NCBI RefSeq assembly: GCF_000372745.1
Contig: NZ_KB889563.1
Coordinates: 143,185-207,184 of the forward strand
Source of the DNA: Embleya scabrispora DSM 41855
GTDB lineage: Bacteria; Actinomycetota; Actinomycetes; Streptomycetales; Streptomycetaceae
Length of the DNA: 64,000 nucleotides
Reading direction: 5' to 3'
The notes beneath the pieces were generated by a model. It was not told the DNA's origin. It did not search any database and saw only the letters and a list, made by a program, of their open reading frames with translations. The translations under genes and the position numbers were made by a program. The number at the start of each line of letters is the position of its first letter. The stretch's first letter is position 1. Below are positions 1 to 64,000 of this stretch, piece after piece.

Positions 1-195
1 GGCCGCCGACCAGGCGCTCCGTATCATCCCCTGCCCGCCGAACTCCGTTGTTCAGCACCGCAGTTGGCCGATCTCGACACCGCCCTCGGCCGCCTCGCCG
101 CAATCTACGCGCCCCCGCCCGGCGCCCCGTGCACCACCACGCCGATCGAGCCACCGGCGGCACCGAACGCCTCGACGATCTTCCGCCGGCGATGA
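1..195 (+). CDS. C-terminal end of an unidentified protein, cut by the window edge
   Basis: A reading frame open from the first base ends at a TGA at 193-195. The 64 visible codons give a tail with a short amphipathic stretch (LADLDTALGRLAAIYA) followed by a proline- and threonine-rich end. The codons look like coding usage for this genome, but no family can be recognised from so short a piece. It lies in the same orientation as the genes that follow, with about 145 bp to the next start. It could equally be noncoding GC-rich sequence; the upstream sequence would settle it. Confidence 0.3.
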   Translation, partial: GRRPGAPYHPLPAELRCSAPQLADLDTALGRLAAIYAPPPGAPCTTTPIEPPAAPNASTIFRRR

Positions 196-339
196 CCTTC
201 GACGGCTCCCACCCCGGCCTCGGGAAGCGACCTTGTCCAAGCGAGCAGACAATGATCGTGAGGGATCCTGCCGCGGCCGCGGCGGGACATGTGTGGTTCT
301 GCGGTCTCACCATCGTGGGATATGGGAATCGGTGTGGCC

Positions 340-768
340 ATGACTATCGACGAGCGGAATCCTCCGGTCTGTGCATGCCTTCCCGTCGAGGGCTCGAGTC
401 GCTACCACGGGCCGATGGAGCGCGCCGATCCCGCCGGCCCGCCGAACCTCCCGTCACCCGGCTCCCATGACGAACCGGTGTCGATCCGGGTCATGGTGGC
501 GCGGCTCAGGGCTGCGTACCCCTCGGTCGACGCGGTCACGGTCGAAACGACGGTCAGCACGGCGTACGACTCGTTCCGGCAGGCCAGGATCAGAACCTAC
601 ATCCCGATCCTGGTCGAACGCCGGTCCCGGAAGGTGCTAGGCGCCGCCTGCCGCGCCGCTCCGGGTCCGGCCATCGACGGCGGGGCGACCGCGGCCGACC
701 CGGGGCCGGAGGCCGCCCGCGCGCGTGGTGCAGGCCGGTGGAGACTCCCCCGACTCCGGAAGCGGTGA
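340..768 (+). CDS. Three-helix-bundle dimerisation-domain protein
   Basis: This 142-residue protein has a disordered, proline-rich first third and then a compact domain at residues 47-100 (VMVARLRAAYPSVDAVTVET, then YIPILVERRSRKVL). That pattern matches the small actinobacterial proteins annotated as having a three-helix-bundle dimerisation domain. Their biochemical role is unknown. The ATG at 340 is preferred to the upstream in-frame ATG at 289 because it leaves a more ordinary N-terminus, though no strong ribosome binding site precedes either. The tail after residue 100 is low in complexity. It precedes the polyphosphate kinase and cation ATPase genes, which suggests a stress or energy context, but this is inference. 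Confidence 0.6.
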   Translation: MTIDERNPPVCACLPVEGSSRYHGPMERADPAGPPNLPSPGSHDEPVSIRVMVARLRAAYPSVDAVTVETTVSTAYDSFRQARIRTYIPILVERRSRKVLGAACRAAPGPAIDGGATAADPGPEAARARGAGRWRLPRLRKR

Positions 769-840
769 GGATCGATCTCTCACCACCCCGGCCCCGAAAG
801 GCGCCGTGCTCACCCCGGACCAACGAAGGACTGATAGGTG

Positions 841-1830
841 ATGTCGGACGAGAGAGCCGAACGCATCGCAGGATTCATCGAGCCACTACGGGTGAAACCC
901 GGGTCCAAGGTGCGCCTGGAGCGGGACTTCGATCCTCGCTACAAAGCCGGTCTGAAGAAGCGGGACGGGATCGAGTTGCTGCGGACCGGGGTGTCGTTGC
1001 TGGCCGAGTACCAGGAGCGGCTGGCCGCCCAGGACACGTACGGGGTACTGCTCTGTCTCCAGGCACTCGACTCCGCAGGCAAGGACGGGACGATCCGCCA
1101 CGTGATGAGCGGCGTCAATCCCCAAGGCGTACGGGTCAGCAGCTTCAAGGTGCCCTCCGCCGAGGAACTCGACCACGACTATCTGTGGCGCTACGTTCGG
1201 CGGCTGCCCACGCGCGGCGAGATCGCCATCTTCAATCGCTCGCACTACGAGGAGGTTCTCGTCGTGCGAGTCCACCCCGAGAACCTCCTCCGCCAGAAGC
1301 TGCCGGGGAACGCGTCGGGTCGGGATCTGTGGGACCGGCGCTATCGGGAGATCAACCGCTGGGAGCGTTACCTCACGGACAACGGGTTCAAGGTGGTGAA
1401 GATCTTCCTGAACCTGTCCGAGGAGGAGCAGCGCATCCGCTTCCTGAAGCGGATCGACCTGCCCGAGAAGAACTGGAAGTTCTCCGCGGCTGACGTCCGG
1501 GAGCGGCGGCGGTGGGACGACTACCAGCACGCGTTCTCCGAAATGTTGTCGGCCACGAGTACGAAGTGGGCGCCGTGGTACGTCGTGCCGGCGGACCGGA
1601 AGTGGTTCGGGCGGATCTGCGCGGCGGCGATCCTCGCGCACACCCTGATCGACATCGATCCTCAGTACCCCGATGTGGGGGAAGAGGCGCGAAAGGACCT
1701 GCTCGTCACCAAACGGGACCTGGAGCGAGAGGCCCCTGCCGGGGCGTCGGCGGATCCGTACGCCGAGCGGCATCCGTCGGCCGCCCGGGCCACCGGGCGA
1801 AAGCACCGGCCGAAGAAGAAGCGCGGCTAG
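841..1830 (+). CDS. PPK2-family polyphosphate:nucleotide phosphotransferase
   Basis: This cytoplasmic kinase uses inorganic polyphosphate to phosphorylate nucleoside mono- or diphosphates. The Walker A segment near residues 72-83 (ALDSAGKDGTIRH) carries the lysine at about residue 81, and the downstream signature FNRSHYEEVLVVRVHP is diagnostic of PPK2. The arginine-rich lid region follows (RRYREINRWERYL). At 329 residues it is full length for a single-domain PPK2. A GAAGGA ribosome site at 825-830 serves either a GTG at 838 or the ATG at 841, which are in frame; the ATG is chosen. The lysine-rich C-terminal tail (KHRPKKKRG) is usual for this branch. Whether ADP, GDP or AMP is the substrate cannot be told. 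The next gene starts 87 bp downstream and may be co-transcribed. Confidence 0.92.
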   Translation: MSDERAERIAGFIEPLRVKPGSKVRLERDFDPRYKAGLKKRDGIELLRTGVSLLAEYQERLAAQDTYGVLLCLQALDSAGKDGTIRHVMSGVNPQGVRVSSFKVPSAEELDHDYLWRYVRRLPTRGEIAIFNRSHYEEVLVVRVHPENLLRQKLPGNASGRDLWDRRYREINRWERYLTDNGFKVVKIFLNLSEEEQRIRFLKRIDLPEKNWKFSAADVRERRRWDDYQHAFSEMLSATSTKWAPWYVVPADRKWFGRICAAAILAHTLIDIDPQYPDVGEEARKDLLVTKRDLEREAPAGASADPYAERHPSAARATGRKHRPKKKRG

Positions 1831-1916
1831 GACGGAAGCGGGGCTACGGCCAGGACCTGTCGGAGCGGTGCGCGACCGGGCCGGACCGTCCGCGGCCACG
1901 GATCGGAGGCGAAACG

Positions 1917-4634
1917 ATGACGGTGCGTTCGAATCCCATCGGAGAACAGCCCGCTTCGGGGGACGGCTGGTACGCGCGCGCTCCCGAAGAGGTCGCAGCG
2001 GAGTTCGGCGTCGATCCGGCGGCCGGTCTCTCCGCGGCACGAGCCGCGGAAATCCTGACCGCGCAGGGCCCGAACTCGCTGCCCGAGGAGAAGCGGGCTC
2101 CGGCCTGGCACCGGTTCCTGAAGCAGTACCGCAGTTACATGCAGATCGTCCTCGTGGCCGCGGCAATCGTCTCGCTGCTCATCCAGGAGTGGACCACCGC
2201 GATCCTGCTGATCGTGCTGACCCTGCTGAACGCGGTCGTGGGCCTACGCCAGGAGGGCAAGGCCGAGAGCGCGATGAACGCGCTGCAGTCGATGATGAAG
2301 GCGACGGCGCGGGTGCGCAGGGACGGGACGGAAGCCGAGATCCCCGCCGAGCGGCTTGTCGTCGGCGACATCGTGCTCATCGCCGCCGGGGACCAAGTGG
2401 CGGCGGACGGACGCATCATCGAGGCCAGTGCCCTGCAGGTCGACGAGTCGACCCTCACCGGCGAGAGCGTTCCCGCCACGAAGGACGCCGACACGCTGCG
2501 GGGCCTGCGACCGGCACCCGGCGATCAGACCAACATGGCGTTCATGAACACCCCCGTCACCCACGGCAGCGGCGTCCTCGTCGTCACCGCGACCGGCGCC
2601 GAAACCGAGGTCGGCAAGATCTCCGGGATGCTGTCGGCCACCGAGAAGGAGGTGCCGCCGCTCACCAGGGAACTCGACACCCTGACGCTGTGGATCACGG
2701 GGGCGGCGGCCCTGACCATGATCGTGATGTTCGCCTTGGGGCGGCAACGGGACCAAGCCTGGGACGTCCTGTTCGTCAGTGCGATCTCGCTGGCGATCGC
2801 CGCCATCCCCGAGGCCCTGCCGACCGTGACCCAGGCGATCCTGTCCGTCGGCAGCCTCAACCTGGCGAAGCGGAACGCCATCGTCAAGGAACTGCCGTCG
2901 GTCGAGACCCTGGCGTTCACGTCGGCGATCAACTCGGACAAGACCGGCACCTTGACGATGAATCAGATGACCGTCGTCGAAGTCGTGAGTCCGACCGACC
3001 GGTACACCGTCTCGGGCACGGGCTACGGGCTCGACGGGAAGATCCACCATGCCGCGGGTTCCTCCGCGGGCATCGAGGACGCGATCCTGCCGTACGTGGT
3101 GGCCGGCGACGCGAAGCTGGTGGACGGCGAGGTGGTGGGCGATCCCACCGAGGGCGCGCTGCTGGTGCTCGCGCACAAGGCCGGGCTCGACATCGACGCC
3201 ACGAGAGAGGGTCTGCCCCGGCTCGCCACGCTGCCTTTCGACCCGGATTACAAGCTGATGGCCACCTTCAACGCAGCCGTCGACGCCTCCGGACGGCAGA
3301 TCGTGCGATGCTTCGTCAAAGGCGCGGTACCCGCAGTGGTGGCGCGGGCCGCCACCGCGCTCGCGGCGGGCGAGACCATCGCGTGGGACGCCGAACTGGT
3401 CGCGCGCGCCGAGGCGCAGACCGAGCGGATGGGCGGCGAGGGGCGCCGTGTGATGGCCGCGGCCACCCGTGATCTGGACCGGGCCGATTTCGATCCGGAC
3501 GGCGACCTGCTCGGGTACGTCACCGAGCTGCGAATGACCAGTCTCGTCGGCATGGTCGATCCGCCCCGCGAGGACGCCAAGGCCGCCGTGGCCGGTGCCC
3601 AGGCCGGGCATATCCGGGTCCGCATGGTGACCGGTGACGACGTCACCACCGGTGCGGCGATCGCCCGGCAACTCGGCATCCCCGGTGAGGCGGTCCTCGG
3701 CGCCGATTTCGCCGCCATGAGCGAGGATGAGCAACTCGCCCGCATCGACGGCATCGGTGTGGTGGGGCGGGTCGCACCGGAGCACAAGGTGTTGCTCGCC
3801 GACACGCTCAAGAAGAAGGGCGACGTCGTGGCGATGACCGGGGACGGCGTCAACGACGCGCCCGCCATCAAGGCCGCCGACATCGGCATCGCCATGGGCA
3901 GCGGCACGGACGTGGCCAAGAACGCCGGCCGCATGATCCTCTCCGACGACAAATTCGCCACCATCGTCTACGCGGTGGAGCAGGGCCGGCGAATCTACGA
4001 CAACCTCACCAAGTACATCCGCTTCGTCCTGCTCCTGCTGGTCACTTTCGTGCTGACCTTTCTCGGGGCCACCGTCTTCGACATCGCCGCCGGTGAGCCC
4101 TTCACCCCGCCGCAGGTGCTGTGGATCCACTTCGTCGTCAACGCCTCGTTCGGCTTCGCGCTCGGCTTCGACCGGGAGAGTCCCGGGCTCATGCGGCGCA
4201 GGCCGCGTCCACGAGGAGAGTCGGTGCTCACCCGGCCCGTACTGGTCACGGTCGGAATCGGCGGGCTGGCGATCACCGTCTTCCTGCTCGGGCTGATCAA
4301 GCTCGGTCAGGCCCACTTCGACAGCGTCGAAACAGGTCGGTCGATCGCGTTCACCGCCTTCGCTCTGTGTCTGATCGTGGCCGCGTTCGAGTGTCGCAGC
4401 GAGACGGACTCGGTGCTGGCGACGTCCACCTTCGACAGCAGGCAGATGAACTGGGTGGCACTGGCCCAGTTCGTGCTCGCGGTGTCGGCGACCCAACTGG
4501 ACGGCTTCCGTCGCATCCTCGGGACAACGCGGATCAACGCGCGGGAGTTCGGCTGGGCGCTGCTGGCCGCAGTCGCGCTTCTCCTCCTGTGGGAACTGGG
4601 CAAGCTCCTGGCCCGCCGGGCGAGAGGCGCCTGA
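1917..4634 (+). CDS. P-type cation-transporting ATPase (P2/calcium-pump-like)
   Basis: This 905-residue membrane pump couples ATP hydrolysis to cation movement. The cation-ATPase N-terminal domain (about 15-85) leads into the actuator domain with TGES at 181-184. The phosphorylation site DKTGT starts at Asp341, and the hinge motif TGDGVNDAPA lies near 641-650. The membrane helix before the phosphorylation domain has PEALP, the P2-type signature. The C-terminal domain contributes more helices and ends with a basic RRARGA tail. Calcium-pump site residues in the sixth helix are not conserved (VVNASFGFALGFD), so the ion cannot be assigned with confidence. A GGAGG at 1905-1909 supports the ATG at 1917; an upstream extension of the frame is not needed. 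It lies between PPK2 and SulP. Confidence 0.92.
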   Translation: MTVRSNPIGEQPASGDGWYARAPEEVAAEFGVDPAAGLSAARAAEILTAQGPNSLPEEKRAPAWHRFLKQYRSYMQIVLVAAAIVSLLIQEWTTAILLIVLTLLNAVVGLRQEGKAESAMNALQSMMKATARVRRDGTEAEIPAERLVVGDIVLIAAGDQVAADGRIIEASALQVDESTLTGESVPATKDADTLRGLRPAPGDQTNMAFMNTPVTHGSGVLVVTATGAETEVGKISGMLSATEKEVPPLTRELDTLTLWITGAAALTMIVMFALGRQRDQAWDVLFVSAISLAIAAIPEALPTVTQAILSVGSLNLAKRNAIVKELPSVETLAFTSAINSDKTGTLTMNQMTVVEVVSPTDRYTVSGTGYGLDGKIHHAAGSSAGIEDAILPYVVAGDAKLVDGEVVGDPTEGALLVLAHKAGLDIDATREGLPRLATLPFDPDYKLMATFNAAVDASGRQIVRCFVKGAVPAVVARAATALAAGETIAWDAELVARAEAQTERMGGEGRRVMAAATRDLDRADFDPDGDLLGYVTELRMTSLVGMVDPPREDAKAAVAGAQAGHIRVRMVTGDDVTTGAAIARQLGIPGEAVLGADFAAMSEDEQLARIDGIGVVGRVAPEHKVLLADTLKKKGDVVAMTGDGVNDAPAIKAADIGIAMGSGTDVAKNAGRMILSDDKFATIVYAVEQGRRIYDNLTKYIRFVLLLLVTFVLTFLGATVFDIAAGEPFTPPQVLWIHFVVNASFGFALGFDRESPGLMRRRPRPRGESVLTRPVLVTVGIGGLAITVFLLGLIKLGQAHFDSVETGRSIAFTAFALCLIVAAFECRSETDSVLATSTFDSRQMNWVALAQFVLAVSATQLDGFRRILGTTRINAREFGWALLAAVALLLLWELGKLLARRARGA

Positions 4635-4692
4635 TGCGTCGACACCGGTCGGGCCGGACCGGGAGCAGCGGCGCAGGAGGGAAGGACGGTAG

Positions 4693-6492
4693 GTGACCAC
4701 CCGGCACACGAGCAACGCACTGCTCTCCCGGTTGCGGGCTGTTCCCGGGATCCGTGCGGTGTCGTCCTACCGGCGCGAGTGGCTGGTCAAGGACCTGGTC
4801 GCGGGCATCGTTTTGACCACGCTGCTGGTGCCGCAGGGCATGGCGTACGCCGAGCTGGCGGGCCTACCGCCGATCACCGGCCTGTACACGACGATCCTGT
4901 GCCTGCTCGGGTACGCGGTGTGCGGGCCGTCCCGGATCCTGGTGCTGGGCCCGGATTCCTCGCTGGGCCCGATGATCGCCGCCACCGTGCTGCCCCTGGT
5001 GGCGGCCGACGGGGATCCCGAGCGGGCGGTCGCTCTGGCGTCGACACTCGCGCTCATGGTGGCGGCCATCATGATCCTGGCCTCGGTGGCGAAGCTCGGT
5101 TTCATCGCCGATCTGATCTCCAAACCCACGATGATCGGCTACATGAACGGCCTGGCCCTGACCATTCTGATCGGTCAGCTGCCCAAGCTGCTCGGGTTCG
5201 AGGTCGAGGCGGACAATCTGATCGGCGAGTGTGTCGGCCTGGTCCGGCACCTGGCCGACGGGGCGGTGGTGCCGGCCGCCGCCGCGGTCGGCGGCTGCGG
5301 GATTGTCCTGATCCTGCTGCTGCAGCGCTTCCTGCCGAAGGTCCCCGCGGTGCTCGTGATGGTGGTCCTGGCGATCGCCGCGGCAGCCGTCTTCGACCTG
5401 GGCGAGCACGGCGTCGGCCTGGTCGGAGAACTCCCCGAGGGCTTCCCGCCGTTCACCGTGCCCACGGTGCCGCTCGCCGACCTCGCCCCGCTGTTCGGCG
5501 GAGCGCTGGGCATCGCCCTGGTGTCCCTGGCCGACACGATCTCCAACGCGTCCGCCTTCGCCGCCCGCACGGGCCGGGAGGTGCGCGGCAACCAGGAGAT
5601 GGCGGGGGTCGGTGTCGCGAACCTGGCGGCCGGTCTCTTCCAGGGCTTCCCGGTCAGCACGAGTGGATCCCGTACGGCGGTGGCGGAGCGCGCCGGGGCC
5701 AGAAGTCAGCTCACCGGGGTCGTCGGAGCGGCGCTCATCGTCCTCATGCTCGTGCTGGCTCCGGGCCTGTTCCGCGACCTCCCCCAGCCGGCCCTCGCCG
5801 CCGTGGTCATCACCGCGTCGCTCTCCCTGGCCGACATCCCGGGGGCAGTACGGCTGTGGCGGCAGCGCCGGACGGAGTTCATGCTGTGCCTCGCGGCCTT
5901 CGTCGGCGTGGCCGTACTCGGCGTGTTGCCCGGGATCGGCATCGCCGTGGCCCTGTCCGTCCTCAACGTCTTCCGGCGCACCTGGTGGCCGTACAACACC
6001 GTCCTGGGGCGGGTACCGGGCCTGGAGGGCTTCCACGACGTCCGCTCCTACCCGCAGGCCGGGCAGCTGCCCGGCCTGGTGATCTACCGTTTCGACGCCC
6101 CGCTCGTCTTCGCCAACGCGAAGGCTTTCCGTGACGAGATCAGGCGTCTGGCCGGCGCCGACCCGCGGGCGAGCTGGATCGTGGTCGCGGCGGAGGCGAT
6201 CACCGACGTGGACACCACCGCCGCCGACATCCTGGAGGAACTCGACGTGACGCTCAACGCGAACCACATACACCTGGTGTTCGCCGAGCTGAAAGACCCC
6301 GTGCGAGGCAAGATCGAACGGTACGGGCTCACCCGCACCATCGACCCCCGGCACTTCTTCCCCACCGTGGAGGCCGCCGTCGCCGCCTTCCGCCTGCGCA
6401 CCGGAGCGGAGTGGACGCCCCCGACCACCGCCGAGCAACCTGCCCCGCCCGAACCCGACGCCGCGGCTCCTCCCCCTGCCAACGAACAGTGA
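4693..6492 (+). CDS. SulP-family anion permease with STAS domain
   Basis: This 599-residue inner-membrane transporter belongs to SLC26/SulP, which carries sulfate, bicarbonate or other anions. The N-terminal signature VPQGMAYAELAGLPPITGLY and the following LGPDSSLGPM loop are typical. Hydrophobic helices span about residues 35-420. A cytoplasmic STAS domain occupies about 450-565 (LVIYRFDAPLVFANAKAF), ending in a proline-rich tail. The start is a GTG with a strong GGAGGGAAGG site at 4677-4686. No carbonic anhydrase is fused or adjacent, so the transported anion is open. It is the last plus-strand gene of the first block, and the lipid kinase gene converges on it. Confidence 0.9.
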   Translation: MTTRHTSNALLSRLRAVPGIRAVSSYRREWLVKDLVAGIVLTTLLVPQGMAYAELAGLPPITGLYTTILCLLGYAVCGPSRILVLGPDSSLGPMIAATVLPLVAADGDPERAVALASTLALMVAAIMILASVAKLGFIADLISKPTMIGYMNGLALTILIGQLPKLLGFEVEADNLIGECVGLVRHLADGAVVPAAAAVGGCGIVLILLLQRFLPKVPAVLVMVVLAIAAAAVFDLGEHGVGLVGELPEGFPPFTVPTVPLADLAPLFGGALGIALVSLADTISNASAFAARTGREVRGNQEMAGVGVANLAAGLFQGFPVSTSGSRTAVAERAGARSQLTGVVGAALIVLMLVLAPGLFRDLPQPALAAVVITASLSLADIPGAVRLWRQRRTEFMLCLAAFVGVAVLGVLPGIGIAVALSVLNVFRRTWWPYNTVLGRVPGLEGFHDVRSYPQAGQLPGLVIYRFDAPLVFANAKAFRDEIRRLAGADPRASWIVVAAEAITDVDTTAADILEELDVTLNANHIHLVFAELKDPVRGKIERYGLTRTIDPRHFFPTVEAAVAAFRLRTGAEWTPPTTAEQPAPPEPDAAAPPPANEQ

Positions 6493-6586
6493 CCGGGAAA
6501 TCCGGTGGCCACCGGGCCACGGACCCGGGCATCGCCTCGCCCGTATCGCACGCCCTACGCCCGCCGGACCGACCCGAGGCGTTGCC

Positions 6587-7942
6587 TCAGGCGGCGCCGC
6601 GTCCTGTCGTACCGCGTCCCGCCGCGACCCGCCCCATCGTCAGCGCCAGACGCCGCACACGGTGCCAGTCCATCGGCGGAGCGCCGTGCGGCACGCCCGG
6701 GCGGTCCCGGGGCACGCGCACGCGCAGAGCGCCGGCCAAGAGGCGACAGCGCACCGGGGTGGGCAGCGTCAGGGCCTCGCCGTCGACACCGACCGGGATG
6801 AGGGGAACGTCGGCGTCGACGACGACCTCTCGGGCGGTGGCCGCGGTCAGCCCGCGGCTCCGCCCACCACGCAGCAGGAGCTCCGACGCTTCGGCGGCGT
6901 TTCCGACCCGGACACACAGCACCCCCAACTCGCCCGAGTCCAGTCGCTTTCGGCGCCCCAGTCCGGCCGAATCGCCCCCCTCGTAGGGGTTGTTGCTCAC
7001 CAGTACGGCCTGGGGACCGTCCATGGTTCGCGAACCGGCATGGGCACTCAGCCGCGCGCCGCTGTGGTGAGTCAGCAGATCCGGCAGCATCTCCAGGATC
7101 GTACGGGCCTTGTCATCGCGATAGGCGGGACTCTGCACGATTTCCGCGTACACGCCGAACGAGGCGTTGTTGATGAAGACTTGTTCCGCGTTCCGGTCCG
7201 CGGGCTCTCCCACACGGAGGTAGCCGAGGTCGACGCGCAGTTCGACGCCGTCGGTCAGTGCCTCCAGACATCGGGCGGGGTCCTGCCGATCCAGGCCCAG
7301 GTCCATGGCGAAGTGGTTTCGGGTGCCGGCGCTGATTACCATGAAGGGAATGTCGTGCTCCGCGGCCACAGCGGCGACCGATGCCTGTGTACCGTCACCA
7401 CCCGCGACGCCGAGCAGGTCGGCTCCGCCCCGGACCGCCCGCCGCGCCAGATCGGCCACATCCTGGCGCCGGGTCGGATCCAGCACGACGACCTCGGCAC
7501 CGAGAGCTCTGGCTCGCTCCACGAGGTGGAACTTCTCGACCTTTCCGCCGCCCGAGAGCGGATTCATGATCAGGAACGGTCGCTCGGCCCGACGGACCGA
7601 GCGCTCCGGCATGCGTGGCGAGGCGTCTTCGACAAGTGCGGACCTGCCCGCGGTAACGGCCAGCGCCCAGAGGCCGACCGAGACCAGCACGACCCACAGC
7701 AGCCCGGCATTCGTGTACAGAAGCAGGACACCCAGCGGCGCGCCGACCACCAGCAGCGCGGCCAGCGCCCTGATCCAGCCGGTGTGGGTGAGCATCCACC
7801 ACACGCCGGCCGCCGTAAGCGCCAGTCCTGCCCAGCTCACCGCCATGAGCACGAGGCTTGCGAGCCCGCCGAAGATCACCAGCACCACAAGCGCCGCCGC
7901 GCCCGCCGCCAGGGCCAGACGCGCGGTCCAGCGCCCGCTCAT
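6587..7942 (-). CDS. Membrane-anchored diacylglycerol kinase-type lipid kinase
   Basis: This 451-residue protein starts with four or so membrane helices (residues 8-98) and then has a DAGK catalytic domain. The domain contains NPLSGGGK at 127-134 and the nucleotide-binding GGDGTQ at 181-186, followed by SAGTRNHFAMDLGL, the usual context in bacterial YegS/DgkB-like lipid kinases. It probably phosphorylates diacylglycerol or a related lipid at the membrane face. The ATG at 7942 has a GGGAGG site just upstream; longer forms of the frame run into unrelated sequence. It is convergent with the SulP gene, and a short palindrome (CCGGTGG/CCACCGG, 6502-6515) in the gap may help end transcription. About 190 bp separates it from the GntR gene beyond. 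Confidence 0.88.
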   Translation of the reverse strand: MSGRWTARLALAAGAAALVVLVIFGGLASLVLMAVSWAGLALTAAGVWWMLTHTGWIRALAALLVVGAPLGVLLLYTNAGLLWVVLVSVGLWALAVTAGRSALVEDASPRMPERSVRRAERPFLIMNPLSGGGKVEKFHLVERARALGAEVVVLDPTRRQDVADLARRAVRGGADLLGVAGGDGTQASVAAVAAEHDIPFMVISAGTRNHFAMDLGLDRQDPARCLEALTDGVELRVDLGYLRVGEPADRNAEQVFINNASFGVYAEIVQSPAYRDDKARTILEMLPDLLTHHSGARLSAHAGSRTMDGPQAVLVSNNPYEGGDSAGLGRRKRLDSGELGVLCVRVGNAAEASELLLRGGRSRGLTAATAREVVVDADVPLIPVGVDGEALTLPTPVRCRLLAGALRVRVPRDRPGVPHGAPPMDWHRVRRLALTMGRVAAGRGTTGRGAA

Positions 7943-8133
7943 CGGAAACCTCCCGCCACTCCACCGGCCGCCGGAGAAATCTCGAACACTGCGTACCGGG
8001 CGAGCCGACTCCCTGCGGACATGAACGTCCGCGGGCATCACGTTCAGGGTACGAGCGCGCAACCCGCGCGGCATGTCCACCATGGAATCCCGATCGGCCG
8101 CACGGGATGCCCTTCGTGACTGGACGCCCGAGT

Positions 8134-8901
8134 TCAGGATTCGGTGTCGCCGCCCGGTAGGACATGACGCCAGATCTCCCGTTGGAACTGCCGGGCGGTC
8201 ATGCAGATGTGCTCGGCCATCAGGCCCTCGGCGCTGCTCGGCTCGCCGGACGCGATGGCCGCGGCGATCGCCTCGTGCTGCGCCGCGGCCACCAGCAGCG
8301 ACCCGCCCGCGACCCCGGCCAGTCCGATCACCATGACCTGGCGCTGCAGGCGCCGCACCGCGTCGACGGTGGAGGCGAAGAACATGTTGGCCGCCGCGTC
8401 CGCGATGCCGGCGTGGAACGCCTCGTCCGCGGCGGTGAAGCCGTCGACGTCGTCCTGTTCCGCCGCCAGGGTGGACCGCCGCGCGGCCTCGCGCACCGCC
8501 TTGACCTGCGCCGGGGTGGCTCGCCGCGCGGCCTGGCCGGCGGCGCTGGTCTCCAGGTGCCGACGGAACTCGAACAGCTCGTCCACCTGCCGCAGGTCCG
8601 CGGGGAGGAAATTGGTCAGCGACCTCTGCCAGGAGGGCTGCTCGGGCTCGGCCACGTGGATTCCACGGCCTTTCCGTACGGACAGCCGCCCCAGGGCGGA
8701 GAGAATCTTCACCGCCTCCCGAACCACGGTCCGGCTCATCCCCACCTCGTCCGCGAGCTCCTTCTCGGTGGGCAGCCGCGCGCCGGGCTGAAGTCCCGTT
8801 CCGACCACGTACTCGAGGATGCGTTCCGCCGCGACCTCGTACCCGGGACGGTAGACACCCCCCGCGCTCGTGGGCGCGGAGACCTTCTCTGAGCGGGTCA
8901 A
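8134..8901 (-). CDS. FadR-subfamily GntR transcriptional regulator, copy 1
   Basis: This 255-residue regulator has a winged helix-turn-helix at about residues 20-85 (LPTEKELADEVGMSRTVVRE) and an all-helical FCD effector domain at about 100-235. Family members bind metals and organic acids or sugar acids through that domain. It starts with TTG at 8901, supported by GGAGGGG just upstream and by the same TTG-ACC start in the paralogue at 10928; the nearby ATG is out of frame. It lies 51 bp downstream of the Gfo/Idh gene on the same strand and is probably co-transcribed with it. It closely resembles the second copy over nearly the whole length, so a local duplication is likely. Confidence 0.9.
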   Translation of the reverse strand: MTRSEKVSAPTSAGGVYRPGYEVAAERILEYVVGTGLQPGARLPTEKELADEVGMSRTVVREAVKILSALGRLSVRKGRGIHVAEPEQPSWQRSLTNFLPADLRQVDELFEFRRHLETSAAGQAARRATPAQVKAVREAARRSTLAAEQDDVDGFTAADEAFHAGIADAAANMFFASTVDAVRRLQRQVMVIGLAGVAGGSLLVAAAQHEAIAAAIASGEPSSAEGLMAEHICMTARQFQREIWRHVLPGGDTES

Positions 8902-8952
8902 CGATCATCCCCTCCACTCCGTCGCCGCAGGTGCCCTGCCGGCCGGCCCGCA

Positions 8953-10263
8953 TCAGTTTTCGTCATCGCGCTCTTCGCTCCGGCCCGGGTCCCCTCCGGG
9001 CAGCGAGCTTGCTTCCGATGCGCTCGCCCGGCCCATCCGCGGGTGCGCCGAGCACGCACCGACGGCAGGGTCACCGATGCCCTGGCGGCGGGCTGGGATC
9101 CGACCGTCTGCGAAGTACGCGGCCACGTCCGGGTCCACGGGGGCGACGTCGATGGCCTTTCCTCCGTTCCGTAGCGACATGGTGGCCGCGTAACCGGCGG
9201 CCACCGCCTCGCGGGCGGCCACCGGTGAGGTGACGGTGGCCCCGCCCTCCCGGACGAACCCCAGGAACTCCTCGACCAACGCGGGATCGGCGCCGCCGTG
9301 CGTGCCGGGCGGGGTGTGGACGCGCACCACCACGTCCGCTTCCGCCCGGTACTCGGAACGGCGGTTCCACACCCGCACCTCCGCCCCCTCGGAATCACCG
9401 AAATTCTCCAGTCGCCCCTCGGTGCCGATCACGGTGTAGTTGCGCCAGGTGTCCGGGGTGTAGTGGCACTGCTGGTAACTGGCGAAAACGCCGTTGTCCA
9501 ACCGCATCTGCATCATGCTCAAATCCTCCACGTCCATCACCGGGGCCAGACCGGTCTGACTCAGCGGCGGCCAGTTCTCCTGCGAAAGCCACTCGGTCAT
9601 CCGCTCCCCGGTGCGGTCGCGGCGCGAGGTGATGCCGCCGTAAACCGTCAGCGCGCCCATGGCGTTCACCCGCCGGGTGTACCCGCCGGCCAGCCAGTGG
9701 ACGACGTCCAGATCATGGGCCCCCTTCTGCAACAGCAGACCGGTGGTGTTGCGCCGGTCGGCGTGCCAGTCCTTGAAATACCAGTCCCCACCATTACCCA
9801 CGAAGTGCCGACACCAGACCGCCTTCACCTCACCCACAGCCCCGCCCGCGATCAACTCGCGCATGGCCACCACGACCGGCATGTGCCGCATGTTGTGACC
9901 TACATACAGCGGCGTCCGATGCTCCCGGGCCGCCCCCAGCAACCGATCACACCCCTCGGTGGTGATCGCCATCGGCTTGTCCAGAAACACCGGAACACGC
10001 GCCGCGAGGAAGTCCAGACCGATCCGCTCGTGCGTGTGATCCGGAGTCAGCACGAACACGCCGTCGAGCCCGGCATCCAGCAACTCGCGGTGATCCGGAG
10101 AGGTTTTCACCCCGGCACCGAAACGTTCCCCGGCAACCCCAAGCACCCGCGAATCACGATCACACACCGCGACCACCACGGATCCCGAACCGGGCCGATG
10201 AGCCAACCCGACCAGATCACTACGAGCGCCCAACCCGATGACGCCGAGCCTGATGTCGTCCAA
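8953..10263 (-). CDS. Gfo/Idh/MocA-family oxidoreductase
   Basis: This 436-residue NAD(P)-dependent dehydrogenase acts on sugars, inositols or their derivatives in the cytoplasm. The Rossmann start is LGVIGLGARSDL, and the family DKP lysine motif is at 95-97. The C-terminal half-barrel carries GAHDLDVVHWLAGG, with the usual histidine-rich active-site segment. The start is a TTG at 10263 preceded by GAAAGGA; longer upstream frames have poor coding character. A basic and acidic tail of about 45 residues after the fold looks disordered. It is divergent from GntR copy 2 across a 664-bp regulatory region and is followed by GntR copy 1, so one or both regulators probably control it. Confidence 0.85.
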   Translation of the reverse strand: MDDIRLGVIGLGARSDLVGLAHRPGSGSVVVAVCDRDSRVLGVAGERFGAGVKTSPDHRELLDAGLDGVFVLTPDHTHERIGLDFLAARVPVFLDKPMAITTEGCDRLLGAAREHRTPLYVGHNMRHMPVVVAMRELIAGGAVGEVKAVWCRHFVGNGGDWYFKDWHADRRNTTGLLLQKGAHDLDVVHWLAGGYTRRVNAMGALTVYGGITSRRDRTGERMTEWLSQENWPPLSQTGLAPVMDVEDLSMMQMRLDNGVFASYQQCHYTPDTWRNYTVIGTEGRLENFGDSEGAEVRVWNRRSEYRAEADVVVRVHTPPGTHGGADPALVEEFLGFVREGGATVTSPVAAREAVAAGYAATMSLRNGGKAIDVAPVDPDVAAYFADGRIPARRQGIGDPAVGACSAHPRMGRASASEASSLPGGDPGRSEERDDEN

Positions 10264-10823
10264 CGCGCTGTCCTTTCGTGGGATTTCGGGGAGTTGCGGT
10301 TGCCGCCGGCCAAGGTGGTGCCCTGGATGAAGTGCCACTCGGGCGGCATGCGGGCCACGCTCACCGACGTGGGGGCCATGGGTGGAGGCCATGGCGACCC
10401 GGCGGTCACATCGGACAGCCGGAGAAGGGCTGCCTTGGAACCCGGCTGGAGGGGCCATCGGCGGCACAAGGGCGGTGCCGAGCGGAGGCGATGGCTCGCC
10501 ACCGCGCTGCGCGGCTTGGTTGTTGGTCCCCATCGCGGACCTCATGGGCAAGCTGGACTGGGAGACGCCCTGCTGCTGTGCCGAATGTACATGGAGACAT
10601 CCCATCCGCGCTACGATGGGAAGGCGATAAATCAGATACATATCGACCCTCAAGGTGGAACCTCGCCGGCTTCCCCGGGCCTCGTGCGCGGATCGCGAGG
10701 GTTTCGGGAGTGGTTGTCCAGTCGCGACCCAGGGGCGGTATCGCGTAGTCACGGTCAGGGGGTGCGGTGCGATCGGGACGAGAGGCTCTTCGGGCCGCCT
10801 GATCCTGGCACTTGGGATCTGAA
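10264..10823. other. Noncoding divergent region between Gfo/Idh and GntR copy 2
   Basis: No convincing gene lies here; several frames are open only because of GC content. A hairpin, CCCATC and GATGGG flanking 8 nt, occupies 10601-10620. Just beyond it is an AT-rich patch at 10625-10645 (GATAAATCAGATACATATCG) whose GATACATAT resembles the GAAACATA and GAGACATA half sites found at 10859-10866 and 12221-12228. This patch may hold the promoter or an operator for the minus-strand dehydrogenase, giving its message a leader of more than 300 nt. Confidence 0.35.
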
Positions 10824-10868
10824 TGTGATTCACTGATTACGAAGCGTATGATATATGTGAAACATAAG
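10824..10868 (+). promoter_or_regulatory. Promoter and GntR-type operator of GntR copy 2
   Basis: An AT-rich island stands out from its surroundings. A TATGAT box at 10847-10852 lies 17 nt after TGTGAT at 10824-10829. Overlapping the downstream edge is a perfect dyad, TATGT and ACATA flanking GAA (10854-10866), which has the GT-N3-AC core of FadR-type operators. The same 45-bp block recurs without gaps at 12186-12230, with 31 identical positions. Autoregulation by the GntR proteins is the simplest inference. Confidence 0.6.
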
Positions 10869-10927
10869 TCGACGTCGAGGTGTGGTCAGCAGACCGGCGG
10901 CCACAAGAGGGAAGCGAGAGAGAGTCG

Positions 10928-11704
10928 TTGACCCACTCAGAGAAGACCTCTGCGCCCACGCAGGCGACGGGCACGGCGCGGGGATACCGCCCCGGCTACG
11001 AGGTCGCAGCGGAACTGATCCTCGAGTACGTCGTCCAGGCGGGGCTTCGGCCCGGTGACCGGCTGCCCACGGAGAAGGATCTGGCCGACGAGGTGCGGAT
11101 GAGCCGGACCGTGGTCCGCGAGGCGGTGAAGATCCTCTCGGCCCTGGGGCGGCTGTCCGTGCAAAAGGGCCGCGGCATCTACGTGGCCGAGCCCGAGCAG
11201 TCCTCCTGGCAACAGTCGCTCGCCAACTTCCTGCCCGCGGACCTTCGGCAGGTCGACGAACTCTTCGAGTTCCGCCGCCATCTGGAGACCACCGCCGCGA
11301 ATCTGGCCGCGCAGCGGGCCACTCCCGCACAGGTCAAGGCCATACGCGAAGCCGCACGGCAGTCCACGCATGCGGCACAGCAGGGCGACATCGATGCTTT
11401 CACTCGCGCCGACGACGCCTTCCACACCGGCATCGCGGCCGCTGCCGCCAATATGTTCTTCGTCTCCACCGTCGACGCGATGCGACGTCTGCAGCAGCAG
11501 GTCATGGCCATCGGGCTGGCCGGGGTCGCCGGCGGATCCCTTCAAGTGGCCGCCGAACAACACGAGGCCATCGCGGAAGCCATCGCCGGCGGAGAAACCG
11601 GCCGCGCCGAGACGCTGATGGCCGAACACATCGACATGACCGCCCGGCAATTCCAGCAGGAGATCTGGCGCCGCGTCGTACCGAGCGACGACAGCCGCCC
11701 CTGA
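10928..11704 (+). CDS. FadR-subfamily GntR transcriptional regulator, copy 2
   Basis: This 258-residue paralogue of the regulator at 8134-8901 has the same architecture: winged helix-turn-helix (LPTEKDLADEVRMSRTVVRE), then an FCD domain. The segments NFLPADLRQVDELFEFRRHLET and the C-terminal MTARQFQ-EIWR are shared almost unchanged. The TTG at 10928 is chosen because copy 1 starts at the equivalent TTG and homology ends there; an in-frame ATG at 10880 would add 16 unmatched residues. The ribosome site is weak (GAGAGAG). It is divergent from the Gfo/Idh gene and 0.7 kb upstream of the dehydratase. The ligand is unknown, but a sugar acid would fit the neighbouring enzymes. Confidence 0.9.
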   Translation: MTHSEKTSAPTQATGTARGYRPGYEVAAELILEYVVQAGLRPGDRLPTEKDLADEVRMSRTVVREAVKILSALGRLSVQKGRGIYVAEPEQSSWQQSLANFLPADLRQVDELFEFRRHLETTAANLAAQRATPAQVKAIREAARQSTHAAQQGDIDAFTRADDAFHTGIAAAAANMFFVSTVDAMRRLQQQVMAIGLAGVAGGSLQVAAEQHEAIAEAIAGGETGRAETLMAEHIDMTARQFQQEIWRRVVPSDDSRP

Positions 11705-11709
11705 TCAGG

Positions 11710-11725
11710 CACCCGTGCTCGGGTG
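11710..11725 (+). terminator. Short hairpin after GntR copy 2
   Basis: CACCCG and CGGGTG flank a 4-nt loop just six bases after the regulator's stop codon. There is no T-tract, as is usual for terminators in these genomes, so this is a weak call. Confidence 0.35.
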
Positions 11726-12185
11726 TTCGGACTTGCGCGACGCCGTCGCGCCATTTCGGGCCCACCATCCGCGGAGCGATCCCCGGCGGGTCGCGGTGGG
11801 TCGCGCGGGCGTGCTCGTACCCGATAGGGCCGCAAGTGCCACCCGATCACCGCACGGAAGCGTGGAGCCTCTCGGTCGGCTCTTGCACACCTCGCCGACC
11901 GGCGGGTCGTAGTCGCAGCGTGTGATTTGGGCCGGTAGTTGGTCTCATCACGGTTGGCGCCCTTCCGATGAGCGGTCATCAGTGCATGGCGCAGCGCGAG
12001 ATGGATCGCATACATGCCGGATCCAGCAAAATCGAACCGCGCTGACGTTTCAGGAGCCCCGTAGCAGGTGGGAGGGGACGCCGCCGGTCGCCTGACCCTT
12101 CCCCCGCACCGACGTCCGGGTCGGAAAAGCCCGACCGTGAAGGGGAAGAGTCCGGGATTATCGAACCTGGCGTCGAGATTTTTGA
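11726..12185. other. Gene-free stretch
   Basis: No supported gene is seen. A minus-strand frame here begins MYAIHLALRHALMTAHRKG, which faintly recalls the start of hemerythrin-like or transposase proteins, but it runs into the antisense of the GntR gene and has no ribosome site. The region may be residue from the rearrangement that left the regulator remnant just downstream. Confidence 0.3.
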
Positions 12186-12232
12186 TGTGATTTACTGATC
12201 CAGCGTCACATCATATATCCGAGACATATGAT
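12186..12232 (+). promoter_or_regulatory. Duplicated promoter/operator upstream of the dehydratase
   Basis: This block aligns without gaps to 10824-10868. TGTGAT at 12186-12191 and CATCAT at 12209-12214 keep the same spacing. The downstream dyad has changed: the left half TATGT has become TATCC, but a new perfect inverted repeat, ATCATAT and ATATGAT around 9 nt, spans 12210-12232. It probably drives the enolase-superfamily gene and may respond to the same GntR proteins. Confidence 0.55.
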
Positions 12233-12287
12233 GGCCGCCAGGGCCGGAACGTGCCGACAGGCAGCCTCAGGGAGCAACCGAGGAAGT

Positions 12288-12398
12288 GTCGTTGCCCCCT
12301 CGGAGCATTGCTCCGCGCCCGGGTACAAGGTCGCTGCCCTACGCATCCTCGGCCACGCCGTCCGGGCGAAACTCCGGCCCCGCGACGACATCCACTCC
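12288..12398 (+). pseudogene. Remnant of a third GntR gene (start and first helices only)
   Basis: Translation gives PGYKVAALRILGHAVRAKLR followed by PRDD, which aligns with PGYEVAAELILEYVVQAGLR followed by PGDR at the start of the two intact GntR regulators. At the DNA level the similarity begins upstream, at the shared promoter block, and runs through GTCGTTG at the old start codon with a one-base loss and a missing stretch of roughly 40 nt. Homology stops before the recognition helix, so no working regulator can be made. What remains is a 5-prime leader of the dehydratase gene. Confidence 0.7.
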
Positions 12399-12431
12399 GG
12401 ATCCCCGTGCCTCCAGCCGTGAAGGACATCC

Positions 12432-13475
12432 ATGCGAATCATCGATGTGACTGTGGAATTGGTCGATCTGCCCGCTCAGCCGCCCTTCCGATGGCGCGCC
12501 GGCCTTCCGGGCTCGGAGCCGGCGGTGGTGGGCGGAATCCTGCGCGTCCACACCGACGAGGGCCTGGTGGGCGAGGCGCACACGAGGCGCGGAGTCATCG
12601 TCGCCGACCTGGTCGCCCGACGCATCCGCGAGGACCTCATCGGTCGCGATCCAATGATGCGCGAGCTGCTGTGGCAACGGCTGTGGGAGCTGGACCGCAT
12701 CGAGGAGCTTCCGATCTATGCCCTCGGTCTGGTCGACGTGGCGTTGTGGGACCTGGCCGGCAAGGCGACCGGGCAACCCGTCCACCGACTGCTGGGCACC
12801 TACCGCGAGGCCATCCCCGCCTACGCGAGCACGGTCACCTTCGGCAGCGTCGAGGAGTACCTGGACATCGCCACCCAGTGCCTGGAACTGGGCTACGTCG
12901 GCATCAAACTCCACGCCTGGGGCGACCCGAGGGCGGATGCGGACCTGTGCCGGAAGCTGCGGGCGCACGTCGGCGACGACGTCCCACTCATGTACGACGG
13001 CTCGGCCGGGTTCGACCTCGCCGACTCGATCCACCTCGGTCACGTGCTGTCCGAGGCCGGTTACCTCTGGTACGAGGAGCCGATGCGCGAGTTCAGCGTG
13101 ACCGCCTACCGCCGGCTGGCCGAACGGGTCGAGGTCCCGCTGCTGGTCGCGGAGACCTCCGACGGCGCACACATGAACGTCGGCGACTTCATCGCGGCCG
13201 GGGCGGCGGGCCGGGTCAGGACGAGCGCGCAGTACAAGGGCGGAATCACCGGGGCCCTGCGCGTCGCACACCTGGCCGACAGCTACCAACTGCGAGCCGA
13301 AGTGCACGGCAGCGGCGTGGTCAACGCCCACCTGTGCATGGCGATCCCCAACACCACCTACTACGAATCCCTGGTCTACACCAACCCCGTGCAACGCGAG
13401 CCGGCCGTCGGCGCCGACGGGCTCGTCCACGCCCCGACAGCCCCCGGCATCGGCTTCGACCAACCGGGCTGGTGA
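12432..13475 (+). CDS. Mandelate racemase/muconate lactonizing enzyme-type dehydratase
   Basis: This 347-residue enolase-superfamily enzyme abstracts a proton next to a carboxylate, most likely to dehydrate or epimerise a sugar acid. The capping domain covers residues 1-125. The barrel shows a KxH pair at Lys159 and His161, metal ligands Asp189, Glu215 and Glu241, and a C-terminal His292. These positions fit the mandelate racemase subgroup. The substrate is not predictable from sequence alone; neighbouring aldose dehydrogenase and sugar importer genes point to an aldonate. The ATG at 12432 has a modest upstream GTGAAGGA site. The gene lies behind a promoter borrowed from a GntR gene, and a long palindrome follows its stop. 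Confidence 0.88.
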   Translation: MRIIDVTVELVDLPAQPPFRWRAGLPGSEPAVVGGILRVHTDEGLVGEAHTRRGVIVADLVARRIREDLIGRDPMMRELLWQRLWELDRIEELPIYALGLVDVALWDLAGKATGQPVHRLLGTYREAIPAYASTVTFGSVEEYLDIATQCLELGYVGIKLHAWGDPRADADLCRKLRAHVGDDVPLMYDGSAGFDLADSIHLGHVLSEAGYLWYEEPMREFSVTAYRRLAERVEVPLLVAETSDGAHMNVGDFIAAGAAGRVRTSAQYKGGITGALRVAHLADSYQLRAEVHGSGVVNAHLCMAIPNTTYYESLVYTNPVQREPAVGADGLVHAPTAPGIGFDQPGW

Positions 13476-13498
13476 CGAGTTCGCGAGTGGTCGCCGCG

Positions 13499-13550
13499 GG
13501 CGGCAACAGGGAGGGCGGGCGCAGCTGCGCCCGCCCTCCCTGTTGCCGCC
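13499..13550. terminator. Bidirectional terminator, 26-bp perfect palindrome
   Basis: The two halves (13499-13524 and 13525-13550) are exact reverse complements centred on GCAGCTGC. The palindrome lies between the converging dehydratase and aldo/keto reductase genes, as expected for a shared rho-independent hairpin without a U-tract. Confidence 0.8.
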
Positions 13551-13612
13551 TGTCTGCCGCGCCTTCCGAGCGAGTGGGGCCGTAGCTCCGGCACGGGACA
13601 CGACGATCCGGG

Positions 13613-14620
13613 TCAGCGGCCGTCTTCGTCCCGATGCCGGTCGGGTACCGGCGCGTTCCAGGGCAGCAGGCCCCGAGAACGCAGTGTGAGCCACATATCC
13701 GAGGGGATGTGATGGCGCATCATCGCGGCGGCGTCCACCACTTCGGCAGCGGTACGCGCCCCGAGCACAACACCGGCGACCGCCGGATGGCCGAGCGGGA
13801 ACTGCAGTGCCGCTGCCCGCAGCGGGACCGCGAAGTCCTCGCACACATTCCGCAACACCAAGGCCCGTTCCAACATGCGTGCGGAGGCGGGGGCATAGTC
13901 GAAGGTCGCGCCCGGCTTGGGATCGGCCAGCAGGCCCGAGTTGAACACGCCGCCCACCACAACGGACACCCCGCGTCGCTCGGCCTGCGGCAGGAGCGAG
14001 GCCAGCCCGCTCTGATCGAGCAGCGAGTAGCGGCCGGCCAACAGGACCACATCCACGTCGGTGTCACGGATGAACCGCGCCGGCATCTCGGCCTGGTTCA
14101 TGCCGACGCCGATCGCGCCCACGGTGCCCTCCGCGCGCATCCGCTCCAGCTCGGGGTAGGCGTAGTCGAGAGCCTCCCGCTCATGGTCGTCGGGGTCGTG
14201 CAGGTAGACGATGTCCACCCGATCGAGACCGAGGCGGGTGAGGCTCTCCTCGACGCCGACGCGCATACCGCGGGCGGTGAAGTCCCACACCCGCTCGTGG
14301 GTGGCCGGGACGGCGAAGCCGTTCGCCCGGTCGTCGGCGTGCGGTCCGGTGAGTGGGCGCAGCAGACGACCGACCTTGGTGGAGAGCGTGTACTGGTCAC
14401 GCGGCCGGGTGCGCAGGGCCGCTCCGAGGCGACGCTCCGACAGGCCCAGACCGTAGTGGGGGGCGGTGTCGAAGCTGCGGATCCCGCAGGCCCAGGCGGC
14501 TTCGACGGTGGCTGCCGCGTCCTCGTCGCTGATCGCGTGGAACAGGTTGCCGAGGGGAGCGGCGCCCAGCGACAGTTCGCCGACCGCCGGGGCGGTGGGC
14601 CCGAGTTCCGTGCTGCGCAT
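13613..14620 (-). CDS. Aldo/keto reductase, aldose 1-dehydrogenase type
   Basis: This 335-residue NAD(P)-dependent TIM-barrel enzyme resembles the group that includes L-fucose/D-threo-aldose dehydrogenase and pyridoxal dehydrogenase. The active-site Asp51, Tyr56 and Lys82 are visible in SFDTAPHYGLGLSER and STKVGR, and the histidine follows in DIVYLHDPDD. Oxidation of an aldose to its lactone would feed the neighbouring sugar-acid dehydratase, although this is inferred from position. The ATG at 14620 is chosen because homology starts at RSTELG; the upstream extension is low complexity. A GAGAGG site lies 12 nt upstream. It is read toward the dehydratase, with a shared terminator between them. 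Confidence 0.87.
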   Translation of the reverse strand: MRSTELGPTAPAVGELSLGAAPLGNLFHAISDEDAAATVEAAWACGIRSFDTAPHYGLGLSERRLGAALRTRPRDQYTLSTKVGRLLRPLTGPHADDRANGFAVPATHERVWDFTARGMRVGVEESLTRLGLDRVDIVYLHDPDDHEREALDYAYPELERMRAEGTVGAIGVGMNQAEMPARFIRDTDVDVVLLAGRYSLLDQSGLASLLPQAERRGVSVVVGGVFNSGLLADPKPGATFDYAPASARMLERALVLRNVCEDFAVPLRAAALQFPLGHPAVAGVVLGARTAAEVVDAAAMMRHHIPSDMWLTLRSRGLLPWNAPVPDRHRDEDGR

Positions 14621-14798
14621 GGGTTCGGATTGCCTCTCGATCGAGGGCCTCGGCCGCGCTCCTTGGAACCGTTGTCCCCGCGGCGGGGCCGGATGCTTGG
14701 AAATCGGGCTTCGGCAGGCCCGCACGGCCGGGTTCGCCCCTGCCGCGGGCGGCGTGGCCGTCGCCCGATGCGGTGTGACCGCGCACGATGACGAGACG

Positions 14799-14841
14799 GC
14801 ACAACGGGGCGGGGGCTTCCACGGCCCCCACCCCGTTGTGC
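14799..14841 (-). terminator. Terminator after the CUT1 importer operon
   Basis: An 18-bp stem with one mismatch (GCACAACGGGGCGGGGGC against its partner) closes a 7-nt loop, 12 bp after the stop of the last permease gene. Confidence 0.75.
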
Positions 14842-14852
14842 CGGTCGACCGG

Positions 14853-15680
14853 TCAGCCCTTCGTCGCTCCACCGGTGAGGCCCTTGACGAACTGCTTCTG
14901 GAAGACCAGGAAGAACACCAGGATGGGCAGCGTCGCCAGGAACATGAGGGCGAAGACCGAGCCGTAGTCCGCCTGGTGTTCGCCGATGGAGCGATAGATG
15001 CCGACGGTCACCGTGGTCCCGGCGGCCGGGCCCAGGATGATCAGCGGGTTGAGGAAGTCGTTCCAGATCCAGACGCCGAGGAAGATCAGCACGCTGGACG
15101 ATGCCGGTCGCATCAGGGGAAAGACCACCTGCCAGAAGGCACGGAACGCACCGGCCCCGTCGATGGCCGCCGCCTCCTCGATTTCACGGGGAATCGTTTT
15201 GGCGAACCCGGCGAAAACGAAGACTCCGAACGGCATGTAGTAGCCGACGTACGCCAGGACCAGACCGGGCACGGTGCTCATGAGGCCGAGCGTCCTGAGC
15301 ACTTCGGTGATCGGGGTGAGGATGACCGCCGGCGGCACCATGAGGCCGCACAGCAGCGTGACCATGGCGACTTTGGCCAGGACACCGTTCGACCGGGCCA
15401 GGTAGTGGCCGAGCATGGCGGAGATCGCGGTGACGATGAGGATGGAGATCACGGTGACCTCCGTGCTGTTCATCAATCCGTACCAGAAGAGATGGTCCGG
15501 TCGGGACAGCACGCTCTGGATGTTGTCCAGGGTCGGTGGGACCGGCAGGCCCACCGGGTTCGACACGATGTCCGAACCGTCCTTGAAGACATTGACCAGC
15601 ACGAGGTAGATCGGCAGGAAGAACAGGATGCCTGCGAGCAGCGCGGCAGCCGGACGGAGCCAAGCCCTGGGTTTGTTCAT
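14853..15680 (-). CDS. Carbohydrate ABC transporter permease, MalG type
   Basis: This 275-residue inner-membrane protein has six predicted helices and the EAA loop at about 170-190 (EEAAAIDGAGAFRAFWQVVF), which docks the ATPase. It forms the channel with the MalF-type partner encoded upstream, whose TGA ends two bases before this ATG (TGACATG), so translation is coupled. It belongs to the CUT1 family that imports oligosaccharides and glycosides. No ATPase gene lies in the operon. In streptomycetes such systems commonly use a shared MsiK-type ATPase encoded elsewhere, and that is the likely case here. Confidence 0.93.
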   Translation of the reverse strand: MNKPRAWLRPAAALLAGILFFLPIYLVLVNVFKDGSDIVSNPVGLPVPPTLDNIQSVLSRPDHLFWYGLMNSTEVTVISILIVTAISAMLGHYLARSNGVLAKVAMVTLLCGLMVPPAVILTPITEVLRTLGLMSTVPGLVLAYVGYYMPFGVFVFAGFAKTIPREIEEAAAIDGAGAFRAFWQVVFPLMRPASSSVLIFLGVWIWNDFLNPLIILGPAAGTTVTVGIYRSIGEHQADYGSVFALMFLATLPILVFFLVFQKQFVKGLTGGATKG

Positions 15681-15681
15681 G

Positions 15682-16680
15682 TCAGGAAGACACCTCGCGT
15701 TTTTGCAACAGGCCGAGCGCGATCACCGACACCACCGCGACCATGACCAGCATCGCCACGGCCATCGCCGAGGCGTAGCCGATGTGGTTGCCGTTGAACG
15801 CGGTCTGTACCACCTCGAAAGCCAGGGTGGATGTGGTGCCCGGGCCGGGGCCGCCATTGGTGAGGACCTGGACCTGGTCGTATGCCTTGAACCCGCCGAT
15901 CAGCGACATGACCGTATTGATGGTGACGGCCGGCGCCAGCATCGGCCAGGTCACGTGACGGAACCGCATCAGCGGTCCGCAGCCGTCGATCGATGCCGCC
16001 TCCTGCAACTCCTGCGGGATTCCCTGAAGCCCCGCCAGGTAGATGACCACGCAGAATCCGAGCCCTTGCCAGGCGATGACCCACGAGACCGTGTAGAGGG
16101 CGAGATCCGGGTCGGAAAGCCATCCCGGCGGATTACTCGTCCCCAGCCGACGCAGCATGGAATTGAGCAGGCCGTCGTCGACGAGAATCGCCTGCCAGAT
16201 GACGCTGACCACCACGGCGCTGAGGACGACCGGGAGGAAGAACACGCTGCGGAGCACGTTGTACAGCCAGCCGCGTCGATCGAGGAGCAGCGCGATGGCA
16301 AGCCCACCCGCGTTGGTGGCGATGGTCACGATCACGGTGACGAGGACGGTGTTCCCCAGCGCTGTGAGGAATTCGTCGTCCGAGGCGAGGTTCGTCAGGT
16401 TGTCGGCGCCCACCCACCGGGTCGGTGGATTGAACGGATTCTTGTTGGTGAAGCTGTAGCCGATCGTGATGCAGACGGGCACGAGCACAAGAGCCAGGTA
16501 GACCAGCAGACCCGGCGCCGCGAAGAGGGTGAAGCGGCTCAGTCGGTCTCGTGAGCGCGCCCGTCGGGACCGATGCGGCGACCGCTTCGGCACGGTGGTC
16601 GGCGGCCCCTCACCTGCCACGCCCGAACTTTCGAGCGTGGCAGGAAAACGTGCCGGACGGGTGAGGGTACGGATACGCAT
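15682..16680 (-). CDS. Carbohydrate ABC transporter permease, MalF type
   Basis: This 332-residue membrane subunit has an arginine-rich cytoplasmic N-terminus, about six membrane helices and an EAA loop (LQEAASIDGCGPLMRFRHVT). It pairs with the MalG-type permease. The ATG at 16680 overlaps the preceding stop as TAATG, so it is translationally coupled to the binding-protein gene; a longer in-frame start at 16701 would lie inside that gene and is not needed. Gene order, binding protein then MalF then MalG, is standard for CUT1. Confidence 0.93.
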   Translation of the reverse strand: MRIRTLTRPARFPATLESSGVAGEGPPTTVPKRSPHRSRRARSRDRLSRFTLFAAPGLLVYLALVLVPVCITIGYSFTNKNPFNPPTRWVGADNLTNLASDDEFLTALGNTVLVTVIVTIATNAGGLAIALLLDRRGWLYNVLRSVFFLPVVLSAVVVSVIWQAILVDDGLLNSMLRRLGTSNPPGWLSDPDLALYTVSWVIAWQGLGFCVVIYLAGLQGIPQELQEAASIDGCGPLMRFRHVTWPMLAPAVTINTVMSLIGGFKAYDQVQVLTNGGPGPGTTSTLAFEVVQTAFNGNHIGYASAMAVAMLVMVAVVSVIALGLLQKREVSS

Positions 16681-17975
16681 TACCGGGTGGCCTTGTCCCA
16701 TTGCTCATCCATGTAGGTACCGAATTGCGAGGCTGTCATCCGACCGCTGAGGAGGTCCTGAACGCCTGCCGCGGCCTTGTCGGCCAGACCCGGCGGCAAG
16801 GAGCCGTCACCGGTCTCCTGGGAGAAGGAGTGGACGATTCCATTGGCCGTCTGGGCCTGCCGATACGCCGCCACGGTCTCCTTGTAGACAGGTCCCATGT
16901 CGTCCGGGGCCGCGTAGCCCTTGATGTCGATGATGAGCCCGTCGGCCTTGACGCCGGCGTTGAGGTTTTCGGTGTCTTCCATGAAGGCCTTCGCCCACTT
17001 CTTGGCGAGTTCCACGTCCGGCGCCTTGGAGCTCACCGTCATCCCGCCGCCCGTGTTGCTCGGAAGCGCCGACGCCCCCTGGTCGGTGGGCCAGGCGAAC
17101 ACACCCGTGTCGAAGCTCGGCTTCTTCGTGTCGGCGGAGGCGGAGAACCAGCTGCCCATCGGGTACATCGCACCCTTGCCGTCGCGGAAGGCCTGCTCGG
17201 TGTCCGAGTAGGAGCGGGACAGCCCGGCCCGGTCGATGTAGCCCTTGCCGGCCAGATCGGCGACCTTTTGGGCGGCCGCCACGAAAGCCTTGTCGGTGAA
17301 CTTGACTTTGCCCGCGGCGCGTTGCGAAAGCCAGTCCGGCGTCTCCTTGTAGACCTCACTGGCCACGGTACACATCAACGGGAACATGTCGGCCCAGGAG
17401 TCCTTGCCGCCACCGCCGACCACGAACGGATTGAACCCCTTCGCCTTCAACTTGGCACTGTCGTCGAGCAGCTCGGCGTAGGTACGGGGCGGGGCATCGA
17501 TACCGGCCTCGGCGAAATTGCTCTTGTTGTAGTAGACGAGCGTCGTCTGGGTGGAAAAGGGCAGTTGGTAGACCTTCCCGCCGTACGTGTTGGCGCGGGG
17601 CTGGGCGTAATTCGCGAGGTCGGTGTCCGACCACTCCACCAGCTTGCCCGCCTGGGCGAATCCGGCAGGGTTCAGGCCGATCATGATGTCCGGAAACTGG
17701 CCCGTACTGTCCAACTGCTTCGCGTACCCGGTGCGGTCGGAGCTGGGTGCCACGAGCTTCTTGATGGTCACCCCGGGCACCTTCGCCGAGGCACGGGCTA
17801 TCGCCGCGTCCCAATACTTCGCATCGAGGTTGGGCGTTTCGAAGGTGAGGAAGGTCAGGGTGCGCTTGTCGCCTGATGACGCATTTCCACTGGAAGTGCT
17901 ACCGGCCGTGCATCCGGTCAGTACGAGCACACCCGCGAGGGCGGCGGCCCCCAGGAGTTTCGAATTGCTTGTCAT
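16680..17975 (-). CDS. Extracellular sugar-binding lipoprotein
   Basis: This 431-residue lipoprotein captures the substrate for the downstream permeases. The signal peptide ends in a lipobox with Cys22 (VLTGC), followed by a serine- and glycine-rich linker. The mature part has the family-1 solute-binding fold, with GYAKQLDSTGQFPDIMIGLN-like and FSTQTTLVYYNKSNFAEAGI-like segments typical of CUT1 binding proteins. GGGAAGAG lies ahead of the ATG. It is the first gene of a three-gene operon read from a consensus-like promoter at 18153-18182. It is divergent from the putative secreted glycosidase, which may release the imported sugar. Confidence 0.93.
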   Translation of the reverse strand: MTSNSKLLGAAALAGVLVLTGCTAGSTSSGNASSGDKRTLTFLTFETPNLDAKYWDAAIARASAKVPGVTIKKLVAPSSDRTGYAKQLDSTGQFPDIMIGLNPAGFAQAGKLVEWSDTDLANYAQPRANTYGGKVYQLPFSTQTTLVYYNKSNFAEAGIDAPPRTYAELLDDSAKLKAKGFNPFVVGGGGKDSWADMFPLMCTVASEVYKETPDWLSQRAAGKVKFTDKAFVAAAQKVADLAGKGYIDRAGLSRSYSDTEQAFRDGKGAMYPMGSWFSASADTKKPSFDTGVFAWPTDQGASALPSNTGGGMTVSSKAPDVELAKKWAKAFMEDTENLNAGVKADGLIIDIKGYAAPDDMGPVYKETVAAYRQAQTANGIVHSFSQETGDGSLPPGLADKAAAGVQDLLSGRMTASQFGTYMDEQWDKATR

Positions 17976-18147
17976 GGGTCTCTTCCCCTGCCCGTCGATG
18001 TCGGAGGCGGTGGTGTGCCGGTGCCTGTGTCGTTACGATGCCGACAATGGGGCCCGACGTCCGCCACGTCCGTCCCAAGGTTCGGACTCTTCCGAGAGTC
18101 CTCCTGCGCTCGGCGGCGACCGACCGAAAGCGCTCTGAGTCCGAGGG

Positions 18148-18182
18148 CTTCGAGTATCGAAGTCCGCCCGCGACAGTGTCAA
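18148..18182 (-). promoter_or_regulatory. Promoter with overlapping operator for the CUT1 operon
   Basis: On the minus strand TTGACA (18182-18177) and GATACT (18158-18153) are separated by 18 nt, one of the best consensus matches in the window. A perfect dyad, CTTCGA and TCGAAG around GTA (18148-18162), covers the -10 element and could be a repressor site. The predicted leader is about 170 nt. Farther upstream, GCATC and GATGC form another small dyad near 18208-18224. Confidence 0.6.
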
Positions 18183-18612
18183 GAGATAAGACCCAACTAT
18201 CCCGCCTTGCATCCCTCATAGATGCGATACATCGGAGATAGCTGGAGTTCCGGCCTGCGGCGGGCCGGCGGCCCGGACCGGGCCGATGGCGACCTGCGCG
18301 GTACCGACGGCTTGATGGAGCGCCTTGTGAGCCCGTGTGAACGTCGCGTCGTCGCACCCGGTAGCGCGCACCGGCACCGGTGGCGGCCTCGCCGATGCCC
18401 CCGGTCGGACAGATGTGGCGCCCGCGGCCCGCGGCCGACCGGCCCCGACCCCAGCGAAGCGCCGGCGCCCGAACCCAGATAGATCCGAACTAAGCCTTGA
18501 CTCGCTGGTCGGTCGGCTGCACGCTGGTTCGCACTTGCGCTGGGCATCTTCCCGTGAGAGGCAAGGCATTTCACGTAGCCGCGGCAGCATCGGCTCGACG
18601 CTTCTCGTCTGC

Positions 18613-18635
18613 TCGTACTCGATTGAAGAGTACGA
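18613..18635. promoter_or_regulatory. Palindrome upstream of the secreted glycosidase
   Basis: TCGTACTC and GAGTACGA are exact inverted arms around a 7-nt spacer, about 115 bp ahead of the plus-strand gene start. The form suits a dimeric regulator, but no dedicated regulator gene is adjacent. The rest of the 775-bp divergent region (17976-18749) shows no gene. Confidence 0.45.
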
Positions 18636-18749
18636 ACTATGTGGGGACACCGTCCGTCGTCCCCTGCGGGACTCCGAACCCATGCAGCCGCAGCACGAAC
18701 GATCGGCACTTACACGCTTCGTCGAGATTCGCTTCACCGAGGAGAAAAT

Positions 18750-21164
18750 ATGGACAGACGCCGGTTTCTGATCGTCAGTGGCCTCGGTTCGATCGCAACG
18801 GTGGGGACGATGGGGCTTACGGCCTCCCCCGCTCAGGCGGTGCGGGCAACCACCGAGGGGATATCCACCGATGGGGTATCCACCGATGAGGCGTCCCAGT
18901 TGCACCGGATCACCGCGGGCTTCCTGTCGGTGGGCGTCGACGGCTGTGGTCGGGTGAACCGCCTGTTGGATCTGCGCAGCGGCACCGACTATCTGGCGGC
19001 GGGCACTTCGGTGCCCCTGGTCAGTGTGGTGGCCGATGGCCGACAAGAGGTTCCCACCAAGGTGAGGGTCTCGCCGCGGGACCGGCGAGTGCTGGTGTTC
19101 GCCGGCGAGAAGGTGACAATCGAAGTAAAGGTCGTCGGTTTTCCGACCTACTCCACACTCGAGGTGACCGGCTTGACCGCGGCCCCGGGGGTGGATGTGC
19201 AGACATTGTTGTGGGGGCCGCTGCCGACGAAGATCACCCAGACGATCGGTGAGACAGTCGGGATGGTCGGCGACGACAATTTCGCCGTGGGGGTTCGCCC
19301 GCTCAACGACAAGACCGTGGGCGGATGGCCGAACGAGCACCTCGCCTACGGGTTCGGCCCGGATCTCGTCTGGAATCCGTACGGCCTGCAGACCGGCGAG
19401 AAGGACGAGTGGCTGGCGAGCAATGTCGCGGCGAAGACGAAGTGGGGCAGCGTGCTGCGCGCCACCACCTATGACTACAGCCGGGAACGGATCCGGCAGC
19501 GCACCAACGGGTACGAGATCCCGCTCGGACCGCTGCCCGGGCCGGAGGGGCGGATCGTCGGGTCGAAGATCGCGCTGTTCGGCAGTGCGCCGGATCTGTC
19601 CCTCACCGTGCTGAGTCAGATCGCCCAGGAGCACGGCCAGGCATACCCGACCCTCGACGGCCAGTGGCAGAAGGTGTCCCAGCGCACCTCGCAGTCCCAT
19701 TTCTGGGTCCACGATCTCAACACGAGCAACGTCACCGCTGCCAGCCGGTACGCCCGGCAGGCCGGGGTCAGGAACATCTACGCCATCTCCGGCGACGGGC
19801 CCTGGGTGTCGCACGGGCACTACCAGTTCAACGGTGCGTTCGGCGGATCCGACGTGGCAGCGGCCCAGTTGGTGGCCACGGCAGCGAAGGAGGGCATCGA
19901 GGTCGGCGTGCACACTCTGTCCAACTTCATCGACGCCCACGACCCGTATGTGAAGGCCCCGGCCGACGCGCGGCTGTCGGTGGGCGGAAGCGTCGGCCTG
20001 ACCCGACCGCTCGACGCCTCGGACACCACGCTGTACGTGGACGCCGACCGCCCGCTGGGGCCCGGCGTCGACGGCCAACGACTGCGGATCGGCGACGAGT
20101 TCATCACCTACGGCACCGTCACCAAGGTCAGCGACGGCGAGTGGAAGGTGAGCAACCTGGCGCGGGCGCAGTGGGGATCCACCGCGCAGTCCTGTCCGGC
20201 CGGCACCCGTGTCAGCCGGCTCATCCAGAACGGCTATGGCGGCGCGATGGGCGGCCTGCCGATCATCGACGAGGTAGCCACCCGGCTGGCCACCGCGTAC
20301 AACGACACCGGCATCCGGGCCACGTCCTATGACGGGTTGGAATCGGCGGGCTACACCGGGTGGGGCGGCTACGGCTTCGCGCATCTGGTCAACGGCGTCC
20401 ACCGGCAGCTCGGCTCCCAGGAGTTCGTCACCGAATGCAGCAACCTCGCGTCCAACACCTGGGACGCCCAGTCCCGGGCCAGTTGGGGCGAGATCGGCAG
20501 GACGGACTACGCCCAGATCCTTCGCAGCAACGCGTTCTACCGCGCCAACTGTCTGCCCGGGATGATGGGCCAGCAGGGGTTCTCCGGCGGCGACAGCCTG
20601 CAGAAGATCGAAGTCACCATGGCGCGCGCGGCGTCCCTGAACGCCGGCATCAACTTCGAGACCAGCGTGGGAAGTCTCGCATCCGGAGCGAACACCGCCG
20701 CGCTGCTGCAAGCGGTCAAGACGTGGGAGTCCGCGCGCGGCGTCGGCGCGTTCACGGCCGAACAGAACAAGCAGTTGGGCGACCCGAACACATACTGGCA
20801 CCTGAGCGAGGTGACGCCGCGTCAGGAATGGTCGCTGCAGCAGCTGGACTCGTCCGGTCAGCCGATCGGTGAGCCGCAGCGGGTCAAGGCGCCGACGCCG
20901 AGCTTCATCACACCCGAGCCGCCCGATGCCCGGGTCGGTGTCCTGTACGCGTTCAAGGTGACCTCGAGCACGCCACAGACGGTCCGCTACGAAGTCACAT
21001 CCGGCAGTCTTCCGTCCGGACTCACCCTGAACAAGGACACCGGCGGCATCACGGGCGTGCCTCGCACCAAGGGCACCAGCAAGTTCACCATCACCGCCCG
21101 CAACGGTGGGGACACCGCCGACGCCAAGATCACCTACCGGGTGAAGACCACGTCGCCGCGGTGA
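18750..21164 (+). CDS. Secreted putative glycoside hydrolase with C-terminal Ig-like domain
   Basis: This 804-residue protein carries a twin-arginine-like signal peptide (MDRRRF, cleavage near Ala30). A beta-rich N-terminal region is followed by a probable (beta/alpha)8 catalytic part at about 300-620. Its features are HFWVHDLNTSNV, NFIDAHDPYV and a conserved-looking DGLE at 528-531, which resemble glycosidase barrels of uncertain family. Residues 717-800 form a putative Ig (He_PIG-type) domain with SGSLPSGLTLNKDTGGITG. GGAG precedes the ATG at 18750. It is divergent from a sugar importer, so it probably releases that importer's substrate outside the cell. The enzyme family and the catalytic acids are inferred; a lyase is also possible. 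Confidence 0.6.
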   Translation: MDRRRFLIVSGLGSIATVGTMGLTASPAQAVRATTEGISTDGVSTDEASQLHRITAGFLSVGVDGCGRVNRLLDLRSGTDYLAAGTSVPLVSVVADGRQEVPTKVRVSPRDRRVLVFAGEKVTIEVKVVGFPTYSTLEVTGLTAAPGVDVQTLLWGPLPTKITQTIGETVGMVGDDNFAVGVRPLNDKTVGGWPNEHLAYGFGPDLVWNPYGLQTGEKDEWLASNVAAKTKWGSVLRATTYDYSRERIRQRTNGYEIPLGPLPGPEGRIVGSKIALFGSAPDLSLTVLSQIAQEHGQAYPTLDGQWQKVSQRTSQSHFWVHDLNTSNVTAASRYARQAGVRNIYAISGDGPWVSHGHYQFNGAFGGSDVAAAQLVATAAKEGIEVGVHTLSNFIDAHDPYVKAPADARLSVGGSVGLTRPLDASDTTLYVDADRPLGPGVDGQRLRIGDEFITYGTVTKVSDGEWKVSNLARAQWGSTAQSCPAGTRVSRLIQNGYGGAMGGLPIIDEVATRLATAYNDTGIRATSYDGLESAGYTGWGGYGFAHLVNGVHRQLGSQEFVTECSNLASNTWDAQSRASWGEIGRTDYAQILRSNAFYRANCLPGMMGQQGFSGGDSLQKIEVTMARAASLNAGINFETSVGSLASGANTAALLQAVKTWESARGVGAFTAEQNKQLGDPNTYWHLSEVTPRQEWSLQQLDSSGQPIGEPQRVKAPTPSFITPEPPDARVGVLYAFKVTSSTPQTVRYEVTSGSLPSGLTLNKDTGGITGVPRTKGTSKFTITARNGGDTADAKITYRVKTTSPR

Positions 21165-21264
21165 AAACCGTGAGGGTGTTTCGCCGTCGGTGATCCACCG
21201 AAAGCGCGTAAGGCCGCCATCTCACGGCGGTTGCCGGCGGTCGTCGACCACCACACCCGCAAGC

Positions 21265-21420
21265 GGGGAGGTCGAACTCGCCGTCGTCATCGGCCGTCGG
21301 GCCCGCTACCTCGACTCACTGGAGGATGCCGCGGACTGCGTCGCCGGCTATGCGACGAGCAACGACGTGTCCGAACGCGAGTTCCGGCTGGAGCGCGGGG
21401 GCCAATGGGACAAGGGCACG
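21265..21420 (+). pseudogene. Remnant of a fumarylacetoacetate hydrolase-family gene
   Basis: About 52 codons translate to EVELAVVIGRRARYLDSLED, then VAGYATSNDVSER and LERGGQWDKG. This is the conserved metal-binding core of FAH-family enzymes such as 2,4-diketo-3-deoxy-fuconate hydrolase. Both flanks are lost: there is no FAH N-terminus upstream and the frame ends soon after the match, running into the XRE gene's 3-prime end. The glutamate ligand pair (E-x-E) and the Asn-Asp motif persist. Such enzymes complete non-phosphorylating aldose pathways, which fits the aldose dehydrogenase and dehydratase seven kilobases away. Confidence 0.7.
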
Positions 21421-21430
21421 TGCTCATCTG

Positions 21431-22009
21431 TCAACGCCTCGGGGTGCGCAGGTGGATGCGTTCGCCCTTCTTCCCGAAGAGGCTGAGTACTTCGACGCCG
21501 CCGAGACCGGCGGCGCCGAACCAGTGCGGAATCCGGCAGTCGAACTCGGCTGCTTCACCGACTCCCATGGTGAAGTCGCGGTCGCCCAGCTTTACGCGGA
21601 GTTCTCCACGGAGTACATAGAGCCATTCATATCCGGTGTGGGCCCGTAGGTAAGGCTGTTCATCGTGCGCGGGGATGGCCATCTTGTAGGCGCGCGGTTC
21701 TCCCCGATGTCGCGACAACGGGATCAGCACTCTGCCGTCTTTCCTGGTGGGACGTTGCGGCACGGGAGCGTCGAGGATCCGGGGCGCGGCGACGATTTCG
21801 TCGAGGGGGATGGCGAGCGCTGCGGTGATCGGCAGGAGGAGCTCAAGACTCGGCTTGCGCTGACCTGATTCCAGTCGGGACAGCGTGCTGGTCGAGATGC
21901 CGGTGGCTCGCGCGAGGTGGGCCAGGCTGATGCCCTTCTTCTCCCGGGCCCGCCGCAGTCGAGGAGCGATCTGCTCGATCACGGCATCGAGGCTTGGTTG
22001 CTCGTCCAT
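21431..22009 (-). CDS. XRE-family regulator with C-terminal cupin domain
   Basis: This 192-residue regulator has a helix-turn-helix at about 13-67 (ISLAHLARATGISTSTLSRL) and a small cupin barrel at about 115-185 (YLRAHTGYEWLYVLRGELRV). Proteins of this design sense small ligands and often repress a divergent transporter or catabolic gene. It is divergent from the MFS gene, and a long palindrome at 22033-22066 sits 24 bp upstream of its ATG. No clear ribosome site is present, so its transcript may be nearly leaderless. It converges on the FAH remnant. Confidence 0.9.
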   Translation of the reverse strand: MDEQPSLDAVIEQIAPRLRRAREKKGISLAHLARATGISTSTLSRLESGQRKPSLELLLPITAALAIPLDEIVAAPRILDAPVPQRPTRKDGRVLIPLSRHRGEPRAYKMAIPAHDEQPYLRAHTGYEWLYVLRGELRVKLGDRDFTMGVGEAAEFDCRIPHWFGAAGLGGVEVLSLFGKKGERIHLRTPRR

Positions 22010-22032
22010 GCGAGGCAGTCAACCAAATGTGT

Positions 22033-22066
22033 CCCGGAATCAGCAAGGGAACTTGCTGAAACCGGG
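22033..22066. promoter_or_regulatory. Operator palindrome between XRE-cupin and MFS genes
   Basis: Inner arms TCAGCAAG and CTTGCTGA flank GGAA (22040-22059). After two unpaired AA positions on each side, symmetry resumes with CCCGG and CCGGG. The result is a 34-bp near-perfect dyad in the divergent gap. It is the obvious binding site for the XRE-cupin repressor, where it could control both genes. Confidence 0.65.
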
Positions 22067-22198
22067 CGGCCGTCGCGATCCTCTCGGTGGAGGTGACCGA
22101 ATGAACGCGACAACGTATTCAACGAACGGATCGGCGACAGAGGTGCCCTGGGACGCCGTCGGCGTCGGCACGACCGCACGGGTCGGGGGCGCCGACTG

Positions 22199-23461
22199 AT
22201 GGCCGCTACCACAACGGAGGCGTCCCGTACCCATTCCTCCGACAGGTTGCCCGCCGGCGTGTACCTGCTCGGTTTCTGCCTGTTCGCGATGGGAACCGCC
22301 GAATTCCTGTTGGCCGGCGTACTGCCGGCGGTGGCCGCCGATCTGGACGTCACGCTCTCCTCGGCCGGGTTCCTGATCACCGCGTTCGCCATGGGTGTCG
22401 TGATCGGCGGGCCACCATTCGCCGTGCTCAGCCTGCATTGGCCCCGCCGTGCCACGCTGCTGACGACTCAGGGCCTCTTCGCCGCCAGTATCCTCGTCGG
22501 ACTGCTGGGCAACTACCAGGTCCTGCTACTGACCAGAGCGGTTTCCGGTATCGCCTACGCGGGCTTTTTCGCTGTCGCGTCGGTGACCGCGATCGGCCTG
22601 GTGACACCGGACCGGAACGCTCGCGCCTCCGGAATCGTGGTCAGCGGGCTCGGCGCGGCCATGGTCGTCGGCGGTCCCACGGGCACGCTGATCAGCCACT
22701 TCACCCAATGGCGCGTCGGTTTCTGGGTGGTTGTGGCCCTGACGGTCGCCGGGATCGTCGGTTGCCTCCTCGGGCTCCCCGCCCTCGACTCGGACGACGA
22801 CCGACGCACCGGGCCGCGCGTGTCGCGGGAACTCGCCACCATGCGGAGCCCGATGCTCTGGGTCATCTACGCGATCACGATCCTGACCACCGCGGCTTAC
22901 ATGATCACGTTCAACTACCGGGCGGCCCTGCTCACCGACGTCACCGCCATCCCCGAAGTCTGGATCCCGCCGATCCTCGCGCTCTTCGGTGTCGGCGCCT
23001 TCGTCGGTCTCTCCATCGGGGGACGCGTCTCCGATCAGCGCCCTCACCTCGCGCTGCTCACCGGCGCGACGGCGATCGTGGTCCTGTCGGCCGTGCTGGT
23101 CTTCGCGATCCGGCACGTCTGGGCGGTCGTTCCCGTCGTTTTCCTGATCGGCATCGCCGCGTTCGTGCTGAACCCCGCCATCTACGGACGGGTCTTCGCC
23201 ATCGCGGCCGACGCCCCGAGCCTGGCCGGCGCCACGAACGTATCGGCATTCCAACTGGGCATCAGCATCACTCCCGTCCTCGCGGCCGCCTCACTCACAC
23301 AAGGGGCTGCCCTCACATCGGTCTGCCTGATCGGAGCCGTCCTCGCCGCCGCGTCCGTGCCCCTCATCCTGCTCGACCGATCACGACAGGCCCGCTCGAC
23401 GCGAGACCGGGCCGCTGACACACCTTCAGCCGCCATCCGTCCGATGCGAGACCCGGGATGA
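22199..23461 (+). CDS. MFS transporter, AraJ/chloramphenicol-exporter type
   Basis: This 420-residue membrane protein has twelve predicted helices. It begins with VYLLGFCLFAMGTAEFLLAG followed by VLPAVAADLDV, the signature of DHA1-type drug or sugar efflux pumps such as AraJ and Cmr. Motif C is recognisable in ASGIVVSGLGAAMVVGGPTG, typical of antiporters. The ATG at 22199 has no strong ribosome site. It is divergent from the XRE-cupin gene and probably repressed by it, with the exported compound or a relative as inducer. The substrate is unknown. Confidence 0.88.
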   Translation: MAATTTEASRTHSSDRLPAGVYLLGFCLFAMGTAEFLLAGVLPAVAADLDVTLSSAGFLITAFAMGVVIGGPPFAVLSLHWPRRATLLTTQGLFAASILVGLLGNYQVLLLTRAVSGIAYAGFFAVASVTAIGLVTPDRNARASGIVVSGLGAAMVVGGPTGTLISHFTQWRVGFWVVVALTVAGIVGCLLGLPALDSDDDRRTGPRVSRELATMRSPMLWVIYAITILTTAAYMITFNYRAALLTDVTAIPEVWIPPILALFGVGAFVGLSIGGRVSDQRPHLALLTGATAIVVLSAVLVFAIRHVWAVVPVVFLIGIAAFVLNPAIYGRVFAIAADAPSLAGATNVSAFQLGISITPVLAAASLTQGAALTSVCLIGAVLAAASVPLILLDRSRQARSTRDRAADTPSAAIRPMRDPG

Positions 23462-23729
23462 GCTCGACGTCCCCGGCCGGCGAGAGAGGGTGTGTCGGCC
23501 GCGGTAGCGAGCCGCCGCGCACTGTGCCGTCGGCGCCGCCCATCACGTCCGCCCGACGCCCAGCGCCCGTAGCTTTGTTCTCTGGAAGGAAGAAAACGCC
23601 TCTCCGACACCAAAGTTCTTCTCAGGACAGTCGTAAGTCGGTTACGTTCACGACAAACAGCGGTCGTACGACGACGAAGAGCAGAACGTGTGCGCGAAGC
23701 GCATGCGACCCGCGGATCATGGAGGCGTA

Positions 23730-24746
23730 ATGGCGCGACCGATCACGCTGTTCACCGGCCAGTGGGCCGACCTGCCGTTCGAGGAGGTGTGTCGGCTGGC
23801 CGCCGAGTGGGGTTATGACGGCCTCGAAATCGCTTGCTGGGGCGATCATTTCGAAGTCGACCGAGCGCTGGACGACGACACGTATGTCACCCGCAAACTG
23901 GCGACCCTCGAGAAGTACCGCCTGCGCGTCTGGGCGTTGTCGAACCACCTCGTCGGGCAGGCGGTCTGCGACGACCCCATCGACGAGCGCCACCGCGCGA
24001 TCCTTCCCGCCCGAGTATGGGGCGACGGGGCGCCCGAAGGTGTACGAACCCGTGCCGCCGAGGAGATGAAGGACACCGCGCGAGCCGCCGCGCGTCTGGG
24101 CGTGCGTACGGTCGTCGGATTCACCGGGTCGTCGATCTGGCACACCGTGGCGATGTTCCCGCCCGTGCCGCAGTCGATGATCGACGCCGGGTACCGCGAC
24201 TTCGCCGACCGCTGGAACCCGATCCTCGACGTGTTCGACGAAGTCGGCGTGCGGTTCGCGAGCGAGGTCCATCCCAGCGAGATCGCCTATGACTACTGGA
24301 CCACCGTGCGTGCCCTGGAGGCCGTGGGGCACCGGCCCGCTTTCGGGCTCAACTGGGATCCCTCGCACTTCATCTGGCAGGACCTCGACCCGGTCGGGTT
24401 CATCCTCGACTTCCGCGACCGCATCTACCATGTCGACTGCAAGGACACCCGCGTTCGGTGCGGCGACGGTCGCCGCGGACGATTGTCCTCCCACCTGCCG
24501 TGGGCGGATCTGCGACGCGGTTGGGACTTCGTCTCCACCGGCCACGGCGATGTGCCTTGGGAGGACTGCTTCCGCGCGCTGAACGCCATCGGATACGACG
24601 GGCCGATCTCGATCGAGTGGGAGGACGCCGGCATGGACCGGCTCCTCGGTGCGCCCGAGGCGCTCGGCTTCGTTCGCCGCCTCGACGGCATTCGTCCGCC
24701 CGAGGCGTCCTTCGACGCGGCGTTCGGCGACGGTTCGAGCAACTGA
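23730..24746 (+). CDS. Sugar phosphate isomerase/epimerase-type TIM-barrel enzyme
   Basis: This 338-residue AP-endonuclease-2-type barrel belongs to the family that isomerises or epimerises sugars and inosose-type ketoses with a divalent metal. Ligand-bearing strand ends are visible: [26 protein letters not shown] and ISIEWED. GGAGG at 23721-23725 fixes the start at the ATG 23730; an upstream in-frame ATG at 23688 is too early. It stands alone between the MFS gene and the converging phosphatase gene and ends at a strong terminator. Its link to the neighbouring minus-strand cluster, which encodes two more such barrels, is uncertain. Confidence 0.87.
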
Positions 24747-24789
24747 CCTCGTGGACCGCGTCGTTGGGTAGGTCGGGGGCGCCGCCCCC

Positions 24790-24831
24790 ACGCCTCGCCC
24801 CGCCCGCCGGCCGGCGGGCGGGGCGAGGCGT
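24790..24831. terminator. Bidirectional terminator, 21-bp perfect palindrome
   Basis: A perfect GC-only stem with no loop (centre between 24810 and 24811), extended by one A-T pair, fills the gap between the converging epimerase and phosphatase genes. It touches the phosphatase stop codon. Confidence 0.8.
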
Positions 24832-26226
24832 TCACGCGGGCTTTCGGTCTGCGCCGAGGTCGAGCAGGAAACGCTTTACCTCCGTGGCGTGTATCGACGA
24901 CCCGCCGGGAAGGTGCCGCAGGGCGGTCGGGTCGTCGCACAGCAGGATCGGGCCGTCGTCCGGGTCGGCGGGCAGCCGTCCGTGGGTGCCGCGCACGGGC
25001 GAGGGGTCGAGCGGGACGACCGACATGCGATAGCGCAGCCCGAGCTTCTTGCGGGCGAGCGCGATGCCCGCCTTCACCTTGACCGCGCGGTCGCTCGGGT
25101 CCCAGAACAGTTCCGCCGGGTCGTAACCGGGTTTGCGGTGGATCTCGACCTGACGGGCGAAGTCGGGGGCGCGCGCGTCGTCGAGCCAGTAGTAGTAGGT
25201 GAACCATGCCTCCGGGTCGGCGATCGCGACGAGGTCGCCCGCGCGCTCGTGGTCGAGCCCGTGGTCGTGTCGGCCGTCCTCGTCCAGCACCTCGGCCACG
25301 CCCGGCAGCTTGGCGAGCAGAGCGGACACGTGCGCACGGTCGGCGGGATCGGGCACGTACACGTGGGCGATCTGGTGGTCGGCCACGGCGAACGCGCGGG
25401 AGGTCCACGGATCCAGAAATTCCATGCCGGCCTGGGTGTGCACCCGCAACAGGCCCTCGGCGCGCAGCATACGATTGATGTCGACCGGCCGGCTCGCACC
25501 GGTGATGCCGTACTCGCTGAGCACGACGACGGTATACGCGTGGGCACGGGCGTACCGAAGCAGCGGCCCCATCGCCGCGTCCACGGCACGCGCGGCGTCG
25601 CGCGCCCGGGGAGAATCGGGACCGTAGCGCTGGAGGTCGTAGTCCAGATGCGGGAGGTAGGCGAGGGTGAGGTCGGGCCCGTGCCGGGTCAGGACATGCC
25701 TGGTGGCGTCGACGATCCATTGGGACGAGCGGATCGAGGCGGTCGGCCCCCAGTAGTCGAAGAGTGGGAACGTACCGAGGGCTGCGGTGAGTTCGTCGTG
25801 CAGTTCCGGGGGATCGGTGTAGCAGTCGGGCTCCTTGCGGCCGTCGGAGTAGTAGATCGGACGGGGCGTCAGCGTCCAGTCGACGTCGGCGCCCATGGCA
25901 TACCACCAGCCCATGTTGGCCACCGTGTAGCCGGGTCGCTCCCGTCGGGCGGCTTCCCAGATCTTCTCGCCGTGCACCAGGCGGTTGTGCTGGCGCCACA
26001 GGAACACCTCACCCAGATCACGGAAGTACCAGCCGTTGCCGACGATTCCGTGTTCACGCGGGAGGGACCCGGTGAGGAAGGTGGATTGCACGGAGCACGT
26101 GACGGCCGGGAGCACCGTGTCCAGGCGGGCCTGGAATCCGACATCGGCGACGGCGCGCAGGTTGGGCATGTCGGCGATCAGGCGGGGGGTGAGTCCGACG
26201 ACGTCGAGCACGAGCAGGCGGGGCAT
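24832..26226 (-). CDS. Alkaline phosphatase-superfamily enzyme (EboF-like)
   Basis: This 464-residue protein has the type I phosphodiesterase/nucleotide pyrophosphatase fold. Metal and nucleophile segments are visible: VLDVVGL near residue 8, a candidate nucleophile Thr43 in LPAVTCSVQST, YLPHLDYDLQRYG, VVLSEYGI and VADHQIAHVY. No signal peptide is present, so it acts inside the cell. Its ATG overlaps the EboE stop as TGATG, so it is the last cistron of the cluster. In ebo clusters the sixth protein is a phosphatase-superfamily member; its substrate is unknown, and removal of a phosphate or nucleotide from a cyclised sugar or prenyl intermediate is one possibility. Confidence 0.85.
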   Translation of the reverse strand: MPRLLVLDVVGLTPRLIADMPNLRAVADVGFQARLDTVLPAVTCSVQSTFLTGSLPREHGIVGNGWYFRDLGEVFLWRQHNRLVHGEKIWEAARRERPGYTVANMGWWYAMGADVDWTLTPRPIYYSDGRKEPDCYTDPPELHDELTAALGTFPLFDYWGPTASIRSSQWIVDATRHVLTRHGPDLTLAYLPHLDYDLQRYGPDSPRARDAARAVDAAMGPLLRYARAHAYTVVVLSEYGITGASRPVDINRMLRAEGLLRVHTQAGMEFLDPWTSRAFAVADHQIAHVYVPDPADRAHVSALLAKLPGVAEVLDEDGRHDHGLDHERAGDLVAIADPEAWFTYYYWLDDARAPDFARQVEIHRKPGYDPAELFWDPSDRAVKVKAGIALARKKLGLRYRMSVVPLDPSPVRGTHGRLPADPDDGPILLCDDPTALRHLPGGSSIHATEVKRFLLDLGADRKPA

Positions 26227-27410
26227 CAGATTCCTTTCCGCTCGGCCGACTTCAGGCCCAGGTCGAGCAAGCCGGTGCGGAGCCGGTCCAGTTCGGCGGC
26301 GATACCGGCGACCAGGGTGTCCCGTGTGGGCGGCCCGTCACGGTCGAGCACGGGCCACGTGTACGTCTCGACTTCGACGTGATCGGTGCGCGCGACGGGG
26401 CCGCCGAACAGGGCCTCGATCGCCCGGTCGAGCACGTCGTGGGTGGCGGTGAGCGGGGCGGGCGGCACGCCGTGCAGGGGCAGGTGGTAGTGGACGCGCC
26501 ACGGCCGTAGGCCGGGCAGGCCGCCGGCGAGGGCGTCCGGCAGGTCGTCGACGGCGAGCGGCGTCTTCTGCGTGGTGGCCCTCTCCTCACGGGTCTGGTG
26601 AAGGAAGCGCGGTTCGGCGTAGGCGCGCAGGGCTTTTGCGGTGGCCTGCGTGTGTGGGTCCTCGGCGTGCAGGGCGCACGCCGCCTGCGCCTTGACCACG
26701 GGGATCGCGGCGGCGGCCAATGTGTCGAGCGCGGCGGCGGGATCCTCGAATCCGACGGCGAGGTGGCAGGTGTCGAAGCAGACGCCGATCCGGTGGGGAT
26801 CGGTACCGCGCAGTGCCGCCGCCGCCTGGTCGGTGGTCTCCAGGACACAGCCGGGTTCGGGTTCGAGGCCGACCCGGATTCGACGCCCGTAATCGGCTTC
26901 GATCCGTTCGAGGCCCGCGGCCAGGTCGTCGAGTGCGCGGCGTGCGGCGTCCGCGCGCTCGACCGGCCAGGGCTCGCGCCACGCGAGCGGGAGCGTGGAA
27001 ACGCTTCCGCGCGCGGCGTCGTCGGGAAGCAGCCGGGCGAGGAGTCGGGAACAGTCGAGCGTGTACTCCAGACGCGCGGGATCGGCCCAATCGGGGCTGT
27101 ACACCGCCTTCTTGACGACCTCGTGTTGAAACCCCGTGTACGGGAACGCGTTGAGGGTGACCACTTCGAGGCCGCGTTCCGCGAGTGCGCGGCGGAGCCG
27201 GTCGACGGACATGGGGTCCTCGACCAGGGAGGTCGCGACGGGACGGGCGAGCCACAGGCCGACACCCAGCGTGGCGACGTCGAGGCGTTCGCGGATCGGC
27301 TCGCAATAGACGGCGAGTTGGTGGAGAACACCGGCGAGGTCTTCGGCGGCATGGACGTTGGTGCAGTAGGCGGCGTGGACGAGGGTGCCGTCCGGGTGTC
27401 GGAACCTCAT
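26226..27410 (-). CDS. eboE: EboE-like TIM-barrel protein
   Basis: This 394-residue protein begins with HAAYCTNVHAAEDLAGVL, the characteristic EboE opening, and continues with a xylose-isomerase-like barrel (VVTLNAFPYTGFQHEVVKKA, VGLEPEPGCVLETT, VCFDTCHLAVGFEDP). The glutamate, aspartate and histidine residues at these strand ends should bind a divalent metal. EboE proteins are annotated as metabolite-traffic proteins, but no reaction has been shown. It overlaps the TatD-type gene by 4 bp (ATGA) and shares one base with the phosphatase start, so the cluster is tightly coupled. Confidence 0.85.
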   Translation of the reverse strand: MRFRHPDGTLVHAAYCTNVHAAEDLAGVLHQLAVYCEPIRERLDVATLGVGLWLARPVATSLVEDPMSVDRLRRALAERGLEVVTLNAFPYTGFQHEVVKKAVYSPDWADPARLEYTLDCSRLLARLLPDDAARGSVSTLPLAWREPWPVERADAARRALDDLAAGLERIEADYGRRIRVGLEPEPGCVLETTDQAAAALRGTDPHRIGVCFDTCHLAVGFEDPAAALDTLAAAAIPVVKAQAACALHAEDPHTQATAKALRAYAEPRFLHQTREERATTQKTPLAVDDLPDALAGGLPGLRPWRVHYHLPLHGVPPAPLTATHDVLDRAIEALFGGPVARTDHVEVETYTWPVLDRDGPPTRDTLVAGIAAELDRLRTGLLDLGLKSAERKGI

Positions 27411-28342
27411 GCGCGAGCCCCGCGCAGGATGGAGTTGCCCTCGAAGGTGGCATTCGGGCCGGGCGAGCGCGTCGGGTCCCTCCGCGCGGGCGTCGGGTCC
27501 TTCGGGGACGTCGGATCGGTCGGAACCGCTGCGAAATCACGTGACTCGGAGGGCAGTTCGAGACGGCCGCTCTGGGCGTAGAACGCGACGGGGTTGCGCC
27601 ACAGGACGAGGTCGACGTCGTCCTCGCGCCAACCCGCGGCGAGCATGGCCCGGCCGGTGTGCAGGGTGGACAGCGGGTCGCTGTGTCCCCAGTCCGCCGC
27701 CGAGTTGACCACCACGCGTTGCGGACCGAGGTCGAGCAGGACGTCCACGGTGCGTTCGGGGGTCATCTTGGTGTCGGGGTAGACGGAGAAACCCATCCAG
27801 CAACCGGTATCGGCGACCAGCTCGACGGTGGTCTCGTTGAGGTGGTCGACCAGGACGCGGCCCGGGTCGATGCCGCTGTCGCGGACGAGGTCGAGGGTGC
27901 GGCGGACACCGGCGGCCTTGTCCCGGTGCGGGGTGTGCACGAGGGCGGGCAGGTCGAACTCGACGGCGAGGGCCAGTTGGTGCCTGAACGCGAGTTCCTC
28001 GGCGTCGGTCATCGAATCGAAGCCGATCTCACCGACGGCGACGACGCGGTCCTTGGCGAGGTAGCCCGGCAGCACGTCGAGTACGGGTGTGCAGCGCGGG
28101 TCGTTGGCCTCCTTCGGGTTGAGCGCGATCGTGCAGTGGTGCTCGATGCCGTACTGGCCGGCCCGGAAGCGCTCCCACCCCAGGAGCGCGTCGAAGTAGT
28201 CCGTGAACGTCGAGACGGCGGTCCGCGGTTGGCCGAGCCAGAACGCCGGTTCCACGAGCGCCAGTACGCCCGCGTCGCGCAGGGCGCGGTAGTCGTCCGT
28301 GGTCCGGGAGGTCATGTGGATGTGCGGGTCGAAGATGCGCAT
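27407..28342 (-). CDS. eboB: TatD-family metal-dependent hydrolase (EboB-like)
   Basis: This 311-residue amidohydrolase-type barrel opens with the metal motif FDPHIHMTSRT. It also has VGEIGFDSMTDAEELAF, LVHTPHRDKAAG and LVDHLNETT, supplying the expected histidine and glutamate ligands. The family includes TatD nucleases, but the version linked with EboA and EboE is treated as EboB and has unknown substrate. The last 40 residues (PTDPTSPKDPTPARRDPTRS) are disordered and unusual. The ATG lies 4 bp after the EboA stop, and the end overlaps the EboE start by 4 bp. Confidence 0.85.
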   Translation of the reverse strand: MRIFDPHIHMTSRTTDDYRALRDAGVLALVEPAFWLGQPRTAVSTFTDYFDALLGWERFRAGQYGIEHHCTIALNPKEANDPRCTPVLDVLPGYLAKDRVVAVGEIGFDSMTDAEELAFRHQLALAVEFDLPALVHTPHRDKAAGVRRTLDLVRDSGIDPGRVLVDHLNETTVELVADTGCWMGFSVYPDTKMTPERTVDVLLDLGPQRVVVNSAADWGHSDPLSTLHTGRAMLAAGWREDDVDLVLWRNPVAFYAQSGRLELPSESRDFAAVPTDPTSPKDPTPARRDPTRSPGPNATFEGNSILRGARA

Positions 28343-28346
28343 CGGA

Positions 28347-29156
28347 TCAGTACTCCTCGGGCGTCGGCGTGAAGCGGGAGGTGATCGGGGCGATGTCGGC
28401 GGGGACCGGTCGGCCGGCCGCCGCTCGCTCGCGGGCGAAGCCGGCCAGCATGCGCGCGAGTTCGGCGTCCGCGCGGTCGTCGAGGCCGGTGACGGTCGGG
28501 CCCAGCGGCAGCCCGAGGAAGACGCACTTGAGGACGCCGTGGCGCCACGCCTCGGGCGCGAGCGCCCGGTACCCGCACGGGCCCATCGCGGCGGCGACGA
28601 GCCGGTGGTCGTTGGTGCGCAGCGCGTCCTCGACGAGGAGGCGGCGGCACAGGCACGCGTGCGGGTCGGGGAGGGTACCGGCGTTCGGCTCGGGTGGGTG
28701 CGGCGTACACGGCAGGTAGGGCAGAGCGCGGAGTATCGCCCGTCGCTCCCGGGCGTCGCCTCCCTCGTACAGGGCGCGCACGAGCGCCGGCAGGTCCCCT
28801 CGTGTCGGGTGGGTGCGGCCGTTGTGCACGTGCGGATCGCATTCGCGTACGGCCGCCGCTGACACGGCGTGCAGAAGCAGCACCCGCGCGGCGTCGTCAC
28901 AGGTCCAGCCCGGGAGTTCGGCGAGCGGTGCCCGGCCGCAGAGCCGCCCGGCGGACGCGAACGCGGTGGCCAGTCGGGCGGGTTCCGCCGCCGCCTCGAC
29001 GGGCCAGTCGCGCCGACCGGCCCCGACCGCGCGGGCGAAGGCGACACGCAACTCGGCGAGGTCGGGATCGGGTGGCCCGCCCGCGGGGACCCCGTGCTCG
29101 GGCGGGGACATCGATATCGCCGCCGCTTCCGCTTCGACAGTTCGACGGTCAGACAC
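28347..29156 (-). CDS. eboA: EboA-domain protein
   Basis: This 269-residue protein is mostly helical, with the EboA hallmarks LVRALYEGGDARERRAILRA, LLVEDALRTNDHRLVAAAMG and AWRHGVLKCVFLGLPLGP. Its biochemical role is unknown; it defines the ebo gene set. Several cysteines (CTPHPPEP preceded by LPYLPC, HACLCRR) could bind metal, but this is speculation. The GTG at 29156 gives an 8-bp overlap with the preceding epimerase stop (GTGTCTGA) and is preferred to a start 22 codons farther upstream. It sits between the epimerase and TatD genes in one coupled string. Confidence 0.85.
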   Translation of the reverse strand: MSDRRTVEAEAAAISMSPPEHGVPAGGPPDPDLAELRVAFARAVGAGRRDWPVEAAAEPARLATAFASAGRLCGRAPLAELPGWTCDDAARVLLLHAVSAAAVRECDPHVHNGRTHPTRGDLPALVRALYEGGDARERRAILRALPYLPCTPHPPEPNAGTLPDPHACLCRRLLVEDALRTNDHRLVAAAMGPCGYRALAPEAWRHGVLKCVFLGLPLGPTVTGLDDRADAELARMLAGFARERAAAGRPVPADIAPITSRFTPTPEEY

Positions 29157-29991
29157 CCTCGGCCTCCTTCTCGGCAGCACGCAGGAAGTCGATCGACCGC
29201 CGGGCGGTCTCGGTGGCCGCATGGCTGTGGCGTGGGAGTTCGACGCCGACGAGCCCGTCGTAGCCGACTTCGGTCAACGCCGACACGACCGGGGGGAAGT
29301 CGATCTCACCCCGGCCGAATTCCAGGTGCTCATGGACGCCACGTCGCATGTCCTCGATCTGGACGTTGACCAGGCGCGACCCGACGCGCCGCACGCAGTC
29401 CGGCACGGGCAGCGGTTCCAGACAGCGGCAATGCCCGATGTCGAGGGTCGGGCCCAGGTTTTCGGGCCGGCCGAGGCGCCGCCACAGTTCGTCGTAGCGG
29501 TCGAGCGTGTCGACGAACATTCCGGGTTCGGGCTCGAAACCGAGTGTGACACCTCGGATCTCCGCTTCGGCCAGAACGCGCGCGCAGCCGGATACGAGAC
29601 GATGCCAGCAGACCGCGGGGTCGGTGTCGTCGGGGGCGGTGCCGCTCCAGAACGACACGACGGATGCCCCGAGTTCGGCCGCGATCCGGACGGCGCGTGC
29701 CAACAGGTCCACCCGGCGTTCGGCGTCGTCGGCGCACAGCAGGGTCGGTCGATGCTTGCGCCGGGGGTCGAGAAGGTAGCGGGCGCCGGTCTCGATGACG
29801 ACGGCGAGCCCGAGTCGGTCGAGCCGTGCGGCCACATCCGCGACGCGTGTGGACAGGTCGTCGGCGTACGGATCGAGGTGGTGGTGGTCGAGCGTCAGCG
29901 CGACACCGTCGTAGCCGAGATCGGCCAGGATCGAGAGCACGTCGCCGATCCGGTGATCGGCGAAGCCGTTGGTGCCGTAGGCGAGCCTCAC
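29149..29991 (-). CDS. Sugar phosphate isomerase/epimerase in the ebo-like cluster
   Basis: This 280-residue barrel opens with RLAYGTNGFADHRIGDVLSI and carries the metal-site segments GFEPEPGMFVDT, PTLDIGHCRC, VNVQIEDM and VGVELPRHS. GGAGG at 30002-30006 places the start at GTG 29991; upstream the frame reads only through a 9-bp tandem repeat giving Arg-Thr-Ser/Pro repeats. A second xylose-isomerase-like barrel in addition to EboE suggests the pathway handles a ketose or inosose. The gene is separated from the UbiA gene by 195 bp and overlaps EboA by 8 bp. Confidence 0.87.
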   Translation of the reverse strand: MRLAYGTNGFADHRIGDVLSILADLGYDGVALTLDHHHLDPYADDLSTRVADVAARLDRLGLAVVIETGARYLLDPRRKHRPTLLCADDAERRVDLLARAVRIAAELGASVVSFWSGTAPDDTDPAVCWHRLVSGCARVLAEAEIRGVTLGFEPEPGMFVDTLDRYDELWRRLGRPENLGPTLDIGHCRCLEPLPVPDCVRRVGSRLVNVQIEDMRRGVHEHLEFGRGEIDFPPVVSALTEVGYDGLVGVELPRHSHAATETARRSIDFLRAAEKEAEGV

Positions 29992-30007
29992 GAAAACGTC
30001 ACCTCCA

Positions 30008-30115
30008 GTGCGAGAAGCGCGAGAAGTCCGACAAGTGCGTGAAGTGCGTGAAGTGCGGGGAGTACGAGGAGTACGAGGAGTGCGCGAAGTGCGCGAAGTG
30101 CGCGAAGTGCGCGTC
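30008..30115. repeat. Tandem 9-bp repeat, about 12 units
   Basis: Units follow GTGCGNGAA with variants GTACGAGGA and GTCCGACAA, the last ones being exact copies of GTGCGCGAA. The array ends just before the ribosome site of the minus-strand epimerase. It lies between that gene and the UbiA stop, so it is probably in an intercistronic transcript segment. On the minus strand it could form purine-poor, structured RNA that sets translation of the next gene. Confidence 0.75.
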
Positions 30116-30186
30116 CTACGCGGCTTCAAGGGCTGGGATGCCCGAGCGGCGCGCGACCGGAAAGCGCGGGCGCGTCGAGCACGGCC

Positions 30187-31224
30187 TCACGTCGGCGACA
30201 CGACCTTCGCGAGCGCTCGGGCGCCCGGCCACGCGGCGGACAGGAGGAGCGCGGCACGTGGTCGGCCGAGCCGGGACAGCACCGCGGCCTGGAGGGGCAA
30301 CAGGGCGAGCACACCGCCGCCGACGGCGGCGCGGACCGTGCCCGCCCGAGGATCGGCGATCGCCCGGACCAACGGCCGGCCGTAGGCGGCCAGGTAGCTC
30401 ACGAGCCCCGCACCGGACAGCGACTCCCCCACCCGGTCCCATCCCGCACCTCCGCGGATGCCCCGGCGGCCCCGGGCGCTCCGTCCCGCCGGCCGCCCGC
30501 GTCCGGCAACCCCCGCCGCGACCGTGGTTGCCACGGCCGTTGCCAGGGCCGCCACCGGCGGGCCCGCGGTCGTGCCGTGTTCCTCGTGGCGGCTGAGCGC
30601 GGTCACGCCGTACGTGTGCAGAGCCACGACACCCGCGCACCCGGCGGCACCCGTGAGTCCGCCCGCTCGTCCGGGTCGTGCGCCGACCATGACGTCCAGG
30701 CCGCGGGCGAGTGCCATGCCCGCCGGTGCGGCCGGTGTGCCCTTCAGGATCAGGTCGTAGGTCCACACCGCCCCGGCGAGGCCGAGGACTGCCGGGAGCC
30801 GCCGGCGACCGCCCGCCCAGGCGCCGATGGTCACCCCGGCGGCCGTCAGACCCACAGCCGTGGCCAGCGCCTCGCCGGGCCTGATCCGACCTGAGGGGAT
30901 CGGCCGCTCGGGCCGTTCCTTGGCGTCGAGATCCCGATCGGCGTAGTCGTTCAGCGCCATGCCGGCCCAGTACAGGCACACGGATGCCACCGGCAGCGCC
31001 GGCTCCCGACCTCGGAGCAGCCCTCCCGACGCGGCCGCGCCCACCAGGACGTCGCCCGGGACGCTCAGCGCGGCCGGGACCCGAACCAGTTCCGCGAACG
31101 CCCGCCACCGCCTTTGTCCCGCGCCCGGGTTCGGATTCGGGTTCGGATTCGGGTTCGGGTTCGGCTCCGGCGTATCGGCGCCCGAGGCGTTCGTACACTC
31201 GAAGGGGTCGCCCTCATTCCTCAC
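30187..31224 (-). CDS. eboC: UbiA-family prenyltransferase (EboC-like)
   Basis: This 345-residue integral membrane protein carries the first aspartate motif NDYADRDLD and the second-site YDLILKGTPAAP, both needed to bind prenyl diphosphate through magnesium. About seven to eight helices follow a soluble N-terminus containing the dipeptide repeat PNPNPNPNPNPNP. UbiA enzymes attach a prenyl chain to an acceptor; here the acceptor is unknown, and a cyclitol or sugar derivative made by neighbours is a reasonable guess. The GTG at 31224 overlaps the upstream inositol phosphate synthase stop by 11 bp. It corresponds to EboC of ebo clusters. Confidence 0.88.
   Translation of the reverse strand: MRNEGDPFECTNASGADTPEPNPNPNPNPNPNPGAGQRRWRAFAELVRVPAALSVPGDVLVGAAASGGLLRGREPALPVASVCLYWAGMALNDYADRDLDAKERPERPIPSGRIRPGEALATAVGLTAAGVTIGAWAGGRRRLPAVLGLAGAVWTYDLILKGTPAAPAGMALARGLDVMVGARPGRAGGLTGAAGCAGVVALHTYGVTALSRHEEHGTTAGPPVAALATAVATTVAAGVAGRGRPAGRSARGRRGIRGGAGWDRVGESLSGAGLVSYLAAYGRPLVRAIADPRAGTVRAAVGGGVLALLPLQAAVLSRLGRPRAALLLSAAWPGARALAKVVSPT
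31126..31166. repeat. 6-bp microsatellite coding for Asn-Pro repeats
   Basis: Six or seven units alternating GGTTCG and GATTCG lie inside the 5-prime end of the UbiA gene and encode the N-terminal Asn-Pro run. Length changes by whole units would keep frame but vary the tail length. Confidence 0.8.
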
Positions 31225-32396
31225 CCACGACCTCCTGACGTGCCGTCAGACGTTCTTGCGCCCAGGACACGAGGGCGTCGTATTGTGCCGAGAGGGCGTG
31301 GACGTCCGTCCCCACCGGGTCCTTGAAGTAGAAGGCGAGTTCGCGCAACGGCCCCGCGCAGCCCGCGTCGAGGGCACGCGCCGAGAGCCGCGCGAGGTCC
31401 AGGACGAGCGGCGCGGCAAGTGCCGAGTCGCAGCCGGTCCAGGTGAATTGCAGGTTCATCCGCGTTCCGAGGAAGCCCTCGAACGTCACGTGGTCCCAGG
31501 CTGTCTTCCACTCGCCCAGTTCCGGGACGTTGTGGATGTGGACTCCCCCGCCCACCGGATGTCCGAGCAGCGAACGCAGCGCCCGATCCTTGGAGTCGAT
31601 CTTGGCGGCGGCCCGCTCGGGCCGGGACAGAGTCTCGCCGTCCCCGCCGCCGAGCAGGTTCGTCCCCGACCACGATGTGACGCGCAGGGCGCGCTGCGCG
31701 AACATCGGGGCGAGGACGGTCTTGAGAAGGGTTTCCCCCGTCTTGCCGTCGCTGCCCGCGAAGGGCACCCCGTACGAGGTGAACACCTCGGCCACACCCG
31801 GTATTCGGGCGCCCGCGGACGGGGTGAAGTCGACGAACGCGCAGCCGGCCTGGGCGGCGGCCCACGCGTAGCGCGCGCTGGGGGGCAGGACGTTCTCGCC
31901 CGCGGCGAGCGCCGCGCAGCGTCGTGCCACCGGCGTGCGCCGGGTGTGGTGCCGTGACGGGTTCGGTCGACGCGAGATTGACCACCACCACGCGGGCGAG
32001 TTCGTACCTTTCCCGAAACTCCGTCAGGTCGCCGGTCAGGGCGGCGATCTGCTCGTCCTGTGGACGCGGGTCGTCGGCGGTGACACCCGGACGCAGCCGA
32101 GCGTCCACCTCGTCGAGGCCGGCCGCGATCGAATCCGGCAGGGCGAGCGGCAGCACCCCGTCGGCGGCGAGTCGCGCGGCGCGGTCGCTCAGCGGTACAC
32201 CGAGGATGTCGTGACCGCCGAACACCAGGTCGGCGAATGCGGGCAGCGCGCACCGCTCGAACGGCTCGGTGGCCGTCACGCAGCCCAGCGGCGGGGCGTC
32301 ACCGGCACCGACTGCGAGCGCCCCGCTCATCGTGGTCACGGCCACCGACCCGCGGGCGCCCACCAACCACACGCCGGTCCGATCCGCCGACTTCAC
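31214..32396 (-). pseudogene. Inositol-3-phosphate synthase, apparently frameshifted
   Basis: The N-terminal half (from GTG 32396) reads GVWLVGARGSVAVTTMSGAL and later VVVVNLASTEP, the NAD-binding part of this enzyme. The C-terminal half reads SDGKTGETLLKTVLAPMFAQ and GTNLLGGGDGETLS, its catalytic part. They lie in frames offset by one base. The switch falls at about 31905-31950, between STEPVTAPHPAH and AALAAGENVLPP. A single extra base or two missing bases would explain it. Neither frame has an early stop, so a chimeric product is possible, as is a sequencing error or a coupled restart at GTG 31930. Intact, it would cyclise a hexose 6-phosphate to an inositol phosphate. It is translationally linked to the UbiA gene. 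Confidence 0.7.
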
Positions 32397-32832
32397 GAGC
32401 ACCACCCGAGAACGCGGCTCGCCGCGCCGCGGACGACGTCGGCCGCCCGGTGGTCCGTGGGCCGAGGCACCTTGCCGAGCGAGAAATCCCTTCGCCATCC
32501 GGCGAACAACGCGATCGATCGAGGCATCGACTCTCCCTGTCCCTTGCTGCCGTCCGAGTGCCACGCACGTGCCGTACCGAGCAACTGTCGTACCGGGCAA
32601 CCGTCGTACCGAGTTTCCGCGGTGCCGAATATCCGCGGCGCTCCCCTGCGACGCGCACCGCCGTGGCCGTGGACGCGGGCGCCGCCGGCGCCACGCGTCC
32701 CAACACACCTGATGGACCCTCCCCCGCCGCGGGGTGCCCGACGCGTACCGCCCGCTTCCACACGTGGAACTCGGCACGAACACGCCGGGATGGCCGGGAT
32801 GGCCGGATGGCCGAATGGCCGGATCTGTGGGC
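32397..32832. other. Intergenic region ahead of the ebo-like genes
   Basis: No gene is supported. The region separates the ROK gene from the inositol phosphate synthase gene on the same strand and is long enough for a promoter of its own. The only structure seen is the 16-bp direct repeat at 32563-32630. Confidence 0.4.
32563..32630. repeat. Four imperfect 16-bp direct repeats
   Basis: Read on the minus strand, the units are CGGCACCGCGGAAACT, CGGTACGACGGTTGCC, CGGTACGACAGTTGCT and CGGTACGGCACGTGCG. Regularly phased direct repeats about 170-230 bp upstream of a start could be iterons for a regulator of the ebo-like genes; this is inference. Confidence 0.6.
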
Positions 32833-34146
32833 TCAGTGAGCCGTCAGCACGTGGTCGCTGATGAGTCGGGCCGCGCCGATGACCCCTGCGGTGCCGCCGA
32901 GTTCGGACAAGACGATGGGCAGGTTGCCGGTCGCCAGGGGCAACGACTGGCGATAGACGACGCTGCGGATCTCGGCGAGCAGCGGGTGACCGAGCCCGGC
33001 CACGCCGCCGCCGATGATGAGCAGCCCCGGATTGAGGAAGCTGACGAGGGCCGCGATCACCCGGCCCACGCGCATGCCGCCTTCCCGGACGATGGCCACC
33101 GCCGCCGGGTCTCCGGCCGCGGCGGCGTCGGCGACGTCACGACCGGTGAGCGTTCCGTTGTCCGCCAGACGGTGGACGAGGAACGGTGATGCGCCCGAAT
33201 CGGCGACCGCCCGCGCCTCGCGGGCGAGTGCCGCGCCCGAGAAGTACGCCTCCAGGCAACCGGCGTTGCCGCAGACGCACATCGGGCCGGTGTCGTCGAG
33301 TCGGATGTGGCCGATGTCGCCGGCGCTGCCGGAGACGCCTCGGTAGATCTCACCGCCGACGACGATGCCGCATCCGATGCCGGTGCCGATCTTGATGAGG
33401 AGGAAGTCGTCGATGGATCGGGCCACACCGGAATGCAGTTCGCCCAAGGCCATGATGTTGACGTCGTTGTCGACGAGCACGGGGCAGCCGAGTCGGCGGC
33501 CGACGACGTCCCTTATCGGGAATCGGTCCCACCCGGGCATGATCGGTGGGATCACCGGCATGCCCTCGCGGAAGCTGACGGGTCCGGGTACGCCTATGCC
33601 GACTCCGTGCACCTGGGGAAACGGGTCGACTTCGCGCAGTTTGTCGACGAGTGCGAAGACCCGGTCGAGTACCTCTTCGGGACCGATCCGCACATCGCAC
33701 TGCTCGGTCAGGTGGCCCAGGACCTCCAGTTCACCGTTGGTGACGGCGACGTCGATCGAGGTCGCGCCGATGTCGACGCCGATGAATCGCATGCCGGGCG
33801 AGAGTCGAACGATGCCCGAGCGTCGCCCACCGCGTGAGGCGGCGAGGCCGGCCGGCTCCACGAGGCCGAGTTCGGTGAGGCGATCGACCTCGATGGCGAG
33901 CTTGGAACGCGACATGTGGACGCCGTCGCCGAGTTCGGCCCGGGATTGGGGGCCGTTGTCGCGCAGCAGGCCGAGCAGGCGTGCCTGGTGTCGGTTTTCC
34001 GGGCGAGGTGGCATCCGCATGGCATCGCCTTCATCGAGTTCCGTCGGGTTCGCATCCGTTGTGCCGGGATCCGAACCGGGGCTTGAGACGTGTCCTCCGG
34101 CGACCGCCTTTCGCCCACTGCTCCTTGAGTTTTCCCCGCCTGCCAT
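32833..34146 (-). CDS. ROK-family transcriptional regulator
   Basis: This 437-residue repressor has an N-terminal helix-turn-helix near residues 50-105 (SRAELGDGVHMSRSKLAIEV) and a ROK sugar-kinase-like domain. The ATP-site DIGATS is present, as is the zinc motif with GPMCVCGNAGCLEAYFSG. Such proteins sense sugars and repress catabolic operons. The ATG at 34146 has GGGGAAAG upstream; a later ATG would drop a disordered tail. It is embedded in a long minus-strand run between the sugar-uptake half and the ebo-like half, and is the best candidate regulator for either. AACAAAGTT just upstream of it and a similar AACAAACTT in front of the first gene of the run (about 46156) may be related sites. 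Confidence 0.88.
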   Translation of the reverse strand: MAGGENSRSSGRKAVAGGHVSSPGSDPGTTDANPTELDEGDAMRMPPRPENRHQARLLGLLRDNGPQSRAELGDGVHMSRSKLAIEVDRLTELGLVEPAGLAASRGGRRSGIVRLSPGMRFIGVDIGATSIDVAVTNGELEVLGHLTEQCDVRIGPEEVLDRVFALVDKLREVDPFPQVHGVGIGVPGPVSFREGMPVIPPIMPGWDRFPIRDVVGRRLGCPVLVDNDVNIMALGELHSGVARSIDDFLLIKIGTGIGCGIVVGGEIYRGVSGSAGDIGHIRLDDTGPMCVCGNAGCLEAYFSGAALAREARAVADSGASPFLVHRLADNGTLTGRDVADAAAAGDPAAVAIVREGGMRVGRVIAALVSFLNPGLLIIGGGVAGLGHPLLAEIRSVVYRQSLPLATGNLPIVLSELGGTAGVIGAARLISDHVLTAH

Positions 34147-34290
34147 CAGACTTTCCCCATTCAAGAACAAAGTTGATGACGACAGTATCGGGATCCCGCG
34201 GCCTCGCCGAAGCGGGGCCGCGGTGAATCCCGTTCTCCTTCCCACGTTGCAGTGTTTCGCGGTACTACGCCCTGTCCGGCACTGGTTGCA

Positions 34291-37200
34291 TCACCCTCCG
34301 ATGTCGGCGATCACGCGGTTGGCATCCCGCGTGATGGCTGTGCGCACGTCCGCGTTCGAGACCACCTTCACATCGGCGACAAGGGTCTTGAGCCTGCCCA
34401 GTTCGGCGATCGCCCTGTCGTCCTTGCCCTGTGCCTCGGCCACGCGGGCCTTCTCGAGCCGGCTGGTGAGCTTCGTCTTGGCCGTCGCGGACAGCCATCC
34501 GGTGGCGCGGAACCGGTCGATGAGGTTTTGCATGTCGCGCATCGACGTGGTCACCGCGAACCGGACGGCGGTCGTCGTCTTGTTGCCCGCGTTGTCCTCG
34601 GCGAGGACTTCGACGGTGTGCTGCCCGAGGTTCAGGGTGAACAGCGGTTGAATCGTTCCGGACGTGGCCGCCTTCCCGTCGAGAGTGCCCGCGAGCGTCT
34701 TGACGCCGGAGGTCGGGTCGATCGCCTCCCAACTCACCCGCACGTCCTGCGAGTCGCCGTACACCGCACCGTCGGCGACCCCGGCGACCAGCAGCACCGG
34801 CTTGGTCGCGTCGATCTTGATCGTCGCGGCCTTGTCCGCCTCGACGAGTCCGGCCCGGTCGGTACCCCGGTAGCGCAGGACGTGTTCGCCGTCGCCGGAC
34901 ACCGTCACCGCGCCGCCCGGGTAGGGCGTCCAGGCGCCGCCGTCCAGCGCGTATTCGATGCCCGCGACCCCTGACGATTCGTCAACGGCCGCGAGCGTGA
35001 CCGGAATCGCTCCCGCGTGCCAGCCGCCGTCGCCGGGTGCCGCGAAGCCCGCCGTGGTCAACGGCGTCCCGGTGTCGACCTTGACGGCCAGTTCCCTGCT
35101 CTCTTCCGTGTTGCCGGCCCTGTCCTTCGAGCGGTACTGGAGCTTGTGCTCACGGTCGCCGCTCACGCTCACCGGAGTTCCGTCGTACGTCGTCCAACCG
35201 GCGGCGTCCAGGTTGTATTCGGTCGCGGCGACGCCCGACCCGTCCGCCTCGTCGGTCCCGGTCAGGGTCACGTTCACGGGAGCCGTCGTGTACCAGCCGT
35301 CCTTCCCCGTGGGCTGAGCCGGATCGGGCTTCGCGGTGGTGACCGGTGCCTGGGCGTCCGCGGCGACCCTGGTGAACTTCCACTTCTGGTTGCTCGCGCC
35401 GTTGCAGGTCCATTGCAGGACCTTGGCTCCGTCCTGCGTGCCGACACCGGCGACATCGGCGCACAGCCTGCTCGTGACGTTGGCGAGCGAGTACACGCCG
35501 GGCTCGGCGCCGGCCGTCGGCTTCCAGTGCTGATTGCCGCCGCCGTTGCATGCGTACTGCGCGAGTTGCACGTCGAGTTCGGTGGACTGGCCCGGGACTT
35601 CCAGACACTTGCCGCCGATCGCCGATTTGATCGTGTACGAGCCGTCACCGACCGGGTCGACCTGCCACTTCTGCTCCTTGCCGGCGCCCGGCGCCTGCTG
35701 GACGATCGGCGCGGAGTCGGCCGGCGACGCGCCCTGCACGGCCATGTTCTTGCCGCTGTGCTTGGCCGTGAGCGTGTACAGGCCCGCTTCGATGCCGGGC
35801 TCGGTGACCACAGCGGTATCGAATTGTATGGCGTCCACGTCGAAGGAGTTGTTCGCCGCCGCCTTGAACACCATGTAGAGCTTGTGGGTTCCGGCGAGCG
35901 TGGCGAGCGACACGCCCGGGGTGGTCGCGTAGTTGTTCCAGCCGCCGGTGGACGGCACGGGTGTGCTCCCCAGGAGCGTTCCGGTGGGAGTGTCCGCGTG
36001 CACCTCGATGCTTCCTCCGCCGGTGGGTGAGGACAGCCGGTATCGAATCGAGGCGGTCCCCACGAGATTGGCGGGATCGAACATGATCCAGTCGTTGTCG
36101 CTGATGTCACCGAGGCGTTTGCCGTTCTCCGCGCCCGGCTCGGCGACCACCCGAATCCCGGACTGCGCGGTGAAGTACTCGGCCTGCTTGTGGCGAGGCT
36201 GGAGCACGGCCCGGGCGTAGCCGGTGAGCCGGCTCGCGTTGGGGCCGCCCTTGTCGGTGTACTTCGCGTTCAGGACGAAGTACAGGTTGGCGCCCTCCGG
36301 GTGCCCGCCGAGGTCGTCGGTGGCGATGGTGCCCTCACAGCCGGGGATGTCGGCGGTCGGGTGCTCGTGGTCGTCGTGTCCGAGGGCCGGGTTGACCACG
36401 ACCTGCGCGCAGTCGACCGGCCCGTCCTCGGGGTCGGTCACCTTGACCTTGTAGGGGACACGGTCACCGAAGGCGACGAACTGCCCGTTCGCGGGGAACT
36501 CCAGGGTGACCGTCGGTGCGGTGTTGCCCACGGATATCGCGACGTTCGCGAAGCCCGATTGTCCGGTCGCGTCCGTCACCTGGAGTTGCGCGCTGTAGTC
36601 GCCGTTGACGGTATAGACGTGCGTCGGGTCGGCCTCGGTGGAATCGGTGGTGCCGTCGGCGTCGAAGTCCCAAGCGTAGGAGAGCGGTCCGCCGTCGGGG
36701 TCGATGGTGCCCGCGCTGGAGAACTTCACGGTCAGCGGTCCGGGGCCGTTGGGCGGGGTCGCGCTCGCCTTGACGATCGGCTTGCGTTGGCCCTGCGTGT
36801 AGTCGATCCGGTAGAGGCCGGAGTCGTTGTTGCCGCCGCCGAACGAGCTGCCCCAGTCGAGCACGTAGAGGGAACCGTCGGGGCCGAAGGTCATGTCCAT
36901 CGGCTTGGCGAATTTCGCCGTGGGCAGGAAGTCGTTGATCTTCAGGAGCTTGTTCGACGCGTCGAAGCGGACCTCCTTGACGAAGCCGCGCGCCCACTCG
37001 TAGAAGAAGCCGGCGCCGTCGTAGTAGGCCGGGAACTTCGTGGTCGAGGGGTTGTTCGGGTCGTAGCGGTATACCGGCCCGGCCATCGGCGCGGAGCCGC
37101 CCTGGCCCATTTCGGGGAACTCGGGCGAGGCGCCGTAGCCGTACCAGATCTCCGGCAGTTGCACGGCCGGGAGCTGGGTCAGGCCGGTGTTGTTGGGCGA

Positions 37201-38949
37201 GGGGTTCGTCGGGTTGGCGCAGTCGAACTTCGCTCCGACGACTTTGGTGTCGGGGTTGTAGGGCGCGTAGGGCTGGTTGTTGCCGTGACAGAACGGCCAG
37301 CCGAAGTTGCCGGGCTGCTTGATGACGTTGTACTCGACCAGGCCCTCGGGCCCCCGGTCGGTGGTGGGCAGTCCCCGGTCGGGGCCGTAGTCGGCCACGT
37401 GCACCCATCCGTTGGCCTGGTCGACGCGGAAGCGGAACGGGTTGCGGAAGCCCATCGCGAAGACCTCGGGCCTGGTCTTGTCCGTGCCCACCGGGAACAT
37501 GTTCCCTGACGGGATGTCATATCCCCCGTCGGCCTTGGGCTTGATCCGCAAAATCTTGCCGCGCAGGTCGTTGGTGTTGCCGGCGGTGCGTGCCGAGTCG
37601 AGCATGAACTTGCCGGGCCGCCAGTCGATCGGCGAGTAGCCCTGCCAGTTCGGGTCCAGGTTGGGCGGCACGTCGTCACCGGTACCCAGATACAGGGTGC
37701 CGTCGGGGCCGAAGTCGAGTGCGCCGCCGGTGTGACCCGGTTCGCCGAACGTACGGCTGCGGTAGGCGGGGACGTCGATGACCTTCTTCTCGCTCGCCAG
37801 GTCGATCGTGTCACCGGTGACGGTGAAGCGGGACACGCGGTTCACGTCGTCCGGGCTCGCGGCCGGCGAGTGGTAGAGGTAGATCCATTTGTTCTGCGCG
37901 AAGTTCGGGTCGAGGGCCATGCCGACCAGACCGTCCTCACCGCCGGTGTACACCGAAAGCTTGGCCGCCGTGGTCGAGCTGTGCGTGTCGGGCTTGTAGA
38001 CCTTGACCTCGCCGCTGCGCTGAATGTAGAAGACCCGGCCGTCGGGAGCGACGTCGAGTTGCATCGGGTCGGCGGTGTTGTCGTCGAGGGTGACCTTCTC
38101 GAAGCCGCTCCACACCGTGCCGCCGCAGTCGCCGGGCTCGGCGCCCGCCGCCCACTTCAAGCCGCCCAGGATGTGCTTGCGCAGATCCGGTTCCGCGTAG
38201 GACGAGGCGGTGTGACCCATGGCGGTGGCCCAGATCCGACCGCCCTCCGCGTTGCGGCACCACGAGATCGGGTGATCGGCGCCCATCTTGGACGGGCCCG
38301 GGTTGTAGGTGGTCTCGTCCGCCGTCACGAGGACGTGCACGTTCCCCCGGGGGTTCTTGTCGAAGTTGTACCACTCCTCGCTGCGGGCCCAGCGCTCCGG
38401 CAGACCCTTGGTCGAGGGGTGCGTCCGGTCGGCGACCTTGGCGGTGCCCGGGAGGACACCGGGCGAGTGGGTGGGCATGTGCGCACCACCGTTGACCAGG
38501 TCGTCCCACCACGGGAAGTCGTTCTCGATGCCCATGTCCATGGCGTTGTGGATCGCCACGACGCCCTTGCCGGAACGGACGTACTTCTGTAGAGCGGCGC
38601 GCTGGGCGTCGTTCTCCCAGACCATGCCCGAGTTCTGGAGCATGACGATCGCGTCGAAACCGGCCAGGCTCGCGTCGCTGAAGACGGCCGAGTCGTTGGA
38701 CTGCACGACTTCGTAGTGGTTGGCCTCGGCCTCGTCCTGGAACATCTTGATCCCCGCGGGGATCGAGTCGTGCACGTAGCCGACTGCCTTGGTGAACAGC
38801 AGGGCGCGGAACGTGGTGTGCGCCTGCGCCTGCTGAACGGGTGTCAGAGTGAACAGGGCCAGGGCCATCGCGAGGACGACGCCGAGAGACCGTACGGTGC
38901 GGGCGGATCGGGAAGTGCCTCTGGGGAAGGGTGGACCGATCGAGCGCAT
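34291..38949 (-). CDS. Giant secreted ThuA / sorbosone-dehydrogenase-like multidomain protein
   Basis: This 1552-residue protein has a signal peptide cleaved near Ala43. In order it carries a ThuA-like glutamine-amidotransferase fold (about 46-273), a glucose/sorbosone-dehydrogenase beta-propeller (about 280-720, with LVGMALDPNFAQNKWIYLYH and GPEGLVEYNVIKQPGNFGWP) and a PKD domain (723-803). These are followed by a CBM6-like carbohydrate module (923-1040), a ricin-type lectin (1056-1190), two OmpL47-type beta domains (1216-1383) and a helical C-terminus. It should bind polysaccharide outside the cell and oxidise or process a sugar, possibly with PQQ. GAGGAG precedes the ATG. It lies between an epimerase gene and the ROK gene. 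Domain limits are estimates. Confidence 0.88.
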   Translation of the reverse strand: MRSIGPPFPRGTSRSARTVRSLGVVLAMALALFTLTPVQQAQAHTTFRALLFTKAVGYVHDSIPAGIKMFQDEAEANHYEVVQSNDSAVFSDASLAGFDAIVMLQNSGMVWENDAQRAALQKYVRSGKGVVAIHNAMDMGIENDFPWWDDLVNGGAHMPTHSPGVLPGTAKVADRTHPSTKGLPERWARSEEWYNFDKNPRGNVHVLVTADETTYNPGPSKMGADHPISWCRNAEGGRIWATAMGHTASSYAEPDLRKHILGGLKWAAGAEPGDCGGTVWSGFEKVTLDDNTADPMQLDVAPDGRVFYIQRSGEVKVYKPDTHSSTTAAKLSVYTGGEDGLVGMALDPNFAQNKWIYLYHSPAASPDDVNRVSRFTVTGDTIDLASEKKVIDVPAYRSRTFGEPGHTGGALDFGPDGTLYLGTGDDVPPNLDPNWQGYSPIDWRPGKFMLDSARTAGNTNDLRGKILRIKPKADGGYDIPSGNMFPVGTDKTRPEVFAMGFRNPFRFRVDQANGWVHVADYGPDRGLPTTDRGPEGLVEYNVIKQPGNFGWPFCHGNNQPYAPYNPDTKVVGAKFDCANPTNPSPNNTGLTQLPAVQLPEIWYGYGASPEFPEMGQGGSAPMAGPVYRYDPNNPSTTKFPAYYDGAGFFYEWARGFVKEVRFDASNKLLKINDFLPTAKFAKPMDMTFGPDGSLYVLDWGSSFGGGNNDSGLYRIDYTQGQRKPIVKASATPPNGPGPLTVKFSSAGTIDPDGGPLSYAWDFDADGTTDSTEADPTHVYTVNGDYSAQLQVTDATGQSGFANVAISVGNTAPTVTLEFPANGQFVAFGDRVPYKVKVTDPEDGPVDCAQVVVNPALGHDDHEHPTADIPGCEGTIATDDLGGHPEGANLYFVLNAKYTDKGGPNASRLTGYARAVLQPRHKQAEYFTAQSGIRVVAEPGAENGKRLGDISDNDWIMFDPANLVGTASIRYRLSSPTGGGSIEVHADTPTGTLLGSTPVPSTGGWNNYATTPGVSLATLAGTHKLYMVFKAAANNSFDVDAIQFDTAVVTEPGIEAGLYTLTAKHSGKNMAVQGASPADSAPIVQQAPGAGKEQKWQVDPVGDGSYTIKSAIGGKCLEVPGQSTELDVQLAQYACNGGGNQHWKPTAGAEPGVYSLANVTSRLCADVAGVGTQDGAKVLQWTCNGASNQKWKFTRVAADAQAPVTTAKPDPAQPTGKDGWYTTAPVNVTLTGTDEADGSGVAATEYNLDAAGWTTYDGTPVSVSGDREHKLQYRSKDRAGNTEESRELAVKVDTGTPLTTAGFAAPGDGGWHAGAIPVTLAAVDESSGVAGIEYALDGGAWTPYPGGAVTVSGDGEHVLRYRGTDRAGLVEADKAATIKIDATKPVLLVAGVADGAVYGDSQDVRVSWEAIDPTSGVKTLAGTLDGKAATSGTIQPLFTLNLGQHTVEVLAEDNAGNKTTTAVRFAVTTSMRDMQNLIDRFRATGWLSATAKTKLTSRLEKARVAEAQGKDDRAIAELGRLKTLVADVKVVSNADVRTAITRDANRVIADIGG

Positions 38950-39068
38950 AGATTCTCCTCGTTGCGCGCAGGGGTGCGCTGCTCACGCCACGTGGGTCGC
39001 GGGTGAGCGGGAATGTGCGAGGGTTTTCCGTGGCCGGCTGGTCGGACTGGGGCGAGGGGCCGTACGGG

Positions 39069-39929
39069 TCAGAGCGCGGCGAGAGTCGCGCGCAGGAAGG
39101 CGATGCCGTCGCGGGCGATCGCGTCCTGGGTGGCCGCGAGGGGCCTCCAGATGGAGGCGGCCACCGCGATCGACGCGTTGTGCGCGGTGAACGACTCGAT
39201 GCAGAGCGGGCCCTGATGGCCCGTTTCCTGAAGCGCTGTCAAGAAGCCGGGCCAGTCGAGGTGGTCGGCGCCGGGCGTGCCGCGGTCGTTCGCGCATACC
39301 TGCACGTGCGCGATTCGCCCGCCTGCCGTTCGGACGGCGGTGACGAGGTCGTGTTCCTCGATGTTCTGGTGGTAGGTGTCGAGGGCGATACCGACGGCGT
39401 CGGCGGGGAGTTCGGCGATCGCCTCGGCGGTTTGGGCGACGGTGTTGAGCAGGCTGGTCTCGTACCGGTTGAGGGGCTCGACGGCGAGCACGACACCGTT
39501 CGACCGGGCGTGTTCGGCGATCGGCGCGAGGCCGTCGCGCAGTTCGTCGAGGCAACGGGCGCGTTCGGCCGGAGTCGTGCGCCAAGTACGGCCGACCGCC
39601 GCGTACATGGGGCCGGCGACGACGGGCGCGCCGACCTCGGCCGCCGCATCGACACAGCGGCGCAAATAGTCGCGGGTACGGCCCAGGGCAGCGGCGTCGG
39701 TGGCGACGAGGTCGCGGCCCGGCGGCATGACCGCCGCGACGGAGGCAGCGGCCAGGTCGTGGTCGAGGAGGACCTTGCGGACCGTCGCCGGACTCCAGTC
39801 GTCGGGTTGCTCCAGCGGCAACTCGACCATGTCGGCACCGAACTCCCTTATCCGGGGTGCGAGTTCGATGAGATCGGCATCGGTCAGTGGAGAGGCCCAG
39901 ATCCAGGTGTTCACGCCGATCGCACGCAT
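39069..39929 (-). CDS. Sugar epimerase, D-allulose/tagatose 3-epimerase-like
   Basis: This 286-residue barrel resembles ketose 3-epimerases. Metal ligands appear in LAVEPLNRYETSLLNT, GIALDTYHQNIEE, HVQVCANDRGTPG and CIESFTAHN, which match the Glu, Asp, His and Glu set of that family. It is cytoplasmic and would interconvert ketoses or keto-sugars brought in by the importer encoded immediately upstream, 95 bp away. The ATG at 39929 is followed by the usual RAIGVNTWIW strand. Confidence 0.88.
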   Translation of the reverse strand: MRAIGVNTWIWASPLTDADLIELAPRIREFGADMVELPLEQPDDWSPATVRKVLLDHDLAAASVAAVMPPGRDLVATDAAALGRTRDYLRRCVDAAAEVGAPVVAGPMYAAVGRTWRTTPAERARCLDELRDGLAPIAEHARSNGVVLAVEPLNRYETSLLNTVAQTAEAIAELPADAVGIALDTYHQNIEEHDLVTAVRTAGGRIAHVQVCANDRGTPGADHLDWPGFLTALQETGHQGPLCIESFTAHNASIAVAASIWRPLAATQDAIARDGIAFLRATLAAL

Positions 39930-40023
39930 GGCTGTGCTCCTTGTCGTCGCGGGGTCGCGGAGGCGGCAGGATCGGTGCGAGGCCGGAGCCGGGGCGGCGG
40001 GACGGCCGCCCCGGTCCGCTCGG

Positions 40024-41247
40024 CTATTTGCCGCCCCACTTCTGCGGGTAGCCCGGCAGGGTCTCGCAGCCGCACATCGCGTAGTGCAGCGGCGGCATGC
40101 CCGGCTTGATGTACTGGTCGCGGTTCTCCACGGTGATGGTGGGCTGCGGAAGCTTCCATTCCTTCGGAACCGGTTCGCCCTTGAGGATCTTCAGGGCCGC
40201 GATGATCGGGGTGCGCCACTGGTAGCTGGGGTAGGTCGGGGCGATCGCGGTGAGGTTCTTCTTCTTCCAGACCTCCAGGAATTGCTGCTGGTCCTCACCG
40301 GTGATCGGCGGCACCTTCTTGCCGGCGTCCTCGAACGCCTCGACGGCCGCGACGGCGGTGTCTCCGGCGTCCATCCAGACGCCGTCGATGGTGCCGTGCC
40401 GCTGGATGGCGTCGCTGACCACGGCCTTGGTCTTGGCGGTGTCGCCGTCCGTGAACTTGACGTCGACGACGTCGAGTCCGCCCTGTTCGAGAATCCGCTT
40501 GCCCGCCGCCCAGCGGTTCTCCAGGACGTCGACGCCGGGGAGGATGCGCAGCGCGAGGATCTTCCCGCCCGGCTTCACCTTCGTCTTGAGGAACTCCGCG
40601 CCGGTCCGACCGAACGCGTAGCCGCCGACGGGGTTGATGAAGGTCACCGGACAGTCGGTGGTGACACCGCGGTCGAAGACGATGACCGGGATCTTCCCGC
40701 ACGCGGCTTTGACCGCCGGGGTGAGCGTCGCGGTGGTGTTGGGCGACACGATGAGCGCCGAGCAGCCCTTTCCGGCGAGCTCCTGGATGTCGGAGATCTG
40801 CTTGTCGTCCTTGCCCTGCGCGTCCAGGACGGTGAACTTGGCGATCTCCGGATGGGTGCCGGCCTCGGCCTGGATGTTCTTCAGGCCGGTCTGGCGCCAG
40901 TTGTTGGCGACACTCGCGTTGGAGAAGCAGATCTCGTACGGGCCGTCCTTCTTGTACTGCGTGGTGTCGACCATCTGTTGCGGGTCGAGCATCTGCTCCC
41001 AGGGTTTGTCGGCGGGCCCCTGCGGGGTCGCCTGAAGCAGGGCCGACTGCCGGTCGTAGTCCGCCTGCACGAAGAACTTCGAGTCGCCGGAGTCGCCCTT
41101 GCCGGGGCTCGCCGAGTTGCCCGGAGCGGCACCGGGGACGGGTGCCTTGGTCGCCGACGTGGAGTCGGCCTTGTCGCTCGAACACGAGGCCGTGACCACG
41201 AGGGCCGCCGCCACGAGCACGGTGACCGGGAGTCTGCGCCGCTTCAT
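40024..41247 (-). CDS. Sugar-binding lipoprotein, ribose-importer (CUT2) type
   Basis: This 407-residue lipoprotein has a lipobox with Cys22 (VVTASC), then a long serine-, alanine- and glycine-rich linker and a periplasmic-binding-protein type 1 fold. ICFSNASVANNWRQTGLKNI and QDLAGKGCSALIVSPNTT-like segments are typical of RbsB relatives. It delivers its sugar to the two CUT2 permeases encoded upstream. GAGGAG precedes the ATG, and its ATG overlaps the permease TGA (ATGA). The ligand is not predictable, but the adjacent epimerase and oxidoreductase suggest a rare monosaccharide or cyclitol. Confidence 0.92.
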   Translation of the reverse strand: MKRRRLPVTVLVAAALVVTASCSSDKADSTSATKAPVPGAAPGNSASPGKGDSGDSKFFVQADYDRQSALLQATPQGPADKPWEQMLDPQQMVDTTQYKKDGPYEICFSNASVANNWRQTGLKNIQAEAGTHPEIAKFTVLDAQGKDDKQISDIQELAGKGCSALIVSPNTTATLTPAVKAACGKIPVIVFDRGVTTDCPVTFINPVGGYAFGRTGAEFLKTKVKPGGKILALRILPGVDVLENRWAAGKRILEQGGLDVVDVKFTDGDTAKTKAVVSDAIQRHGTIDGVWMDAGDTAVAAVEAFEDAGKKVPPITGEDQQQFLEVWKKKNLTAIAPTYPSYQWRTPIIAALKILKGEPVPKEWKLPQPTITVENRDQYIKPGMPPLHYAMCGCETLPGYPQKWGGK

Positions 41248-42344
41248 CGTTGTTCTCCTCGGGGGTTGCGGGACGGCAGTGGCAGGTGACGCACGAGCGG
41301 AGACACATACGCGGTCAGACGGCGCCGCGTCCCGGCCCAGTCGAGGGCGCCCAGGGCGACCGCGGCGATGACGATGACGCCCTGCACCGTGGTCTCCATG
41401 GCTTTGGCGACGCCGCGCAGGTTGAGCAGGGTGAACAGGGTCTGCAGCGAGAGCGCGCCGGCCATCGCGGCGACGACGGATCCGCTGCCGCCCCCGAGTG
41501 CGACGCCGCCCAGGACGACGGCCGTGATGGCCTCGAACTCGTAGCCTCGGCCGGCTTGGGCGGATACTCCGGAGAAGCCGCCGACCAGGATCGCGGCGAC
41601 GGCCGCGGCCGCCCCCGACAGCACGAACGCCAGCGTCCGCACCCGCAGGACCCGTACACCGGCGAGGCCGGCCGCCCGGGCGTTGTCGCCCGTGGCGATG
41701 AGGGTGCGCCCGAAGTCCGAGCGCATCAGCACGACCGCGACGACACCGATCACCAGGCACAGCACAACGGCCCAGGGCACCGGCCCGAACGCGGTGTTGC
41801 GCCCGATCGTGCGGAAGTCGTCGGGCAGGATGCCGCGCGGGGACCCCTGGGTCCAGTAGAAGACGGCGCCTTCGAGGATGAGCGTCATGCCGAGGGTCGC
41901 GATGAACGACGGCACCCGCAACACGGTCGTGACGAGGCCGTTGACGAGGCCGACGAAGGCGCCGCCGGCGACGAGCAGCGCGACGACGACGGTCCAGTGC
42001 GCGCCGGGGAACGCGTGGTACGTCTCGGCGGTGACCACGACGCCTACCGTGACGAGCGCGCCCACCGACAGGTCGTAGCCGCCGGAGACGATCACCAGGT
42101 ACTGGCCCGCGGCCAAGACGATCAGCGGCGCCGAGCGCTTGAGGAACGCGAAGAACGGGTCGGGTTCGAAGAAGGTCGGGTCCTCGACGCCGAGTGCGAC
42201 GAGGAGCACGGCGAGCAGAACGTACACGGGGGCGCCGGCTCGAAGCGACGCGAGGAATCTGCGGGTCGGGGTGAGCCGGCCGATCCCGGTGACGGCGACG
42301 TCGCCGCGCTCGCGTTCGTCCGCGGTCACGGTCGCGGCTTTCAC
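41244..42344 (-). CDS. CUT2 sugar ABC transporter permease (second)
   Basis: This 366-residue membrane subunit has eight to ten helices and the BPD_transp_2 signature (GYDLSVGALVTVGVVV, VNGLVTTVLRVPSFIATLGM, FEAITAVVLGGVALGGGSGS). It pairs with the permease encoded just upstream. The GTG at 42344 overlaps the previous stop as GTGA and has a strong GGGAGG. The end overlaps the binding-protein gene by 4 bp, so all subunits are translationally coupled. Confidence 0.92.
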   Translation of the reverse strand: MKAATVTADERERGDVAVTGIGRLTPTRRFLASLRAGAPVYVLLAVLLVALGVEDPTFFEPDPFFAFLKRSAPLIVLAAGQYLVIVSGGYDLSVGALVTVGVVVTAETYHAFPGAHWTVVVALLVAGGAFVGLVNGLVTTVLRVPSFIATLGMTLILEGAVFYWTQGSPRGILPDDFRTIGRNTAFGPVPWAVVLCLVIGVVAVVLMRSDFGRTLIATGDNARAAGLAGVRVLRVRTLAFVLSGAAAAVAAILVGGFSGVSAQAGRGYEFEAITAVVLGGVALGGGSGSVVAAMAGALSLQTLFTLLNLRGVAKAMETTVQGVIVIAAVALGALDWAGTRRRLTAYVSPLVRHLPLPSRNPRGEQR

Positions 42345-43351
42345 GCCACCACCTCCCTGTTGCCGGCTCGGCGGGCGTACAGGGCGACCGCGACGATGAT
42401 CACGACACCGCGCACGACGTTCTGGAAGAACGGGTCGACGCCGAGTTGGTTGAAGACGCTGTCGAGGACGGAGAGCATGAGGACACCACCGATGGTGCCC
42501 GCGACGCCGCCGCGACCACCCGCGAGCAGGGTGCCGCCGAGCACGACCGCCGCGATGGAGGTGAGGTCGTAGCGGGCCTCGGTGCCGGCCCACGGCGAGC
42601 CCGCGCCGAGCCGCGACGCGAGGAAGAGGCCCGCGAGGCCCGCACAGACGGCGCAGAGCACGTGCGCGGCGATCACGACGCGGTGGGTACGCACGCCCGA
42701 CAGGCGCGCGGTCTGCTCGTCCCCGCCCACCGCGTACATGTGATAGCCGAGGCGGGTACGGCGCAGGACGAACCAGACGGCGACGCCGACCAGGAGGAGC
42801 AGGAACGCGGAGACGGGGATCGGCCCCACGCGGTCGTAGCCGAGGCGTTGGAAGGACTCGGGGACCTTCCCGGTGGGCCCCGAGTAGTTGTCCTCGATCC
42901 AACCGCGCAGGATGAAGCCGACGCCCAGGGTGGCGATGAAGGCGTTGACCTTGAATTTGGTGACGACGATCCCGTTGGCCAGGCCGACCGCCACGGAGAA
43001 CGCGAGGACGGCGGCGATCGCGGGCAGGATGTTGCCGTCCGCGCCGTCCATGGTCTCGGCGGCGACGAGCGTGGCGATGCTGATCAGGTACGCGACGGAC
43101 AGGTCGAGGGAACCGGTGAGGACGACGACGGTCTGGCCGACCGCGACCAGGCCCAGGACGACCGAGTTCTGAAGGATGCCCACCGTGTTGTCGAGGCTGA
43201 GGAATTCGCCTCCGCGCGCGGTGACGACGATCCAGCCCAACAGGGTCACGCCGGCGAGGGCCAGGTACACCACCGTGGTCGGGTCGGCGAGCCGGCTCGG
43301 GAGGACGAGTCTGCCGAGGGCCGTTCGCGGGGCAAGGGTTTGCGCGTTCAC
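42341..43351 (-). CDS. CUT2 sugar ABC transporter permease (first)
   Basis: This 336-residue inner-membrane subunit shows the same family motifs (GSLDLSVAYLISIATLVAAE, ANGIVVTKFKVNAFIATLGV, LTSIAAVVLGGTLLAGGRGG). Two distinct permeases, rather than a homodimer, form the channel. The start is a GTG overlapping the ATPase stop as GTGA, consistent with the coupling seen through the operon. Confidence 0.92.
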   Translation of the reverse strand: MNAQTLAPRTALGRLVLPSRLADPTTVVYLALAGVTLLGWIVVTARGGEFLSLDNTVGILQNSVVLGLVAVGQTVVVLTGSLDLSVAYLISIATLVAAETMDGADGNILPAIAAVLAFSVAVGLANGIVVTKFKVNAFIATLGVGFILRGWIEDNYSGPTGKVPESFQRLGYDRVGPIPVSAFLLLLVGVAVWFVLRRTRLGYHMYAVGGDEQTARLSGVRTHRVVIAAHVLCAVCAGLAGLFLASRLGAGSPWAGTEARYDLTSIAAVVLGGTLLAGGRGGVAGTIGGVLMLSVLDSVFNQLGVDPFFQNVVRGVVIIVAVALYARRAGNREVVA

Positions 43352-44862
43352 GCGGCGGCCCCCGTCGGTGGGCGCCCGGCGGTGGCAAGGCGCATTATTT
43401 CCTCCTCGGTCGGACCGGCGGGGAGTTCGCCGGCGATCCTGCCTTCGGACATGACGAGTACGCGATCACTCATGCCGATCACCTCGGGTAGCTCGGACGA
43501 GACCATGAGCACCGCCATGCCGTCGCGCGCCAGTTCGCGGACGAGGTCGTGGATGGCGGCCTTCGCGCCGACGTCGACGCCGCGCGTGGGCTCGTCGAAG
43601 ACGAGCACGCCGGGGCGGACTCCGAGCCACTTGGCGATGACGACTTTCTGTTGGTTGCCACCGGACAGGTACCGCACCTGCTGGTCCTCGCCTCGGGCGC
43701 GCAGCGCCACGCGGTCGAGCAGGTCGGCGACCGGGGGCGTGCGAGGTGAGCGGGGTGTACGAGGCGAGCGCAACAGTCGGGAGGACATGGCCCGTTCGAC
43801 GAGCATGGTGTTGTCCCGCACGGATTGGCGCAGCGCGAGTCCTTCGGCCTTGCGATCCTCCCCGACCAGGGCGATGCCCGCGCGGATCGCCTGGCGGGGG
43901 TTGCGCGGCCGCAGGTCCCTGCCGTCGACGCGCATGGTGCCGGTGGCGAACGGCGTCGCGCCGAACAGGGCGCGGGCCAAGGACGTGCGCCCCGATCCTT
44001 GGAGCCCGGCGATGCCGACGACCTGCCCCGCGCGCAGTTCGAGGTCGATGTCGGCGAGTTTCGCGTTGCCCGCGTTCCGCACGGCCAGGCGGACGTCGCC
44101 CACGTCGGCGGGATCGGCTCGCGGCGGGTAGTAGGCGCCGAGTTCACGGCCGACCATCAGGCGCACGATGTGGTCCTCGCGGGTGTCGGCCGTCGCGAGG
44201 GTCGCGACGCGCCTGCCGTCCTTGATCACGGTCACCCGTGCGGACAGGTCGAAGACCTCGCGCAGGCGATGGGAGATGTACAGAATCCCCAGTCCCCGTC
44301 CGGCGAGGCGGCGCACCAGCGCGTACAGCTTCTCCACCTCGTGGTCGGCGAGCGCCGCGGTGGGTTCGTCCATGATCAGGACGCGGGCGTCGGTGGAGAG
44401 CGCCTTGACGATCTCGACGACCTGCTGCTGGGCGACGGACAGGCGACGGGCCGGGGTGCGCGGGCCGAACGAGGTCTCGTCCAGTTCGGCGAGCAGCCGC
44501 GCGGTCCGTCGTTCCATCGCCGCGCGGTCGACGAGGCCGCGCCGCGTGGGCTCGCGGCCCAGGAACACGTTCTCGGCCACCGTGCGGTCGGGCAGCAGCG
44601 TGAACTCCTGGTGAATGATCCCGATTCCGGCGGCCTGGGCCTGTGCCGGGTGGGCGAACGTCACGGGCACGCCGTCGACGGTGATCGTTCCGGTGTCGGG
44701 GGTGTGGACACCGGCGAGCGTCTTCATCAGAGTCGACTTGCCGGCGCCGTTCTCGCCGACGACGGCGTGTACCTCGCCGCTCTCCACGTCGAGGTCGACG
44801 TCGTGCAGAACGCGAACGCCCAGGAATCCCTTGCTGATCCCGACCATGGACAGGAGGGTCAT
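43348..44862 (-). CDS. CUT2 sugar ABC transporter ATPase (double-domain)
   Basis: This 504-residue cytoplasmic ATPase has two fused nucleotide-binding domains, as in RbsA and MglA. The first has Walker A GENGAGKST at 36-44, LSVAQQQ and DEPTAALADHE. The second has a degenerate GLQGSGRTS, then LSGGNQQK and DEPTRGVDVG; one degraded site is normal for this class. A small arginine-, serine- and proline-rich insertion (LLRSPRTPRSPRTPPV) lies in the second domain. It overlaps both neighbours by 4 bp and energises import through the two downstream permeases. Confidence 0.94.
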   Translation of the reverse strand: MTLLSMVGISKGFLGVRVLHDVDLDVESGEVHAVVGENGAGKSTLMKTLAGVHTPDTGTITVDGVPVTFAHPAQAQAAGIGIIHQEFTLLPDRTVAENVFLGREPTRRGLVDRAAMERRTARLLAELDETSFGPRTPARRLSVAQQQVVEIVKALSTDARVLIMDEPTAALADHEVEKLYALVRRLAGRGLGILYISHRLREVFDLSARVTVIKDGRRVATLATADTREDHIVRLMVGRELGAYYPPRADPADVGDVRLAVRNAGNAKLADIDLELRAGQVVGIAGLQGSGRTSLARALFGATPFATGTMRVDGRDLRPRNPRQAIRAGIALVGEDRKAEGLALRQSVRDNTMLVERAMSSRLLRSPRTPRSPRTPPVADLLDRVALRARGEDQQVRYLSGGNQQKVVIAKWLGVRPGVLVFDEPTRGVDVGAKAAIHDLVRELARDGMAVLMVSSELPEVIGMSDRVLVMSEGRIAGELPAGPTEEEIMRLATAGRPPTGAAA

Positions 44863-46052
44863 CGGACACCGCCGACGGGCGCGGGGATCTTGTCGGTCTG
44901 TACGGGGACCCACCCGTTGCCGGTGTCCGCGCTCGTCTCGACGGCCGCGAGGACGCGCTGGACCTGAAGGCCGTCGGCGAACGAGGGCGCGGGGTCGGTG
45001 TGTTCGGCGATCGCGGTGAGCAGATCGGCGGCCTGATGGGTGAAGGTGTGCTCGTAGCCCAGTACGTGGCCCGGCGGCCACCAGGCGCCGGTGTAGGGGT
45101 GTTCGGGCTCGGTGACCAGGATGCGGCGGAAGCCGGCCGTGCGGGCGTCGTCCGCCCGGTCGTCGAACCACAGTTCGTTCATCGACTCGAAGTCGAACGC
45201 GATACTGCCGGCCGAGCCGTTGACCTCGATCCGCAGGCTGTTCTTGCGCCCGGTGGCGAAGCGAGTGGCCTCGAACGACGCGAGGCCGCCGCCGGAGAGG
45301 CGGCCGATGAACAGGGCCGCGTCGTCGACGCTGACGTCGCCGTGTACCGATCCGGCCTCCCCGAGCGGACGTTGGCGTACGAACGTCTCGGTGAGCGCGC
45401 TGACGCCGGTCAGAGATTGGCCGGTGACGAACTGGGCGGTGTCGATGATGTGCGCGCCGATGTCGCCGAGCGCGCCCGACCCGGCCTTCTCCTTTGCCAG
45501 GCGCCAAACGAGCGGGTACGAGGGGTCGACGATCCAGTCCTGGAGGTATTGAGCGCGCACGTGGCGAATCTCGCCGAGGCGTCCCTCGGCCACGAGTTCG
45601 CGGGCGAGCGTGAGAGCGGGAACCCTGCGGTAGTTGAACCCGACCATGGCGCGGACACCGTGGACTCGGGCGGCGTCGGCCGCGGCGGCCATGGCCTCGG
45701 CCTCGGCGACGGAGTTCGCGAGGGGCTTCTCGCACAGCACGTGCTTGCCCGCGGCGAGCGCGGCCACGGCGATCTCGGCGTGCGAGGCTCCGGGCGTGCA
45801 GATGTCGACGAGGTCGACGTCGTCACGGTCGAGCAGTTCGCGCCAGTCGGTGAGGGCGGTGGCCCAACCGAGTCTGCGGGCCGCCGTGGTCACGGCGGCA
45901 CGGTCGCGGCCGACCAACGCGGCCATCGCCGGGGCACGTGGCAGATCGAAGAACGCGCTCACGTTGCGCCACGCCTGGGAGTGGGCCCGGCCCATGAACG
46001 AGTAGCCGACCATGCCGATCCCGAGCGACGGTCGGTCGTGATGCGTCGTCAC
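44859..46052 (-). CDS. Gfo/Idh/MocA-family dehydrogenase
   Basis: This 397-residue NAD(P)-dependent enzyme starts with the Rossmann segment GIGMVGYSFMGRAHSQAWRN and has the EKP motif (KHVLCEKPLANSVAEAEAMA) and the active-site GDIGAHIIDTAQFV. It probably oxidises or reduces the sugar or cyclitol imported by the CUT2 system. The GTG at 46052 follows GAAGGGAAG; the longer frame upstream contains intergenic AT-rich sequence. It is the first gene of a 21-kb minus-strand run. Its promoter region (46053-46234) contains a dyad, CTCG and CGAG around TTT near 46123-46133, that could bind a regulator. Confidence 0.9.
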   Translation of the reverse strand: MTTHHDRPSLGIGMVGYSFMGRAHSQAWRNVSAFFDLPRAPAMAALVGRDRAAVTTAARRLGWATALTDWRELLDRDDVDLVDICTPGASHAEIAVAALAAGKHVLCEKPLANSVAEAEAMAAAADAARVHGVRAMVGFNYRRVPALTLARELVAEGRLGEIRHVRAQYLQDWIVDPSYPLVWRLAKEKAGSGALGDIGAHIIDTAQFVTGQSLTGVSALTETFVRQRPLGEAGSVHGDVSVDDAALFIGRLSGGGLASFEATRFATGRKNSLRIEVNGSAGSIAFDFESMNELWFDDRADDARTAGFRRILVTEPEHPYTGAWWPPGHVLGYEHTFTHQAADLLTAIAEHTDPAPSFADGLQVQRVLAAVETSADTGNGWVPVQTDKIPAPVGGVR

Positions 46053-46234
46053 AGAGTTGCTTCCCTTCGCTGCACAACCGCCCCTCTGCGGGCGCCGTTT
46101 GGCCAGGAATGTAGTCTCTTCCGCTCGTTTCGAGAAGAGTTGTCCCACAGAAAAACAAACTTCTTCCATTCACTGGACAAACGATTCGGTCGAGCGGATC
46201 CTTATCCCGATCTCCCCTGTCTGGAAAGGGAGTT

Positions 46235-46516
46235 GTGGCGGACCGTGCCAGGCAGGACCACTCGCGCCGACGAGTGGAGGCCATCCGCGAGATCGCGCGG
46301 TCGCCGCGCCGCCCGGCCCTCGTCGGGTTCGACGACTTCGAACTCGCCGACCTGCTGACGCCCGTGGTGGCAGGGGTGTCGCAGGACGCGTTCGGGCTCG
46401 GCGAGGCGGCTGCCCGACTCCTGTTCCGACGACTGGAAGGCGACAACGCACCGGTGCAGCACATCCCACCCGCGGGCCGGGCTCATCCCGCGCGGTTCCG
46501 GGGAGGTACGCCGTGA
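46235..46516 (+). pseudogene. C-terminal fragment of a LacI-family repressor
   Basis: The frame encodes RPALVGFDDFELADLLTPVV and AGLGEAAARLLFRRLE-like sequence (here FGLGEAAARLLFRRLEGDN), the end of a LacI effector domain. The DNA-binding domain and most of the sugar-binding domain are missing; the codons before the match have no counterpart. Its TGA overlaps the GTG of the following kinase fragment. It is divergent from the sugar operon, where an intact LacI gene would normally sit. Confidence 0.75.
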
Positions 46517-46725
46517 TCACCGTGGTGGGCCAGGCGCTCGTCGACCTCGGTTACGCGAACGGCCGCGCCCCGGCGGCGCATCCGGGCGGGAGCCCGGCCG
46601 ATGTCGCGGTGGGGCTCGGACGGCTGGGCGCGCCGGTCCGGCTGATCACGTGGGACCCGGACCCGACGGCGTCCGCGGCCGGCTCCGTGTGCCTGGGCGC
46701 GCGAGGGAACGGGTGGCCCGGGTAA
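46513..46725 (+). pseudogene. N-terminal fragment of a PfkB-family sugar kinase
   Basis: Starting at a GTG behind GGGGAGG, the product reads ITVVGQALVDLGY and then HPGGSPADVAVGLGRLGAPV, the opening of fructokinase/ribokinase-type enzymes with the sugar-binding GGSPANVA-like motif. After RLIT the sequence departs from the family and stops at 46725. About 240 residues, including the ATP site, are absent. Together with the LacI fragment it marks a deleted regulator-kinase pair. Confidence 0.75.
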
Positions 46726-46901
46726 TGGGGCAGGGTCGGCCCTGCCGGGTCTCGCTCAACTGAGCGTGACGAATGCTCGGGCTCGCCCGTTTTCGCTGAG
46801 GTCGCAGCGTTTCCGCAGGTCAGATGGCCCGTCCGTGTCGGGTGCTTGTCCTGCTGCCTACGATTCGGCTCGGGCGCGAGTGCGGCGTCCGGGATCCGCC
46901 G

Positions 46902-46928
46902 GAGCTCGCACGGTGTCCGTGCGAGCTC
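46902..46928 (-). terminator. Terminator after the beta-glucosidase gene
   Basis: A perfect 12-bp stem, GAGCTCGCACGG and its complement, closes a TGT loop 10 bp past the GH1 stop codon. Confidence 0.75.
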
Positions 46929-46938
46929 GGCGGGCGGC

Positions 46939-48273
46939 TCAGCCGCGCCGGGCGCGGATGAGGTCGCGATACCAGGCGAAGGACGCCTTCGGGGTGCGGA
47001 CCTGGGTGTCGTGGTCGACGTGGACGAGGCCGAAGCGCTGGTGGAAGCCCTCGGCCCATTCGAAGTTGTCCAGCAAAGTCCAGGTGAAGTAGCCCCGGAC
47101 GTCCACGCCTTGGGCCACGGCGGCATCGACGGCCCGGAGATGGGAGTCCAGGTAGTCGATACGGTCGAGGTCGGGGACGGTGCCGTCGGCGGTGACGACG
47201 TCCTCGACCGAACAGCCGTTCTCCGTGATGTAGACCGGCGGGAGCGTGGGGTAGCGCTCCTTGAGGCCGACGAGCAGTTCGCGCAGGCCGTCGGGGACGA
47301 CGGGCCAGTCGAAGGCGGTGCGGCGGTAGCCCTCGATGGGGGCCTCTTCGAACGGCAGACCCTCGGACGTCGGAGCCTGGATCCGGGTCGGGTTGTAGTA
47401 GTTGATGCCGAGCGCGTCCAAGGGGGCCGAGACGAGTTCGAGATCGCCGTCCCGGACGGAGCCGCCGAGGGTGGCGTCCGCGCCGTAGGCCGACAGGTCG
47501 GGGTATGTGCCCGTGAGGATCGGGTCGTTGAACAGGCGGTTGTGCAGGTTGTCGTACGCCTGCGCGGCGGCGCGGTCGGCGGGGGCCTCCGAGGCGGGCC
47601 ACACCGGGGTGCAGTTGTTGGCGATCATCGCCCGGAGGCCGCGTTCGCGCAGCTCCCTCAACGCCAGGCCATGACCGAGCAGTTGGTGGTGGGCGACCGG
47701 CAGGCAGTCGAGGAACAGGGTGCGGCCCGGCGCGTGGGTGCCGAGGCCGTAGCCCCAGACCATGTGGATGAACGGCTCGTTGAGTGTGATCCACTTTTGC
47801 ACGCGGTCGCCCAGCCTGTCGGCCACGATGGCGGAATAGTCGGCGAAGCGGTGCGCGGTGTCGCGGTTCAGCCAGCCGCCGTCGTCCTCGAGGCCCTGCG
47901 GGAGGTCCCAGTGGAACAGGGTCGGGACGGGCTCCACGCCGCGCGCGAGCAGGCCGTCGACCAAGCGGTCGTAGAAGTCCAGGCCCTGGAGGTTGACTTC
48001 ACCCTTGCCGGTCGGCTGGATCCGGGACCAGGCGATCGAGAAGCGGTATCCGGTGAGACCCGCCTCGGCCATCAGCGCGAGGTCCTCCTCGTACCGGTGG
48101 TAGTGGTCGCAGGCCACGTCACCGGTGTGCCCGTCACGGATCGTGCCGGGGCGGGCGGTGAAGGTGTCCCATACCGAGGGGCCGCGGCCGTCCTCCTTGG
48201 TGGCACCCTCGATCTGGTAGGACGCCGTCGAGGCGCCCCAGATGAAGTCCGCGGGTAGATGGTCCAGTGCCAT
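46939..48273 (-). CDS. GH1 beta-glucosidase
   Basis: This 444-residue cytoplasmic glycosidase has the family-1 opening FIWGASTASYQIEGA, the acid/base Glu166 in TLNEPF and the nucleophile Glu351 in YITENG. It hydrolyses beta-glucosides, beta-galactosides or related disaccharides taken up intact. AGGAGG precedes the ATG. A near-perfect 21-bp palindrome (48288-48308) sits 14 bp upstream of the start, between this gene and the divergent TetR gene, so repression by that regulator is likely. Confidence 0.95.
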   Translation of the reverse strand: MALDHLPADFIWGASTASYQIEGATKEDGRGPSVWDTFTARPGTIRDGHTGDVACDHYHRYEEDLALMAEAGLTGYRFSIAWSRIQPTGKGEVNLQGLDFYDRLVDGLLARGVEPVPTLFHWDLPQGLEDDGGWLNRDTAHRFADYSAIVADRLGDRVQKWITLNEPFIHMVWGYGLGTHAPGRTLFLDCLPVAHHQLLGHGLALRELRERGLRAMIANNCTPVWPASEAPADRAAAQAYDNLHNRLFNDPILTGTYPDLSAYGADATLGGSVRDGDLELVSAPLDALGINYYNPTRIQAPTSEGLPFEEAPIEGYRRTAFDWPVVPDGLRELLVGLKERYPTLPPVYITENGCSVEDVVTADGTVPDLDRIDYLDSHLRAVDAAVAQGVDVRGYFTWTLLDNFEWAEGFHQRFGLVHVDHDTQVRTPKASFAWYRDLIRARRG

Positions 48274-48287
48274 GTCCGACCTCCTAA

Positions 48288-48308
48288 AACATGAGTAGGA
48301 CTCATGTT
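48288..48308. promoter_or_regulatory. TetR operator 1 (GH1/TetR divergent gap)
   Basis: Perfect arms AACATGAGT and ACTCATGTT surround AGG. Almost the same palindrome recurs at 52388-52408 upstream of the alpha-galactosidase gene, at the same distance from the start codon. The TetR gene next to it is the evident binding protein. Confidence 0.75.
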
Positions 48309-48335
48309 AGTCCTCGTTGGTGGGATGATGAAAGC

Positions 48336-48977
48336 GTGAACCAAGATCGCACCGCGGGCACGACGCGCCGCCGCCCCGTCCAGAAGCGCAGCGCCGAACG
48401 ATTCAAACGGCTGTTGGACGCCTGTGCCGAACTCCTGGACGAGGTCGGCTACATCGCGCTGACCACCAAGGAGGTGGCCCGCAGAGCCGAGGTGCCCATC
48501 GGCACCCTGTACCAGTTCTTCTCCGACAAGGAAGGGCTGATCGGCGCACTCGCCGCCCGCAACCTGGACACCTTCCTCGAACGGGTCTCCGCCCGGCTGG
48601 AGCGCGAGAGGCCCGAAGACGTCTCGGGCATCGTGGAGGTGACCGTCGACGAGTTCGTCACCATGCGCCGGACGATCACCGGTTTCGGCGTGGTCGACTT
48701 CGGCGCGGAGGGCCGGGACCACACCCTCGACCCGGCCCTGGACAACAACGCCGCGGTCGCCGGACGGTTGCGCGGGCTGACCGCGACCCTGACCGGAGTC
48801 CGGGACGACACCGAACTGGAGATCGTCGTCCGAGTGGCCCTGGAGTGCGCGGACAGCGTGCTGAAACTGGCCTTCCGTACCGATCCGCAGGGCGACCCCC
48901 GGCTGATCGCCGAGTGCAAACGAGTTCTCGACAGCTATCTGAACGATCAAATCCGGTCACTGACAACAGGCGGGTGA
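48336..48977 (+). CDS. TetR-family regulator of the glycoside-utilisation genes
   Basis: This 213-residue regulator has a TetR DNA-binding domain at about 18-65 (LTTKEVARRAEVPIGTLYQF) and a helical ligand domain. The start is set at the GTG 48336; an in-frame ATG at 48291 would place the coding region over the operator and adds residues without family resemblance. It is divergent from the GH1 gene across operator 1 and probably represses itself, GH1 and the GH36-MFS operon, with a glycoside or its product as inducer. A TetR, rather than LacI, in charge of glycosidases is less common in streptomycetes. Confidence 0.88.
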   Translation: MNQDRTAGTTRRRPVQKRSAERFKRLLDACAELLDEVGYIALTTKEVARRAEVPIGTLYQFFSDKEGLIGALAARNLDTFLERVSARLERERPEDVSGIVEVTVDEFVTMRRTITGFGVVDFGAEGRDHTLDPALDNNAAVAGRLRGLTATLTGVRDDTELEIVVRVALECADSVLKLAFRTDPQGDPRLIAECKRVLDSYLNDQIRSLTTGG

Positions 48978-49055
48978 ACGACGGGCTCCGCTGCCACAAC
49001 ACACGAACGGCTGCTCCGACTCCGCACGGAACCGGACTTCCTTCGGGGCACGTGG

Positions 49056-50318
49056 CTAGCGGACGCTCCTGACCTTCCAGACCAGTACCCCGCCCAGCGC
49101 GGACATGGCCGCGGAGCACAGGAACAACGAGCGGTAGCCCCCCAGTTCGCCGAGCACGACCGAGGCGATCGGGGGGACCAGCACGTACGGCAGGGAAGCC
49201 ATCAGGTTGGCCAGGGCCATGTCCTTGCCCCGGTCCGCCGAGGCCGGGAGCACTTCGGTGACCAGGGCGGTATCGACGGCCAGGTACACGCCGTAGCCCA
49301 GACCCAGGATCACGGCCGCGACCAGCGTCATGGTCCAGGTGGGCGACAGGGCGAGCGGGATGGCGGCGACGGCCATCGTCAGGCCGCCGAGGCAGACCAG
49401 TACGCGGCGCTTGCCCAGTTTGTCGGAGAGCCAGCCGCTGAGGACGACCGTCGAGATCGTGGCCACGCAGTTGACGCCGATCACGATGAGCAGGCCATCG
49501 TCGGTGGATTGGCCGGGGAAGAGCCGCTCGTAGTGCAGGACGTCGTCCAGGAAGTACGGCATGTAAAGCGTGCCCAGGCCGTAGCCCAGGCCCATGACGA
49601 ACCGGGAGCCCATCGCCCAGACGAAGTCGGGATGCTCGCGCGGGCTGATCCGGTAGCCGTCCAGGAAGGTGCGCAGCGAGAACGGCTCGCGGTGGCCGTC
49701 GGGCAGCGGCGGGTCCTTCATGACGACCGCGAACAGCACGATCAGCAGCGGGAACGCGGCCATCAGCGCGTACTGCGCGGGAAACCCGGCGACGAGACCG
49801 AGCATCAGGCCGCCCGCGATCAGGCCGCCCGCCTGCGGGACCGTGGCCCAGCCCAGCACCACGCCGCGTTGCGCGACCGGGACCCGGTCGGGGATCACCG
49901 GGGCGAGCCCGGCACCGATGATCATGAAGCCGGAGGACAGCAGCAGAGTGCCGAGCGCGACCCCGACGACCGTTGTTTGCAGGCCGGTGTAGACCAGCGC
50001 CGCCATGCAGACCAGCGAGCCCGCGATCATCCACGGCCGGCGGCGGCCGAACCGGCCGGTGGTGCGGTCGCAGAGCGCGCCGGCCAGGGGCGCGATGACG
50101 ATTCCCGAGATCGCGCCCATCATGCTGACCCAGGCGTAGCTGTCGACCTTTCCCGCCGGGTCGATCCGGGCGATCTGGTCGGGCATCAGGAACGTGGTCG
50201 GCACCTGCATCGGGACGTACATCCCGACGTTGGCCAGGACGTACAGGACGACCCAGCCGGGGCCGACCTTGCGGGTCGGCTCGGCGAGGGCCTCGGGCCG
50301 TGCGGGGGCGAGGGTCAT
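49056..50318 (-). CDS. MFS transporter, glycoside/cation symporter-like
   Basis: This 420-residue protein has twelve predicted helices and motifs typical of sugar-transporting MFS/GPH-like carriers (GAISGIVIAPLAGALCDRTT, then GRFGRRRPWMIAGS). It should import the oligosaccharides cleaved by GH36 and GH1. Its ATG overlaps the GH36 stop as ATGA, so the two are one operon under operator 2. It ends 79 bp from the converging TetR gene. Confidence 0.88.
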   Translation of the reverse strand: MTLAPARPEALAEPTRKVGPGWVVLYVLANVGMYVPMQVPTTFLMPDQIARIDPAGKVDSYAWVSMMGAISGIVIAPLAGALCDRTTGRFGRRRPWMIAGSLVCMAALVYTGLQTTVVGVALGTLLLSSGFMIIGAGLAPVIPDRVPVAQRGVVLGWATVPQAGGLIAGGLMLGLVAGFPAQYALMAAFPLLIVLFAVVMKDPPLPDGHREPFSLRTFLDGYRISPREHPDFVWAMGSRFVMGLGYGLGTLYMPYFLDDVLHYERLFPGQSTDDGLLIVIGVNCVATISTVVLSGWLSDKLGKRRVLVCLGGLTMAVAAIPLALSPTWTMTLVAAVILGLGYGVYLAVDTALVTEVLPASADRGKDMALANLMASLPYVLVPPIASVVLGELGGYRSLFLCSAAMSALGGVLVWKVRSVR

Positions 50319-52375
50319 CGGGGCACTCTCACGAGGTGAACGAGTTCGCTCGTCCAGTCGAAGGACAGCAGCGGCGGGAGGCCGTGGCCGAGCAGGACGG
50401 CGCCTTCGTGCACGGTGCCGGTGGCCTCGTCCCGGTAGCGGGCGTCCGGATCGAGGCCCTTGAGCCGGGTGCGGGCGACCGAGCGGTTCAGCGCGGACGG
50501 CTGGAACTGGAACACGACGACCTCGTCCTCGGTGAGGTACTGCACGGCGTGGTGCGCCAGGCGGTACTGGACGCCGCCGTGCACCACGGGACGGATCCGC
50601 TTGTACTGCTCGATCAGCGTCCGGGACCAGGCCAGATCCTCCTCGCTCCAGTTCCGCAGGTCGCCGCCGATGCCCATCACCCCGGCCATCGAGACATGGA
50701 AGCGGTACCGGATCGAGGTCCGGCGGCCGGTGAAGCTGTTCGGGCTGTCGGTGACCCAGGCGCCCATGGTCCGGGCGGGCAGCAGCTGACAGTGTCCGTG
50801 CTGGATCGCGACCCGGTCGGCGGCATCGGTGTTGTCGGACGTCCAGACCTGGTCGGCGCGGGCCAGCACGCCCAGGTCGGCCCGGCCACCGCCGCCCGCG
50901 CACGACTCCAGGTACAGGCCCGGACGGGCGGCGCGCAGCCGGTCCATCACCTCGTAGACGCCGCGTGTGTGTTCCACCCAGACCCGGTCGGGATCGGCCG
51001 CCCCGGGTTGCCCGGCCTCGCTGAAGGACCGGTTCATGTCCCATTTGAGGAAGGCGACGTCCAGCTCGGTGACGGTCCTGACCAGCCATTCCACCGCCCA
51101 TTCACGGACGTCGCGGCGGGCGAAGTTCAGCACGTGCTGGTTGCGGCGCAGGGTGCGGGGGCGGCCGTCCTGGCAGAGGATCCAGTCGGGGTGCGCACGG
51201 AACAGGTCGCTGTCGGGGTTGACCGCCTCGGGCTCGACCCACAGGCCGAAGCCCATGCCCAGCGCGCGGACGTGGTCGGCGAGCGGCCCCAGGCCGTCCG
51301 GAAAGCGGTCCGGGTTGGGCCACCAGTCGCCGAGCCCGGCCAGGTCACTGGTGCGGGCGCCGAACCAGGCGTCGTCCACCACGAAGACCTCGACGCCGAT
51401 ACCGGCGGCGAGTTCGGCCAGCTCGGTCTGCTGCTTCTCGGTGATGTCGAACTCGGTGGCCTCCCACGAGTTGAAGATCAGCGGGCGTTCGGCCGGACAA
51501 ACGGGCAGCACCTGGCTTTCCGTGTAGGCGTGCCAGCGGCGGCTGGTGCCGCCGAAGCCGTCGGGGGCGTGGAGACCTATGAAGACAGGGGTCTCCAGGC
51601 TCTCACCGGGGACCAGTTTCCAGACCAGACCCTCGTGGCCGAAACCACCGGTCCAGGAGGCGCGACCGTAGGGGTCGCGGCGCAGGGTGATCCGGCGGCT
51701 GCCGCTCCAGGCCAAGGCCGCGCTCCAGACCTCGCCGTGCTCCTCCGCGGCATCGTGCGCGTCGAGCATCAGCCAGGGTCCGGCGTGCTGTCCTGTGATG
51801 CCGAGGCGGCTGGTGAACACGGTCTCGCCGACCGGCACCCGGTCGCGCCGGAGCTGGAACTCCCGCCCCCACTCCCCCACCACGTGGCTGACCCGATAGT
51901 CGTCGCGCGCGGGCAGCGTCCAGGCGGCGGAGTCGAACCGCAGGACGTCCACGGGCTCGTTCGCGGTGAGGACGGCCCAGCGTTCGATCTGGTCATGGCC
52001 GTCCCGGATCCGGTAGTGCAGGTCGAGACCGAGGGAGCGGACCCGGTCGGTGAAGGACAGCGTGAGCCGGCCGTCCTCGGCCGTGTGCGAGACGAACCGC
52101 CACTGGAAGCCGCGGACCCCGTCGTCGAAGCGGACGGTCAGGGAGGGCGCCCCGAACCGCAGGCCACCCTCGACCGCGTACTCCTCGCCGCCGGGGTCGT
52201 CGCCGCCGGGGTCCTCGGCGGGCAGGTCGGCCGCGATCACAACGGCCTGTTCCAGGGTCAGCGGCCGGCCCCAGTGCACGTGCCGGGGGACGTCGTCGGC
52301 GTCCAGCCGGAAGGCGTAGGAGGTGCCGGGCGTGCTCAGCAGCCAGAGGCGGGCCGCAGGGTGGTGAATGATCAT
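50315..52375 (-). CDS. GH36 alpha-galactosidase
   Basis: This 686-residue enzyme has the three-part GH36 layout: N-terminal beta-supersandwich (about 1-295), catalytic barrel (about 296-605) and a C-terminal beta domain. The nucleophile Asp446 lies in FLKWDMNR and the acid/base Asp514 in TSDNTDAADR. SCAGGGGRAD, here with Glu-Ser-Cys before it, is the galactose-binding motif. With no signal peptide it works in the cytoplasm on imported raffinose- or melibiose-type sugars. The ATG at 52375 lies 13 bp downstream of operator 2, with AGGGG between them. Confidence 0.95.
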   Translation of the reverse strand: MIIHHPAARLWLLSTPGTSYAFRLDADDVPRHVHWGRPLTLEQAVVIAADLPAEDPGGDDPGGEEYAVEGGLRFGAPSLTVRFDDGVRGFQWRFVSHTAEDGRLTLSFTDRVRSLGLDLHYRIRDGHDQIERWAVLTANEPVDVLRFDSAAWTLPARDDYRVSHVVGEWGREFQLRRDRVPVGETVFTSRLGITGQHAGPWLMLDAHDAAEEHGEVWSAALAWSGSRRITLRRDPYGRASWTGGFGHEGLVWKLVPGESLETPVFIGLHAPDGFGGTSRRWHAYTESQVLPVCPAERPLIFNSWEATEFDITEKQQTELAELAAGIGVEVFVVDDAWFGARTSDLAGLGDWWPNPDRFPDGLGPLADHVRALGMGFGLWVEPEAVNPDSDLFRAHPDWILCQDGRPRTLRRNQHVLNFARRDVREWAVEWLVRTVTELDVAFLKWDMNRSFSEAGQPGAADPDRVWVEHTRGVYEVMDRLRAARPGLYLESCAGGGGRADLGVLARADQVWTSDNTDAADRVAIQHGHCQLLPARTMGAWVTDSPNSFTGRRTSIRYRFHVSMAGVMGIGGDLRNWSEEDLAWSRTLIEQYKRIRPVVHGGVQYRLAHHAVQYLTEDEVVVFQFQPSALNRSVARTRLKGLDPDARYRDEATGTVHEGAVLLGHGLPPLLSFDWTSELVHLVRVPR

Positions 52376-52387
52376 ACGGAACCCCTA

Positions 52388-52408
52388 AATATGAGTGGTG
52401 CTCATGTT
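52388..52408. promoter_or_regulatory. TetR operator 2 (GH36-MFS operon)
   Basis: Arms AATATGAGT and GCTCATGTT surround GGT. The match to operator 1 is 9 of 9 in the right arm apart from its first base and 8 of 9 in the left. Placement 13 bp before the GH36 start mirrors operator 1 at the GH1 gene. Confidence 0.7.
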
Positions 52409-52626
52409 TCGACACATGGTAGGCACTCGCACCCACGACGCCAAGGGGAAGATCGCGGCGATACCGCCGGCAGCCGGGAACGACGCGCCCACTCGTGTCC
52501 GCGGCGCGCTACAGCCTCTCCTGCCGGAAGAGGCTCAGAAACACCTGAGAGCAGAAACCAGCCGGATTCGCGAGCGAATAAGCAACTTTGCGGGACAGTT
52601 CCTGCTTGATCAGCACTCAGAGGGCA

Positions 52627-52656
52627 TTGACATTGGTGAATTCGCGCATCTATAAC
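52627..52656 (+). promoter_or_regulatory. Promoter upstream of the aldehyde dehydrogenase
   Basis: TTGACA (52627-52632) and TATAAC (52651-52656) are 18 nt apart in a locally AT-rich patch. The implied leader is about 285 nt. No gene is seen in the rest of 52409-52946. Confidence 0.55.
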
Positions 52657-52946
52657 GGGAGCCCGTCGTGCTGGTCGCCGCGAGCCGAGCACCTCGCCAA
52701 CTCGGGTGATCCCGAGCCGTTTTGCCGCTGTACATGGTCCGTCGCACGCCAACTGCCCGCCCAAGAGCACGTGTTCCCACCCCCGAGATGAGGGATGCAC
52801 CCCCGGTACCCCGGGGTCCCGGCCGACCCTCCGACGGCACTGCGCGGAGGTATGCCGCCTCCCCGGTGCTCGGCCGTGCCGAGCATCCGCGGCGCCGACC
52901 GAGCGACGCGAACGAATGTTTCGACCATGCACATCGAGAGGGAAAG

Positions 52947-54380
52947 ATGACCCACCACCAGCTCTTCATCGCCGGCGCCTTCGTGGACGGAACGGGCTCC
53001 GGCACGTATGAGGTTCACAGCCCGGCCACCGGCGAGCTCGTCGGGACCGTCCCGGTGCCGTCGACCGCCGACCTGGCCGAGGCCGTACGCGCCGCCAACG
53101 AGGCGCAGGCGAAGTGGGCACGACTCACGGTGTGGGAACGCGCCGCGGTGTGCCATCGAATCGCCGACGAACTCCAGGAGCGTATCGAGGAGTTGGCCTA
53201 CCTGACCGTGATGGAACAGGGCAAGCCGCTCAGCGAGGCGCTCGTCGACATGGAGGAGACCGCGCTGCTGTTCCGCCTCCAGGCGGACGACGCGACCCGC
53301 GTGTACGGCGAGACGATGCCGTCGCTGTCCGCGAACAAGCGGATGTTCACCACGTACCGGCCGGTCGGCACATGGGGGATCATCACGCCGTGGAACTTCC
53401 CGCTGCACTCGGTCGTGGAGTTCGTCGCGCCGGGCTTGGCGATGGGCAACGCGCTGGTCGTCAAGCCGCCGGCCAACACCCCGCTCAGCGTGCTCAAGGC
53501 GATGGAGGCATTCGTCGCGGCCGGGCTGCCCGACGGCCTGGTCAGCGTCCTGCCCGGGGACGGCACGATCGGCGAGGCGCTGGTGCGCCACCCGGGCATC
53601 GACGCGATCGGCTTCATCGGATCGTCGACCACCGGCGAGCGCATCCAGGCCGCGGCCGGGCTCAAGCGCTCCATCATGGAGTGCTCCGGCAATGGTCCCC
53701 TGATCGTCCTGGCGGACGCCGACCTCGACGCCGCGGCGAAGGCCGCCGTGTACGGCGCGCACTTCCTCGCCGGCCAGGTCTGTTGCGCGACCGAGCGGGT
53801 AATCGTCCACCGCGACGTGCACGACGGCTTCGTGGCGGCCGTGCTGCGCGCCGCCGAGGTCGTCGTCCTCGGCGACCCGTTCGATCCGGCCGTCAACCTC
53901 GGGCCGCTCAACAACGAGGGCGTCGCCGCCAAGATGGACCGCCACGTGGCCGACGCCCGCGCACGCGGCGCCAAGGTCCTCACCGGCGGCGGGCGGCGGG
54001 CGGGCATGCCGACCGACCTGTACTACGAGTTCACCGTGATCGACGACGTCCCGGTCGACAGCCTGGTCTCCCGCGAGGAGTCTTTCGGCCCAGTGGTGCC
54101 GATCATCACCGGCGTCGACGACGACGACCTTCTGCGCATCGCCAACGACGACGAACTCGGCTTGCAGGGCGCGGTGTTCACGAAGGACATGGGAACGGCC
54201 TTCCGGTTCTTCGAGGAGATGGCCGTCGGTCAGGTCATCGTCAACGACAGCACGTGCTACTGGGACGCCAATATGCCGTTCGGCGGAGCGGGTGGCCGGC
54301 GGACCGGGTGGGGCCGGATGGGCAGCAAACACACCCTGCACGCCATGGCCGACGTTCGCACGGCGGTCTTCGGATTCTGA
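52947..54380 (+). CDS. NAD(P)-dependent aldehyde dehydrogenase
   Basis: This 477-residue enzyme of the ALDH superfamily resembles succinate-semialdehyde or related dehydrogenases. The cofactor loop has TPWNFPLHSV, the general base is Glu245 in IMECSGN and the catalytic cysteine is Cys279 in GQVCCATE. The usual ELGG around the base is replaced by ECSGN, an odd variant. GAGAGGGAAAG supports the ATG at 52947; a longer in-frame start at 52722 gives a low-complexity extension. It stands alone behind a good promoter, with a terminator after it. The aldehyde substrate is unknown. Confidence 0.9.
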   Translation: MTHHQLFIAGAFVDGTGSGTYEVHSPATGELVGTVPVPSTADLAEAVRAANEAQAKWARLTVWERAAVCHRIADELQERIEELAYLTVMEQGKPLSEALVDMEETALLFRLQADDATRVYGETMPSLSANKRMFTTYRPVGTWGIITPWNFPLHSVVEFVAPGLAMGNALVVKPPANTPLSVLKAMEAFVAAGLPDGLVSVLPGDGTIGEALVRHPGIDAIGFIGSSTTGERIQAAAGLKRSIMECSGNGPLIVLADADLDAAAKAAVYGAHFLAGQVCCATERVIVHRDVHDGFVAAVLRAAEVVVLGDPFDPAVNLGPLNNEGVAAKMDRHVADARARGAKVLTGGGRRAGMPTDLYYEFTVIDDVPVDSLVSREESFGPVVPIITGVDDDDLLRIANDDELGLQGAVFTKDMGTAFRFFEEMAVGQVIVNDSTCYWDANMPFGGAGGRRTGWGRMGSKHTLHAMADVRTAVFGF

Positions 54381-54414
54381 GCCGCGCTGCCTCCGCGCGA
54401 AGGCGGCCGAACGA

Positions 54415-54448
54415 CCGGGCGGGGCCGCACGCGGCGCGCCCCGCCCGG
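54415..54448. terminator. Terminator between converging ALDH and alpha/beta hydrolase genes
   Basis: An 11-bp perfect stem, CCGGGCGGGGC and its complement, closes a 12-nt loop 34 bp after the dehydrogenase stop. Confidence 0.7.
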
Positions 54449-54489
54449 GTCCGGCCGGCAAACGGCTGACGAGCGGCCCACTACCGGGA

Positions 54490-55308
54490 TCAGTCCCGGC
54501 CGTCGGCGGTCGCCAACACCTCCACCGCCGCTCGCGGGTCCCCGCCCCCGAGCGTCGGTCCGGCCGGTAGCGCCACGCCGCCGAATCGCGAGTCCGGCCC
54601 AACGCACCGGCCCGGACGAAAGGCGTCCGTCGTCGATTCGGGCGCGGCGTCGAGGAGGATCTTCAGGAGTTCGCCCGGGGCATCGCGCATGACGTTGTGA
54701 CCGGAGGCCACACTGTGCACGTGCCACGCGGGGTCGTTCGACAGTCGCCGATGGACGGCCTGGAAAGGCGACCCCCCTTCCCAGGCGGTCGCGTACACGA
54801 AGTCCCGACGCTCGAACCGGTCGAGGCCGTCCTCGAGACGCACCACCTGCATCAGCGACGCCAACGGGTGCGGTGTGGCCCGTGGATCGAAGAACGGCAG
54901 TGGCTCGCTGGTATAGCCGTCACGGCCGACGCCACCGAGGTACCACTCGCGTTCCCGGTCAGTCACCAGGGACCAGCAGGATTCGCCGTCACGCGGCAGG
55001 AGGGCGTCGACGTAGACGAGTCCTCGCACCCGGTGCCGGGCGCGGTCGGCGGCACCGGTGATCACCATTCCCCCGTAACTGTGCCCGACGAGTACGGCGT
55101 CGGTGATCTGCTCGTCCTCCAGGAGGTTGACCACGTCCTGGATGTGGGTGTCGAGGTTGACCGAGGCGGTCAGCAGGTGCTTTCGGTCGCCGACGCCGGT
55201 CAGGGTCAAGGCGTACGCCTGGTGGCCGTGTTCGCGAATGTCTCGGGCCAGGGGTTGGAAGACCCAGGCGCCGTGCCAGGCGCCGGGGACCAGGACGAAA
55301 GTGGTCAC
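54490..55308 (-). CDS. Alpha/beta hydrolase (salicylate esterase/hydroxynitrile lyase-like)
   Basis: This 272-residue enzyme starts with FVLVPGAWHGAWVFQPLARD and has the nucleophile Ser77 in GHSYGG and the histidine His204 in ASGHNVM, the layout of small plant-esterase-like hydrolases. About 45 residues past the normal end (TTDAFRPGRCVGPDSRFGG and onward) have no family match and look like read-through into former intergenic sequence. The GTG start overlaps the stop of the reductase gene as GTGA, so the two are coupled. Confidence 0.87.
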   Translation of the reverse strand: MTTFVLVPGAWHGAWVFQPLARDIREHGHQAYALTLTGVGDRKHLLTASVNLDTHIQDVVNLLEDEQITDAVLVGHSYGGMVITGAADRARHRVRGLVYVDALLPRDGESCWSLVTDREREWYLGGVGRDGYTSEPLPFFDPRATPHPLASLMQVVRLEDGLDRFERRDFVYATAWEGGSPFQAVHRRLSNDPAWHVHSVASGHNVMRDAPGELLKILLDAAPESTTDAFRPGRCVGPDSRFGGVALPAGPTLGGGDPRAAVEVLATADGRD

Positions 55309-55781
55309 GGAAAACCTCTGTGGTTGGTGCGATGGGGTGCGTGGATGGCCGGCCGATAGTGCAGGTGCACCACGCCGGCGCGGGCGTGCTTCACCCGGAC
55401 CAAGGCGAGCGGGATGCGCTCGCCGTCGGTGGGGAACAGTCGTCGCCCCGCGCCCACTACGATCGGGTGCATCAGCAGGTGCAGGTCGTCGACGAGGCCG
55501 GCCCGCAGTAGGGAGCGGGTCAGCGTGATGCTGCCGGAGACATCGATGTCACTGCCGGGTTGCCGCTTGAGCACGGCCAGACCGGCGGCGACATCCGGCC
55601 CGAGGACTCGCACGTCGTCCCACTCGGCCACGTCCTCCGCGACGGGGCGCGCATGGGCCGCGAAGTGCGGAGGACACCCCTGCGGCAGAGTCCCCACCAC
55701 ACCGTCCAGGGAGACCGGCAGCGTGGCCACGATCCGACGCAGGCGCGCTCCCGTCGCCTCGGCGGTCCCGGGGATCTTCAT
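55305..55781 (-). CDS. RibD C-terminal/dihydrofolate reductase-like protein
   Basis: This 158-residue NADPH-binding-fold protein carries LPVSLDGVVG near the start and GSITLTRSLLRAGLVDDLHL, the RibD-C pattern seen in many small actinobacterial reductases. The substrate is unknown. The ATG at 55781 lies opposite a divergent LysR gene 173 bp away, and it is the first cistron of a two-gene operon with the alpha/beta hydrolase; the LysR protein probably controls both. Confidence 0.88.
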   Translation of the reverse strand: MKIPGTAEATGARLRRIVATLPVSLDGVVGTLPQGCPPHFAAHARPVAEDVAEWDDVRVLGPDVAAGLAVLKRQPGSDIDVSGSITLTRSLLRAGLVDDLHLLMHPIVVGAGRRLFPTDGERIPLALVRVKHARAGVVHLHYRPAIHAPHRTNHRGFP

Positions 55782-55954
55782 CGTTCACTCCAAGTCATGG
55801 CGGTAGCGGACGATCGGGCCCTCCCCTGCGAGGCCCGATCGCCGCCGTCTTGGCCGGTCGGGTTAACGTGTTCGATCCAACCGTCACCTGCCGGAGGGCA
55901 TCAAGGCCCGCTCGAAGCATGGTTGTTTAGCCGGATTCAATAACGGAGCGTGAC

Positions 55955-56851
55955 GTGCTGCTGGAACGGGTGGAAGTACAGACCTTCCTGGCGCTCGCTG
56001 AGGAACTGCACTTCGGACGTGTCGCCGAGCGCTTGGGCCTGACCACCGGCCGGGTCAGCCAGACCATCAAGAAACTCGAACGTCGCGTCGGCGCTCCCCT
56101 GTTCGAGCGCACCACTCGCCAGGTCCGCCTGACCCCGCTGGGCCGTCGGTTCGCCGACGAACTGGCGCCGCTGGTTCGCGACATGGACGACGCGCTGCGC
56201 CGAGCCGTGGACGCCGCGCGCGGAGTGACCGGTGTGCTCCGAGCCGGATTCCTGGGAGCCGCGGCCGGCCAACTGCTGCTCAGGACCATTCCCGTGTTCG
56301 CGGCCCGCCACCCCGACTGCGAAGTCCACATTCACGAGACGCAGGTCCACGACGCCATCGGCCGGCTCGGTGCCGGTGAACTCGACGTCCTGATCACGGC
56401 CTTGCCGGTGTCGGGAGTGATCACCGGGCCCGTCCTGCTCTCCGAGACCCGGGTCCTGGCCGTACCGGCGACACCCTCGTGGGCATCGCGCACATCGGTG
56501 TCGATCGAGATTCTCGCGGACCAACCGGTGATCCAGATGTCCGCGAACATGCCCGAGGAACTGCGCATCGACCGCTCGCCCGCGCAGACCCCCTCCGGCC
56601 GGCCGGTCCACAAGGGCCCGACCGCCACCACGTTCCCCGAGGCGCTTGCCCTCATCGCCTCCGGCAAAGGCGTCTTTCCCGTCGGCGAACACGCCGCGCA
56701 CTTCTACCCGCGCCCCGACATCACCTACATCCCCTTCCACGACGCCGCCCCCGTCCGGTGGGGCCCGGTCTGGCTGGACAGCAACAACGTCGCCCGCGTC
56801 CGGGCGTTCGTCCGCGCCGCCGAGGACGCCTGCGACGGAACCGTCACCTGA
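55955..56851 (+). CDS. LysR-family transcriptional regulator
   Basis: This 298-residue regulator has the winged helix-turn-helix at 3-62 (FLALAEELHFGRVAERLGLT) and a periplasmic-binding-like effector domain at about 88-290. GGAG at 55946 precedes the GTG start. It is divergent from the reductase-hydrolase operon. An interrupted dyad with GTT-TT-A symmetry around 55922-55944 could be its site. The effector is unknown. Confidence 0.9.
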   Translation: MLLERVEVQTFLALAEELHFGRVAERLGLTTGRVSQTIKKLERRVGAPLFERTTRQVRLTPLGRRFADELAPLVRDMDDALRRAVDAARGVTGVLRAGFLGAAAGQLLLRTIPVFAARHPDCEVHIHETQVHDAIGRLGAGELDVLITALPVSGVITGPVLLSETRVLAVPATPSWASRTSVSIEILADQPVIQMSANMPEELRIDRSPAQTPSGRPVHKGPTATTFPEALALIASGKGVFPVGEHAAHFYPRPDITYIPFHDAAPVRWGPVWLDSNNVARVRAFVRAAEDACDGTVT

Positions 56852-56938
56852 GACGACGGGCCGGCCGGCGCGAGAAGTGTGTCGTGGATGCGCTGTCCAC
56901 CTCGACCGTCCGGCGGTCGACTCCGGGACTCGACCCGG

Positions 56939-57460
56939 TCAGTCCTCGCCCACCTGGATCAGGATCGCAAAGTGCGTCCCATCCGTCCCGGCGATCAGGC
57001 CGTCGAACGTGCACGGAGTGACGCCATTCACCGATCCGTCGTCGGCGACGCGGTTGGTCCACCAGGTCGCGTCCGGGCCGAGGAGCGTCACCACTCGGGC
57101 GGCCGCGTCGCGAGCGACGTCCCGATCCATGATTTCCGCGGGTGACCAGACCAGATCGACAGCCGCCAACTCGGCCATCGACTCCACGGCGGCGGCCCGG
57201 TCGTCGAGCGGTTCCAGCGATCCGGCGATCCGGACGGCATGGCGGATGCCCGAGTACTCCCCGGGCCGGGGTCGAGGCCAGACATGATCCTTCCAGTGGT
57301 CGTCCATGAGTCGCTCGATCACCGCGCCGATCTCGGCGGCGAGTTCGGGCATGTCGGCATCCGGCTCGGCGAAGCACCCGGAGGCGACAAAGACCAGGTT
57401 CGGCGTGCTGAGAACAGCCAGGTGCTCGGCGAGCTCGTGGGCAACTTCGGTACGAGACAT
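56939..57460 (-). CDS. Conserved-looking protein of unknown function
   Basis: This 173-residue acidic protein is not recognised. It has no signal peptide or membrane helix, an alternating helix-strand pattern, and motifs such as LVFVASGCFAEPDADMPELA and DHWKDHVWPRPRPGEYSGIR. Codon use is coding-like through the whole frame. No ribosome site precedes the ATG, so it may be translated from a leaderless message. It lies between the LysR gene, which converges on it, and the divergent LtrA gene. Confidence 0.65.
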   Translation of the reverse strand: MSRTEVAHELAEHLAVLSTPNLVFVASGCFAEPDADMPELAAEIGAVIERLMDDHWKDHVWPRPRPGEYSGIRHAVRIAGSLEPLDDRAAAVESMAELAAVDLVWSPAEIMDRDVARDAAARVVTLLGPDATWWTNRVADDGSVNGVTPCTFDGLIAGTDGTHFAILIQVGED

Positions 57461-57642
57461 GCCCGAAAGCCTGGCACCTCACCGATCGTGCCGCAGCCGA
57501 CGTGTGCGGTCGGCGCGGAGTGGCTCCGTCACCTCGACCACGGAACGGGCCGGCGTGGACCACCGCGCCCGTCGTCCGGACCGCCCACGGCCACGAGCGC
57601 ACCGTTCGCCGCCCCGAAGACGCACCCCCTCGCCCGTGTCTC

Positions 57643-57657
57643 CATAATGTCGCCGTG
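57643..57657 (+). promoter_or_regulatory. Probable -10 element and leaderless start of the LtrA gene
   Basis: CATAAT at 57643-57648 lies 6 nt before the GTG at 57655, with no ribosome site. Transcription would begin at or next to the start codon, a common arrangement in actinobacteria. No good -35 element is seen. Confidence 0.45.
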
Positions 57658-58833
57658 ACCCTCCCCACCCCCGAGCCGGCGGCACCTGCGGCGCCCGTGG
57701 CACCCACCGCCCCTGTGGAATCCAACGTGCGTGTGTCCGCGTTGGAGCTGTTCTTCGACTTGGTCTTCGTGTTCACGGTGACCCAGTTGACCGCTGCGCT
57801 CGCGCACGACCTGAACCCGACCGGGATCACTCGGGTGGTGCTCATGCTCGCGCTCATCTGGTGGATGTACAGCGGCTACGTGTGGCTGACCAATACCGTG
57901 CCGCCGACCACACCCCTGCGGCGCACCCTCCTGATGGTCGGGATGGCGGGCTTCCTCGTGGTCGCGCTGGCCGTTCCGCACGCCTTCGACGGGACCGGGG
58001 AGGCGTTCGGATTCGGGTATCTGATGGTGGCCGGCGTGCACTTCGCGATGTTCCTGGCCTCGGGCGGCACCCGGCAGGCGTTCTTGCGGATCGCACCGTT
58101 CAACCTGTCCAGCACCGCGTTGATCGTGATCGGCGGCTTCCTCGACACCAACGCGCAACTCGCGGTGTGGGCTGCCGCGCTGGTCGTGCAGATCATCACG
58201 CCGTACGTCGCGGGCAACGACGGTTTCCGGTTGAGCGTCCCGCACTTCGTGGAACGGCACGGTCTGGTGGTGATCGTGGCGCTGGGCGAGTCGGTGATCG
58301 CGATCGGCGTCGGTGCGCAGGGGCTCGCGCTGAACGCGACCCTGATCGCGACGGCGGCATCGACCCTGACGGTGTGCTTCGCCATCTGGTGGGCGTACTT
58401 CGGCTCCGAGGACGACGAGCACGCCATCGCGGTGCTGGAGCGGCTGGAACCCAAGGCCCGCAACCTGCGCGCGCTCAACATCTATGGGTATGTGCACTAC
58501 GGACTGCTACTCGGCGTGCTGCTGTTCGCGGCCGGCGTCAAGGGAGCGATGGCGCATCCCTCGGACCACCTCGACACCGTCCACGCGGGCACGCTGGTGG
58601 GCGGACTCGCGCTCTTCCTCGCCGCGGTCGTCGCCACCCGTCGGGCCTTCCGAATCACCCCCAACGGCTACCGGATCGGCGCCGTACTGGCCCTGCTCGC
58701 CACCATCCCGATCGGCCGCTTCGGCTCGGCCCTGGCCCAGATCACCACCATCGCCACGATCCTGATCGCGTGCGGCACACTGGAAACCCGCCATCGGCGC
58801 CGACTCCCACACCGCGCCGACACCACGGGCTGA
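57655..58833 (+). CDS. LtrA-family (low temperature requirement A) membrane protein
   Basis: This 392-residue protein has about ten to eleven hydrophobic helices. The LtrA opening VSALELFFDLVFVFTVTQLT and the mid-protein FVERHGLVVIVALGESVIAI are diagnostic. The family's biochemical function is not established. The N-terminus is a short alanine- and proline-rich stretch. GTG 57655 is preferred; the ATG a few bases upstream is out of frame and stops at once. Confidence 0.9.
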   Translation: MTLPTPEPAAPAAPVAPTAPVESNVRVSALELFFDLVFVFTVTQLTAALAHDLNPTGITRVVLMLALIWWMYSGYVWLTNTVPPTTPLRRTLLMVGMAGFLVVALAVPHAFDGTGEAFGFGYLMVAGVHFAMFLASGGTRQAFLRIAPFNLSSTALIVIGGFLDTNAQLAVWAAALVVQIITPYVAGNDGFRLSVPHFVERHGLVVIVALGESVIAIGVGAQGLALNATLIATAASTLTVCFAIWWAYFGSEDDEHAIAVLERLEPKARNLRALNIYGYVHYGLLLGVLLFAAGVKGAMAHPSDHLDTVHAGTLVGGLALFLAAVVATRRAFRITPNGYRIGAVLALLATIPIGRFGSALAQITTIATILIACGTLETRHRRRLPHRADTTG

Positions 58834-59216
58834 CCACCCTCGATGGCCGCAACGCCTGATCCACGCCTACGAGTCGGGCCCGGACACCCCGCACCCCTGC
58901 GGTCGGATGGTGAGGTCGCGAAGCCGCTCGCCCGCGTTCGTACGCGGCCGGCGACCGGCGACCGGCGCGAGGATCGCTGCCGGCCGCCGTGAAGCCCGCC
59001 CGCTACGCGGTGGTGGGCGCCGAAAGCGGTCGCACCGACGGCCCCGAGTTGGGCAACCCTCGTCACGACGAGGGTTCGGCGATCGCCGAACCAAGCCGTG
59101 GCACGCGGGTCGTCCGGTTTGCCCGTCGTGGGATCGGGCCGGGCGCGTGGGAAGGAACCGCGCAGGCTCATACCCGCGAACCCACGGCCCGCCCATCCAT
59201 CAGGTCCGTCGGATGA
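58834..59216. other. Gene-free stretch with a hairpin
   Basis: No gene is supported. A perfect 10-bp dyad, AACCCTCGTC and GACGAGGGTT with 2 nt between (59055-59076), could be a terminator or a protein-binding site. It is 220 bp beyond the LtrA stop. Confidence 0.4.
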
Positions 59217-59540
59217 CTAGGCGTACGCCCACCACACCCAACCCTTGACCCCACTGGCGTTGTGCTTCACGTAGTACCACCAGTTGGCCTCGCCGGCGTT
59301 CTTCTGGCAGTACACGGTGACGTCGGCGCCCTTCTGCAGCAACCGAAGCACCGTGGAGTTGCTGCTCGGCTTGGATCGCAGCCGGACGTTGCTGCCGGAG
59401 ATCTCCACGACGTGGTCCCTGAAGTCCGTGTCGCACGAGGGATGCGACGCGGCCGACGCACCGGGAGCCACCACGACCGCGCCACCGGTGAGGAGCAACG
59501 CGGAGGCGGCCGCCATGCCGAGTCGACGTCGAAGCGCCAT
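59217..59540 (-). CDS. Small secreted SH3-domain protein
   Basis: This 107-residue precursor has a clear signal peptide (MALRRRLGMAAASALLLTGG, ending ASA near residue 30) and a bacterial SH3 domain with NVRLRSKPSSNSTVLRLLQK and GWVWWAYA. Two cysteines, in HPSCDTDF and VTVYCQK, could form a disulfide. GGAGG before ATG 59540 decides the start over in-frame starts at 59582 and 59642. Such proteins are abundant in Streptomyces secretomes and may bind cell-wall peptides. Confidence 0.82.
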   Translation of the reverse strand: MALRRRLGMAAASALLLTGGAVVVAPGASAASHPSCDTDFRDHVVEISGSNVRLRSKPSSNSTVLRLLQKGADVTVYCQKNAGEANWWYYVKHNASGVKGWVWWAYA

Positions 59541-59798
59541 GGATCGGCCTCCGGACTTGCGGTTCGCCGTACTGGATTTCATCGAATGCCCATTCCCGCC
59601 CGCAGACGCGCGGACGACCCGAGTCGGCGGCGCTTCGGCCACCGCGTGATCACAGTCGGCGATTCACGCTAGTTCCACACCCCTTGGCCGTCTATCCGTA
59701 TCGCGCGCACCCGAGTACGCGAAGAACACGGCTCCGCGACGCCTCGGACCACACCCCCGCCGCCGGGACCGGGATCGTCCACCGCGAACCGACGCCGT

Positions 59799-60521
59799 TC
59801 AGAGTGGGGAATTGCGCCGTCGGCCGGGGATGGTTCGTCGAGGTGGTCGGGTGAGGGTGATCTGGCGTACCAGTTGGTGCAGGCAGGCCGTGGTCGCGGC
59901 GGCGGGCAGAGCGGCGACGACGACGCCGTGGACGGTCCTGGGGGCGTGGATCACGGAAAGCGCCACGGACAGGCCGGCGAAAATGGTGACCACGATCCAC
60001 GAGTGCAGTGCCCGGCGGCGGTGGAGGCTGGAGCGCAGGATCGACAGGGAGGCCACGACCCACGGGCCGTGGACCAGGACGGGCCACCACCGGGCCGGGC
60101 CGGTGGTCGAGCCGGCGGCGTGCCGCAGCGAAGCGAGGGTGATCACCGCGCCCAGCACGCTGATCGCGGCGACCAGGACGACGCTCGCCAACACCATGCC
60201 GCGGCTGAGCCGGTCCAATCGCCGTGTGCCCGTGGCCGGGCGGGCGACCGTCGGGAAGCGTCGGCGATGACTGCCGGGCTCCCGGATCGGAGCCGGCAAT
60301 TCGACGGTGGCGGGAACCTCGTCGACCGGGGCGCCCAGAAGCCGGGCGAGATCGGCCTCGAACTCCGGATCCCCCACCACCGCGAACGACGAGGACAGCC
60401 CGCCGGGTGGCGCGGCCGCGTCCGGCACCGGCCACTCCGCAACGCCGGGGAACAATGCGGCGCCCTGGGGGAATTGCATGCCGGGCGGGAGATGAGGGTC
60501 GTATCCAAAACCTTCGTACAT
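59799..60521 (-). CDS. DUF2637-type membrane protein
   Basis: This 240-residue protein has a soluble, proline-rich N-terminal third and then four membrane helices (MVLASVVLVAAISVLGAVIT, HGPWVVASLSILRSS, SWIVVTIFAGLSVALSVIHA, VVVAALPAAATTACLHQLV). It ends in a basic tail. The arrangement matches Streptomyces DUF2637 proteins, of unknown function and often found on plasmids or integrative elements. No integrase or transfer gene is nearby, so a chromosomal role or a leftover are both possible. Confidence 0.65.
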   Translation of the reverse strand: MYEGFGYDPHLPPGMQFPQGAALFPGVAEWPVPDAAAPPGGLSSSFAVVGDPEFEADLARLLGAPVDEVPATVELPAPIREPGSHRRRFPTVARPATGTRRLDRLSRGMVLASVVLVAAISVLGAVITLASLRHAAGSTTGPARWWPVLVHGPWVVASLSILRSSLHRRRALHSWIVVTIFAGLSVALSVIHAPRTVHGVVVAALPAAATTACLHQLVRQITLTRPPRRTIPGRRRNSPL

Positions 60522-60579
60522 GGGCCTGACTCGTTCATGGGCTCGGGCGTTGTCAGATGTCGGCGGGTATTCCCACAGG

Positions 60580-60777
60580 TCACGATCGTGGATCGTCCGG
60601 CACGTCGTCGAGGCGGCGTGAGTATTCCGCGGCGATCAACAGCATCGCAAGCGCGAACTGCTCCATGTCGGCGGAGCAATGACGGAGCAGGACGCGGTTC
60701 CCCGCGCGTTCGATGTACGCGTGCGGCGAACGCTTGAGGAACGTCGCCGCACGAGGGGTGAGTACCCAATCCCCCAT
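60580..60777 (-). CDS. Small protein of unknown function
   Basis: The 65-residue product MGDWVLTPRAATFLKRSPHA followed by YIERAGNRVLLRHCSADMEQ has coding-like usage and a plausible helix at its end. The frame stays open to 60933, but the upstream part looks like noncoding sequence. The start is uncertain and no ribosome site is seen. It lies 58 bp upstream of the DUF2637 gene on the same strand and may be co-transcribed. Confidence 0.4.
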   Translation of the reverse strand: MGDWVLTPRAATFLKRSPHAYIERAGNRVLLRHCSADMEQFALAMLLIAAEYSRRLDDVPDDPRS

Positions 60778-61384
60778 GCGGAACGTGCGTTGGGCCAGTG
60801 CGGGCGGAACCGCGACGGAGGCGAAAGCTCGGGGAGTCACGCCCGGGTAACGACGCGCTCGGCTCGTAAGCTCTGGTCCGAAACGGTGAACGACGCCCCG
60901 AATCGGTGTCCTTTTCGGTCTCGCCTCGTACATTTCCGATCACCGGCTCCGCGGGGCTCCTGCCACCGAGAGCACGAAATGCCGTGCGCTCGCAGGGATG
61001 CGTGACCGCCCGCCGTATGGATTCTTTACCTTCGCAACAGACGGCTCTGGAGTTGGCAAAGGTTTCGGCGAAGGGGCCGAATGGCGGTCCCCTCGGGCTC
61101 GTTCGTCGAACACGCCTGTTCATCGATCCGGCTCCGGGCATCTTCATCGGCGCCCGAGGCAACGCGCCGCTCCTCCCGACACCGAACCGCCCTCGCCCCG
61201 GCACGAACCGCCGGGAAAACCACCGCGCCATCTCCCGGTGGGATCCATCGCTTGAATCTATGATTAACCGGAAAATGCTCAATAAGGGTGTAATTCCTGT
61301 CATACACCTATCCGGCTTCGCCATGATGCGCTGTCATGTCCGTGCCAGATCGCCCCGCTCGTCTCGTCACGGGAAGGCAGGAAC
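60778..61384. other. Gene-free region with an AT-rich promoter-like patch
   Basis: Only 61250-61312 stands out, being AT-rich for this genome, with TTGAAT at 61252 and TGTAAT at 61289, too far apart to pair. GTGTA and TACAC arms flank 10 nt at 61288-61307. It probably contains the promoter of the downstream secreted protease gene. Confidence 0.4.
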
Positions 61385-61948
61385 ATGGGCAGATTCAGGT
61401 ACGGAACCGCAGCGCCGGCCATCATGCTGGCCGCCTCGGGGTTGCTCGCGGCCGCAGGAGGTACGGCGCACGCGGAAGCGGGTCAGGACAACATCGGCAT
61501 GTACAAGCAGGAGAAGTCCCAGTGGTGTTGGGTCGCCTCCGGCCTGACCATCGCCAAGTTCCACGGCTTCGGCTCCACGCAGACGGACTTCTGCGACCGC
61601 TCCCAGCCCTACTACGGCTGCAACAACCAGCCCGCCACGCTCGACGACATGGCCAGGGGCTGGAACAGCCTCGGCATGACCCGCCTCGGGTCGGGTCTGA
61701 ACAGCGCGGCCACCTTCAACCAGGTCTACACCGAGGTCAAGGCGGCCCGGCCGATCGGCGCCCGCATCGGGTGGACGTCCGGTGGTGGCCACATGAACGT
61801 GGTCTACGGCTTCGACACGTCGCGCAACACGATCGCGGTCGCCGACCCATGGCCGGACACCACCACGTACACGTGGTGGAACTACGCCGACTACGTGAGC
61901 AACAGTTCGTCGAAGTGGACCCACTCCCGCATCGGTATCTCCCGCTAA
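61385..61948 (+). CDS. Secreted papain-like cysteine protease (AvrRpt2/C39-like)
   Basis: This 187-residue precursor has a signal peptide ending AHA at residue 30. Mature residues hold a papain-like triad: Cys48 in QEKSQWCWVAS, His136 in GGGHMNVVYG and Asp154 in VADPWP. The pattern matches papain-like proteases of the AvrRpt2 clan, also seen in uncharacterised Streptomyces secreted proteins. GGAAGG lies upstream of the ATG. Ten base pairs after its stop is a surface-anchored protein that may be its substrate or partner. Confidence 0.8.
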   Translation: MGRFRYGTAAPAIMLAASGLLAAAGGTAHAEAGQDNIGMYKQEKSQWCWVASGLTIAKFHGFGSTQTDFCDRSQPYYGCNNQPATLDDMARGWNSLGMTRLGSGLNSAATFNQVYTEVKAARPIGARIGWTSGGGHMNVVYGFDTSRNTIAVADPWPDTTTYTWWNYADYVSNSSSKWTHSRIGISR

Positions 61949-61958
61949 GGCAGGCGAC

Positions 61959-62834
61959 ATGCGCGACACCAGCGGCATCACGAAGTCCGGCAAGCGGGCG
62001 GGCTCTCGCTTCTCCCGCCTGCCCACCGTCCTCGCACTGAGCGCGGCCGCACTGCTGTCCGTCGCCGGCAGCGGTCACGCGGCCCCGGCCAAGGACCCGC
62101 TCCCGGTTGACATCCCCGACTACCAGGCCGCCCTCGACACGGTGAAGTCCACCGCTGTCCGTGACACCGTCTGCCGCTTCCTGCGTACTCCGGTGCCCGC
62201 CGACGCAGCCGGGTCGGTGCAGGCGATTCCCGAAACGCCCGAGCCGTGCCAGGACCTCCCGGCCTTCACGATCAAGGATCCGGTGGCACTGAACGAAATC
62301 ACCCCCGGATTCGTCGCGGGCACCGCCCCGCCACTGCCCACCGAGGCAATCGAACTGGCACACCTGGTCTCCTCGCTGAACATCGCCGTCAACGGCCGCA
62401 ACGCCACCGTCATGCTCGCCCCCTCCCAGGGCGGCGGCTGGCACCTGGCGGGCGTGCGCGACGGCGACGGCGACGCCACATACGCCGGCAAAGCCACCGT
62501 GGGAACCCTGGTCTTCACCGAGCCGCAGATCCGCGGCTGGTACCAGCTCAGGCTCAACACCGTCGAGCCGCTCAACGACCAGGCCCGGCAGGGACTGGGC
62601 GGCCGGGCGTCGATGTCGCTCGGCGATTACCAGAAGCTGGTCAAGGCCCGCTACGCCGACAAGCTGCCCGGCTCGGAGTACGACACAACGGGGTACTCCA
62701 GCGGCTACGGCCCCCAACCCGAGGCGGACGAGGCGTCGTCCGCCACCCCGCTGCTCGCCGGTTCCGGCGCGGCACTCGCCCTCGCGGGCGGGGCCCTCGC
62801 CCTGCACCGGCGTCGGCGCGCGAACGCCACCTGA
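61959..62834 (+). CDS. Cell-surface protein of unknown function, C-terminally membrane-anchored
   Basis: This 291-residue protein has a signal peptide (LPTVLALSAAALLSVAGSGH), a mature domain that is not recognised, and a C-terminal helix followed by RRRRA, which would hold it at the membrane facing outward. The segment GGGWHLAGVRDGDGDATYAG is distinctive, and two cysteines (VCRFLRTP, PCQDLPAF) could pair. No sortase LPXTG motif is present. It is encoded 10 bp after the papain-like protease, without a separate promoter, so the two are probably one operon. Confidence 0.7.
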   Translation: MRDTSGITKSGKRAGSRFSRLPTVLALSAAALLSVAGSGHAAPAKDPLPVDIPDYQAALDTVKSTAVRDTVCRFLRTPVPADAAGSVQAIPETPEPCQDLPAFTIKDPVALNEITPGFVAGTAPPLPTEAIELAHLVSSLNIAVNGRNATVMLAPSQGGGWHLAGVRDGDGDATYAGKATVGTLVFTEPQIRGWYQLRLNTVEPLNDQARQGLGGRASMSLGDYQKLVKARYADKLPGSEYDTTGYSSGYGPQPEADEASSATPLLAGSGAALALAGGALALHRRRRANAT

Positions 62835-63052
62835 ACCCGACTCCGCTCACCGCTCACCCCACCCCCGTCAGCCGACGACGGAGCGAAGCCCCCGTCCCCG
62901 ACCCCGCTACGGCGTGTCTTCAATCCCCCGCCGAGCACCACGACGCCCGGCACCGCACCTCGCCGCCCCGGCGAGGTGCGGCCCATCCACGCCCCGGACT
63001 CCCGCCGGATCACCGAACCCACCCCCGGAGACGGGGCCTGTCCCTCACCCGG

Positions 63053-63832
63053 CTAACCGCGTACGTGCAGGCCGAATCCCTTGCGGCCCGGCACTTCCAA
63101 ACCCTCCTTCAACCGCAGTGCCGGGATCTCGTAGTCACCGAAGTTCTGGCGTCGGAACGCGATCGGCTCGGTCGTCTCCAGCGACAGCAGCCGCTCCTTC
63201 CACGCCTTCGCGGCGTCCTCGAAGTCGCCGCCGGTGATCCTGTCGGCGCCGTACAGCACGAACGGCGGCAGCACCTCGATACCCGGGTAGTACAGGATTC
63301 CGTGGTGGATCGGGAACAGCAGGTCCTCGATGGGGCCGTTGATCCCGCGATCGGTGTAGTGGGACTCCGGGCCCCCGACGGTCACCGACAGGATCGCCCG
63401 CCGCCCCAGCAGCGTCCCCTCACCGAAACGCTCGCCGTACCGCGTCTCGTCGTGCGCTCCGACGCCGTACGCGAAGCGGAAGGAGAACACCCGGTCCACC
63501 CAGCCTTTGAGGATTGCCGGCATCGTGTACCACCACATCGGGAACTGGAAGACCACCGTGTCGGCCCACAGCAGCTTCTCCTGCTCGGCCGCCACGTCGG
63601 GCGTGAGCGCGCCGGCCTCGAACGCCCGGCCCGAACTCGGCACCACCCGCAGCGGGCTCGTGGCATGCTCGCCGAAGTCCGCCGCGTCCACCACGGCCTT
63701 CCAGTTCATCGCGTACAGGTCGCTCACCCGCACCTCGTGCCCGGCGGCTTCGAGAGTGGACACGGCGAAGTCCTTCAGTGTGCCGTTCAGCGAACGCGGC
63801 TCGGGGTGGGCGTAGACGATGAGCGCCTTCAT
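63053..63832 (-). CDS. NAD(P)H dehydrogenase (quinone), flavodoxin-like
   Basis: This 259-residue FAD/FMN-binding reductase starts with ALIVYAHPEPRSLNGTLKDF and has VFQFPMWWYTMPAILKGWVD and the GGPESHY loop, hallmarks of NQO1/MdaB-type quinone reductases. It acts in the cytoplasm to reduce quinones by two electrons. GAAGGGA precedes the ATG. It is divergent from a gene beginning at the right edge, likely its regulator. Confidence 0.9.
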   Translation of the reverse strand: MKALIVYAHPEPRSLNGTLKDFAVSTLEAAGHEVRVSDLYAMNWKAVVDAADFGEHATSPLRVVPSSGRAFEAGALTPDVAAEQEKLLWADTVVFQFPMWWYTMPAILKGWVDRVFSFRFAYGVGAHDETRYGERFGEGTLLGRRAILSVTVGGPESHYTDRGINGPIEDLLFPIHHGILYYPGIEVLPPFVLYGADRITGGDFEDAAKAWKERLLSLETTEPIAFRRQNFGDYEIPALRLKEGLEVPGRKGFGLHVRG

Positions 63833-63980
63833 GGCTGTTCCCTTCGACTCGACGAGGTGTTCGCCATGAATGCTCGACCGTCGCGGCCGCGTCGTTCAGG
63901 GGCGCTTCTTCCATCGGACCGGACTTCCTGGTAACGACAGGACCACCTTCAGGGGGCACCACCGAGGCCATACTGGGGAC

Positions 63981-64000
63981 ATGGACGATCTCGCGGGCTT
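63981..64000 (+). CDS. Start of a gene cut by the right edge
   Basis: ATG at 63981 begins MDDLAG, preceded by CATACT at 63969-63974 and no ribosome site, which suggests a leaderless transcript. Divergence from the quinone reductase gene suggests a regulator, but six codons cannot show it. Confidence 0.3.

Follow-up and report, generated by a model that had tools for sequence, protein, structure and literature searches.

On its minus strand, from 32396 down to 24832, the window (the whole analysed stretch of 64,000 nucleotides from Embleya scabrispora) carries an ebo gene set in the order inositol-3-phosphate synthase (INO), UbiA-type prenyltransferase, TIM2, EboA, EboB, EboE and EboF (Table 1). 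The genes named in the preliminary description, including INO and the extra TIM barrel, are all present, most of them called by curated models. The tightly overlapping string in which it placed them holds for most of the genes, which are closely packed, but not between the prenyltransferase gene and TIM2, where a 195-bp gap houses a 9-bp tandem array. In another Embleya record (L134), a 9-bp array of 21.8 copies is also located upstream of TIM2. Promoter and terminator scans of the cluster region gave no signal above chance.

Table 1. Features of the ebo locus and its upstream neighbours (window coordinates).
Feature	Coordinates	Strand	Evidence
Multidomain protein (ThuA, glucose/sorbosone dehydrogenase, PKD, CBM6, ricin-B, FIMAH)	34291..38949	-	domain matches
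ROK-family regulator, upstream of the cluster	32833..34245	-	PF00480 over cut-off; MarR_2 below its cut-off
INO, inositol-3-phosphate synthase (ebo-type)	31214..32396	-	PF07994 and PF01658 over cut-off, in two frames
UbiA-superfamily prenyltransferase, SCO3242 family, EboC counterpart	30187..31224	-	NF045897, 338 bits (cut-off 260)
9-bp tandem array, 11.7 copies	30007..30111		just upstream of the TIM2 start
TIM2, AP_endonuc_2 sugar-phosphate isomerase/epimerase-type TIM barrel	29149..29991	-	PF01261, 143 bits
EboA-domain protein	28347..29156	-	NF035938, 131 bits (cut-off 50)
EboB, TatD-type metal-dependent hydrolase	27407..28342	-	PF01026, 44 bits
EboE, TIM barrel	26226..27410	-	NF035939, 418 bits (cut-off 250)
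EboF, alkaline-phosphatase-superfamily protein	24832..26226	-	PF01663, 224 bits

Of 88 further actinobacterial ebo loci, 76 share the complete order INO-EboC-TIM2-EboA-EboB-EboE-EboF, and chance can therefore be ruled out for the gene set. The neighbours of the synthase, on whose conservation beyond this genome the preliminary description had made its proposal depend, are thus widely kept.

The domains of the synthase are indeed present, but the gene is broken by a frameshift that the preliminary description had missed: its N-terminal half starts at a GTG at 32396, the C-terminal half is the open reading frame 31214-31930 in another frame, and the frame is lost at about 31900-31960 of the Embleya scabrispora assembly. 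INO is intact in two Embleya records (L134 and L135), and both halves lie in one frame in all 81 INO-bearing loci among the 88 actinobacterial ones sampled. Compared with L134, most changes in both halves fall on third codon positions (24 of 40 and 33 of 45), so that the break reads as a recent lesion or a draft-assembly error.

The nearest solved structure to the ebo INO is 1u1i (E 1.5e-100, full-length match), the myo-inositol-1-phosphate synthase of Archaeoglobus fulgidus; 7nwr matches at 6.8e-78, and both are inositol-phosphate synthases. The ebo INO is far from 1gr0 (E 3.6e-17) and from 6k96 (E 3.6e-22), a five-membered-cyclitol-phosphate synthase. Judged by these relationships, it is an archaeal-type inositol-3-phosphate synthase. 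The lysines aligned with K274, K278, K306 and K367 of 1u1i, presumably the catalytic ones, are conserved without exception in 22 diverse sequences, and two of the four are sites altered in aligned PDB variants.

Elsewhere, the INO family provides inositol 3-phosphate for mycothiol or phosphatidylinositol, and the ebo INO could be imagined as a chance neighbour of the ebo genes that merely feeds this supply. That is very improbable, given that the Embleya scabrispora genome has a separate mycothiol INO1 (716 bits with TIGR03450, cut-off 638) and that, among the genomes searched, high-scoring ebo-type INO was found only in those with ebo genes, as described below. A stray copy of the mycothiol INO1 was likewise rejected, the ebo INO being far closer to 1u1i; against TIGR03450, the C-terminal half of the window INO scores 55 bits and an intact homologue (L139) 37.

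Actinobacterial ebo loci were collected through EboE, for which 111 matches were obtained and 97 taken: 93 over the cut-off besides the window's own, and four of the 17 below it. Five over-cut-off loci (L082, L113, L116, L127 and L129) were not counted as ebo loci, since nothing else of the ebo set scored nearby. Family scans of ten open reading frames of L129, L113 and L082 revealed genes for transport or for other metabolism; L116 and L127 were excluded solely on the missing ebo genes; the four below the cut-off (L130-L133) were also left out. Among the resulting 88 loci, INO was found in 81, TIM2 in 82 and EboD in none. For other phyla, loci were found through EboF and counted among the best 80 of a longer list ranked on a Deinococcus EboF; EboD, scored in both sets of loci with a model built from three sequences and here counted at 100 bits or more, was present in 73 of these 80, and neither INO nor TIM2 in any. 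The seven listed loci without EboD include four on contigs shorter than 7.5 kb (L149, L194, L206 and L216) and three that are not (L147, L148 and L169), and an ebo gene besides EboF was found only in L147, L194 and L216. Thus, TIM2 goes with INO, a link that had escaped the earlier reading.

The same pattern appears in whole genomes, where four first-look candidates were scored per genome at E limits of 1e-70 for EboD and 1e-60 for INO. The EboD model NF004852, which matched three of three control plasmids, found nothing at E 1e-70 in 394 Actinomycetes genomes, that of Embleya scabrispora included; the latter has two DHQ-synthase genes, neither of which reaches the model at this limit, and an EboD elsewhere in the genome was therefore discarded. 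Of the 85 genomes with ebo, 84 have a strong ebo-type INO; none was found among the 309 genomes without ebo. The remaining ebo genome (G319) has a weaker INO-like gene of about 330 bits on another contig, so that all 85 have some copy. The INO model was built from cluster INOs, which makes its matches in the clusters partly circular, but not its absence from the 309 non-ebo genomes.

Exceptions exist. INO is missing at the cluster in L042, L055 and L096, and TIM2 in L041, L044, L067 and L096; L073 has no EboC, EboF or TIM2, and L122 no scored EboC. An inositol-monophosphatase-family gene is found near the INO-less cluster of L042. The SCO3242-family prenyltransferase was scored in 85 of the 88 loci; at phylum level, its model exceeded the cut-off at 14 places, 13 of which (including the window; loci of 3-4 kb) have INO, TIM2 and EboA, the fourteenth being L042. 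In a tree of EboF and EboB, the actinobacterial loci (38 of 78 tips) form one clade with a support of 1.0.

At the level of sequence, therefore, EboD and the pair INO plus TIM2 are mutually exclusive in the loci sampled. Taking into account this exclusion and the confinement of INO to ebo genomes, INO together with TIM2 very probably takes the place of EboD in a single clade of actinobacteria. The replacement of EboD by INO suggested in the preliminary description is strongly supported by these counts, and the separate EboD in homologous clusters that would speak against it was found in none of the actinobacterial loci or genomes searched. Its "little-studied actinobacterial variant" also fits, as the INO-type set is the common form among the Actinomycetes sampled and no local oddity.

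The canonical cluster eboA-F of cyanobacteria, Bacteroidetes and eustigmatophyte plastids has six genes and shares with the actinobacterial set the EboA-domain protein, EboB, the UbiA-type enzyme, EboE and EboF; the actinobacterial set differs in having INO and TIM2 and no EboD, with EboC and EboA most diverged. Clusters of Azospirillum sp. B510, Ketogulonicigenium vulgare and Deinococcus sp. AB2017081 (L136-L138) carry EboB, EboC, EboE and EboF types around an EboD (545-585 bits), without INO or TIM2. EboA is annotated in the first two, and Gfo/Idh/MocA genes and a sugar isomerase lie alongside in Ketogulonicigenium vulgare. Across the two variants, conservation is highest for EboF and EboB (on average about 50% identical when actinobacterial samples are compared with canonical ones) and lowest for EboC, EboA and EboE.

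The EboC counterpart scores 104 bits with the EboC model NF035940 and does not reach its cut-off of 250, although it reaches that of the SCO3242 family; the EboC of Azospirillum, from a cluster with EboD, is likewise below it (89 bits). The protein has a Pro/Asn-repeat N-terminus and an Asp-rich stretch, NDYADRDLDAKERPERPIPSG. Only 15 of 57 EboC sequences fitted a strict Asp-motif pattern, which hence was not used as a test. In TIM2, the two Glu of EPEPG, the Asp of DxGH and the Glu of xELPR are invariant in 84 of 84 sequences. TIM2-EboA fusions are mentioned in the available text of PMC5133447; none was seen among the sampled loci at the cut-offs used. The EboA protein scores 49 bits with the narrower EboA family NF035937 (cut-off 320, not reached); its predicted structure is all-helical (mean pLDDT 80), and a fold search returned weak helical-repeat matches only, the best PDB match having an E of 0.36. 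Among solved structures, an EboB homologue (L139) comes closest to AF_1765 (3guw, E 6e-30). EboE is predicted with a pLDDT of 91, and its nearest solved folds are sugar epimerases and isomerases. In EboF, the active-site residues are invariant, yet they differ from the matching positions of phosphonoacetate hydrolase, a characterised relative. The EboF gene is thus where it had been described, but with so unusual an invariant site the label "phosphatase" is unsafe, and the dephosphorylation step attached to it is weakened.

The reading that we favour, with a probability of roughly 60%, is that of an actinobacterial ebo form in which an archaeal-type INO and TIM2 take the place of EboD, and for which a prenylated inositol-derived lipid is proposed as the product. 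INO would make inositol 3-phosphate by cyclising glucose 6-phosphate; the ring would then be reshaped by TIM2 and EboE, as metal-dependent sugar-isomerase-type barrels, and given a prenyl chain by EboC, a membrane enzyme. EboB and EboF may act on a portion of the molecule that the two variants share, with EboA as a putative helical partner protein. The product could serve an extracytoplasmic step, by analogy with the canonical set, for which the available text of PMC6282210 reports metabolite transport to the periplasm in the case of Nostoc scytonemin, whose precursor is the transported compound. Taken by itself, the identification of the product as a prenylated inositol-derived lipid falls slightly short of even odds. 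The open-licence literature searched yielded neither a product nor an assay or a mutant of this actinobacterial set. Against the favoured reading stand the atypical EboF site, the broken INO of the Embleya scabrispora assembly, the loci without INO, TIM2 or EboC and an assayed EboC relative that farnesylated quinolines (PMC9235831, available text).

In the accessible part of PMC5133447, the proposal for ebo chemistry begins with EboD, and EboD-type enzymes release an unphosphorylated cyclitol. Since that of INO is phosphorylated, the two enzymes need not feed the same product. Conversely, an INO-like enzyme could have converged on the product of EboD, or could use another sugar phosphate (for example sedoheptulose 7-phosphate or a ketose phosphate), with TIM2 completing the conversion to one end compound in both variants. 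The retention of the remaining ebo genes, with the identity of EboB and EboF between variants, is consistent with this, and 6k96 indicates that the INO fold can make other rings. The much closer match of INO to 1u1i and 7nwr than to 6k96, together with the conserved lysines, makes such convergence rather unlikely.

UbiA enzymes mostly prenylate aromatic rings, which also tells against the favoured reading. It may be asked whether the ring is aromatised before prenylation, with TIM2 and EboE acting like inosose or 3-dehydroshikimate dehydratases and EboC prenylating an aromatic polyol to a new prenylquinol or quinone. The EboE model lies near IolE (3cny) and AsbF (3dx5), among many sugar isomerases, and Gfo/Idh/MocA-type oxidoreductases, possible inosose makers, are found in 12 of 88 sampled flanks. 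Moreover, the UbiA-type Ubi-297, the EboC of Flavobacteria, farnesylates quinoline acids in vitro according to the available text of PMC9235831; Algoriphagus is one genus assayed there, and its loci L150, L151, L153 and L161 carry EboD. The core set has no dehydrogenase or oxygenase, though, and sugar epimerases score equal to or above the dehydratases, so that aromatisation is rather unlikely, at about one chance in five.

The surroundings of the cluster have also to be considered. The ROK-family regulator probably regulates it, and the multidomain protein further upstream has an N-terminus that resembles a signal peptide by eye. A ThuA, glucose/sorbosone dehydrogenase (GSDH) or 3-keto-disaccharide-hydrolase-type neighbour lies within 4.5 kb upstream, on the same strand, in 40 of the 88 other loci; proteins of this type are thus a recurrent actinobacterial ebo neighbour, possibly linked in function. 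GSDH is infrequent in the Embleya scabrispora genome, the single genome used as background (five matches at four places), and of 83 sampled EboD-type loci only four to seven per domain have such a match anywhere in their flanks. With further TIM barrels in flanks and a sugar ABC transporter in the window beside the ROK regulator, these neighbours could point to a role in degrading carbohydrates via 3-keto sugars, with the TIM barrels as keto-glycoside lyases, hydratases or epimerases and INO as a by-player. This is improbable: the prenyltransferase is near-constant in the loci, 48 of the 88 showed no neighbour of this kind in the 4.5 kb upstream, and the set adjoins an NRPS gene in Streptomyces NBC_00376. 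A fixed link with ScyD/ScyE was rejected as well; an annotated gene of this family adjoins INO in Streptomyces NBC_00019, but relatives occur in just 3 of 88 sampled flanks and the link is therefore not general.

It is conceivable, with a probability of about a third, that the actinobacterial ebo genes make a hitherto unknown prenylated inositol lipid, a carrier or cofactor for exported enzymes of sugar oxidation or biosynthesis whose genes lie alongside. Such a lipid would be built by the archaeal-type INO together with a prenyltransferase that distantly resembles the synthases of archaeal lipids.

The prenyltransferase family takes its name from SCO3242 of Streptomyces coelicolor, compared here by family and annotation. 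In the available text of PMC3610822, SCO3243 is annotated as a myo-inositol phosphate synthase and both genes are counted as CDA genes, with ebo unmentioned. By family, SCO3242 and SCO3243 probably belong to an ebo set rather than to the CDA antibiotic cluster, which suggests a possible mis-sorting. That the ebo slot is filled by an independent enzyme solution narrows the chemistry: what it calls for is probably a cyclitol, and for Actinobacteria both the family of the enzyme and its lysines point to inositol. A prenylated inositol lipid, if true, would be the first chemical identity for an ebo product and, as Streptomyces is readily mutated and labelled with inositol, the question of this product becomes directly testable.

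The preliminary description had claimed an ebo-type gene set with an inositol-3-phosphate synthase (INO), and seven such genes are indeed found in the window, three of whose products (EboE, the EboA domain and the SCO3242-family prenyltransferase, counterpart of the UbiA-type EboC) score above the own cut-off of a curated model. NCBI annotation already gives individual names to ebo genes. The genome (11.39 Mb, 190 contigs) also encodes a separate mycothiol-type INO1, and, of the named relatives that were found, Embleya sp. NBC_00896 and NBC_00888 are closest, with 91.6% and 74.6% identity in EboE, respectively.

Features of the ebo region in the window
Feature	Position	Strand	Remarks
INO, UbiA-type prenyltransferase, second TIM-barrel isomerase (TIM2), EboA, EboB, EboE, EboF	32396 to 24832	minus	seven genes, one direction, in order of transcription
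ROK regulator	32833-34245		upstream of the ebo string
Large ThuA/GSDH/PKD/CBM6 protein (GSDH, glucose/sorbosone dehydrogenase)	34291-38949		upstream of the ebo string
9-bp tandem array	30007-30111		before TIM2; 11.7 copies, 21.8 in NBC_00896
6/12-bp tandem array	31126-31164		inside N-terminus of prenyltransferase; copy number differs in NBC_00896
MFS transporter	22199-23461		relative of the chloramphenicol exporters Cmx/CmrA; 364 bits, cut-off of 400 not reached

In this assembly INO lies in two halves in different frames, while it is intact in both Embleya relatives, and wherever both halves were found in other actinobacterial ebo loci (81 of 88) they share one frame. Since the differences from NBC_00896 fall mainly at third codon positions in both halves (24/40 and 33/45), the loss of frame is either recent or a sequencing error.

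The EboE model, run on 394 Actinomycetes genomes, gave a match in 98 and one above cut-off in 90, with 17 match rows below it. From 97 of the 111 match places, which were retrieved, five above cut-off with no other ebo gene and four weak matches were set aside, leaving 88 ebo loci besides the window. The four weak matches (L130-L133, EboE-like but under the cut-off) have no other scored ebo gene nearby, except for a weak TIM2 match in L131. EboB is present in all 88 loci, EboF in 87, TIM2 in 82 and INO in 81, and the complete order INO-EboC-TIM2-EboA-EboB-EboE-EboF is kept in 76; the neighbourhood of the synthase is thus conserved well beyond one genome, and the INO-type variant is general within the sampled actinobacterial loci. 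In a prenyltransferase-model search, independent of INO, over 296 genomes from the phylum, 13 exceeded the cut-off, at 14 places; the 13 loci retrieved first (window included) all have INO, TIM2 and EboA matches, and the 14th, L042, has no INO. The SCO3242 family occurs in 53 of 150 Streptomycetaceae genomes. Among the genomes listed, three of the window's genus (G667, G682, G692) have no match to it, so that the cluster has a patchy distribution in this genus. Two Embleya records place the cluster on large linear replicons that were submitted as plasmids.

EboD, the usual sugar-phosphate cyclase, was found in none of the 88 loci, nor did NF004852 (NCBIfam), a model that picks up the EboD proteins from Azospirillum, Ketogulonicigenium and Deinococcus (3/3, 545-585 bits), give any match at E 1e-70 in the 394 genomes. 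The reverse holds in the best 80 loci of other phyla found by the EboF scan, with EboD in 73 (74 at a lower score limit) and neither INO nor TIM2 in any; the seven loci that lack EboD include four on short contigs. Of the 85 ebo genomes, 84 have a strong ebo-type INO; none of the 309 genomes without ebo has one, and three of these have weaker relatives only. In a tree of EboF and EboB the actinobacterial clusters form a single clade (38 of 78 tips, support 1.0). The earlier proposal that the synthase takes the place of EboD therefore stands, extended by TIM2: on these comparisons, it is well supported that INO plus TIM2 replaces EboD in actinobacterial ebo, with a probability of about 0.93.

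A full INO is missing from seven of the 88 loci. In three (L064, L101, L102) the contig ends at the cluster, with INO on another contig of the same genome, and L060 (G461) holds only an N-terminal fragment, the full gene again being on another contig. L042 and L055, in which INO is absent, are second clusters of two genomes from the same family; L042 has a CrtO/desaturase-like FAD oxidoreductase upstream of EboC, then an inositol-monophosphatase-family gene and a gamma-glutamyltranspeptidase gene, and the ORFs of L055 match these in length and order (compared by ORF length only). Finally, L096 belongs to the sole ebo genome without a strong INO (G319, a weaker one being on another contig), and in place of INO and TIM2 has genes for a sugar-binding protein and for an oxidoreductase of the Gfo/Idh/MocA type, which scores 373 bits against levoglucosan dehydrogenase (cut-off 650). 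In the window's own genome (G000), a second DHQ-synthase-like gene at G000:C36:181836-182168, besides another on contig C104, possibly comes from another cyclitol or aminoshikimate-type pathway.

The structure nearest to INO is the archaeal synthase 1u1i (E 1.5e-100), followed by 7nwr (6.8e-78), with 1gr0 distant (3.6e-17); we take these to be from Archaeoglobus, Bacteroides and M. tuberculosis, respectively. All of the 22 diverse sequences compared keep the lysines that align with K274, K278, K306 and K367 of 1u1i. TIM2 keeps Glu/Asp/Glu positions (84/84) and EboE Glu/Gln/Glu positions (168/168), presumably metal ligands, judging by related isomerases. The predicted structure of EboE (mean pLDDT 91) resembles sugar-phosphate epimerases best, with an IolE-type protein, dehydroshikimate dehydratase and 3-keto-glucoside enzymes as further neighbours.

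An EboF gene is present, as first described, but its reading as a phosphatase is weakened. Aligned with phosphonoacetate hydrolase, EboF has Gln for His and Glu-Tyr for Asp-His, and all 173 sequences, from both variants, share its Thr, Asp, Gln, Glu and Tyr, a downstream His being found in 171 (two gaps). Because this site is strongly conserved yet altered, it argues for a specific reaction, not necessarily phosphate hydrolysis. The ratio of between- to within-variant identity is highest for EboF (0.76) and EboB (0.73), followed by EboE (0.66), EboA (0.59) and EboC (0.58). These values fit the idea that EboC, EboA and EboE contact the changed part of the molecule, i.e., the ring, although faster evolution alone could also explain them.

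In 40 of the 88 loci the same strand encodes a ThuA, GSDH or 3-keto-disaccharide-hydrolase protein no more than 4.5 kb upstream; in EboD-type loci such a neighbour occurs anywhere in the retrieved stretch in only 4 to 7 of 83 per domain. GSDH genes are few in the window's genome (five matches, four places). Other neighbours are a ScyD/ScyE-family protein in Streptomyces NBC_00019 and a Tat-signal protein on a plasmid of Streptomyces sp. NBC_00376 (L221), where the region also holds a nearby non-ribosomal peptide synthetase gene, phosphopantetheinyl transferases and a SARP regulator, a setting reminiscent of SCO3242/SCO3243 within the CDA region. A role of ebo in metabolite transport has been proposed (PMC6282210), and the recurrent, apparently exported neighbours fit it, which is only suggestive.

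PMC5133447 described ebo as a set of six genes and proposed an isoprenoid-cyclitol product, in a main text that has "Actinobacteria" once and "inositol" nowhere; the latter word is also absent from PMC6282210. An EboC has been assayed in PMC9235831, one figure of which compares Saccharomonospora clusters. No publication linking INO with ebo was found in the open-licence literature. Two serious rivals concern the product: the routes may be convergent, both variants ending in the same compound, which we consider rather unlikely, or the ring may be aromatised to give a prenylquinol, to which we grant a similarly small chance. With INO and TIM2 in the place of EboD, the actinobacterial set would lead to a prenylated inositol-derived lipid, our tentative best guess for its product.
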